This document shows positions 1-32,494 of a stretch of 32,494 bases of DNA, in pieces (positions within the stretch are counted from its first letter, which is position 1; every line of letters begins with the position of its first letter). The translations under genes were made by a program, and so were the position numbers. The stretch is from a virus, in the IMG/VR virus record IMGVR_UViG_3300047550_005624, positions 1 through 32,494 of that record; one strand, 5' to 3'. A model generated the notes under the pieces. That model searched no databases, had not been told where the DNA came from, and saw nothing but the letters and a program-made list of their open reading frames with translations.

Positions 1-1
1 A

Positions 2-437
2 AGTGGCTTCAGTGGTGTAAGTGGCTTCAGTGGTTTCAGTGGATCAGGTGTAAGTGGCTTCAGTGGTTTCAGTGGATCAGGTGTAAGTGGCTTCAGCGGC
101 ACAAGTGGCTTCAGCGGCACAAGTGGATTTAGCGGTGTAAGTGGCGCAAGTACTAGTGGCTTCAGTGGTGTAAGTGGCTTCAGTGGTGTAAGTGGCTTCA
201 GTGGTGTAAGTGGCTTCAGTGGTTTCAGTGGATCAGGTGTAAGTGGCTTCAGTGGTTTCAGTGGATCAGGTGTAAGTGGCTTCAGCGGTAGAAGTGGATT
301 CAGTGGTACAAATGGAACAGGTACTAGTGGATTTAGTGGTACATCTGGCTTCAGTGGTACAAATGGAACAGGTACTAGTGGATTTAGTGGTAGAAGTGGA
401 TTTAGTGGATTTAGTGGATTTAGTGGAGCAAGCGGTC
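2..437 (+). repeat. Tandem Gly-X-Ser coding repeat (collagen-like shaft)
   Basis: Short units of the type AGTGGCTTCAGTGGT recur more than 25 times, with longer 33-36-base super-units repeated nearly exactly (for example around 17-60, 50-93 and 200-280). All keep the Gly-X-Ser reading frame. Such repeats tend to expand or contract by slippage or recombination and are a common assembly trouble spot. Confidence 0.9.
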
Positions 438-889
438 CTTCCAATTCAATTACTGCAACGAATGATACAAGTACAACTACACTGTATCCGGTAATGGTAG
501 GTTCAGGTGGTGTCGCAGAAACACCCAAGATAACCACATCTAAACTATATTTTAATGCTTTAACTGGTGTAATTTCAGCTACAGAATATGATTCATTATC
601 AGATATTAATCACAAAACTGAAATTAAAAATGTTTCTAACTCTATTGAAAAATTAGGCAAGATTAGAGGTATAAACTTTATGTGGAAAGAAAACGGAATT
701 AAATCAATGGGTGTAATTGCACAGGAAGTAGAATCAATATTCCCGGAAATAGTTCATACAAATCCCAAAGGACAAAAAACAGTTGCATATAACGGCTTAA
801 TAGCAGTCTTGATTGAAGCAATAAAAGATCAACAAAATCAAATTGATCAACTTAAAACAACTATAAAGGAAAATAAATGGTTACACTAG
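2..889 (+). CDS. Collagen-like tail fibre with C-terminal S74 chaperone/autoprotease domain (5' end outside window)
   Basis: The frame is open from base 2, so the start lies upstream; 295 residues are visible. Residues 1-145 are uninterrupted Gly-X-Y triplets (GFS, GVS, GTS), which in phage fibres form a collagen-like triple-helical shaft. After a short linker, the last ~100 residues match the peptidase S74/endosialidase intramolecular chaperone: GVIAQEVE, FPE, a conserved K-x-V-x-Y-x-x-L segment and a final coiled coil (LIEAIKDQQNQIDQL). In this family the trimeric chaperone folds the fibre and cuts itself off. The catalytic pair appears intact: Ser at 599-601 and Lys five residues later at 614-616 (SDINHK), the same spacing as the endosialidase dyad. 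Cleavage would release the last ~97 residues. It overlaps the endolysin start by 13 bases. Role: host recognition or side fibre. Receptor unknown. Confidence 0.85.
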   Translation, partial: SGFSGVSGFSGFSGSGVSGFSGFSGSGVSGFSGTSGFSGTSGFSGVSGASTSGFSGVSGFSGVSGFSGVSGFSGFSGSGVSGFSGFSGSGVSGFSGRSGFSGTNGTGTSGFSGTSGFSGTNGTGTSGFSGRSGFSGFSGFSGASGPSNSITATNDTSTTTLYPVMVGSGGVAETPKITTSKLYFNALTGVISATEYDSLSDINHKTEIKNVSNSIEKLGKIRGINFMWKENGIKSMGVIAQEVESIFPEIVHTNPKGQKTVAYNGLIAVLIEAIKDQQNQIDQLKTTIKENKWLH

Positions 890-1497
890 AATTATTGCAA
901 TTACTTTGCCCTAAAACAAAAAAAGATGTATTAGCTCAGTATGTAGATCCACTTCATACTGTTGCAGAGTATTATGAAATGTATGACAACAAAAGACGCA
1001 TTGCAGGATTTTTAGCACAACTTGCACATGAGTCGGGTGGATTCAATTTTGTAAAAGAAAATCTAAATTATAGTGCAGATGGTTTAAGAAAAACTTTTGC
1101 TAAATATTTTCCAACAGACGAATTAGCTAAAGCATACGCAAGACAACCTGAAAAAATAGCTAATCGTGTATATGCAAACAGAATGAAAAATGGAGATGAA
1201 GCATCAGGTGATGGTTTCAGATTCAGAGGTAGAGGGTTGATACAACTTACTGGTAGAGATAACTACACTAGATTTGCAGCGTCATTGGGAATAAGTATTG
1301 ATGAAACCATTGAATACTTAGAAACTCCAAGTGGTGCAGTAGCAAGTGCAGGTTGGTTTTGGGACAATAATGGATTGAATCAATTCTGTGATAAAGACGA
1401 TTTTATAACATTAACAAAAAGAATAAATGGTGGTACTATTGGTTTGGCAGATAGAAAACATCATTACGAAATAATGCTTGAGCATTTAGAAGGATAA
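877..1497 (+). CDS. Endolysin, glycoside hydrolase family 19 (chitinase/lysozyme-like)
   Basis: This is a 206-aa peptidoglycan-degrading enzyme of the GH19 chitinase-like lysozyme family, the usual phage endolysin of this fold. It is a single catalytic domain with no signal peptide, so it should depend on a holin for access to the wall (see the holin at 11172). The family hallmarks are visible: AHESGGF with the general acid Glu52, the second catalytic Glu61 nine residues later, IANRVYANRMKNGDEASGDG, RGRGLIQLTGRDNY, and INGG near the end. The ATG at 877 is preceded by AAAGGA at 865-870 with six bases between. The start overlaps the fibre gene, implying translational coupling. It could hydrolyse wall glycan or, less likely, chitin. 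Confidence 0.9.
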   Translation: MVTLELLQLLCPKTKKDVLAQYVDPLHTVAEYYEMYDNKRRIAGFLAQLAHESGGFNFVKENLNYSADGLRKTFAKYFPTDELAKAYARQPEKIANRVYANRMKNGDEASGDGFRFRGRGLIQLTGRDNYTRFAASLGISIDETIEYLETPSGAVASAGWFWDNNGLNQFCDKDDFITLTKRINGGTIGLADRKHHYEIMLEHLEG

Positions 1498-1498
1498 A

Positions 1499-4129
1499 AT
1501 GGCACAACCAGTTTGGAATACTCCTGCAGGATTAATAAATTCATATCCTTATGGAGTTTCTATGTCTTATCAACTTAGTGCTAGTCCGGTATTTCCGGCA
1601 GTTTCACTAACGTATTCGTTGTTGAGTGGCAATTTACCAGCCGGACTAACATTGAATTCATCTGGATTAATTTCGGGAACTCCAACACAGGTCTCTGAAA
1701 ACCAAACATATACTTTTGCTGTAAGAGTAACTGACAATCAAAGCAATATAAGAGATAGAACATTCAGTATATTAATTTCTGGTTTTCTAAGCCCATCTTT
1801 TGATTTAGCTGCAGGTACTATATTTTCTGGTTTTGATAGCCGTTGGACAGAATTTTCTGTTAGTTATTCAAATCCTTCTTCTTTATCTAATCTAACAGTA
1901 AGTATAATAGATGGGGCTCTTCCTTTAGGCTTAGAAATTAACACATCTGGTTTAATACGTGGATATGCTGAAAAACCTATTATAAGTGAAGCATACCCAG
2001 CGGTCAGTACTATTGCAACAAATACTAATCTTGATAATACAATTATTTGTACTACTACTGCTGGATTCGTTGAGGGAAGACCTATAATTTTTTCAGGTAC
2101 TTCAATTGGGGAAATAGTATTAGGAAATACTTATTATATCAAATCAATACTGAATAGTGTTACTTTTACTATATCAGCCACACAAAACGGACCAACTCTT
2201 CAGCTTACTGTTGGTTCAGGATTGATGTTTATAAATTTACCTGCAACGACGGTTGGTCAGCCTGTCATACGAACATACAATTTTACATTGACATTAAATG
2301 ATACATATAAAATTTATCAAACAATTAATTACAATATTGTAATCGCAAATCAAAACTTGCCAGTTGCACAGGGTGGTTTAGGAATAGTAGGCTCAAACAG
2401 AATTCCCACAATATTAAACACCCGTCCTCTTACCTATAATATTCCACCTGATAATTTAGATTATGGATATTATCTATTGCCTAATAATTCAACAGGAATA
2501 ACATATCCGCCTACAACAAATGCGTTTATTGGTACATTTGAAACTGGAAATGTTTTTTCTTTTAAATTTTTAGGTTATGATTTTGATGGTAGTCCATTAA
2601 CATATGTCTTTTCTAATCTTCCCACAGAATTATCTGCGGATACAGCCACCGGTATAATTACAGGTACTCCTGTCTTATCCTCGCCTGGTATAAGTGAATA
2701 TACCTTTAGAGTAGCAACATATAAAACTTTAAATCCTTCAACTATTTCATCGTATTTCAATTTTTCGTATAAGATTTCAAATCAGATAAAAGGAGAAATT
2801 GTTTGGGATACTCCTGAAGATTTGGGACAAATCAACAATAACACAATAAGTGTTTTAAAAGTTCAAGCAACATCAGACACACCTTTAAATTATCAAATTA
2901 CATCAGGTTCTCTGCCTCCTAATTTAGAGTTATCTAGTAATGGTGAAATAATGGGAAAAGTCGCGTATCAACCTACCGCTTCTTTGTTGGCACAAAATAC
3001 AACTACCGAATTTACATTTACTGTAAATGCGTATTCACCTAATTTTCCTGTAGTAAATTCTTCTAGAACATTTACACTTACAGTTTTTCAATATTTTGAA
3101 CAACCAACTGATATTCTTTATATTAAAGCTATGCCTTCTATTTCAGATAGGCAAAAATTAAACACGTTGTTAAACAACACTACTTTAATTCCAAATGAAT
3201 ATGTCTATAGACCTAATGATGTATATTTTGGAAAAGCCTCGTCAGTAATTTATACTCATGCATATGGAATATATGCAAGTAATATTGCTCAATATCTAGA
3301 TGCAATTACCAAAAATCACTATTGGAGATACATTACATTAGGTGAATTAAAGACAGCAGTTGCTAAAAATGCAAACAATGAAATTATTTACGAAGTTGTT
3401 TATAGTGAGGTGATTGATAATTTACTTAATAATCAAAATATAAGTATCAGTCAAGAAATTGTATGGCCTAGAGATATTGATTTAAGCTTAGGACCTTGGT
3501 ATACTAGTATTACTGATATTTTTACCAGTTATGAAGATGTTTTAAACCAAGAATATTACACAAGCTTAACTTCTGGCACAGCACGATATTTATATCCCAA
3601 TAGTTTAGTAAATATGGAAAACAGAGTAGCTCAAGAATTAGGCCAAAATACTGACAGCAATTTATTGCCTCTTTGGATGACATCAGAACAAAATGACGGG
3701 AACACCTTAGGATTTACGAGAGCATTTGTCATCTGCTATACAAAACCTGGTTTTGCTGATACAGTAAAAAATAATATCAATAACAATTGGCAATATGAAC
3801 TAAATCAAATTGGGTTTGAAATTGATAGATTTATAGTTAATAAAAGTGCGACATTTGATTACTCAACTAACCTTCAATTTGGATCTTTGCCCAATCCATA
3901 TACAACTAATTATGAATTTGAAAATTTAGTTAATACCCAATTGCAGCCTGTTCAAATAAATCCATTAGTAATGGTTACTTTAGCTGAAGATTCAACATGG
4001 AATGTAACTCAACTAAATAATTCATGGTTAAATTACCCAAGTGCTACACCTACTCCTAACCCAATAGATAGTGAAGACTTCTATGTGATTTTTGAACAGA
4101 AAACCATTTTGCCAAATCAAACGCAATAA
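1499..4129 (+). CDS. Large structural protein with repeated putative-Ig (He_PIG) domains
   Basis: An 876-aa protein, probably a virion surface or fibre-associated component. At least four copies of the He_PIG/Ig-like signature (LPxGLxxxxxGxIxGxP) are visible: near residues 45-62 (LPAGLTLNSSGLISGTP), 138-155, 373-390 and 468-485, each followed by a beta-rich stretch. Between the first pairs lies a different module at about 168-245 (PIIFSGT ... YYIKSI) that recurs twice in the next gene. The C-terminal ~340 residues are unrelated to these repeats and unrecognised. No signal peptide or membrane segment. The ATG at 1499 has GAAGGA at 1488-1493 and sits one base after the endolysin stop. Ig-like domains in phage structural proteins usually aid weak binding to cell surfaces; the exact role here is not known. 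Confidence 0.7.
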   Translation: MAQPVWNTPAGLINSYPYGVSMSYQLSASPVFPAVSLTYSLLSGNLPAGLTLNSSGLISGTPTQVSENQTYTFAVRVTDNQSNIRDRTFSILISGFLSPSFDLAAGTIFSGFDSRWTEFSVSYSNPSSLSNLTVSIIDGALPLGLEINTSGLIRGYAEKPIISEAYPAVSTIATNTNLDNTIICTTTAGFVEGRPIIFSGTSIGEIVLGNTYYIKSILNSVTFTISATQNGPTLQLTVGSGLMFINLPATTVGQPVIRTYNFTLTLNDTYKIYQTINYNIVIANQNLPVAQGGLGIVGSNRIPTILNTRPLTYNIPPDNLDYGYYLLPNNSTGITYPPTTNAFIGTFETGNVFSFKFLGYDFDGSPLTYVFSNLPTELSADTATGIITGTPVLSSPGISEYTFRVATYKTLNPSTISSYFNFSYKISNQIKGEIVWDTPEDLGQINNNTISVLKVQATSDTPLNYQITSGSLPPNLELSSNGEIMGKVAYQPTASLLAQNTTTEFTFTVNAYSPNFPVVNSSRTFTLTVFQYFEQPTDILYIKAMPSISDRQKLNTLLNNTTLIPNEYVYRPNDVYFGKASSVIYTHAYGIYASNIAQYLDAITKNHYWRYITLGELKTAVAKNANNEIIYEVVYSEVIDNLLNNQNISISQEIVWPRDIDLSLGPWYTSITDIFTSYEDVLNQEYYTSLTSGTARYLYPNSLVNMENRVAQELGQNTDSNLLPLWMTSEQNDGNTLGFTRAFVICYTKPGFADTVKNNINNNWQYELNQIGFEIDRFIVNKSATFDYSTNLQFGSLPNPYTTNYEFENLVNTQLQPVQINPLVMVTLAEDSTWNVTQLNNSWLNYPSATPTPNPIDSEDFYVIFEQKTILPNQTQ
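2000..2225 (+). repeat. IIFSG/YYIKSI module, copy 1
   Basis: A ~75-residue unit inside the Ig-like structural protein, with the pattern PIIFSGT, then about 13 residues, then YYIKSI and TFTIS. It is related to two copies in the next gene (4838-5080 and 5148-5380). Confidence 0.6.
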
Positions 4130-4132
4130 ATA
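4125..4132 (+). promoter_or_regulatory. Late-type promoter box AATAAATA
   Basis: It overlaps the stop codon of the preceding gene and lies 25 bases before the GTG start at 4158. It differs from the T4 late core TATAAATA at the first base only. The predicted start site falls about 6 nt downstream, leaving a short leader with TAGGAAAA as ribosome-binding site. Confidence 0.4.
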
Positions 4133-4157
4133 ATATATAACAAAATAGGAAAACAAT

Positions 4158-5438
4158 GTGAGCGCAATCAATACTAATGGCATTAATGTAAATTACCCTA
4201 CTCCCGGAGTCAATAATAGTTCTCAGGGATTCCGTGACAATTTTGCATCCATCAAAACCAATTTAGATGCCGCAGGATCTGAAATATCTGATCTACAAAA
4301 TAAAGTAGTAGTCAAATCGGCATTGAATAATACCACTGTCAACAATGACATGGCAAATACTTTGATTAGCAATGCAGCTATTAGGAACTTCAGGTCAACT
4401 ACTTATAATTTGGGCAACGCTTTGTCAGGCACTGTTCTTATTGATACCTCATTAGGAGATGTTCAATATGGTACCGTAGCAGGAAACGTTACACTACAAT
4501 TTGGAAATTGGGCTCCTGCAGGTACTCAAAGCAATGTTGAGTTAAGATTAAACTTTTCTAACGTTGAAGCAAGTATTAGTTTTCCCAGTGAAGTGGTTTC
4601 ATCCAATAATAATTTTGGAACAACCACATTAGAAAACTATGCAAATGTTGCAAGTGTCGCTACAGTAACTGTTCCTTTTGATGTAGAACAACTAAACTAC
4701 AGACTAAGTACAGTGGATTGTGGTACTACTGTAGGCATTGAACCTTCAAATAGACCTAGACAATCAACACAACTACAAAAAAGAACTCCTCCTCCAACTG
4801 GTTTTCAAGGTGACGTAGCTGGTACAATAGCATTAGGTGAAACATACTCTCAAATATCTATATCAAGTACAAATGCGGCAGATTATCTAACTACAGGTAA
4901 TACTACAGAATTATATACTGACTTGCCTATAGTTTTCACTGGCGTTAGTATGGAAGCTAATATAACAATAGGTACGACTTATTATGTACGTAATGTTGTT
5001 TCAAGCACTACATTTACAGTTTCTTCAACATTAGGTGGAGGAAATGTTGATTTAGCTGGCAATGGAAGCCCAACAAGTTCAATGTACGGAAATCCTGTTT
5101 CATATACCTACATATGTAGTGATACATATGATGCAACTAGTTATACCAAAACAGTAAGTGCAACTGTTACATCAACTAATTTAATAACATTAAATAATGC
5201 TACTTCTTTGACACTGAATGCACCAATAATCTTTTCAGGCACGACATTCGGTGGTCTTATTGCAGATACGATTTACTATATAAAATCAATTTCTGGTTCT
5301 GATATTACAGTTAGTCGTTCAAGAACAAATGGAGTAGCAGATTCTACAGTTCTACTAACAACTGCAAGTGGGAGTTGTTCAGCAACTGCGTATATAGGAT
5401 CTGACATTTGGAAAAGATTACCACTACAAGCATGGTAA
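4158..5438 (+). CDS. Virion structural (tail/fibre-like) protein
   Basis: A 426-aa protein. Its opening (INTNGINVNYPTPGVNN, then SQGFRDNF and a short coiled coil) is a recognisable N-terminus of structural proteins in T4-like aquatic phages. The middle is beta-rich. The C-terminal half holds two copies of the module also found in the preceding gene: PIVFTGV ... YYVRNV and PIIFSGT ... YYIKSI. The start must be GTG at 4158, because the ATG two bases earlier is followed at once by TGA. AGGAAAA lies just upstream and a late-type box at 4125-4132. Probably a fibre, baseplate wedge or whisker-type component; no enzymatic motif seen. Exact virion position unknown. Confidence 0.6.
   Translation: MSAINTNGINVNYPTPGVNNSSQGFRDNFASIKTNLDAAGSEISDLQNKVVVKSALNNTTVNNDMANTLISNAAIRNFRSTTYNLGNALSGTVLIDTSLGDVQYGTVAGNVTLQFGNWAPAGTQSNVELRLNFSNVEASISFPSEVVSSNNNFGTTTLENYANVASVATVTVPFDVEQLNYRLSTVDCGTTVGIEPSNRPRQSTQLQKRTPPPTGFQGDVAGTIALGETYSQISISSTNAADYLTTGNTTELYTDLPIVFTGVSMEANITIGTTYYVRNVVSSTTFTVSSTLGGGNVDLAGNGSPTSSMYGNPVSYTYICSDTYDATSYTKTVSATVTSTNLITLNNATSLTLNAPIIFSGTTFGGLIADTIYYIKSISGSDITVSRSRTNGVADSTVLLTTASGSCSATAYIGSDIWKRLPLQAW
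4838..5080 (+). repeat. IIFSG/YYIKSI module, copy 2
   Basis: Diverged copy (PIVFTGV, then TTYYVRNV, TTFTVSS) of the module shared with the upstream structural gene. Confidence 0.55.
5148..5380 (+). repeat. IIFSG/YYIKSI module, copy 3
   Basis: Closest in sequence to copy 1 (PIIFSGT, IYYIKSI), although it sits in a different gene. Confidence 0.6.
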
Positions 5439-5444
5439 TAAATA
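5437..5444 (+). promoter_or_regulatory. Late-type promoter box AATAAATA close to a start codon
   Basis: It overlaps the preceding stop codon and ends six bases before the ATG at 5451. If it is active, the RNA would start almost at the initiation codon. TTAGG directly before the ATG is too close to serve as a normal Shine-Dalgarno. Confidence 0.3.
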
Positions 5445-5450
5445 ATTAGG

Positions 5451-5693
5451 ATGCAACATCCTTTTATCAACAACTTATCCGAAAAAAGTTTAGAACAACT
5501 TCAAAAAACCATATCTGATCTAACGCAAAAATTAAATTTTGCATATAGAACAGGTAATGGACCACTAATACATCAAATTCAAATGGCTATAGAAAGCTAT
5601 AGAACTGAGTATGGTAAAAAAATGGATGAATTGATGAAAAAGCAAAACATTAACAGTAAAGTTAAAATAGAAAATGAACGCAAGAATATCTAA
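5451..5693 (+). CDS. Small conserved-type phage protein, coiled coil
   Basis: An 80-aa, strongly charged, mostly helical protein. Residues 8-30 (LSEKSLEQLQKTISDLTQKL) and 48-66 form amphipathic helices likely to make a coiled coil. There is no cysteine cluster, signal peptide or enzymatic motif. It sits between structural genes and small genes of unknown role, and its 3' end overlaps the next gene by 20 bases, so the two are probably co-translated. I do not recognise a function; a small virion or assembly factor is possible. Confidence 0.6.
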   Translation: MQHPFINNLSEKSLEQLQKTISDLTQKLNFAYRTGNGPLIHQIQMAIESYRTEYGKKMDELMKKQNINSKVKIENERKNI

Positions 5694-6279
5694 AGATTTT
5701 TCATTTTTAGCAGGTATACACACGGAAAACTCTTTTGTAATAAATAGTTACCAAATCGGTTTAAACATTGAAGTAAATACAATCGAGATCCGAGAACAAA
5801 ATATTGCTATGGAAAGAATTAAGTTATTTCTAGCAACATTAGAAGATTGTGTTTTTGTAAATGAACAAGAAAAAGCATCAATTGAAAATTACAAAAAAGC
5901 AGGTCTAAAAGTTTGTACTTTACCTGATGATCCATACGATCAAGTTGTAGCTGTAGTGTTGATGAAGAAACTCAATACAATAACTGAAGAAAAACTAACA
6001 ATTTACGATATTTCAATACTTTCTTTGGTTTGTGACGATGTTAAGTTTTATGTATCAATACATGATCAAACCGAGTACGATGAAATAAAAAACTCATGGT
6101 GGACACAAAATAATATTGCAATTACAGATGATGTAAAAAAATCACATAAAAAGGATAAAATTGTTCCACTACACAAAAACACATTGGATTGGAACAATGT
6201 TGGATTAAATTTCAAAGAAAGCTCCGACCAACCAAATAGCGTTTTGATAGAATTATCAAGCAAAGATTTACCTAAGTAA
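5674..6279 (+). CDS. Hypothetical T4-like phage protein
   Basis: A 201-aa soluble protein. The central segment with CTLPDDPYDQVV, followed by a helix and a beta-rich stretch, is reminiscent of a hypothetical protein common in T4-like phages of aquatic bacteria. The last ~60 residues are hydrophilic (KKSHKKDKIVP) and look like a flexible tail. No catalytic motif is apparent. The start at 5674 overlaps the preceding gene and has no clear ribosome-binding site, so translational coupling is likely. Function unknown. Confidence 0.6.
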   Translation: MNARISKDFSFLAGIHTENSFVINSYQIGLNIEVNTIEIREQNIAMERIKLFLATLEDCVFVNEQEKASIENYKKAGLKVCTLPDDPYDQVVAVVLMKKLNTITEEKLTIYDISILSLVCDDVKFYVSIHDQTEYDEIKNSWWTQNNIAITDDVKKSHKKDKIVPLHKNTLDWNNVGLNFKESSDQPNSVLIELSSKDLPK

Positions 6280-6307
6280 TTTACTTTTGTAAAAAAAACT
6301 GTATCAT
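6280..6307 (+). promoter_or_regulatory. Possible sigma70-type promoter abutting the 6315 start
   Basis: TTTACT (6280-6285) and TATCAT (6302-6307) are separated by 16 bases. The expected start of RNA is at about 6314, that is at the ATG of the next gene, which has no Shine-Dalgarno. This is a weak consensus match. Confidence 0.3.
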
Positions 6308-6314
6308 ACACTGT

Positions 6315-6818
6315 ATGATTATTGATAAATTCGGACAAAAAATCTTTAATGAAGACGACCTTTGTGATGTTGTGCTATCCGATTTGGAAATAAGCAACCG
6401 TAAAATTTTGGTCAGTAAAGACATAAATAATCTGTTAGATTTGGAAAAATTTCCGAAGTTAACAAAATATAAAGAAACAGATTTGACAGTTGATCAGTTT
6501 GATGAACAAAATCAAAATATTTGGTTCATGCCCAAATCGTACTATGAGTTAGACATTGCACAATATGTGATAAATCTATGTGATACAAATGAAGAATTGT
6601 TACGGGTAGAAGAAGAGTTGCTTCTTTACCAAAAGAAAAATTTGTTCAATCTATTACGATATCTTAAATATCTAGTAGATACATGTAGAAAACATAACAT
6701 TGTATGGGGCGTAGGAAGAGGTAGTTCCGTTGCAAGTTTTGTTTTATTTTTGATAGGAGTACATAAAATAAATTCATTACATTATGATTTACCTATCAAT
6801 GAATTTTTTAAAGATTAA
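6315..6818 (+). CDS. DnaE-derived protein (DNA polymerase III alpha catalytic-region fragment)
   Basis: A 167-aa protein whose C-terminal third resembles the palm/fingers entry region of bacterial Pol III alpha: a helix ending in CRKHNIVWGVG, then RGSSVASFVLFLIGV (about residues 135-149) and LHYDLPINEFF. In DnaE the same order reads GRGSAAGS...I.DPL.Y.L.FERFL. The gene stops just before the place where DnaE carries its catalytic Asp-x-Asp motif, so the protein cannot be a polymerase by itself. The N-terminal 90 residues are unrecognised. It may be a domesticated DnaE fragment, for instance binding template, clamp or host polymerase; that is inference. No ribosome-binding site is evident at 6315. 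Confidence 0.65.
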   Translation: MIIDKFGQKIFNEDDLCDVVLSDLEISNRKILVSKDINNLLDLEKFPKLTKYKETDLTVDQFDEQNQNIWFMPKSYYELDIAQYVINLCDTNEELLRVEEELLLYQKKNLFNLLRYLKYLVDTCRKHNIVWGVGRGSSVASFVLFLIGVHKINSLHYDLPINEFFKD

Positions 6819-6828
6819 AGGAAAAAAT

Positions 6829-7185
6829 ATGCTAAAACGTTCAGCACAGGGAAAAATGGTTGATATCAATGCTCTTATTGCTAAAAATGAGAAGACCAGA
6901 GCAGTTGGAAATATGAGTGTAAATGCCCGCGGTGATCTTATTGACGCGGCAGGAAACGTCATCAAATCCGCAAATGATAGAGTAAGTGAATCTTACCGAA
7001 AAACAGTTGGCAACAAGTCTGCGAATGTGGTAAAAAAGAAACCTGAAAACACAAAACCTACTAACAAAGTTCAGAAACCAGTAGAGCCGGAACTTACGCC
7101 AGAAGAAAAAGAACTTGAATCAAGTTTGGAAGATGATTTAATAATTGAAGAAATCAAGAAAAGTGAGACTAAAAATGGAGAATAA
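6829..7185 (+). CDS. Hypothetical protein, basic N-terminus and acidic C-terminus
   Basis: A 118-aa protein. The ATG at 6829 is chosen over an in-frame ATG at 6784 because AAAGGA lies at 6817-6822 with ideal spacing, and because the earlier start would overlap the preceding gene by 35 bases. The N-terminal half (MLKRSAQGKMVDINALIAKN, then GNMSVNARGD) looks conserved and folded. The middle is Lys/Pro-rich and disordered (KKKPENTKPTNK), and the end is very acidic (EEKELESSLEDD). This layout suits a small adaptor that binds a partner by an acidic tail. I recognise no family. Confidence 0.6.
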   Translation: MLKRSAQGKMVDINALIAKNEKTRAVGNMSVNARGDLIDAAGNVIKSANDRVSESYRKTVGNKSANVVKKKPENTKPTNKVQKPVEPELTPEEKELESSLEDDLIIEEIKKSETKNGE

Positions 7186-7540
7186 ATTTTCATTTTCACC
7201 CACTGAAGTCAAAAAAATTATCCCATTACGCGATACTATCATCGTCTCCGAAATGGCTTTTGAAGAAAGAATTACCAAAAGTGGTGTCATATTGTTGAAT
7301 GACGATATGAAAAATTCAGGAATTAGACCAAGATGGGGTAAAGTATTTGCTATTGGTCCTGAACAAAAGGATGTAAAAATAGGGCAATATATCCTAATTA
7401 GTCATGGACGATGGACTAGAGGTATTAAAATAAAAGATGATACAGGTGAACATGTAATACGAAAAGTAGATAACAATGATGTTTTACTTGTCAGTGATGA
7501 GCCTGTTGTTGATTTAACAATGAGTGACAAAGTAATATGA
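7175..7540 (+). CDS. GroES-like co-chaperonin (T4 gp31 analogue)
   Basis: A 121-aa protein with the GroES order of elements: PLRDTIIV near residue 17 (GroES RPLxDRVIV), then ERITKSGVILLND at 31-43 corresponding to the mobile loop with the hydrophobic tripeptide (Val38-Ile39-Leu40 for GroES Ile-Val-Leu) that docks on GroEL, a GKVFAIGPE strand, IGQYILISHG and the closing DVLLVSDE. T4 gp31 and other phage co-chaperonins replace host GroES on GroEL so that the major capsid protein fits in the cage. Start: the ATG at 7175 gives a natural N-terminus; the upstream in-frame ATG at 7145 lies inside the preceding gene. It overlaps the previous gene by 11 bases and the next by 4 (ATGA). Confidence 0.8.
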   Translation: MENKFSFSPTEVKKIIPLRDTIIVSEMAFEERITKSGVILLNDDMKNSGIRPRWGKVFAIGPEQKDVKIGQYILISHGRWTRGIKIKDDTGEHVIRKVDNNDVLLVSDEPVVDLTMSDKVI

Positions 7541-7881
7541 ATTTATTTAAAAAATGGTTTTCACGTTCAACTAAAAAATCCGAAGATAGTTCAAACTATG
7601 GGGCAATTACTATAAGTAATTACGGTGAAAAATTACAAGTTTCGCCTCCCGGAATTAGAGTTGCTAACTATCCAACTGGAATGACAATTAGCTTTGTGAA
7701 GGCAACTGGGGGATATGTTGTTGAAATCAATCATCATGATGATGTTATGACCAATTCAGTTCTTGCTATTGGTCCTTCAGCACATTCTTCACGAAGGTCA
7801 GAACTTTTTATTGTTCCTGAAGGTGCTGATCTAGCAAGTGAAATCGGAAAAATCATTACTCTAGCTTTACTAAAGAAATAA
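7537..7881 (+). CDS. Hypothetical protein
   Basis: A 114-aa soluble protein with a basic N-terminus (MNLFKKWFSRSTKK), which could lie on a membrane or nucleic acid, followed by a compact alpha/beta domain (GMTISFVKATGGYVVEINHH, then a C-terminal helix). It is coupled to the co-chaperonin gene by an ATGA overlap and ends two bases before the clamp-loader gene. No motif that I recognise; the role is unknown. Confidence 0.6.
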   Translation: MNLFKKWFSRSTKKSEDSSNYGAITISNYGEKLQVSPPGIRVANYPTGMTISFVKATGGYVVEINHHDDVMTNSVLAIGPSAHSSRRSELFIVPEGADLASEIGKIITLALLKK

Positions 7882-7883
7882 CT

Positions 7884-8807
7884 ATGCAAAAAACTTTGTG
7901 GGTTGAAAAGTTTCGTCCTAAGTCTGTAAATGATTATGTCTTTGCCGACGAAAGACAACAGCAACAAGTACAACAATGGGTATCAGATAAAAGCATACCT
8001 CATCTGTTGTTGAGTGGTGATCCAGGTGTAGGCAAAACTACACTCGCTAAAGTCCTCATCAACGAACTAGAAGTAGAAGACTATGACGTATTAGAAATAA
8101 ACGCAAGTCGTGAAAATGGTATTGATGCATTACGTGACAAGATCAACAGTTTTGTGCAAACTATGCCGTTCGGTGAATTCAAAATTGTATTATTGGACGA
8201 GGCTGACTTTTTAACTCACAATGCACAGGCTGCACTTAGAAATGATATGGAAGCATATCATACTACAGTGCGATATATTCTAACTTGCAATTATCAATAT
8301 AAGATCATCCCTGCTCTTAAGTCAAGGTGTCATGAATTTCATATTGCTAAGCCTGACCTAACAGATTTTACTGCTAGAGCAGCCACAGTATTGATTTCTG
8401 AAAACGTTGAATTTGAATTGGATACTCTTGACACATACGTCAGAGCCACTTACCCTGATCTACGTAAGTGTTTAAATCAATTACAAGTAAATAGTACAAG
8501 CGGTAAATTATTAACTATTCAAACTCAGGGATCAAATGAGCATGAACTATTAATGCAGGCTACTACTTTCTTCAAAGAAGGAAAGATCATAGATGGCAGG
8601 CAGCATTTGATGGAATACATAGCTATCTATCCTACAAGAGTAGAAGATATTTACAAATGGATGTATTTGAATATTGATCTTTGGGGTAAGTCTCAAGAAA
8701 AGAAAGATGCAAGTATTATTGCGATACGAAATGGATTAGCAACACTACCATTAGTTGGTATCCCAGAGATATCATTAGCAGCCACTCTTGCTGAAATTAC
8801 AGGATAA
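7884..8807 (+). CDS. 44: Clamp-loader large subunit, AAA+ ATPase (T4 gp44-like)
   Basis: A 307-aa AAA+ ATPase that opens the sliding clamp and loads it at primer-template junctions. Visible motifs: an N-terminal LWVEKFRPKSVNDYV box typical of RFC/gp44 proteins, Walker A GDPGVGKT at residues 45-52, Walker B DEAD at 105-108 in LLDEADF, sensor 1 (LTCNY) and the SRC motif (LKSRCHEF) that holds the arginine finger. Length fits gp44 (319 aa in T4). It would act with the small protein encoded next (gp62 position), the clamp at 30628 and the polymerase at 27830, which here are about 20 kb away. Confidence 0.92.
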   Translation: MQKTLWVEKFRPKSVNDYVFADERQQQQVQQWVSDKSIPHLLLSGDPGVGKTTLAKVLINELEVEDYDVLEINASRENGIDALRDKINSFVQTMPFGEFKIVLLDEADFLTHNAQAALRNDMEAYHTTVRYILTCNYQYKIIPALKSRCHEFHIAKPDLTDFTARAATVLISENVEFELDTLDTYVRATYPDLRKCLNQLQVNSTSGKLLTIQTQGSNEHELLMQATTFFKEGKIIDGRQHLMEYIAIYPTRVEDIYKWMYLNIDLWGKSQEKKDASIIAIRNGLATLPLVGIPEISLAATLAEITG

Positions 8808-8810
8808 TTT

Positions 8811-9068
8811 ATGAAATACCTTTTGATACAATTTTTACGCAAATCCAATGGCCAGATAGACGAGCAGATTTCTATTGCCAAAAAACTAAAACCTGTTGAT
8901 CTACAAACCTGTAATGTAATACTGAATTATGTAGAGAAAAAAGTTGAAAAATGCGTGATAGAGGGTAAAGTAGTTGATACTGATTGGGATAGAATGAATA
9001 CTTATTACAAAAAAATCTATCCCAGTCTGATTTCTAATCTAGAACGTGCGAACGAAGAAAATAAGTAA
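8811..9068 (+). CDS. Small protein in the clamp-loader small-subunit (gp62) position
   Basis: An 85-aa helical protein immediately downstream of gene 44, with AGGATAAT before the ATG. In T4 this place belongs to gp62, the non-ATPase clamp-loader subunit of 187 aa. The protein here is less than half that length and I see no firm sequence match, so assignment to gp62 rests on position alone. It is charged, with the segment IGKKLK-like basic patches and DWDRMNTYYKKIYP. It ends one base before the stop of the convergent phoH gene. Confidence 0.5.
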   Translation: MKYLLIQFLRKSNGQIDEQISIAKKLKPVDLQTCNVILNYVEKKVEKCVIEGKVVDTDWDRMNTYYKKIYPSLISNLERANEENK

Positions 9069-9076
9069 TCACTTAT
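9061..9076. terminator. Small hairpin between convergent genes
   Basis: ATAAGT (9061-9066) and ACTTAT (9071-9076) form a six-pair stem with an AATC loop exactly over the two facing stop codons. It could act in both directions, but the stem is AT-only save one pair, so it is a weak candidate. Confidence 0.25.
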
Positions 9077-9827
9077 ACAGTTTCAATACTTTTTCTATGA
9101 TGTGGTGACGTTGTACATCTTTAGTAGTAAACTCACAGCATTGAATTCCTTCTACTGGATTAGTTTGCAATCTTTTAACTAAATCCAAAAGACCATTGTC
9201 AGCAGTTCTTCTGTCGGTTTGATCTGTATCTCCTGTAACAATTATCTTGCTATTTTCACCGATTCTGGTTAATAGCATTTTTAATTGTGCAGGGGTACTA
9301 TTTTGACCTTCATCAAGTATCACCCAACTGTTTTTAAACGTTCTACCTCGCATAAAAGCAAGAGGAGCAATCTCAACTACTTGCTCTTCTAGCATATATG
9401 TAAGTTCTTTGATAGAATAATATTCCTTTAAAACGTCTAGTAATGGTCTAGTCCAGGGCTCCATTTTGGCTGTAAGATCACCTGGTAAAAATCCATGCTT
9501 TTCGTCATCAACACTAACTGCCGGTCTAGTCAATACAATATGATTGCATGTACCTTCTCTATATGCTTTTATGGCAGCTAACATTGCTAAATAAGTTTTA
9601 CCTGTTCCCGCTGGACCTGATACAATAGTTATATCCACATCTTCATTAAGTAACGAAAGAATATATTTCTCTTGGTTCAATGATTTTGGTACGAGTTCAA
9701 TTTGCTTTCTAGCTTTAGAAAGTTTAGGTTGAACCTGAGTAAAATCTATTGTTTTTGATTCTTTCATATAAAATGAATTGTTATTTTGGTCTTTAACTCT
9801 TAGTGCATTTGATTTTCTTCTACTCAA
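9069..9827 (-). CDS. phoH: PhoH-like ATPase
   Basis: A 252-aa P-loop ATPase of the PhoH family, very common in marine and freshwater T4-like phages, with RNA-helicase-like relatives. Motifs: Walker A GPAGTGKT at residues 71-78, TRPAV at 100-104, HGFLPGD, the Walker B box ILDEGQN at 170-176 and TGDTDQTD. The first ~45 residues form a basic extension. The only minus-strand gene in the first 26 kb. The start is TTG at 9827, because AAGGAGA lies six bases upstream and no in-frame ATG is suitable. Its biochemical role in infection is unsettled; links to phosphate limitation are inherited from the E. coli name and not shown by this sequence. Confidence 0.9.
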   Translation of the reverse strand: MSRRKSNALRVKDQNNNSFYMKESKTIDFTQVQPKLSKARKQIELVPKSLNQEKYILSLLNEDVDITIVSGPAGTGKTYLAMLAAIKAYREGTCNHIVLTRPAVSVDDEKHGFLPGDLTAKMEPWTRPLLDVLKEYYSIKELTYMLEEQVVEIAPLAFMRGRTFKNSWVILDEGQNSTPAQLKMLLTRIGENSKIIVTGDTDQTDRRTADNGLLDLVKRLQTNPVEGIQCCEFTTKDVQRHHIIEKVLKLYK

Positions 9828-9917
9828 AATTATCTCCTTGTTGAGCTAATAAGTATTCAAAAATATTTAAGTCATATGAGATTGCATCCTAGTACTAGTA
9901 AATGAGATAGGATAATT

Positions 9918-9925
9918 GATAAATA
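9918..9925 (+). promoter_or_regulatory. Late-type promoter box GATAAATA
   Basis: Lies in TTGATAAATATTA, 60 bases before the ATG at 9986. The gap between the diverging phoH gene and the 9986 gene (158 bases) contains this box and a second one at 9973-9980. Confidence 0.45.
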
Positions 9926-9972
9926 TTATTCTTGATCAATTTTTTATAACTTAATGAATAATGCGTAAAATT

Positions 9973-9980
9973 GATAAATA
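9973..9980 (+). promoter_or_regulatory. Late-type promoter box GATAAATA close to a start codon
   Basis: Same TTGATAAATA context as 9918. It ends five bases before the ATG at 9986, so RNA would begin at or beside the start codon. There is no Shine-Dalgarno before that ATG in the few bases left. Confidence 0.4.
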
Positions 9981-9985
9981 ATTGT

Positions 9986-10609
9986 ATGAAAAAACAATCA
10001 GCAGATAAATTCTTTCAAGATATTAACTTTATTAGTATTGTTGACAATATAAAAGGCATATTTACTAGTGATGGTTCAATGTCCACTTTACTAGATTTTG
10101 AACGTGTCTTAGATGAAGCAGACCTTTATGCTTTTGAAAATTGGATATCAGGTGAACTAGTTAATGGACCGGTAAACAAACGATACAGTGTAGAATGTAC
10201 TTTTATGTACCCACATAAGCTTATGCCAAATCCATTAGGAGTAAAACGTTTATTGATTTTGGGTTGTAATGTAGAGTTTGAAAAAGGTAAAATACAAATA
10301 CCAGTACAAGTCAAAGACTATGAAGATTTCCAACAAGGTACACGATATCCTAAAATGGAGACAAAGAAAGTATGGTTTGTCACTATTGAAATTCCAAAAG
10401 AATTGATGAATGAAATAAAAGAAGGATCTATTGATTTGGCAGATAAATCTATTGATTTGGAAGACATTGACAATGCTTATGAAGAAGATTTAGATAAAGA
10501 AAATCTCAGTGATCAAGATCAACAGCAAGCGGGTGCACCAGAAGGAATGGGAGCACCAATGGGAGCACCAATGGCTGGTCCTGGACCAGCACCCTTACCA
10601 CCAACATAA
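9986..10609 (+). CDS. Conserved T4-like phage protein of unknown role (probably late)
   Basis: A 207-aa protein. Its front part (KFFQDINFISIVDNIKGIF, then SDGSMSTLLDFERVLDE and CTFMYPHKLMPNPLG) resembles a hypothetical family widely shared by T4-like aquatic phages. The tail is acidic, then Gln-rich, and ends in Gly-Ala-Pro-Met repeats (MGAPMGAP), a low-complexity region. ATG 9986 is preferred to an in-frame TTG at 9971, which is merely part of the TTGATAAATA promoter box. Two late-type boxes precede it. The next gene begins three bases after its stop. Late expression suggests a virion or assembly role; not proven. Confidence 0.6.
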   Translation: MKKQSADKFFQDINFISIVDNIKGIFTSDGSMSTLLDFERVLDEADLYAFENWISGELVNGPVNKRYSVECTFMYPHKLMPNPLGVKRLLILGCNVEFEKGKIQIPVQVKDYEDFQQGTRYPKMETKKVWFVTIEIPKELMNEIKEGSIDLADKSIDLEDIDNAYEEDLDKENLSDQDQQQAGAPEGMGAPMGAPMAGPGPAPLPPT

Positions 10610-10612
10610 ACT

Positions 10613-11161
10613 ATGAAAGAAAATAAATTAATTACAGAAGGTTTAGATTTTCAAGATATGGAAAATCAAATATTCCCCACATTGACAGTAGATGAATATT
10701 CAGCAAAGATGGGTAAAGATAGTGATGTTGTTACTATCACATTTACAGTTAAGTCTGAACTTGCAGGCAATGATTTAGTTGATTGGTTCGAAAGAGGATA
10801 TGACTATGTGCTAGATGCAAGTTTAAGTACTGGTGAAGTAGAGATAGGCAAATGGTTAGTTTTCGTTGAAATGAATAGAAGATCAACAGTTCCTCAAAGA
10901 ATAGTAGAATTGTTAAAAGACTTAAAACCTTTAAGTGGGAAAAAAATAAATGAATGGAAAGTGCAGGTTGATGGTAAAGATTACCCAGCTGACGAATCTG
11001 TATTAAAAGATGTAATTATTTGCAATCCAGCCAAGTACAGAATTGCAAAAGAAGAGGAAGATGAACTCAATGAAATGAGGTCAGTGGCAAACTTAGCAAC
11101 AAAACCTTTATACGAAAAAGATCAAGAGATTAAAGATTTTGTTAATCTTGCAGGATTATAG
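10613..11161 (+). CDS. Phage protein of unknown role with a LITEG N-terminus
   Basis: A 182-aa acidic, soluble protein, coupled to the 9986 gene by a three-base gap. The N-terminus MKENKLITEG resembles T4 capsid-targeting peptides (cut after L/I-x-E by prohead protease); the potential cleavage is after Glu9. The body has a beta-alpha core (DVVTITFTVKSEL, WLVFVEMNRRSTVPQRIVELL) and a hydrophilic C-terminus. I recognise no enzyme motif. Likely late and virion related, by inference from context. Confidence 0.6.
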   Translation: MKENKLITEGLDFQDMENQIFPTLTVDEYSAKMGKDSDVVTITFTVKSELAGNDLVDWFERGYDYVLDASLSTGEVEIGKWLVFVEMNRRSTVPQRIVELLKDLKPLSGKKINEWKVQVDGKDYPADESVLKDVIICNPAKYRIAKEEEDELNEMRSVANLATKPLYEKDQEIKDFVNLAGL

Positions 11162-11171
11162 GGAGAAAATA

Positions 11172-11657
11172 ATGCTGTTACCAAAAAAAGCAAATCAAAG
11201 TCAAGCTGTTCAAACATCAGCACCAGCAGTTGAAGAATCATATGATTTACCACAAAAAGAAAATATTCAAATGGTATCAGAATCACCTGTTGTAAGTTCA
11301 GCTCCACAACGTAATTATGTTGCTAGACAAAACGTTCCACAAGCACAACAAATTGATAGTAGCAATTTTGATGCTGGTGAAACTTTAGTTAAAAACACAA
11401 ATGAATCTTGGATCAACAACAGATGGCGCCCTGCAATGGGTTGGATGTACATGAGTGTATGTATATTTGATTTCGTTTTATTTCCTATTTTATGGGCAGT
11501 GGTGCAATTTTGGGAAGTCATGCCCGAAAACGATGCATTCCGTCAATGGCAACCATTAACACTACAGGGTGCAGGACTATTTCATATGGCTATGGGTGCA
11601 GTATTGGGTATCTCTGCATATGGAAGAACAAAGGAAAAAGTCGAAAGTAAAAATTGA
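11172..11657 (+). CDS. Holin (three-TM/GTA-type holin family likely)
   Basis: A 161-aa membrane protein. Residues 1-80 are a disordered Gln/Pro/Ser-rich cytoplasmic tail. A hydrophobic block follows at about 86-115 (WRPAMGWMYMSVCIFDFVLF ...), then a short loop (MPENDAFRQWQPL) and a second membrane helix at about 130-150 (GAGLFHMAMGAVLGISAYGR), ending in a charged tail. This arrangement matches the holins found in many T4-like aquatic phages. Holins permeabilise the inner membrane and let the endolysin out; its partner would be the GH19 enzyme at 877. The ATG at 11172 has GGGAGA just upstream; an earlier in-frame start at 11139 would overlap the previous gene and lacks such a site. Confidence 0.75.
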   Translation: MLLPKKANQSQAVQTSAPAVEESYDLPQKENIQMVSESPVVSSAPQRNYVARQNVPQAQQIDSSNFDAGETLVKNTNESWINNRWRPAMGWMYMSVCIFDFVLFPILWAVVQFWEVMPENDAFRQWQPLTLQGAGLFHMAMGAVLGISAYGRTKEKVESKN

Positions 11658-11664
11658 ATATCTA

Positions 11665-11673
11665 TGCTATAAT
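11665..11673 (+). promoter_or_regulatory. Extended -10 promoter (TGCTATAAT) before the DnaJ gene
   Basis: A perfect TATAAT (11668-11673) preceded by TG and one base, the extended -10 arrangement that needs no good -35 box. RNA should start about 7 nt further on, at 11679-11681, which is the ATG itself. No Shine-Dalgarno is present, so the message is probably leaderless. Confidence 0.5.
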
Positions 11674-11678
11674 AGTTA

Positions 11679-12479
11679 ATGGATCATTATACAAAATTAG
11701 GCATAGCGCAAAACGCCAATCCTGAAGAAATAAAAAAGGCATATAGAAAACTAGCAAGTACTCACCATCCAGACAAGGGTGGTGATACTAAACAGTTTCA
11801 AGAAATAGAAGAAGCCTATCGTATATTGAGCAACCCAGAAACAAAAGCTCAATACGATAACTCTAGAAGAGTTAATCACAATCCCTTCAATGAAATGTTT
11901 CAAGATTTTGGAGTCTTTACTGGCGTAAATTCTCCTCACGATATATTCCAACATATCTTTAAACAAGCCAACCAACGTCAGCATCAACAACAAAATATTT
12001 GTAGAACCTTTGTAGCTGTGTCATTAGAAGATGCTTATTTTGGAAAAGAATTAACTCTAAAATTGCAGACACCAAACTTCAACAAATTAGTAAGCATCAA
12101 CTGCCCAAAAGGTGTTCAACATGGCAATGTGTTGCGTTATGAAAACCTAATTGAAAATACTCTATTAATGGTAGAATTTAGGATTAATCCAAATCTCAAA
12201 TTTGATAGAAACAACAATGATTTGTATTCAAATGTTCCAATCTCTGTATTAGATTTAATAGCTGGAACAAAAATAGAGTTTACAACTTTGGGAAATAAGA
12301 CACTAGAGTTAAACATACCACCCAAAACTCAACCATTTATGCAATTACAATTGCAAGGACACGGTATGCCCATTATGAATAGTAAGCTATTTGGTGACCA
12401 AATAGTTGTACTTAAGCCATTCATGCCTGATAAAATAAGCGACAAAGTGATTGAAGCAATTAACCAAAATAGAATTTAA
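11679..12479 (+). CDS. DnaJ/Hsp40 co-chaperone (J domain plus C-terminal substrate domain, no zinc finger)
   Basis: A 266-aa protein that should stimulate host DnaK (Hsp70). The J domain spans about residues 1-62 and carries the diagnostic HPD at 30-32 within HHPDKGGD, and the usual AYRILSNPETKAQYD helix. A short Phe/Asn-rich linker follows (NPFNEMFQDFGVF). From about residue 105 there is the beta-sandwich CTD, with VSLEDAYFGKE, CPKGVQHGN and IPPKTQPFMQLQLQGHGMP. The Cys-rich zinc domain is missing, so this is a class B (CbpA-like) type. It lies ten bases before clpA. It may steer host chaperones toward phage proteins. Confidence 0.88.
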   Translation: MDHYTKLGIAQNANPEEIKKAYRKLASTHHPDKGGDTKQFQEIEEAYRILSNPETKAQYDNSRRVNHNPFNEMFQDFGVFTGVNSPHDIFQHIFKQANQRQHQQQNICRTFVAVSLEDAYFGKELTLKLQTPNFNKLVSINCPKGVQHGNVLRYENLIENTLLMVEFRINPNLKFDRNNNDLYSNVPISVLDLIAGTKIEFTTLGNKTLELNIPPKTQPFMQLQLQGHGMPIMNSKLFGDQIVVLKPFMPDKISDKVIEAINQNRI

Positions 12480-12488
12480 AGGAAAATA

Positions 12489-14762
12489 ATGAGTAATTCA
12501 CCAGAAATTGAATCAATTGTTGAACACGCAATTGAAGCCGCAAAGGAAAGAAATCACACCTATTGCACTGTTGAGCATTTATTGCTTGCATTGATCACTC
12601 ATAAACCATTCAAAAAGTGTCTTGCAAATTTTGGTGTTGATGTTGATTTGTTTGCAGATGAAGTAAGTGCTTATCTTAATAGTCTACATGCGATAGAGTC
12701 AAAAACTCCTGATAAGTTTCCAAAACGAACTTCTGCATTAGAACGAGTTATCAATCGTTGTATTACTCAGGTATTGTTTACAGGTAGGCGACAGGTTACA
12801 ACAATTGATCTTTATCTTAGTATTGCAAGTGAAGGTAATAGTCATGCACATTACTTTTTACTTAAGTATGGGGTCAATAAAAATGAATTTACTCATCATT
12901 GGCAAAAAACATATAAGGGTGCTGAATTTGCCAGCAATCTAAGTGAAAATCAAGCTGATGAAATTCTATCAGAGTATACCACTAACCTCACTCAACTTGC
13001 AGAAAATAACAAGCTTGAACCTGTTATTGGTCGTGATCAAGAACTAGAAGATATCATTAACATTTTTGCAAAGAGGTTCAAGAGCAATGTGTTAATGGTT
13101 GGTGACCCAGGTGTAGGTAAAACTGCAATCGTTGATGCATTAGCACAAGCTATTGTTCAAAATCAAGTACCTGATTTCTTAAAGGATCATCAACTATTCA
13201 GTCTTGAAGTGGGTAGCCTATTGGCTGGAAGTAGATATCGCGGTGATTTTGAAGAAAAGGTAAAAGCTGTCCTTGATGCATTGAATACAAAGAAGAAATC
13301 AATTCTGTTTATTGATGAAGCACACACAATGCAAGGTGCAGGTAGTGGATCAAATGGATCAGTTGATTTTGCTAACATGATCAAACCTGCAATTACTAAA
13401 GGCACATTAAAAGTTATTGCAAGCACTACATGGGAAGAATTCTATGAAAGCTTTGAAAAAGATCGTGCATTGATGCGTAGATTTTTTAAGTTGGATGTTT
13501 CAGAACCTGACACTGCTACCACTATCAGTATTCTTAACAAACTCAAGCCAAGACTTGAAGAATTTCATGATGTTTCTATTAAGGATGAAGCAATAGTTAC
13601 CGCCGTTGATTCAGCCTCACGATACATGCATGATAGGAAAAATCCAGACAAAAGTCTTGATCTGTTGGATGCTGCATGTGCAAAAATTAAGGTTGCAGGA
13701 GATAAGACTTTATCAGTTGGTAAAGAAGAAATTTATAAACAAGTTGAAAAGTTTACTGGTGTTCCTGCATCTAAGATTAAGGGCAATACAGTTGAAAAAC
13801 TAACTGATTTAGAGATAAATCTAAAGAGTAAACTATATGGTCAAGACAAGGTTCTAACCGATATCTTAGAAAGAATTTATGTGAACTTTGCTGGAATTGG
13901 TAGTGACAATAAACCAATTGGAAGTTTCTTATTTCTTGGACCAACTGGTACAGGCAAAACCGAAACTGCTAGATTGCTAAGTCAATACTTAGATATGCCT
14001 ATGCTCAAGTATGACATGAGTGAATACAGCGAAAAACATAGTGTTAGTTCATTGATTGGTCCTCCTCCTGGCTATGTAGGATTCGGTGATAGTCAAGTAC
14101 AGGGTGGAAGATTAATCAGTGATCTAAGTAAAAATCCATATAGCATTTTGCTATTTGATGAGGTAGAAAAAGCGCATCCAGATATCTTTAACATCTTTCT
14201 ACAAATGTTAGATGAAGGGTCAGTTACTGGTAGTAATGGTAAAAAAGTAATTTGTAAAAATTCAATCATCATTATGACTAGTAATTTAGGTAGTGCCGAC
14301 AATGAACGTAATAACATTGGATTTGGATCACAAGAAAAAACAGGTGAAGATGATAAGGCTTTGAAGGAGTTCTTTAAGCCAGAATTTAGAAATCGTTTGG
14401 ATTTGATTTGTAAGTTTAATAAACTAGATTCACTCGCGGTGAAGAAAATCGTAGTCAAATTTGTTGATGAACTTAAAAAGAGTCTATTCAGCAAACACAA
14501 CATTACAATCAATATGTCTGAAGAACTAATTGAACATCTAGCTGAAGTTGGCTATGATAGTAAAATGGGTGCAAGACCTTTATCTAGAAAGATTGATGAG
14601 TTGATTAAAGTTCCATTAAGTAAAAAAATCTTATTTGAAAATTTGAATAATGTAACCATTAATGCTGTGCTTATTGATGGAAAGGTAGAATTCAAAATCA
14701 CTGCTGGTAGTTTGAAACTGATTGGAAAGGTAAATAAAAATGGGATCATTGAGGTTTGCTAA
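12489..14762 (+). CDS. clpA: ClpA-type AAA+ unfoldase
   Basis: A 757-aa Hsp100 protein, almost exactly the length of E. coli ClpA (758). Order: N-terminal double-repeat domain (about 1-145, EHLLLALI), D1 AAA+ with Walker A GDPGVGKT at 205-212, Walker B LFIDEAHT, then D2 with Walker A GPTGTGKT at 484-491, FDEVEKAHPDIFNIFLQMLDEG and FKPEFRNRLD. There is no ClpB middle coiled coil. An Ile-Gly-Phe at 610-612 sits where ClpA has its Ile-Gly-Leu loop that docks on ClpP, so it could feed substrates to a ClpP. No clpP is in the window. AAAGGA precedes the ATG. It could redirect host ClpP or act as an unfoldase alone. Confidence 0.92.
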   Translation: MSNSPEIESIVEHAIEAAKERNHTYCTVEHLLLALITHKPFKKCLANFGVDVDLFADEVSAYLNSLHAIESKTPDKFPKRTSALERVINRCITQVLFTGRRQVTTIDLYLSIASEGNSHAHYFLLKYGVNKNEFTHHWQKTYKGAEFASNLSENQADEILSEYTTNLTQLAENNKLEPVIGRDQELEDIINIFAKRFKSNVLMVGDPGVGKTAIVDALAQAIVQNQVPDFLKDHQLFSLEVGSLLAGSRYRGDFEEKVKAVLDALNTKKKSILFIDEAHTMQGAGSGSNGSVDFANMIKPAITKGTLKVIASTTWEEFYESFEKDRALMRRFFKLDVSEPDTATTISILNKLKPRLEEFHDVSIKDEAIVTAVDSASRYMHDRKNPDKSLDLLDAACAKIKVAGDKTLSVGKEEIYKQVEKFTGVPASKIKGNTVEKLTDLEINLKSKLYGQDKVLTDILERIYVNFAGIGSDNKPIGSFLFLGPTGTGKTETARLLSQYLDMPMLKYDMSEYSEKHSVSSLIGPPPGYVGFGDSQVQGGRLISDLSKNPYSILLFDEVEKAHPDIFNIFLQMLDEGSVTGSNGKKVICKNSIIIMTSNLGSADNERNNIGFGSQEKTGEDDKALKEFFKPEFRNRLDLICKFNKLDSLAVKKIVVKFVDELKKSLFSKHNITINMSEELIEHLAEVGYDSKMGARPLSRKIDELIKVPLSKKILFENLNNVTINAVLIDGKVEFKITAGSLKLIGKVNKNGIIEVC

Positions 14763-15420
14763 TAAGAATGGTATTAATTATCACGAATATCGTGATAAGT
14801 TGTACTATAACAAGTATAAGTACAAATTGATTATTTCGTTTGAAACATTGCGTTTCTTTACTTACAGTAATTACAATTTAAAAAATTGGGAAACTAATGT
14901 AAGAAAAAAACTTAGTGGTAAGACTCTTGTTACTACTTTAAACTTCAAAGATCATTTGTTAAATATGAGAGATTTAATAAAAAAACAAAATATTAGGCAA
15001 AGAACTGAAGGAGATAAGTTAAGTTTATTTTTTAACGATATCACTGAGGTAACAGATTTTAAATCTAACTTTCCAGCTAGCTTTCCTATTACTACCTATG
15101 AATCAATTGTATCAAATGAACCTAAAGTTAAATTCTTTATGCGTAAGCCAAAATTTAAGTTTCGTGCCTACATGAAAACTAAACGGGTAACTATTCAAGA
15201 GAAAAAAGAGCTAGAAGACTTTTTAGAAAATGCAAGTTTTGAGTTGAAACTTAGTTCCAGTCTAAATCGTTGGTTTAAACTGAGTAGGTCTTCATTTTTG
15301 TTTTCAAACTTTTACTTTGATTTTAATGATGAACTTGCACAAACTTACCTAGCTTTGTCAATGAGTGATTATATTGAAAAGTACTATATTTGTAAGCAAG
15401 CAGACATTTCACAATCATGA
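14740..15420 (+). CDS. Hypothetical basic protein
   Basis: A 226-aa lysine- and aromatic-rich protein (strongly basic; for example YNKYKYKLIISFETLRFF and FFMRKPKFKFRAYMK). It overlaps the end of clpA by 23 bases, with GGAAAGG about ten bases before the ATG, so it is probably translated together with clpA. The alternating charged and aromatic residues suggest a nucleic-acid- or protein-binding fold, but no family is recognised. The proximity to clpA makes an adaptor role possible; that is a guess from position only. Confidence 0.6.
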   Translation: MGSLRFANKNGINYHEYRDKLYYNKYKYKLIISFETLRFFTYSNYNLKNWETNVRKKLSGKTLVTTLNFKDHLLNMRDLIKKQNIRQRTEGDKLSLFFNDITEVTDFKSNFPASFPITTYESIVSNEPKVKFFMRKPKFKFRAYMKTKRVTIQEKKELEDFLENASFELKLSSSLNRWFKLSRSSFLFSNFYFDFNDELAQTYLALSMSDYIEKYYICKQADISQS

Positions 15421-15426
15421 TAAATA
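15419..15426 (+). promoter_or_regulatory. Late-type promoter box GATAAATA
   Basis: Overlaps the TGA of the preceding gene and lies 22 bases before the ATG at 15449. A ribosome-binding site AGGGG (about 15437-15441) sits in the short leader. Classic spacing for a late promoter driving the three genes from 15449 onward. Confidence 0.5.
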
Positions 15427-15448
15427 CTCTATTAATAGGGGTATTTAG

Positions 15449-15616
15449 ATGGCTAAAATTATACAGGAATCTGTTGTTGTAACCTTTAGCAAACTTGTAA
15501 AAGATAGTGAAGATTCAACATCTATAGTTAATTCAGATATAGCACTTGCATTGGAGCAAGTGGCACAAGAATTAACTAGTGAAGGTGTTGTAGTAGAAGT
15601 TGAGGTAGCAAAATGA
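15449..15616 (+). CDS. Small 55-aa phage protein
   Basis: An open frame from ATG 15449 to TGA 15616 encodes 55 residues beginning MAKIIQESVVVTFSKLVKD and ending VVVEVEVAK. It has alternating beta strands around an acidic helix (ALEQVAQELT). It has its own ribosome-binding site and a late-type box upstream, and its stop overlaps the next start as ATGA, so it is a real gene despite its size. The sequence is like small proteins found beside structural genes in T4-like aquatic phages. Function unknown. Confidence 0.7.
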   Translation: MAKIIQESVVVTFSKLVKDSEDSTSIVNSDIALALEQVAQELTSEGVVVEVEVAK

Positions 15617-15999
15617 GTCAGGCGACTACTCTAATTTTGCTACCTGAAACCAGTTATGTTAATCCTGGTAATGGTGCACCGTATACTGTTACGGGTAATA
15701 CACAGCCAGCAGCCGCCTACTATTTGGGAAATAAAGATTTACAAACAGTAAATACTAAATTGTCAAACTGTACTGGAAATATAATTATTGAGGCTAGTTT
15801 AGCTACCACACCTGGAGTTAATGATTGGTTCAAAGTAAATGAACTTGTTGCTAATGCAAATGCAGTTGCTAATTCAGAACCACAATTAGCAAGTAATGCT
15901 AGCGTATACACAAACATTCAAGGTAATTTTGTTTTTATGAGAGCGAAGGTAGTGGACTTTCAAGGTGGCACAGTTCAATTTGTTAAATTGAGTTATTAA
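15613..15999 (+). CDS. Virion structural protein (small, beta-rich)
   Basis: A 128-aa protein rich in Thr, Ala and Asn, without charge clusters, predicted to be all beta: TLILLPETSYVNPG, PYTVTGNTQPAAAYYLGNKDLQT, NIIIEASLATTPGVNDWF and NFVFMRAKVVDFQGGTVQFV. This pattern (a small domain resembling a carbohydrate-binding or decoration fold) recurs as a structural protein in T4-like aquatic phages. It is coupled to the 55-aa gene by an ATGA overlap and ends one base before the large 16001 gene. The late promoter at 15419 supports a virion role. The exact location in the particle is unknown. Confidence 0.6.
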   Translation: MSQATTLILLPETSYVNPGNGAPYTVTGNTQPAAAYYLGNKDLQTVNTKLSNCTGNIIIEASLATTPGVNDWFKVNELVANANAVANSEPQLASNASVYTNIQGNFVFMRAKVVDFQGGTVQFVKLSY

Positions 16000-16000
16000 A

Positions 16001-18964
16001 ATGAAAATATCGCAAGTTACTAATAAGTTTAAATTATTTGAAGGTGGCAATCTAGCAATAGGTCCATATCAAGCACAAAGTATTGATCTAACAGCGGTTG
16101 AACGTAACACCATTATTCCTAAACTTAATCAGTTATTGCTTAGTATTGATAATCTTTACAACCAAACATATGGTGAGCCTTTGTGGGGTAAAAAGCTATT
16201 AAGCACTGGTGGTTTTTTAAGTGGTAGTAGTTTGCATTTTTTCAATCTTAAGGGTATATCTGACGAAAAATTTGTATCTAAAAAGCCAACAGTTGGTGAC
16301 ATAGATACAATGGTTGATAAAAACAAAGAACAAAACTTACAGAAGTTGCTTCTTGCCTATAATGAAAAGCAAATAGGTCCTGCAAAGTTATTAGGCTTCA
16401 AAAGAGGAAATGAACAATTTTCCGCTTTATGGGAAATTGATGATCCAAAATTATATGTTCAGATTGATTTTGAGTTTGTTGAGTTTGAAAAAGATGCACC
16501 AAGTGAGTGGGCAAAATTTAGCCATAGTAGTGCATGGGAAGATTTGCAGGCAGGAGTGAAAGGTGTATTTCATAAGTATTTGATACAGTCCTTAGCTGGA
16601 CTTACGTTAAAAAACTTTTACTTAAGAAAACTTGTAGGTAGAGGTAAATTACGTCAAGAACAAGATGTACCTACCAGTGATAATATGTATAGTTTTGCTG
16701 TAAGTTCTAAAGAAGGTGGTGGACTACGACCAAAATACGATCCAGTTATTGATCCAGCGACCGGCAAACCGTTAGTTGTTAATAAATTACCTGTAATGAC
16801 AACAGCTCCTGCAACAGGTTATATTCGTGATGTAAAAAGTATCTTCTCAAAGTTATTAGGACACAAGCTAAAAGCAACCGATATCAAAAGAATATATGAT
16901 AATTTTTGGTCCTTCACTGGGATACTTTCAGCAATGAATAATGTTCTTTCTCTTGAAGAAAAACAAAAAGTTGCTAATGATTTTATACAACGTACAATTG
17001 GACCAGGTGTTCAAGGATTATATAAAAACAATCCAGACAAAGATATTAAAGAAAAACTAGTTGCCATCGACACAATGTTAAGAGCATTTAATCTTAGTAA
17101 ACCAAACAATTTTGATTCAATGTTACAACAATATCGTCAATCTTACCGTATGGCTGATGATGAAACTCCAAAAGAAGGAGTGGTTGCAAAAATGGCTAAA
17201 AATGCATTAAAGGAAGATACTCCCAATTTCAAACGTGTTGGTATACAACACTTGTATAATCCAGGAAATAGTGCAGAACTCAAAGACCTTGACTTTATCA
17301 AACTTTGTGAAGATTTGTCAGAACAAGGTGGTAACTTAGAAAATGTGGGTATATCACTTAAAGTAGATGGTGCAGGTATACGTTTTGGTAAAGACCAAAA
17401 TGGAAATCCATTCTTCATGACCAGTCGTGTTGATAAGCCAATGTATAAACAAAATATTGGTGATTTTGAAAAATATGGTATAAGCCAGGGCCAGAATAAA
17501 GAACAATTAGAAAGAACTAAAAATTACGACAAAGCTTTGGAAACAGTTGTTACTGCTCCATTCATGAAAGATATCCCTAGTGATACTATCATTTCAGCAG
17601 AGATGTTGTTCAATCCAATGGCTATTAAAAGTGATTCAGGATTAACTTTCGTTAACATTCCGTATGACCCAAGTAAATTGGGTAAAATAATGACAATAGT
17701 ACCAATCTCTATACGTGAATTTTCTACTGGTACTATTAGTCCATATAGTAATAGAGTCTTCAACTTATTGTTTAAAAACAGTAATCCTGATATAAAGATA
17801 GTAAATATGTCATTGGAAAATCCTGGTATTGACGTAAGTTCAATTGTTGACCCTATCGCTAGAAATGCAGATAAGTTATCATCAGCGATTAAGCAACGCG
17901 GAGATACTGAAGCTAAACAAAAAGCAAAAGAAGTATTAACTCAAGCTAGAAAAGAATTAAGTGAAGCTATTTACGATAGTCCAATAGAAGGTAAGAACCA
18001 ATTGGGTGATACCATAGAAGGATTAGTTGTTAGAATGCCAAATGGATTAATGGTAAAAATTACCAGTCCAGAAATGAAACAAAAGATGTCAGCAAAGAAA
18101 AATATTACTAAAAAGTCAACTACTGACAGTAATAGAACTAAACCTGCATTTGTTACAATAGGAAGTTTTGTTGGGCATATAGGACATCAACATTTAATCA
18201 ATAAAACAATAGAGGCAGCTAAAAAAGTAAATGGTGATGTATATGTATACGTAAGTCCAAGTATGGGCCCAGATGATCCTGTACCGCCCAATGTAAAGGT
18301 AGAAACACTTAGAAAGCTATTTCCAGAAATAGCTGATAACATTCAAACTTGGAATATAGAAGGTTCACCTGTTAAGAAATTAGAAAAAGAATTAGTACTT
18401 CCTGCCAATAGTCCATACAACAAGATTGTAGTTGTAGTTGGTGAAGATCGTGTTGAGGGTTTCAAGAAGTGGTTATCTGCTTTAGAAAAACGAATGAAAG
18501 ATCCAGATGCAGTAGCAAAATATGGTGGAACACAAAATCAAGTTGATTATGATGTTATAGGTATTCCAAGAAACTCATCTGGTGGCGGGAATGACATGAG
18601 TTTCACTAGATTGCGTAATGTATTGAAAGATCCAAACAAATCAGAACAAGAACAACTGGCTGCATGGGCAAAAGGCTTTGATACAGATAAGTTAGGTTTA
18701 GGTCATGTTAAAAAAGTAATGGATATATCAAAAGCAAACATGGGTTCATTAAAAGAGCAAGTAAAACTTTTGGTAAGTCAAATCAAACCATTGTTAAAAA
18801 ATGCTACCAATGAACAAAAAGTTAAATTTTATAATCTGTTGAAAGAAGCAAAAGACGAAATCGTAGATAAAAAATCTGTAGGTACTATTCAAAAAGAATC
18901 TAGAGATGGGAACACCCAAACTAAAATATTGGGCAAATCTAACGATTATCTAGAAGAAAAATAA
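16001..18964 (+). CDS. Three-part nucleotidyltransferase fusion: Pol-beta-type NTase, ligase-like adenylation domain, NMNAT-like domain
   Basis: A 987-aa soluble protein that seems to join three nucleotidyl-transfer folds. (1) Residues ~65-200: Pol-beta NTase pattern, GFLSGSS at 71-77, Asp100-Ile-Asp102 in GDIDTMV, and a third acid at Asp156 in QIDFEF. (2) About 415-700: covalent ligase/capping core, with motif I Lys454-Val-Asp-Gly followed by AGIRFG, ISAEML as a motif-III-like segment, Glu673-Gly-Leu-Val-Val as motif IV and MVKI near 686 as motif V. (3) About 715-890: HxGH cytidylyl/NMN adenylyltransferase fold, His726-Ile-Gly-His729, VYVSPS, and SFTRLR at 867-872 as the (S)xTxxR motif. Its N-terminus has LFE-GG at 13-16, like a T4 capsid-targeting peptide. 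Substrates unknown: RNA/DNA ends or NAD metabolism are options. Confidence 0.7.
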   Translation: MKISQVTNKFKLFEGGNLAIGPYQAQSIDLTAVERNTIIPKLNQLLLSIDNLYNQTYGEPLWGKKLLSTGGFLSGSSLHFFNLKGISDEKFVSKKPTVGDIDTMVDKNKEQNLQKLLLAYNEKQIGPAKLLGFKRGNEQFSALWEIDDPKLYVQIDFEFVEFEKDAPSEWAKFSHSSAWEDLQAGVKGVFHKYLIQSLAGLTLKNFYLRKLVGRGKLRQEQDVPTSDNMYSFAVSSKEGGGLRPKYDPVIDPATGKPLVVNKLPVMTTAPATGYIRDVKSIFSKLLGHKLKATDIKRIYDNFWSFTGILSAMNNVLSLEEKQKVANDFIQRTIGPGVQGLYKNNPDKDIKEKLVAIDTMLRAFNLSKPNNFDSMLQQYRQSYRMADDETPKEGVVAKMAKNALKEDTPNFKRVGIQHLYNPGNSAELKDLDFIKLCEDLSEQGGNLENVGISLKVDGAGIRFGKDQNGNPFFMTSRVDKPMYKQNIGDFEKYGISQGQNKEQLERTKNYDKALETVVTAPFMKDIPSDTIISAEMLFNPMAIKSDSGLTFVNIPYDPSKLGKIMTIVPISIREFSTGTISPYSNRVFNLLFKNSNPDIKIVNMSLENPGIDVSSIVDPIARNADKLSSAIKQRGDTEAKQKAKEVLTQARKELSEAIYDSPIEGKNQLGDTIEGLVVRMPNGLMVKITSPEMKQKMSAKKNITKKSTTDSNRTKPAFVTIGSFVGHIGHQHLINKTIEAAKKVNGDVYVYVSPSMGPDDPVPPNVKVETLRKLFPEIADNIQTWNIEGSPVKKLEKELVLPANSPYNKIVVVVGEDRVEGFKKWLSALEKRMKDPDAVAKYGGTQNQVDYDVIGIPRNSSGGGNDMSFTRLRNVLKDPNKSEQEQLAAWAKGFDTDKLGLGHVKKVMDISKANMGSLKEQVKLLVSQIKPLLKNATNEQKVKFYNLLKEAKDEIVDKKSVGTIQKESRDGNTQTKILGKSNDYLEEK

Positions 18965-18973
18965 TTTAGCTAT

Positions 18974-19009
18974 CTCTTTAAGTATTAAATAACTTAAAAT
19001 CTTAAAGAG
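18974..19009 (+). promoter_or_regulatory. Hairpin that buries the ribosome-binding site of the glycosyltransferase gene
   Basis: CTCTTTAAG (18974-18982) pairs perfectly with CTTAAAGAG (19001-19009); the loop is 18 nt. The 3' arm contains the AAAGAGG ribosome-binding site for the ATG at 19016. The loop holds ATTAAATA (18984-18991), a weak late-type box. RNA starting there would lack the 5' arm and leave the site open. Confidence 0.5.
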
Positions 19010-19015
19010 GAATAC

Positions 19016-19909
19016 ATGGCAGAAAAGAAAACTAGAGTCAGAAAACCAAAGGCTGAGGCACAACCAGTAGTTTCGGTTGAAGCTACTGAACAACCAAAAG
19101 AAAATAAAGAACTAAAACCAGGTCAGGTACAAGTTAACGTAGATTTTCTACGTAAAACTAAAGTACACATTGCAATGCCCTGTTATGGCGGGATGCTTAC
19201 TGAAGCTACATTCATGAGTTTCATCAAGTGGGCAAACACTGCAAAGCAATTGGGAATTGAATGGACATTAGAAACAATGGTAAATGAATCGTTGATTTCT
19301 AGAGGCAGAAATACATTAACTGCAAAGTTTTTAGGTTCATCTGAAAACACAACACATTTAATGTTTATTGATGCTGATATTGGTTGGGAGCCCTGGCATT
19401 TACTTGTATTGTTAAATCGTGATGTTGATGTTATTGGTGGACTATACCCAATGAAGACTATGCCAATCAAATGGGTAGTAAATGGATTTGAGGGTGCTGA
19501 AGAAGGTGCTGATGGACTACAAGAAGTAAGTAAAGCAGGTACAGGATTCTTATTGATCAAGCGTCATGTGTTTGAAAAAATGAACGAGCATCCTGCAGTT
19601 AAACCCTACAAAAATGATATTGGTTTAGATCCTAAGTATGATCAATATTTGAAAACATATTTTGATACTGCGGTACGTGAAAATCGTTACTTGAGTGAAG
19701 ATTGGACATTCTGTTCCAACTGGCGTGATTTGAATGGTAAGATATTTGTTGATAAGCGAATTTTGTTAAGACATAGCGGAAGTTATGTATTCTCACATGA
19801 AAGTCAAGAACATTTGCTTAAAACGATTGGACCAATGTATCTTGATCAACAAATCAAAGACGGTAAAGTAAAACTAGTTGATCAAGATGGTAATACATTA
19901 CCTACTTGA
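19016..19909 (+). CDS. Glycosyltransferase, GT-A fold (GT2-like)
   Basis: A 297-aa protein with a disordered basic/Pro-rich N-terminal tail (1-45) followed by a GT-A glycosyltransferase domain. Visible: VHIAMPCYGG at the start of the nucleotide fold, SRGRN, the metal/nucleotide-binding Asp119-Ala-Asp121 in FIDADIGW, a GGLYP loop, GTGFLLIKR, and SEDWTFCSNW as the likely catalytic-base region. No signal peptide or membrane helix, so it acts in the cytoplasm. It could decorate phage DNA bases, a virion protein or a host component; the sequence does not decide. Its ribosome-binding site lies in a hairpin (18974-19009), suggesting late-timed translation. Confidence 0.75.
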   Translation: MAEKKTRVRKPKAEAQPVVSVEATEQPKENKELKPGQVQVNVDFLRKTKVHIAMPCYGGMLTEATFMSFIKWANTAKQLGIEWTLETMVNESLISRGRNTLTAKFLGSSENTTHLMFIDADIGWEPWHLLVLLNRDVDVIGGLYPMKTMPIKWVVNGFEGAEEGADGLQEVSKAGTGFLLIKRHVFEKMNEHPAVKPYKNDIGLDPKYDQYLKTYFDTAVRENRYLSEDWTFCSNWRDLNGKIFVDKRILLRHSGSYVFSHESQEHLLKTIGPMYLDQQIKDGKVKLVDQDGNTLPT

Positions 19910-19930
19910 GTAGAACAGTGTAGTGACAAT

Positions 19931-19954
19931 GGTAAAGGGCTTATGCCCTTTACC
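19931..19954 (+). terminator. Terminator-like hairpin
   Basis: A perfect ten-pair stem, GGTAAAGGGC (19931-19940) with GCCCTTTACC (19945-19954), and a TTAT loop. No long T-run follows, so it may stop RNA only partly or protect 3' ends. A late-type box begins five bases later, so it separates the glycosyltransferase message from the next late unit. Confidence 0.6.
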
Positions 19955-19958
19955 TATT

Positions 19959-19966
19959 GATAAATA
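19959..19966 (+). promoter_or_regulatory. Late-type promoter box GATAAATA close to a start codon
   Basis: In TTGATAAATACTAA, directly after the hairpin at 19931-19954. It ends seven bases before the ATG at 19974; the expected RNA start is within one or two bases of that ATG, and no Shine-Dalgarno fits between. Confidence 0.45.
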
Positions 19967-19973
19967 CTAAACT

Positions 19974-21032
19974 ATGAATATAAAAGAGTTAAATTCGTTT
20001 AAGATGTCAGATGCTGTAAAGTTTCATGATACTTTAAACCAGAAAATTTTTAACAATGAAAAGTTAAAGCCTGAAGTAAGAAAGCAGTTATTATTAATAG
20101 CCAAAGATTTCATTACAGAGTTGGGCATTAGTGATTTGAATGTAAAAGACATAACATTAAGTGGCAGTAATGCAGCGTATAGTTATACCAAACATAGTGA
20201 TTTAGATTTACATGTTTTAGTTGACATGAGCAAATTATCTGATGACGATGTATATCAAGAGTTGTTTAGTGCGAAGAAATTTTTGTATAATGAAAATTAT
20301 GATATTAAGGTTCATGGTATTCCTGTAGAGTTATATGTTCAAGATAGTAATGAACCAGTTGTTAGTTTAGGTGAATATAGTGTTAAGAATGATAAGTGGA
20401 TCAAGTTGCCAATAAAACGTAAAGCTAATTTAGATCAACATGCTACAAGATTAAAGTATGAAAAACTTAAGGCAGTAGTGTTGAATTCGTTGAAGGCTAC
20501 CAAATCTTCACAAGTTGAAAAAATTACAAATAAGATAAGACGATATAGACAAGCAGGACTAGACAAAGGTGGAGAATTTTCACCTGAAAATCTTGCTTAC
20601 AAAATGCTTAGATCACAAGGATACATAACCAAATTATATGATTTAAGAAACAAGTTACATGGACAAGAATTGACCATTGAAACTATGTATAAGCAATCAT
20701 TTGAAGAAGATGCTACAATGCAATTTGCTGCTGAAAAAACACCAGTTATAAGTCCATATAGCGGAATCAAAGACAACCAATTTCGCGGAGCGATAAGTGA
20801 GATGCCAGATACATCTGGCCCAGTTGGTGTGCAACCAGGTGGTTGGAGAAAGTATAAACCCAAAACGACAGAAGGTGCTTCAGGATATATTCCCAGCAAT
20901 GCTGAAAAGGATGATCCAAGATTTAAAACAGCATTAACGGTTGATGTTAGGCCTAATTCATTACAAAAAAATGCAAAAGCGTTTGGATTTAAGGTAAAAA
21001 GATCAGGTATTCCACCAACGTTAAAACCATAA
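19974..21032 (+). CDS. Second Pol-beta superfamily nucleotidyltransferase
   Basis: A 352-aa protein. Residues 55-125 carry the classic NTase signature: LSGSNA with Gly64-Ser65, then Asp76-Leu-Asp78 in HSDLDLHVLVD and a third acid at Glu119 in IPVELYV, which together bind the metal ions and nucleotide. Residues 130-250 are helical and basic (IKRKANLDQHATRLKYEKLK). The last ~90 residues are Gly/Pro-rich and end in EKDDPRFKTALTVDVRPN and AFGFKVKRSGIPP, which looks like a separate tail module. Substrate unknown; tRNA-like, antibiotic-like and protein targets all occur in this superfamily. It starts right after a late-type box and has no Shine-Dalgarno. Confidence 0.75.
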   Translation: MNIKELNSFKMSDAVKFHDTLNQKIFNNEKLKPEVRKQLLLIAKDFITELGISDLNVKDITLSGSNAAYSYTKHSDLDLHVLVDMSKLSDDDVYQELFSAKKFLYNENYDIKVHGIPVELYVQDSNEPVVSLGEYSVKNDKWIKLPIKRKANLDQHATRLKYEKLKAVVLNSLKATKSSQVEKITNKIRRYRQAGLDKGGEFSPENLAYKMLRSQGYITKLYDLRNKLHGQELTIETMYKQSFEEDATMQFAAEKTPVISPYSGIKDNQFRGAISEMPDTSGPVGVQPGGWRKYKPKTTEGASGYIPSNAEKDDPRFKTALTVDVRPNSLQKNAKAFGFKVKRSGIPPTLKP

Positions 21033-21037
21033 GTTTT

Positions 21038-21045
21038 GATAAATA
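21038..21045 (+). promoter_or_regulatory. Late-type promoter box GATAAATA
   Basis: In TTTTGATAAATATTAAA, 23 bases before the ATG at 21069, leaving a short leader with TAGGAAAA. Conventional spacing. Confidence 0.5.
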
Positions 21046-21068
21046 TTAAATACGCTAGGAAAAATTAT

Positions 21069-21818
21069 ATGAAGATTGACCAAATCATAAACGAAATGAC
21101 CTCATCAGGTGCTGTTGCAAGTGTAAGTATGCGATTAGGTGCTACACAAAAAAGAGCGAAAGAAAGTGTTGAAGTTAAAGGTTTAAAGCCAGTAAGCAAA
21201 TTAAAGAATGCTAAGAAAAAAGGTCCTTATGCTAATAGCATTGTTGAAAACAAAGAACAGGTTAAAGTTAGTGAAGCAGAGTTACAAGAAGATGATTTAA
21301 TAGTTATTCCTGGTCGTGGACCAAAGCGTAAAAATGGATTTGTTCCAAAAGGACAAAGTAGAGTTGATCATGAAGTTGAGATGGCCCGTAGTGATGTATT
21401 AGCAACTATGAAGAATGCCAAATCAATTTATCATATGTTAAAAAATCGTAGTGAAGAAGAAGGTATTGAGGGCTGGGTACAAGAAAAGTTAATCAAAGCA
21501 AATGATTATTTAAACGCTGTCAAAGAATATTATGATGAACAGATGATGCAAGAAATGAATGGTGGTGTTATTGCTGCAGGTGGTGTAGGAGAAGGTGTGG
21601 CGGAAGGCTATAAAGAGCCTACTACTGCTGCCGGACATGCTAAAATGGCAGCTGAGATTAAGAAAATGTTAGACGACACATTGGCAGACAGAGGCGACAG
21701 GCACGGTAATCCAGATCCACAACGACTAGCCAGTGCATATGAATATCACACGCAAAAAGCTAAAGAGAAATCGCAAGGTGTGGCGGCAAGCAAAAATAAA
21801 TCTGATAAGAAATCTTGA
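21069..21818 (+). CDS. Late phage protein with QGVAEG-type boxes, possible internal head protein
   Basis: A 249-aa highly charged, helical protein. The ATG at 21069 is supported by TAGGAAAA upstream; an apparent TTG start at 21036 is part of the promoter box. The N-terminus MKIDQIINEM resembles T4 internal-protein targeting peptides (cut after I-x-E). The central helical domain (HEVEMARSDVLATMKNAKSI, then EEEGIEGWVQEKLIKANDYL) is known to me as a recurrent unit in T4-like aquatic phages, without assigned function. Then come GVGEGVAEGYKEP (box at 21591-21607) and near the C-terminus QGVAAS (21774-21790). Very basic tail (KNKSDKKS). No enzyme motif seen. Confidence 0.6.
   Translation: MKIDQIINEMTSSGAVASVSMRLGATQKRAKESVEVKGLKPVSKLKNAKKKGPYANSIVENKEQVKVSEAELQEDDLIVIPGRGPKRKNGFVPKGQSRVDHEVEMARSDVLATMKNAKSIYHMLKNRSEEEGIEGWVQEKLIKANDYLNAVKEYYDEQMMQEMNGGVIAAGGVGEGVAEGYKEPTTAAGHAKMAAEIKKMLDDTLADRGDRHGNPDPQRLASAYEYHTQKAKEKSQGVAASKNKSDKKS
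21591..21607 (+). repeat. QGVAEG-type box, copy 1
   Basis: GAAGGTGTGGCGGAAGG, read as EGVAEG. Nearly identical to the boxes at 22183, 23047 and 21774, and always in the same reading phase. Confidence 0.7.
21774..21790 (+). repeat. QGVAEG-type box, copy 2
   Basis: CAAGGTGTGGCGGCAAG, read as QGVAAS; the Glu is lost in this copy. Confidence 0.65.
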
Positions 21819-21828
21819 AAGAACAATC

Positions 21829-23346
21829 ATGAGATTAAATGAATTTGCAAGCGGTGATAAAGTTGTGACGGAAGGTATACAATCTGAAGATGTAGATCAA
21901 ATCACTAGAGATTTCGTACAACACTATGAAAATGATCCTATGGGTGTTTTCATGCATGCCAAATCTTCTTATCTTGATGCAGTAGGAAAAGCAAAACACT
22001 TTTCTAGAAAGGCAGCGGCCCTATATAAATCACATGCAAATATGTCAAAGCAAGAATTTCAAGATACTGTTATGAAATATTTTGGAAAACATTTACAAAA
22101 TAATGGATTCCCACTACATGCATCAGAGGGCTGGGGTAAAGCTGAACATGAACTTGTTAAAGATTTAATGAATTTGGATAATCAAGGTGTGGCGGAAGAT
22201 AAACTAGATGAAGTTAGTTCTAACTGGGAAGAAAGAATTAAAGCACAAGAACGAATAGCAGACTTAATACAAAGTACTGAAAATTGGGAAGACCATCCCA
22301 TAGACGATATAAATGAAATGAAAAAACTAGTTAAAATTGTAGGACGAGCGACAGTTATTCGTGATAGAGATAACTATCGCAAATTAGGTACTGCTGGCAA
22401 ACTATTAGATTTAATGACTCATTACTATAATCAGAAACAATTACGGTCAGGAACTTTGCCACAATTTACCAGTGCAGTGGCTAGTTCTCAGTATTTTGCA
22501 AGACAAATAGCAATGCATACTAATGGAACATACGATCATCGATATGCCAGAGTTTGGACTACTAGTCATGGTCAACGATATAAAGATCCATCTGACTATG
22601 TTGAATATAATTCTAAGGATGACTTAAACTCTGCATGGCAATGGATAGAAAGTAAAGGCAAAAAAGTTTATTATTACGATCATTTTAAGCATCTGAATAC
22701 TGCTGTAAAAATAGGAAAATTCATAGTTGAGCCTGCTTCCTATACAACACGGGCTTTTAGTGATTCGCCAGAAACAGTACACGCAATAAGTGTAAGATCA
22801 GCGGCAGTGATTAACAAAGCAGTAAGAAGACAGGTTGATATATCAGATCAACAGGCTAATGCACTCAAGGATATTGCAGCTACTAAAAATAAAAATGCAT
22901 TAGAAGGAATTAAACTGATAATGAGTATACTGCAGGGTGAACAAGATGTTAAGAGTGTTATTGATAACAGCAAAAAGTTAGATTCTAACGTTAAAGCAAA
23001 ACTTGATGCTATCATTGCTGGTGCTGCAAACTTCAAAGAACCTGATCAAGGTGTGACAGAAGGTCAATTAAATGAAAAATTCAAAAGCCAACAACAAGCA
23101 AAATTAATGTATGCAGTTGCTGGGAACAAAGATGTTTCTAAAAAAACAGGTGTAAGCCAAAAAGTTGCTAAAGAATTCATCAAGAAAAGTCATGATCAAA
23201 AAGTAAGTCAATTACCAAAAAAAGTTAAAAAAACTACGGAAGAAATACAAACAGGCGGAAGTAAAGGATTACCTTTCCCAGGTACATACGAACAAGAAAC
23301 AAATAAGTTTAAATATAAAGGTCAACGAAGAACACCTACTCTTTGA
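21829..23346 (+). CDS. Mosaic late protein with QGV(A/T)E boxes and a C-terminal DUF3008-like domain
   Basis: A 505-aa protein starting at ATG 21829 (MRLNEFASGDKVVTEG). It divides into three blocks at the boxes: block A, about residues 17-117, helical with His/Lys (FMHAKSSYLDAVGKAK); block B, about 125-405, with an aromatic beta part (YDHRYARVWTTSHGQRYKD) and helices; and block C, about 413-505, holding KFKSQQQAKLMYAVAGN ... VAKEFIKKSH, which resembles the small DUF3008 family. Boxes DNQGVAED and PDQGVTEG lie exactly at the block borders, and a related VVTEG at residue 12-16. Function of any block is unknown; the layout suggests shuffled modules with cleavable or flexible linkers. Confidence 0.6.
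   Translation: MRLNEFASGDKVVTEGIQSEDVDQITRDFVQHYENDPMGVFMHAKSSYLDAVGKAKHFSRKAAALYKSHANMSKQEFQDTVMKYFGKHLQNNGFPLHASEGWGKAEHELVKDLMNLDNQGVAEDKLDEVSSNWEERIKAQERIADLIQSTENWEDHPIDDINEMKKLVKIVGRATVIRDRDNYRKLGTAGKLLDLMTHYYNQKQLRSGTLPQFTSAVASSQYFARQIAMHTNGTYDHRYARVWTTSHGQRYKDPSDYVEYNSKDDLNSAWQWIESKGKKVYYYDHFKHLNTAVKIGKFIVEPASYTTRAFSDSPETVHAISVRSAAVINKAVRRQVDISDQQANALKDIAATKNKNALEGIKLIMSILQGEQDVKSVIDNSKKLDSNVKAKLDAIIAGAANFKEPDQGVTEGQLNEKFKSQQQAKLMYAVAGNKDVSKKTGVSQKVAKEFIKKSHDQKVSQLPKKVKKTTEEIQTGGSKGLPFPGTYEQETNKFKYKGQRRTPTL
21859..21875 (+). repeat. QGVAEG-type box, diverged copy 3
   Basis: AAAGTTGTGACGGAAGG, read as KVVTEG near the N-terminus; 14 of 17 bases match the CAAGGTGTGGCGGAAGG form. Confidence 0.45.
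22183..22199 (+). repeat. QGVAEG-type box, copy 4
   Basis: CAAGGTGTGGCGGAAG followed by A, read as QGVAED, between blocks A and B of the 21829 protein. Confidence 0.7.
23047..23063 (+). repeat. QGVAEG-type box, copy 5
   Basis: CAAGGTGTGACAGAAGG, read as QGVTEG, between block B and the DUF3008-like block C. Confidence 0.7.
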
Positions 23347-23352
23347 TAAATA
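23345..23352 (+). promoter_or_regulatory. Late-type promoter box GATAAATA close to a start codon
   Basis: In TTTGATAAATACATC, overlapping the preceding stop codon and ending four bases before the ATG at 23357. There is no Shine-Dalgarno. Confidence 0.45.
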
Positions 23353-23356
23353 CATC

Positions 23357-24475
23357 ATGAACAACGATCTACTAAAAAAGTTTTATGATTTACTCAATGA
23401 AACACCTGAAACATTAAACGAAAAAAAGAAAAAGCCTAAGCCTACCAGCCCTGATAAATGGGCAAGAGCTAAAGCAAAAGCTAGAAGTAAGTTTGATGTT
23501 TATCCTAGTGCCTACGCTAATGCTTATGCCGCTAAAGAATATAAGAAAATGGGCGGTGGATGGAGAATGGGTGAAAGTGCAGTAGAAGAAGGACAAATCT
23601 ACGCACAAGGCGGTGGATACGGTGAAGCTCAAAGATGGTATAGACCAAAAGATAATGTAGGTGAAGATGAACAACTAGATGAATTGAAATGTTGGCCTGG
23701 TTATACAAGAGTTAAGGGAGTTCCAGCAGGCAAACCTGGTTCATGTAAAAAGAAAACAAATGAAGATGACAACATTGCTGAAGCAGCAATGACAATGGAT
23801 GAATATGTACGTCTTGCAAATGCATTACATGCACAATACAAACAAGCGGTACGTGACGGAAATAAACAAGAAGCACAACGATTGCAACAAGAACGTGAAG
23901 AATTAGACGCAAAAGCTAAAAAAGGTTTACTACCAGAAGAACAGAAAACTGAAAGTGCCATAATGAAGGGACTTCAGTTTGAAAACGACAAATTTGATGA
24001 AACCGCATATCAAGGTGGACTAAAAAAATGGTTCAAAGAAAAATGGGTTAATTTAGCTAAAAAGAAAAAATCAGGTGGTTACGAAGAATGCGGAACTTCA
24101 GGTGATAACAAAGGATACGCTAAATGTGTCCCTGCTGCCAAAGCTGCAAGAATGTCAGATAAAGAAGAAAAATCAGCAATCAATCGCAAAAGAGCAGCAC
24201 AACGTGCAGCAGGTCGTCCAGGTAAAAAATCAGGTGGAAAAGGTCAATCACCTGTCTTTGTAAAAACAGATAAAAAGAAAACTAATGAAGGAACTTTTGA
24301 ACAAGACAACTATATTTTCAAACCACGCAACATGTCTGGAAGTAAATCTGATCAAGAACTAAAAAGTTTGAAACTAAAACAAACTTCTACTGGTGATTGG
24401 TATATAAATAGAAAAGTATTGGACAGTAACCCAAAACTTAAACAAGAAATAAGTAAACTTTGGATAATAAGGTAA
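23357..24475 (+). CDS. Mosaic late protein with DUF5872-like domain and phage cysteine/glycine modules
   Basis: A 372-aa Lys/Ala/Gly-rich protein built of short recognisable phage modules: KWARAKAKARSKF ... PSAYANAYAAKEYKKMGGGW at about 34-70, a CWPGYTRVKG ... GKPGSCKKK unit near 112-132, a helical charged part, and at about 226-300 KKWFKEKWVNLAKKKKSGGY ... KCVPAAKAARMSDKEEKSA, which resembles the DUF5872 family. The N-terminus (MNNDLLKKFYDLLNETPETLNEK) has LLNE and TLNE, again compatible with prohead-protease sites. The final ~60 residues are unrelated. Cysteines at about 112, 129, 247 and 259 could bind metal. No enzymatic role is apparent; probably a packaged or head-associated protein. 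Confidence 0.6.
   Translation: MNNDLLKKFYDLLNETPETLNEKKKKPKPTSPDKWARAKAKARSKFDVYPSAYANAYAAKEYKKMGGGWRMGESAVEEGQIYAQGGGYGEAQRWYRPKDNVGEDEQLDELKCWPGYTRVKGVPAGKPGSCKKKTNEDDNIAEAAMTMDEYVRLANALHAQYKQAVRDGNKQEAQRLQQEREELDAKAKKGLLPEEQKTESAIMKGLQFENDKFDETAYQGGLKKWFKEKWVNLAKKKKSGGYEECGTSGDNKGYAKCVPAAKAARMSDKEEKSAINRKRAAQRAAGRPGKKSGGKGQSPVFVKTDKKKTNEGTFEQDNYIFKPRNMSGSKSDQELKSLKLKQTSTGDWYINRKVLDSNPKLKQEISKLWIIR
24403..24410 (+). promoter_or_regulatory. Exact T4-type late core TATAAATA inside a gene
   Basis: Lies within the 3' end of the 23357 gene, 68 bases before the ATG at 24479. It could serve the Dps-like gene, but being in coding sequence it may be chance. Confidence 0.3.
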
Positions 24476-24478
24476 AAT

Positions 24479-24922
24479 ATGTTAGTTGATACTTTAAAAA
24501 TTTTATTTGCATCAAGTTATGCATTTGCAATTAAGGCACAGCATTTTCACTGGAACATTGAATCACCAGACTTTCCTCAGTACCATAAATTTTTTGGTGA
24601 TATATACGAAGAAGTTTTTGATAACGCAATTGATCAACTTGCCGAATATGTAAGAGTATTAGATAGCTATACTCCTGGCAGTTTAACAAGAATAAAAGAA
24701 CTTTCACAAATAGAAGATCAACTTAAAATTCCAAGAGCAGAATTAATGATGGCAGAACTGTACGAAGATAATACTAAGTTACTTCAAATGTTTAAACAAG
24801 CATTTCATGTAGCAGAACAAGAAGATGAACAAGGTATAGCTGATTTTATCGCTAGTAGAATTGATGCTCATGGTAAACATGGTTGGATGTTGAGAAGCAC
24901 TCTTAAGAAAGATAGGGCATGA
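24479..24922 (+). CDS. Dps/ferritin-like protein
   Basis: A 147-aa four-helix protein resembling Dps (DNA-binding protein from starved cells), which oxidises Fe(II) and stores iron to protect DNA from hydroxyl radicals. The Dps hallmark HFHWN is at residues 22-26 with His24, followed by His36 (12 later, as in Dps) and Asp52...Glu56 in NAIDQLAEYVRVL, matching the intersubunit ferroxidase ligands within one residue. The C-terminal helix has DAHGKHGWMLR. It lacks the Lys-rich N-terminal tail of E. coli Dps. AAGG lies before the ATG. It overlaps the next gene as ATGA. Protection of phage or host DNA is inference. Confidence 0.75.
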   Translation: MLVDTLKILFASSYAFAIKAQHFHWNIESPDFPQYHKFFGDIYEEVFDNAIDQLAEYVRVLDSYTPGSLTRIKELSQIEDQLKIPRAELMMAELYEDNTKLLQMFKQAFHVAEQEDEQGIADFIASRIDAHGKHGWMLRSTLKKDRA

Positions 24923-25335
24923 AACACTTCTTGACCTACGTAAAATATAGTTACGAACTTATTTTAGAGGCAGAAGTTAAAGCTAATATTAATCTTGAAC
25001 ATGAAGTAGAAGCATTTGTTGTTCATACATTTGCTAAATTCATGGAACAACCTAATATACCCACAGATGCTATAGCAATCAAAATGCTTTCATCGGCAAA
25101 TGAAACTGGAGAAATACGTAAACAACATCTACAAGAAATAGCTCAAGAATGTATGTTGATTGATGGACTAGAGTTAAATAGTCGTAGATGGCCAAGTAAA
25201 AGTTATTTTATTGATATGGGTAGGTTAGCACTTGAACAAAGAGCGTGGATTCACAGACCACCTGAATTGTTCTATGAACGTTTAGCCTATGATTTCACTA
25301 ACATCAGTAAAATATTACATGAGGTAAAAGCATAA
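24919..25335 (+). CDS. Hypothetical T4-like phage protein
   Basis: A 138-aa, mainly helical, soluble protein coupled to the Dps-like gene by an ATGA overlap. The patterns EAFVVHTFAKFMEQPNI, IAIKMLSSAN and WPSKSYFIDMGRLAL followed by a C-terminal helix resemble a hypothetical protein common in T4-like aquatic phages. No catalytic motif. Function unknown. A gap of 106 bases follows, in which I see no gene or convincing RNA structure. Confidence 0.6.
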   Translation: MKHFLTYVKYSYELILEAEVKANINLEHEVEAFVVHTFAKFMEQPNIPTDAIAIKMLSSANETGEIRKQHLQEIAQECMLIDGLELNSRRWPSKSYFIDMGRLALEQRAWIHRPPELFYERLAYDFTNISKILHEVKA

Positions 25336-25441
25336 ACCCAGCCTTAGGACCGTTATTTAAGTTGCTGGTAATATAGCGGCTGCTGCTAGTTAGACATTAA
25401 CGCCATTCTGTCTACAAAGTGAGCATGATTAAGGATTTAGA

Positions 25442-25876
25442 ATGAAATTTTTCTTATTTGTTTTGATGTTATCACTATCAATGTTTTCTTATGCACAAAA
25501 AGAACAAAAAAGTGTTGTTTATAACTACGCCATTACAAGAGTAATAGATGGAGATACCGTAGCGTTTAAAGCAGATTTCTTACCAGACCCACTCAAAAAA
25601 GAATTAAGCATTAGAGTATATGGTGTCGATACACCCGAAAAAGGTCATCGTGCTAAATGTGAAAAAGAAAATCAAATGGGACAAGAAGCAACTAAATTTA
25701 CGTTCAATTTAATTAAAAATGCAAAAAATACAAGAGTAGTTTTAGTAGATTGGGATAAGTATGGCGGTAGAGTATTAGGTGATATTCTTATAGATGATAG
25801 AAGCTTGAGAAACTTATTGATAGAAAAAGGTTACGCCAGACCTTATTTCGGTGAGGCTAAACAAAGTTGGTGTTGA
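25442..25876 (+). CDS. Exported staphylococcal-type (thermonuclease) nuclease
   Basis: A 144-aa SNase-family nuclease (OB fold), which cuts DNA and RNA with Ca2+. Residues 1-18 are a clear signal peptide (MKFF, a hydrophobic run, then SYA before Gln19), so the enzyme should go to the periplasm or outside. Active-site residues are present: Arg58 and Glu66 in IRVYGVDTPE, spaced by eight as in Arg35/Glu43 of the staphylococcal enzyme, and Arg110 in YGGRVLGD for Arg87; also Asp38 in VIDGDTV. Three Cys (73, 144 and none elsewhere certain) might pair. AAGGA stands ahead of the ATG. Followed one base later by a small membrane-protein gene. Possible roles: destroying incoming DNA of rival phages, or scavenging nucleotides. 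Confidence 0.85.
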   Translation: MKFFLFVLMLSLSMFSYAQKEQKSVVYNYAITRVIDGDTVAFKADFLPDPLKKELSIRVYGVDTPEKGHRAKCEKENQMGQEATKFTFNLIKNAKNTRVVLVDWDKYGGRVLGDILIDDRSLRNLLIEKGYARPYFGEAKQSWC

Positions 25877-25877
25877 T

Positions 25878-26009
25878 ATGCCCTGGTATTGGCACCTATA
25901 TCATCTTTGCTGGGTAATAGGACCAATACTAAGTTTTTACTTTTTGGGTGTTTCTATAACACTTGTCCTATTACTACTTGTTGCATGTTATTTTTTTGTA
26001 TTCAATTAG
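25878..26009 (+). CDS. Small 43-aa membrane protein
   Basis: An open frame from ATG 25878 to TAG 26009, one base after the nuclease stop, so probably translated by re-initiation. It encodes 43 residues: an aromatic head (MPWYWHLYHLCW) and one or two membrane segments from about 13 to 43 (VIGPILSFYFLG, then VSITLVLLLLVACYFF). It has almost no charged residues. Too short for a family assignment. Candidates are an inner-membrane partner of the exported nuclease, a superinfection-exclusion peptide or an antiholin-like protein; all are inference. No separate ribosome-binding site is seen. Confidence 0.5.
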   Translation: MPWYWHLYHLCWVIGPILSFYFLGVSITLVLLLLVACYFFVFN

Positions 26010-26017
26010 CATAAATA
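26010..26017 (+). promoter_or_regulatory. Late-type promoter box CATAAATA close to a start codon
   Basis: In TTAGCATAAATATAC, five bases before the ATG at 26023. No Shine-Dalgarno fits before that ATG. Confidence 0.45.
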
Positions 26018-26022
26018 TACTC

Positions 26023-26604
26023 ATGATTACAGAAGATTTTGTTCCAGAAGCCGCAGCTATTGAATTAGCAAAAAAACTACCTGGTCTTGCCAAACATAAT
26101 TACGGCACTATTGATAAACTTATGCAACGAATTGCAAAGAAGCATCAAATTACCGGTGATAACCTGCATAAATTGTTTATCAAAAAATACAAAAAAACAC
26201 CTGATAGTTGGATCAAAGATAAGCTTAATGAAAAGCAAACTTCTGACAGTTTAAATATACCATCTGAAGTTGAAAAATTTGCACGATGGGCCGGTGAAAA
26301 ATTAAAACTTGAAAAAATTCCCAAAATACATTTAAGCTACGATACAAAAGAAGCACAGGATCAACATCATACTGGTAAACATATAGAAGGTTCTGACTAT
26401 GTTTGGGTATACGCTAAGAATCGTAATCTAGTGGATATACTCAGAACGGTATTTCACGAACTTACTCATGTACGTCAAGGCGAATTGGGAATGATAAAAC
26501 CCGGATCTAGTTATCCTGGAAGTCCAATTGAAGCACAGGCTGACGTAATGGCGGGCAAATACATCAAGATTTATGGGGCGAGCCATCATAAGATATTTCA
26601 GTAA
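26023..26604 (+). CDS. Zinc metallopeptidase-like protein (HExxH)
   Basis: A 193-aa protein. Residues 20-70 form a helical module (GLAKHNYGTIDKLMQRIAKK ... TPDSWIKDKL) that recurs in T4-like aquatic phages. Residues 80-193 form a minimal metallopeptidase: His145-Glu-Leu-Thr-His149 in VFHELTHVRQ, then YPGSPIE with Glu170 as a probable third zinc ligand. ATG 26023 is preferred to a TTG at 25963 because of the late box just upstream and because the upstream part codes for the small membrane protein in another frame. The last 41 bases overlap the end of a minus-strand endonuclease gene. Role unknown: virion protease or wall-related enzyme. Confidence 0.7.
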   Translation: MITEDFVPEAAAIELAKKLPGLAKHNYGTIDKLMQRIAKKHQITGDNLHKLFIKKYKKTPDSWIKDKLNEKQTSDSLNIPSEVEKFARWAGEKLKLEKIPKIHLSYDTKEAQDQHHTGKHIEGSDYVWVYAKNRNLVDILRTVFHELTHVRQGELGMIKPGSSYPGSPIEAQADVMAGKYIKIYGASHHKIFQ

Positions 26605-27436
26605 ATGAATGATCTATTAAATTAATCAATTCATCAACATTAACAGTTTCGGTCCATCCATCAACAACTGTGGTTGAATCCATAACACCACAATTAATTT
26701 TTCTTTTAATATTATTTTCCCAATTTAACGCTTGATCTCCTTGTGCTTCTGATTTAATATATCCACGAAGGAATGGACCTTTAGATTTGATATGCTCTGC
26801 TTTTCGTCTTTTCCAATTATTAGTAATGCCAAATTTTATATAGTTATCATAACATAGAACATAACAATATGCAGGTAAATTTGGATTAAACCCATATTTT
26901 GCACATTTAGGACATCCTGATTTATTGTGTAAAACATTACTTATTATGGTATTCCACTTGTGTCCAGAATCACATTGAAATGTTCCATAATTACTTACCG
27001 AACTAGATTCAGTCAATAAGGTAATTCTCTTTTTTGTAATAACTTTGTTTATTTTTTCTTTATCTAATTTCCTTCCATTGCAATAAACACATCCAATTTT
27101 TTTAATCAATATAGGTCTACCTGAAAATATTCTAGAACAGGTATTGCATTTAAAATTCATATATGTCGTATTGCTTTTGTACTCTGTTACCATCTCAATG
27201 TTTAATGGTTTTATTGCCGTCTCAAAATCAGTTAACCAGTTTACCTTACGAGATATTAAATCACATTTCCTGCATCCATTTCTAGCTAAAACACTATTAA
27301 TAGTTGCCATCCAACGATGACCATTAATGCATTCAAATTCGGCTTTATCTTTGGTAATAGAATGATCGCCCAACATTTTTATATTTCTAGGTGCAAGCCT
27401 TTTGTTTATTTCTGATATTGTGATTGGAGGTGACAT
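26564..27436 (-). CDS. Free-standing homing-endonuclease-like protein: zinc-finger repeats plus GIY-YIG domain
   Basis: A 290-aa protein. Three related zinc-finger units, each with a C-x(2-3)-(G)H/C...GC-x2-C pattern: Cys36/His40/Cys55/Cys58, Cys97/Cys100/Cys116/Cys119 and Cys155/His159/Cys175/Cys178, the sort seen in DUF4379-like DNA-binding repeats. The C-terminal part is a compact GIY-YIG nuclease: YVL at 192-194, IKFGIT at 200-205, Arg210/Arg211, His215 and Glu240. Phage proteins with this build are usually mobile homing endonucleases cutting an allele without the insert. It is transcribed opposite to its neighbours, has AAGGA six bases before the ATG and its own late-type box at 27453-27460. 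It overlaps the metallopeptidase 3' end by 41 bases. Confidence 0.75.
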   Translation of the reverse strand: MSPPITISEINKRLAPRNIKMLGDHSITKDKAEFECINGHRWMATINSVLARNGCRKCDLISRKVNWLTDFETAIKPLNIEMVTEYKSNTTYMNFKCNTCSRIFSGRPILIKKIGCVYCNGRKLDKEKINKVITKKRITLLTESSSVSNYGTFQCDSGHKWNTIISNVLHNKSGCPKCAKYGFNPNLPAYCYVLCYDNYIKFGITNNWKRRKAEHIKSKGPFLRGYIKSEAQGDQALNWENNIKRKINCGVMDSTTVVDGWTETVNVDELINLIDHSFTEISYDGSPHKS

Positions 27437-27452
27437 ATTATTTCCTTTTTAT

Positions 27453-27460
27453 TATTTATG
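27453..27460 (-). promoter_or_regulatory. Late-type promoter box CATAAATA on the minus strand
   Basis: Read on the minus strand as GGCATAAATAATA, 16 bases before the endonuclease ATG at 27436. The leader contains AAAAAGGAAATAAT with a good Shine-Dalgarno. Confidence 0.5.
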
Positions 27461-27527
27461 CCTGATATGGTGAACAAAATCATCATATCTTCCAGTAATT
27501 ATCCTTTTACTTGAAACTTGCCAACAA

Positions 27528-27535
27528 AATAAATA
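27528..27535 (+). promoter_or_regulatory. Late-type promoter box AATAAATA
   Basis: In AAAATAAATATAATC, 27 bases before the ATG at 27563. Its last two bases form the edge of the hairpin at 27534-27562. Confidence 0.45.
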
Positions 27536-27562
27536 TAATCTCTAACTTATTAGGAGATTATA
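27534..27562 (+). promoter_or_regulatory. Hairpin that buries the ribosome-binding site of the DsbA-like gene
   Basis: TATAATCTC (27534-27542) pairs perfectly with GAGATTATA (27554-27562), loop 11 nt. The AGGAG site (27552-27556) is partly within the 3' arm, and the ATG follows directly. RNA from the late box at 27528 would start at about 27541, lacking most of the 5' arm, so only read-through RNA would be closed. Confidence 0.55.
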
Positions 27563-27826
27563 ATGACTACACAAAGAATGTTTTCCGGTGATCAAAAGAT
27601 TAAACTAAAGCAAATCGTTGAAGAAGGTATTCAAACTCTGCACGAAATTGATACATTGCAGGGTGGACTAAGCGATACTATCAAGGCTGTAGCTGAAGAA
27701 TTGGAAATCAAGCCAAGTATTCTGAAGAAGGCAGTAAAACTTGCATATAAGTCTGGTTTGACACAAACCAACAAGGACCATGACGAACTTAACACTATTC
27801 TAGAAACTGTAGGACGGACTCTATAA
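27563..27826 (+). CDS. Small helical DNA-binding-type protein, DsbA-like
   Basis: An 87-aa helical protein: EEGIQTLHEIDTLQGGLSDTIKAVAEELEIKPSILKKAVKLAYK, where GGLSDTIKAVAEELEIKPS...LKKAVKLA has a helix-turn-helix-like cadence. Size and layout agree with the T4 double-stranded DNA-binding protein DsbA (89 aa), which binds near late promoters, but I can only see a general likeness (AKDELGVD...FNRLLALYHKD in T4). It lies three bases before the DNA polymerase gene, with a late-type box and a hairpin in its leader. Good AGGAG site. Confidence 0.55.
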   Translation: MTTQRMFSGDQKIKLKQIVEEGIQTLHEIDTLQGGLSDTIKAVAEELEIKPSILKKAVKLAYKSGLTQTNKDHDELNTILETVGRTL

Positions 27827-27829
27827 TCT

Positions 27830-30541
27830 ATGTCCTACGTGGATGCGATAAATTCAAGGGATGAAGACCGTATTATCGTTGTTGAAAGAAACAATGGTAA
27901 ACGGGAATATAAAGAATTCCCTACTGTATATACTTTCTATTACAGTGATCCTAAGGGCAAATACCGTGGCTTGTCAGCTAACGGTAATACTCCCGTAAGT
28001 AGATTCACAACCAAAAAACGTGCGGAATACGAAAAAGAAAAACGTATACATTCAAGTAAAAAACTATTTGAAAGCGATGTAAACGTAGTTTTCCGTTGCC
28101 TAAGTGAAAACTATCTCAAGGTAGAACCTCCCAAGCTACATACATGTTTCTTTGACATTGAAGTTGGCTGGGATTCAGAAAGAGGATACGCATCAACTGA
28201 TGACCCCTTCAATCCGGTAACTAGTATCTCACTATATTTGGATTGGCAGGACATCCTGATCACACTTTGCATTGCTCCAAAACATATGAGTAATGATACT
28301 GCAACTGAAATTACTCAAAGTTTTGAAAATTGCTTGCTTTTCAATAGTGAAATTGAAATGTTTGAAACATTTTTTCAGCTTATTGAAGATGCGGATGTAA
28401 TAACAGGATGGAACTCTGAGGGATATGACGTACCCTACATGGTAAATCGAACTACTCTGATAATGAGTAAAGACGATACTCGAAAGTTTTGTCTTCTAGA
28501 TCAATTGCCTAAACCAAGAAAATACGAACGTTTTGGTAAAGAAGAAACTACGTATGATTTCGTTGGACGTATTCATATTGACTATCTTCAATTGTACAAA
28601 AAGTATAACTATGAAAGCCGTCATAGCTATAGTCTTGATGCAATTGGTGAAATGGAAGTCAACGAACGAAAGACCAAATATGAAGGGTCACTTGATCAGT
28701 TGTATAACAAAGACTTTAAAAAGTTCATTGAATACAACAGACAAGATACCATGTTGATGGTTAAGATTCATAACAAGCTTAAGTTTTTAGATTTGGCAAA
28801 TGCACTTGCACATGAAAACACAGTGCTATTGCCTACTGTAATGGGTTCTGTTGCAATGATTGAAATGGCAATCATGAACGAAGCCCACGAACGTGGTTTA
28901 GTTGTACCTGATAAAAAACGAAAGGAAATGCATAATGATGTACAGCAAGCGGCAGGTGCCTATGTTGCTACGCCCAAAAGAGGAATTCATGAATGGCTCG
29001 GCGCGGTGGATATCAACAGTCTCTACCCGTCAGCAATCCGCGCTCTTAACATGGCACCAGAGACCATTATCGGACAGGTCAGACAAACACTTACCAATCA
29101 ATACATGCATGATAAGGGAAGAAAACTAGCCAGCGAAAAGAAAAACTACAAAGAAGGTGATGACGATGTTACTGGCAGTATTCTTTGGGAAGGATTGTTT
29201 GGAAGCTTAGAATATACTGCTATCATGAATCAAGAACGCGGTACGATGCTGACTCTTGATTATGAAGATGGTCGTAGTGTAGAAATGAGTGCTGCTGAAA
29301 TATGGAAGCTTGTATTTGATAGCAGCAATCCATATATCATCTCAGCAAATGGTACTATATTCAGGTCGGATCAAGAAGGCGTAATTCCTGGATTGCTTAC
29401 ACGTTGGTACACAGAACGTAAAAGCACACAGAAACTTGCAAAAGAAGCCAAAGATAAGGCTGAATTTGAATACTATGACAAACGACAACTTGTACGTAAA
29501 ATTTTGCTTAACAGTGCTTATGGTGCATTGTTGAATGAACATTGCCGATTCTATGATAAGCGTATCGGTCAAAGTGTTACGTTGAGTGGTCGTCAAATCG
29601 TTAAGCACATGATGAGTCAGATTAATTTAGCTGTAGCAGGTGAATACAACCATGATGGTCCAACAATCGTATACGGAGATACTGATAGCTGCTATTTTAG
29701 TGCGTATCCATTGTTCAAAGCTCAAATAGATAATGGTGATCTTGAATGGAACAAAGATGTTTGTATCCAAATCTATGACGCAATTGCAGAAGAAGCAAAC
29801 AATAGTTTCCCTCAATTTATGGAAAATGCATTCCATTGTCCAAGAAACAAAGGTGAAATAATCAAAGCTGGGCGCGAACTTGTTGGTGATCGCGGTATCT
29901 TCATCACTAAAAAACGATATGCTATTAACATCTATGACAAAGAAGGTAAGCGCAAAGATGTAAATGGTAAATTAGGTGATGTCAAGGCAATGGGTCTTGA
30001 TTTGAAACGTGCTGATACTCCTAAATATGTGCAAGAATTCTTGATGGATGTATTGAAAATGGTCATTCAACAAGGTAAGGGCAAAGATGAGGTAGTTGAA
30101 GCGGTAAGAGATTTCAAACAACAACTATCAACGCAAGAGCCATGGAAAAAGGGCTCACCTAAATCTGTCAATAATTTGACTAAACATACTGAGAATTATG
30201 AACGCACAGGTAAATGTGGTATTGGACATGCAATGGCAGCAATAAACTATAACTATTTGCGTAGAATGAATGGTGACAATTATTCTATGAAAATAGTAGA
30301 TGGAATGAAAATTGTGGTTTGTAAACTAAAACACAATCCATTGAATATGACTAGCATTGCGTATCCAACTGACGAACTAAGACTTCCAAATTGGTTCAAA
30401 GAATTGCCATTCGATGAAGCAGGAATGGAACGTACATTAGTAGATGAAAAGATAGAAAACTTATTGGGTGTTCTCAATTGGGACATTCGCAGTCAGACCA
30501 ATATTGATTCATCTGTGGATAGTTTGTTTACTTTTGAATAA
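27830..30541 (+). CDS. 43: DNA polymerase, family B, with 3'-5' exonuclease (T4 gp43-like)
   Basis: A 903-aa replicative polymerase, close to T4 gp43 (898). Exonuclease motifs: Exo I Asp109-Ile-Glu111 in FFDIEVGWD, Exo II ITGWNSEGYDVPYM, Exo III YNRQDTMLM. Polymerase motifs: A (DINSLYPSAIRALN; Asp394), B (RKILLNSAYGALL), C (YGDTDSCYF; Asp617 and Asp619) and the ITKKRYAI box that grips the primer. No insertion, split or intein. It copies the phage genome with the clamp at 30628 and clamp loader at 7884. The C-terminus SLFTFE resembles the clamp-binding tail of gp43-type polymerases. It begins three bases after the DsbA-like gene, so probably expressed together. Confidence 0.97.
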   Translation: MSYVDAINSRDEDRIIVVERNNGKREYKEFPTVYTFYYSDPKGKYRGLSANGNTPVSRFTTKKRAEYEKEKRIHSSKKLFESDVNVVFRCLSENYLKVEPPKLHTCFFDIEVGWDSERGYASTDDPFNPVTSISLYLDWQDILITLCIAPKHMSNDTATEITQSFENCLLFNSEIEMFETFFQLIEDADVITGWNSEGYDVPYMVNRTTLIMSKDDTRKFCLLDQLPKPRKYERFGKEETTYDFVGRIHIDYLQLYKKYNYESRHSYSLDAIGEMEVNERKTKYEGSLDQLYNKDFKKFIEYNRQDTMLMVKIHNKLKFLDLANALAHENTVLLPTVMGSVAMIEMAIMNEAHERGLVVPDKKRKEMHNDVQQAAGAYVATPKRGIHEWLGAVDINSLYPSAIRALNMAPETIIGQVRQTLTNQYMHDKGRKLASEKKNYKEGDDDVTGSILWEGLFGSLEYTAIMNQERGTMLTLDYEDGRSVEMSAAEIWKLVFDSSNPYIISANGTIFRSDQEGVIPGLLTRWYTERKSTQKLAKEAKDKAEFEYYDKRQLVRKILLNSAYGALLNEHCRFYDKRIGQSVTLSGRQIVKHMMSQINLAVAGEYNHDGPTIVYGDTDSCYFSAYPLFKAQIDNGDLEWNKDVCIQIYDAIAEEANNSFPQFMENAFHCPRNKGEIIKAGRELVGDRGIFITKKRYAINIYDKEGKRKDVNGKLGDVKAMGLDLKRADTPKYVQEFLMDVLKMVIQQGKGKDEVVEAVRDFKQQLSTQEPWKKGSPKSVNNLTKHTENYERTGKCGIGHAMAAINYNYLRRMNGDNYSMKIVDGMKIVVCKLKHNPLNMTSIAYPTDELRLPNWFKELPFDEAGMERTLVDEKIENLLGVLNWDIRSQTNIDSSVDSLFTFE

Positions 30542-30555
30542 CGGTCAAATAGAGT

Positions 30556-30584
30556 TTGATTTACTTAAAAAAATCCATTACATT
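30556..30584 (+). promoter_or_regulatory. Possible sigma70-type promoter before the sliding clamp gene
   Basis: TTGATT (30556-30561) and TACATT (30579-30584), 17 bases apart, each four of six to consensus, in an 86-base intergenic gap. Would allow clamp expression apart from the polymerase. Weak. Confidence 0.25.
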
Positions 30585-30627
30585 ACACGTTGTAACTTTT
30601 TAAATATTATTAACAAAGAGGAAATAT

Positions 30628-31341
30628 ATGAAAGATCAATTGCAAGACCTTACCCAACATATCAATTTGGGTGATATCGGACTAGTGAAGGTAGTCGGTA
30701 CTGAAAAAGAAACACTGATTTCTGCGATGAGTGAAGATAAGACTCTAATTATTCTTGGTTCATTTAAGGATCCTATTGCAGAGTTCATTGGCACGTTTGG
30801 TATGCCCAATCTTAACAAACTCAAGACAATTTTGAGTTTTGATGAATATGATGAAAAGTCAAAAATCACGGTATCAAATAAAGATGAAGATCCAGAAAAC
30901 ATCAAGTTTGAAACTGAATCAGGGGACTTCATTAACAACTATAGGTTGATGGGAAAGAACCTTGTAACTGAAAAGATCAAGGATGTAAAGTTCAAGGGTG
31001 TTAGTTGGAATATTGAGTTTGAACCTGCATCTAGTAGTGTTCTTAGATTAAAGAAGCAAGCTAGTGCTAACAGTGAAGAAAATCATTTTATGATGAAAAC
31101 TGAAAATAGAAATTTGAAGTTTTACTTTGGTGATCATTCAACACATAGTGGTAACTTTGTATTTGCAGCTAATGTCAGTGGTACAATCAGCCAGCCTAAA
31201 TTCTGGCCAGTAAAGACATTCTTGGCAATCATGGACCTAGTTGGTGATAAGACTGTCAAGATCAATGATCAGGTAGTTCAGATTACAGTTGATAGTGGCA
31301 TTGCGGTTTATAACTACTTTCTTCCAGCACAATCTAAGTAA
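30628..31341 (+). CDS. 45: DNA polymerase sliding clamp (T4 gp45-like)
   Basis: A 237-aa protein, the size of gp45 (228). It has two clamp-like halves: an early GDIGLVKVVG ... ISAMSEDKTLII region, a loop with acidic patches (DEYDEKSKI, KDEDPENIKF), and a second half with NFVFAANVSGTISQPKFWPVK, KTVKINDQVVQITVD and AVYNYFLP, like the end of gp45. The assignment rests on size, the strand pattern and the position directly after the polymerase; there is no short decisive motif. It would form the ring tethering polymerase to DNA and, in T4, also activates late transcription. GAGGA lies before the ATG. Confidence 0.65.
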   Translation: MKDQLQDLTQHINLGDIGLVKVVGTEKETLISAMSEDKTLIILGSFKDPIAEFIGTFGMPNLNKLKTILSFDEYDEKSKITVSNKDEDPENIKFETESGDFINNYRLMGKNLVTEKIKDVKFKGVSWNIEFEPASSSVLRLKKQASANSEENHFMMKTENRNLKFYFGDHSTHSGNFVFAANVSGTISQPKFWPVKTFLAIMDLVGDKTVKINDQVVQITVDSGIAVYNYFLPAQSK

Positions 31342-31349
31342 AAAATTAG

Positions 31350-32494
31350 ATGAAAGAGCAAATAAATCTTACAAATAAACAGAGTAAAGACTGGGCATTG
31401 TTTTTACCTGCAGTAAGTAGTTTCTTTATTGCAGGGTTAGGAAAACAACGTGAGGGTGAAAACTATTTTGACTCCTCACGTATCCCTGCAAACTTCAACA
31501 ACGATGTTGAATGTCTTAACTTTCTTAATAGCAAAGAAGGTCTCTACACATATAAGTGGGGACTATATAGTGCTGGACATGCTAATTTAGATCCCACTAA
31601 AAACGATAACAACGAATCTATCATTCGTAAACGTGAAAATGGTACTTTCATGTTGGGTGATAGTGGTGGGTTTCAGATTCTAAAAGGTCAATGGCCAGCA
31701 GATTGGAAAGACCCCAACTGCACTAAAGCATTAGCAAAACGCAAAGAAGTATTACTTTGGATGGATACATACATGGATTATGGTATGTGTCTAGATGTAC
31801 CAAGCGAAAGTTATAAAAACAAAAAAGCTTATGCTCAACATAAAATTGCTAATCTAAGCGAAGCAATCAAGGCTACACATATCAACAATCAATATTTTAT
31901 TAAGAACCGTAATGGTAATTGTAAATTTTTGAATGTAATGCAAGGATTGAATCACGAAGATAGTAATAACTGGTATGCTGAGATGAAACAATATTGTGAT
32001 CCTAAAGTATATCCAGATACTCACTTCAATGGTTGGGCATTTGGGGGTCAAACAAAAGTTGATATACATCTTACACTGTTAAGACTTGTTGATATTATTC
32101 ATGATGGTTTACTTGAGCCAGGTAAACACGATCTATTACATTGTCTTGGGGTAAGTATATTAGAGTATGCAGTATTGTTTACTGATATTCAGAAAGCAAT
32201 CAGAAAGTATCATAATCCAAACTTTCAGATAACATTTGATTGTGCAAGTCCATTCTTTAGTGCAGCTAAAGGGTTAGCATATTTCAATACTAGTATTGAA
32301 CATAATAAGAAATGGTCATATAGTATGGAAAAAACTGCTGAAAACAAAAAGTATTCAACTGATACTAGAAAGTTTCGTGATGCTGTTTTGGCAGATAAGA
32401 TTCATAATGTATTTTCTGATAGTCCAGTAACTAATTTAATGGTCTTGAAGGATTTGTGTTATCGAGGTGAAGGATTTATTGGTCAACACGGTAA
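31350..32494 (+). CDS. dpdA: DpdA-like 7-deazaguanine DNA transglycosylase (3' end outside window)
   Basis: Open frame from ATG 31350 to the window end; 381 residues visible without a stop. It shows the tRNA-guanine transglycosylase (TGT) barrel signature: DSGGFQI at 104-110 (first catalytic Asp), MCLDVPS at 147-152, FNGWAFGGQ at 226-234 and FDCASPFFSAAKG at 296-308, equal to the TGT segment DC...P with the nucleophilic Asp (Asp297). Phage members of this superfamily (DpdA) swap guanine in DNA for a 7-deazaguanine derivative, which hides the DNA from host restriction. The TGT zinc-site Cys cluster would lie beyond the window. No folE, queC/D/E homologue is in the window, so the precursor would come from elsewhere in the phage or host. 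It lies eight bases after the clamp gene. Confidence 0.75.
   Translation, partial: MKEQINLTNKQSKDWALFLPAVSSFFIAGLGKQREGENYFDSSRIPANFNNDVECLNFLNSKEGLYTYKWGLYSAGHANLDPTKNDNNESIIRKRENGTFMLGDSGGFQILKGQWPADWKDPNCTKALAKRKEVLLWMDTYMDYGMCLDVPSESYKNKKAYAQHKIANLSEAIKATHINNQYFIKNRNGNCKFLNVMQGLNHEDSNNWYAEMKQYCDPKVYPDTHFNGWAFGGQTKVDIHLTLLRLVDIIHDGLLEPGKHDLLHCLGVSILEYAVLFTDIQKAIRKYHNPNFQITFDCASPFFSAAKGLAYFNTSIEHNKKWSYSMEKTAENKKYSTDTRKFRDAVLADKIHNVFSDSPVTNLMVLKDLCYRGEGFIGQHG

What the first reader, a model, noticed from the sequence alone, without database searches (positions are those of the whole stretch)
16001..18964. Three nucleotidyl-transfer folds fused in one 987-aa phage protein
One polypeptide carries a Pol-beta-type NTase pattern (GFLSGSS...GDID...QIDFEF), a ligase/capping-type adenylation core (Lys454-VDG, EGLVV, MVKI) and an HxGH NMNAT-like domain (HIGH at 726-729, SFTRLR at 867-872). 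The motifs are seen directly; the combination is unusual. Such a protein could activate, transfer and seal ends on RNA, or link NAD synthesis with nucleic-acid end modification. A separate Pol-beta-type NTase is encoded 1 kb downstream, so this locus is strongly enriched for nucleotidyl transfer.
Basis: partly seen in the sequence, partly recalled or inferred. Interest (0 to 1): 0.8.

Follow-up and report, generated by a model that had tools for sequence, protein, structure and literature searches.

The report
Head-packaged phage RNA-repair polyprotein (predicted)
A large phage gene encodes three different nucleotide-transferring enzymes in one chain; the same three travel together across many T4-like phages and carry cut sites that suggest they are packed in the virus head and injected with its DNA, probably to repair broken RNA at the start of infection.

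Summary
ORF 16001-18964 encodes 987 aa with a Pol-beta-type NTase (NT), a KxDG ligase-type domain (LIG) and a HIGH nucleotidyltransferase (HIGH), all with intact catalytic residues. Structure models and fold searches support all three. The combination is not a one-off: 58 of 77 distinct loci have the full fusion, and most others have the parts as neighbouring genes. LIG lies beside NT in 74 of 77 loci. Cultured Campylobacter phages keep all parts although the genes are about 58 kb apart. All 35 scored NT-LIG linkers also carry [LIV]xE. That is the cleavage motif of the T4-type prohead protease, found in near-complete relatives. Best reading: a polyvalent polyprotein targeted to the head, cut into NT and LIG-HIGH, and injected to mend or modify RNA ends early in infection. 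The module and the cut-site pattern are shown; packaging is well supported but indirect; RNA as substrate and the role of HIGH are inferred. No enzymatic or proteomic data exist here.

The parts
16001..16042 (+). 14-aa leader MKISQVTNKFKLFE, ending in LxE before GGN (E14|G15); predicted capsid-targeting propeptide
   Evidence: All 64 distinct leaders in relatives end [LIV]xE before GGN; shuffle control on the first 39: 39 observed, mean 1.8, max 8. Unfused leaderless genes start M-GGN.
16043..17155 (+). NT: Pol-beta-superfamily nucleotidyltransferase domain (aa 15-385), Asp100/Asp102/Asp156
   Evidence: AlphaFold2 pLDDT 94.3; Foldseek and VIA rows are Pol mu, lambda and beta, TdT, TUT7, GLD-2; catalytic Asp conserved; phrog_19290.
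17156..17215 (+). Linker with predicted prohead-protease site NALKE|D (E405|D406)
   Evidence: 35 of 35 scored linkers hold [LIV]xE (shuffles 11.5 +/- 2.6, max 24); 32 of 35 hold [LIV]xE[ADE] (shuffles 3.8, max 13).
17216..18109 (+). LIG: covalent nucleotidyltransferase (ligase-type) domain, aa 406-703; K454-VDG, E534, E673-G, K686
   Evidence: Foldseek: archaeal RNA ligase 5d1o (prob 1.00), tRNA ligase 6n0t (1.00), T4 Rnl2 2hvq (0.99); motif residues invariant.
18122..18745 (+). HIGH: HIGH-superfamily adenylyltransferase domain (aa 708-915), HIGH 726-729, SFTRLR 867-872
   Evidence: VIA Z 13.8 to phosphopantetheine adenylyltransferase, about 12 to NMNAT; Pfam FAD_syn in 24 of 38 members, below cut-off in the window protein; phrog_3041 and phrog_395.
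18746..18961 (+). Variable tail ending DYLEEK; in relatives it carries further domains (lysozyme+LysM, HD, amidoligase, second NTase) and further [LIV]xE sites
   Evidence: 41 of 55 tails have a site in their first 70 aa (shuffles 16.8 +/- 3.3); domains.
19974..21032 (+). Second, separate Pol-beta-type NTase (phrog_36119), an associated gene fused to the polyprotein in some relatives
   Evidence: Pfam NTP_transf_2 E=0.0036 below cut-off; phrog_36119; same family inside the L020 polyprotein; near 21 of 77 loci.
9971..11161 (+). Two neighbouring virion structural genes (phrog_12928, phrog_13138), the second with an MKENKLITE|G leader: virion-gene context

Best explanation
The gene encodes a polyvalent polyprotein of a T4-like phage. 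A 14-residue leader targets it to the prohead core. The phage's T4-type prohead protease cuts after LFE (residue 14) and LKE (residue 405), releasing NT with N-terminus GGN and a LIG-HIGH protein. Both stay in the head and enter the host with the DNA. There they act on broken or foreign-ended RNA: NT adds or restores nucleotides at 3' ends, LIG adenylates 5' phosphates and seals, and the NMNAT/PPAT-like HIGH domain makes or recycles a 5'-5' adenylated compound for the reaction, perhaps NAD-like. Shown: the three folds with intact active sites, their near-obligate association, and the conserved cut-site pattern. Inferred: cleavage, packaging, injection, RNA as substrate, and the role of HIGH.
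For: Catalytic residues conserved. Folds. NT found in 22 phage records (6 Vibrio, 15 Campylobacter, X1) and LIG-HIGH in exactly the same phages, X1 with separate genes. LIG in cis in 74 of 77 loci, HIGH in 68 of 77, in five gene arrangements. 64 of 64 leaders and 35 of 35 scored linkers carry [LIV]xE. Gp23 of the same phages has LxE|A/S at residues 41-49, a positive control for the motif. S77 prohead protease in 11 searched records, including X1, Vibrio and Campylobacter phages. T4 gp21 cuts after L/I-X-E, removes 10-19-residue capsid-targeting propeptides, and processes Alt at both ends (PMC9026906). L054 encodes NT and LIG as separate genes with near-identical leaders MKSFKQFLNE|GGN and MKTFKQFLTE|SEV. 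The L029 tail carries a lysozyme matching 'internal virion lysozyme'. Neighbours are virion genes. A second LIG class, not united with the first by hhalign, matches Pfam RNA_ligase and fills the same slot.
Against: No proteomics or enzymology. The published CP220 virion gel (11 bands) does not list CPT_0100, the NT homologue, though it is not sensitive. Leaderless versions exist (X1, Vibrio, L055-L060), so packaging cannot be universal. The Campylobacter LIG-HIGH gene has no leader although its NT does. Some of these phages also encode Rnl1, so a second ligase must do something else. HIGH is missing from the neighbourhood in a few loci. Shuffle controls ignore relatedness among sequences.
Confidence: 0.5

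Rival explanations
1. Same packaged polyprotein, but the substrate is DNA: NT (like Pol mu, lambda or TdT) and LIG process and join the ends of the injected genome or its breaks, an end-joining kit delivered with the DNA.
For: The longest structural alignments of NT are to Pol mu and Pol lambda (168-187 residues, Z about 7-8); DNA ligases also appear among the LIG hits; injected proteins meet phage DNA first.
Against: Best LIG hits are RNA/tRNA ligases, class-B LIG matches Pfam RNA_ligase, and the short LIG-HIGH joint leaves no room for the OB-fold domain that DNA ligases carry after the adenylation domain.
Confidence: 0.15
2. The key activity is HIGH: an NMNAT-like enzyme that restores NAD+ or a related dinucleotide against NAD-depleting defences; NT and LIG make or consume related adenylated compounds.
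For: Unfused X1 HIGH matches archaeal NMNAT models (E=2e-8, below cut-off) with the GRFQPxHxGH signature; phage NAD salvage is established (PMC9503650); the fold fits PPAT and NMNAT.
Against: NT and LIG, not HIGH, form the most constant pair; HIGH is missing near several loci; the window HIGH is closer to FAD synthetase and PPAT; no NadV-type partner was seen in the window.
Confidence: 0.13
3. The leader and linker motifs are not protease sites; the fusion is a cytoplasmic multi-enzyme made during infection.
For: Cleavage is not demonstrated; leaderless versions are presumably cytoplasmic; [LIV]xE is a short motif.
Against: 64 of 64 leaders with E exactly at the GGN boundary, the same GGN end in leaderless genes, linker sites far above shuffles, S77 protease and a matching gp23 site in the same phages.
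Confidence: 0.15
4. NT modifies host proteins (nucleotidylylation), as proposed for Pol-beta domains of other polyvalent proteins, and LIG and HIGH serve separate purposes.
For: PMC5512222 lists Pol-beta NTases among protein-modifying domains of polyvalent proteins.
Against: The near-obligate pairing of NT with a ligase, also when unfused or in trans, argues for a shared pathway.
Confidence: 0.07

Closest known systems
RlaP (RNA-ligase-associated Pol-beta) NTase plus ATP-grasp RNA ligase repair systems of phages (PMC7824862)
   Same: A Pol-beta NTase paired with an RNA-ligase-type enzyme in large phages; predicted role in restoring lost nucleotides before sealing.
   Different: NT matches no Pfam family; LIG of the window class matches no RNA-ligase profile; a HIGH nucleotidyltransferase is the third partner; head-targeting leader and cut sites.
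T4 internal proteins and Alt with capsid-targeting sequence, processed by gp21 (PMC9026906)
   Same: Short N-terminal leader ending L/I-x-E, site-like motif near the C-terminus as in Alt, S77 protease in relatives' genomes.
   Different: Multi-enzyme polyprotein with internal cut sites; packaging not demonstrated.
Polyvalent proteins (PMC5512222)
   Same: Several unrelated enzymatic domains in one chain, variable tails (lysozyme, amidoligase, HD, NTase), virion-gene context, predicted injection.
   Different: Built around a conserved NT-LIG-HIGH core in T4-like phages; the passages read describe no RNA-ligase core in polyvalent proteins; predicted processing by the prohead protease rather than by an internal peptidase.
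Phage NadM/NadR-type NAD salvage enzymes (PMC9503650)
   Same: HIGH-superfamily adenylyltransferase domain.
   Different: Fused to or beside ligase and NTase, with no Nudix, kinase or NadV partner seen.

Membership tests
Pol-beta nucleotidyltransferase superfamily | G-S motif, DxD and third catalytic Asp on a Pol-beta palm fold | tested here: met
   GFLSGSS, D100, D102, D156 conserved; fold rows all of this superfamily, Z up to 8.1
RlaP family | Sequence membership in a known RlaP profile | tested here: inconclusive
   No Pfam family matches any of 48 NT members at E<=0.01; distant kinship not excluded
RlaP family | Genomic association with an RNA-ligase-type gene | tested here: met
   LIG beside or fused to NT in 74 of 77 loci
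Covalent nucleotidyltransferase (ligase/capping) superfamily | KxDG nucleophile, motif III Glu, motif IV EG, motif V Lys on the adenylyltransferase fold | tested here: met
   K454, D456, G457, E534, E673, G674, K686 invariant; Foldseek RNA ligase hits
RNA ligase (Pfam PF09414) | Profile match above cut-off | tested here: not met
   No match for the window protein; class-B LIG of relatives matches only below cut-off (E 1.4e-4)
RNA ligase | Seals RNA | not testable with these tools
   needs enzymology
HIGH nucleotidyltransferase superfamily | HxGH and S/T-x-x-R on a Rossmann-like fold | tested here: met
   HIGH 726-729, T869/R872 conserved; Z 13.8 to PPAT
NMN adenylyltransferase | Profile match or NMN specificity | tested here: inconclusive
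   X1 unfused HIGH matches NMNAT models below cut-off; the window domain is nearer FAD_syn and PPAT
T4-type head-packaged internal protein | N-terminal leader ending L/I-x-E at a conserved mature start | tested here: met
   64 of 64 [LIV]xE, 57 of 64 [LI]xE; the window leader ends LFE
T4-type head-packaged internal protein | Prohead protease S77 in the same genome | tested here: inconclusive
   Present in 11 of 27 searched records, including X1, Vibrio and Campylobacter phages; the other records may be fragments, and the window record is too short to tell
T4-type head-packaged internal protein | Presence in virions | not testable with these tools
Polyvalent protein | Disparate enzymatic domains in one polypeptide with virion-gene context | tested here: met

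The most novel reading that the evidence does not exclude
A phage delivers, pre-made in its head, a protease-activated kit that rewrites RNA ends, in which the HIGH domain acts on RNA itself by installing or removing an adenylated or NAD-type 5' cap after transcription, an activity for which the review PMC8131947 says no enzyme had been described.
Probability: 0.1. Interest if true: 0.92.

Novelty: new variant of a known kind. Interest (0 to 1): 0.72.

Why it matters
It would show that some T4-like phages carry RNA-end repair or modification enzymes into the cell with their DNA, before any phage gene is expressed, which is when anticodon nucleases and other RNA-cutting defences could still stop infection. 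It adds an uncharacterised three-enzyme system to the RNA repair repertoire, with a HIGH nucleotidyltransferase as an unexpected partner, and gives concrete predicted cut sites to test. It also suggests how polyvalent proteins can arise: neighbouring leader-bearing genes fuse and their leaders survive as cleavable linkers.

Tried and rejected
Chance motif matches: rejected by conservation in dozens of relatives. Assembly artefact: rejected because the fusion recurs in 58 distinct loci. Bacterial origin: one genome-contig scan with NT gave a single hit, a MAG contig. Defence-system protein: no PADLOC match. PDB profile searches: NT none, LIG none meaningful, HIGH only RibF. LIG class A versus class B by hhalign: only motif IV aligned, probability 3%, so I do not claim one LIG family. 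My first linker shuffle cut the linkers just before the site and is superseded, in which 8 loci (three distinct linker sequences) fell outside the boundary pattern and were not scored. Papers: DUF6267 and cytitidyltransferase searches empty; no paper describing the trio was found in the library.

Full report
What is there. ORF 16001-18964 (+) encodes a continuous 987-aa protein. The window is a 32,494-bp IMG/VR virus record with T4-like genes (clamp loader, sliding clamp and DNA polymerase by reading; ClpB-like ATPase) and virion structural genes (phrog_12928, phrog_13138).

Three folds with intact active sites. Relatives from viral contigs align along their full length. Catalytic residues are invariant or nearly so: D100/D102/D156 in NT; K454, D456, G457, E534, E673, G674, K686 in LIG; H726, G728, H729 and R872 in HIGH. 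AlphaFold2 models: NT pLDDT 94.3, pTM 0.89; LIG-HIGH pLDDT 89.8, pTM 0.58, the low pTM fitting a flexible joint. NT gives only Pol-beta superfamily rows in VIA (TUT7, Pol mu, Pol lambda, TdT, GLD-2; best Z 8.1, rmsd 2.8-3.9), a middling score on its own but consistent with the motifs. LIG gives archaeal RNA ligase 5d1o, tRNA ligase 6n0t and T4 Rnl2 2hvq by Foldseek. HIGH gives phosphopantetheine adenylyltransferase (Z 13.8) and NMNAT (about 12); by sequence it is nearest FAD synthetase.

A conserved three-enzyme module. Among 77 loci with distinct NT sequences, 58 have NT-LIG-HIGH fused. Others show NT|LIG|HIGH (X1, L058), LIG|NT|HIGH (L057), NT|LIG-HIGH (L047, L055, L056, L059, L060, Vibrio phages) and NT-LIG|HIGH (L044). 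LIG is in cis in 74 of 77; the exceptions are Campylobacter (in trans), L116 (contig end) and L134. HIGH is in cis in 68 of 77, counting L060 by eye. In the phage collection NT is found in 6 Vibrio, 15 Campylobacter and one Xanthomonas record, and LIG-HIGH in exactly the same phages (X1 parts), although in Campylobacter phage CJLB-12 the genes are about 58 kb apart. The LIG slot is filled by two classes: class A (window) and class B (Vibrio, Campylobacter, L055, L059, L060), which hhalign does not unite. Class B matches Pfam RNA_ligase in 3 of 5 members, below cut-off for the one whose score is shown. Two ligase types with the same partners argue that ligation is what the system needs. A calcineurin-type phosphoesterase directly follows the ligase in L055, L059 and L073 (L059 by reading), which would suit RNA end healing.

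Head targeting and processing. All 64 distinct leaders in front of NT end in [LIV]xE directly before GGN, 57 of them [LI]xE; in shuffles of the first 39 leaders the mean was 1.8 and the maximum 8. Genes without a leader start M-GGN, so both forms would have the same mature N-terminus. Linkers between NT and LIG, otherwise very different, hold [LIV]xE in 35 of 35 scored cases and [LIV]xE[ADE] in 32 of 35 (shuffles 11.5 +/- 2.6 and 3.8 +/- 1.8). The LIG-HIGH joint has no site in 47 short linkers, while tails after HIGH have one in 41 of 55 (shuffles 16.8 +/- 3.3), and 28 of 52 distinct C-termini hold [LIVM]xE in the last 12 residues (shuffles 13.5 +/- 2.8). These shuffles do not correct for relatedness. 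T4 gp21 cuts after L/I-X-E; T4 internal proteins have 10-19-residue capsid-targeting propeptides; Alt is cut at both ends (PMC9026906). Gp23 of the same phages has LNE|A, LAE|A, LEE|A or LSE|S at residues 41-49, and an S77 prohead protease is present in 11 records, including X1, Vibrio and Campylobacter phages. L054 has separate NT and LIG genes with near-identical leaders, as T4 IPII and IPIII have identical ones. Extra tail domains include a lysozyme matching 'internal virion lysozyme' (L029), amidoligase and a second NTase (L020), HD domains (L016, L082) and GP88 (L090), a pattern typical of polyvalent proteins (PMC5512222).

Mechanism. The best reading is a head-packaged polyprotein, cut into NT and LIG-HIGH during head maturation and injected. 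NT and LIG then fill and seal RNA ends, in the manner proposed for RlaP with RNA ligase (PMC7824862). HIGH enzymes adenylate a phosphate to give a pyrophosphate linkage (established for NMNAT, PPAT and FADS), for NMNAT and FADS the same 5'-5' linkage as in the activated 5' end of RNA ligation; the domain could make the donor, recycle NMN, or act on RNA. That step is inference. Some of these phages also carry Rnl1, so the module is unlikely to be a spare T4-type ligase.

Limits. No proteomic or enzymatic evidence was available; the CP220 virion gel (11 bands) does not list the NT homologue CPT_0100. Leaderless members would not be packaged by this route. RNA versus DNA as substrate is open.

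Noticed in passing
12489-14762: ClpB/ClpA-like AAA+ ATPase (phrog_4871, E 1.7e-237); a homologue lies within the fetched flanks of 48 of 77 NT loci, so it may be a fixed neighbour.
   Followed up: partly
19016-19909: Protein of phrog_1574 that reads like a glycosyltransferase; homologues near 16 of 77 loci.
   Followed up: partly
25963-26604; L019 and L050 N-termini: HExxH metallopeptidase-like protein in the window; by eye a similar domain precedes NT in the longer L019 and L050 polyproteins, with ISE or IME|GGN kept at the junction.
   Followed up: no
L053:11065-13017: LIG fused to DUF6267 (Pfam E 4.7e-35), which itself has a KWDG motif and an EGFVV motif: possibly another unrecognised ligase-like family of phages.
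   Followed up: no
L011:13008-14012: Xanthomonas phage X1 has an extra 334-aa gene between NT and LIG, with a KKVDG stretch but no family match.
   Followed up: partly
L016 and L082 tails; L020 and L124 tails: Polyprotein tails carry HD domains (HD_4 in L016) and amidoligase with DUF6934.
   Followed up: partly
24479-24922: Small protein of phrog_3636 (DNA binding) that reads like a Dps/ferritin; a similar gene follows NT in L134.
   Followed up: no
26564-27436 (-): Endonuclease gene (phrog_681) on the opposite strand just before the DNA polymerase, a possible mobile element.
   Followed up: no
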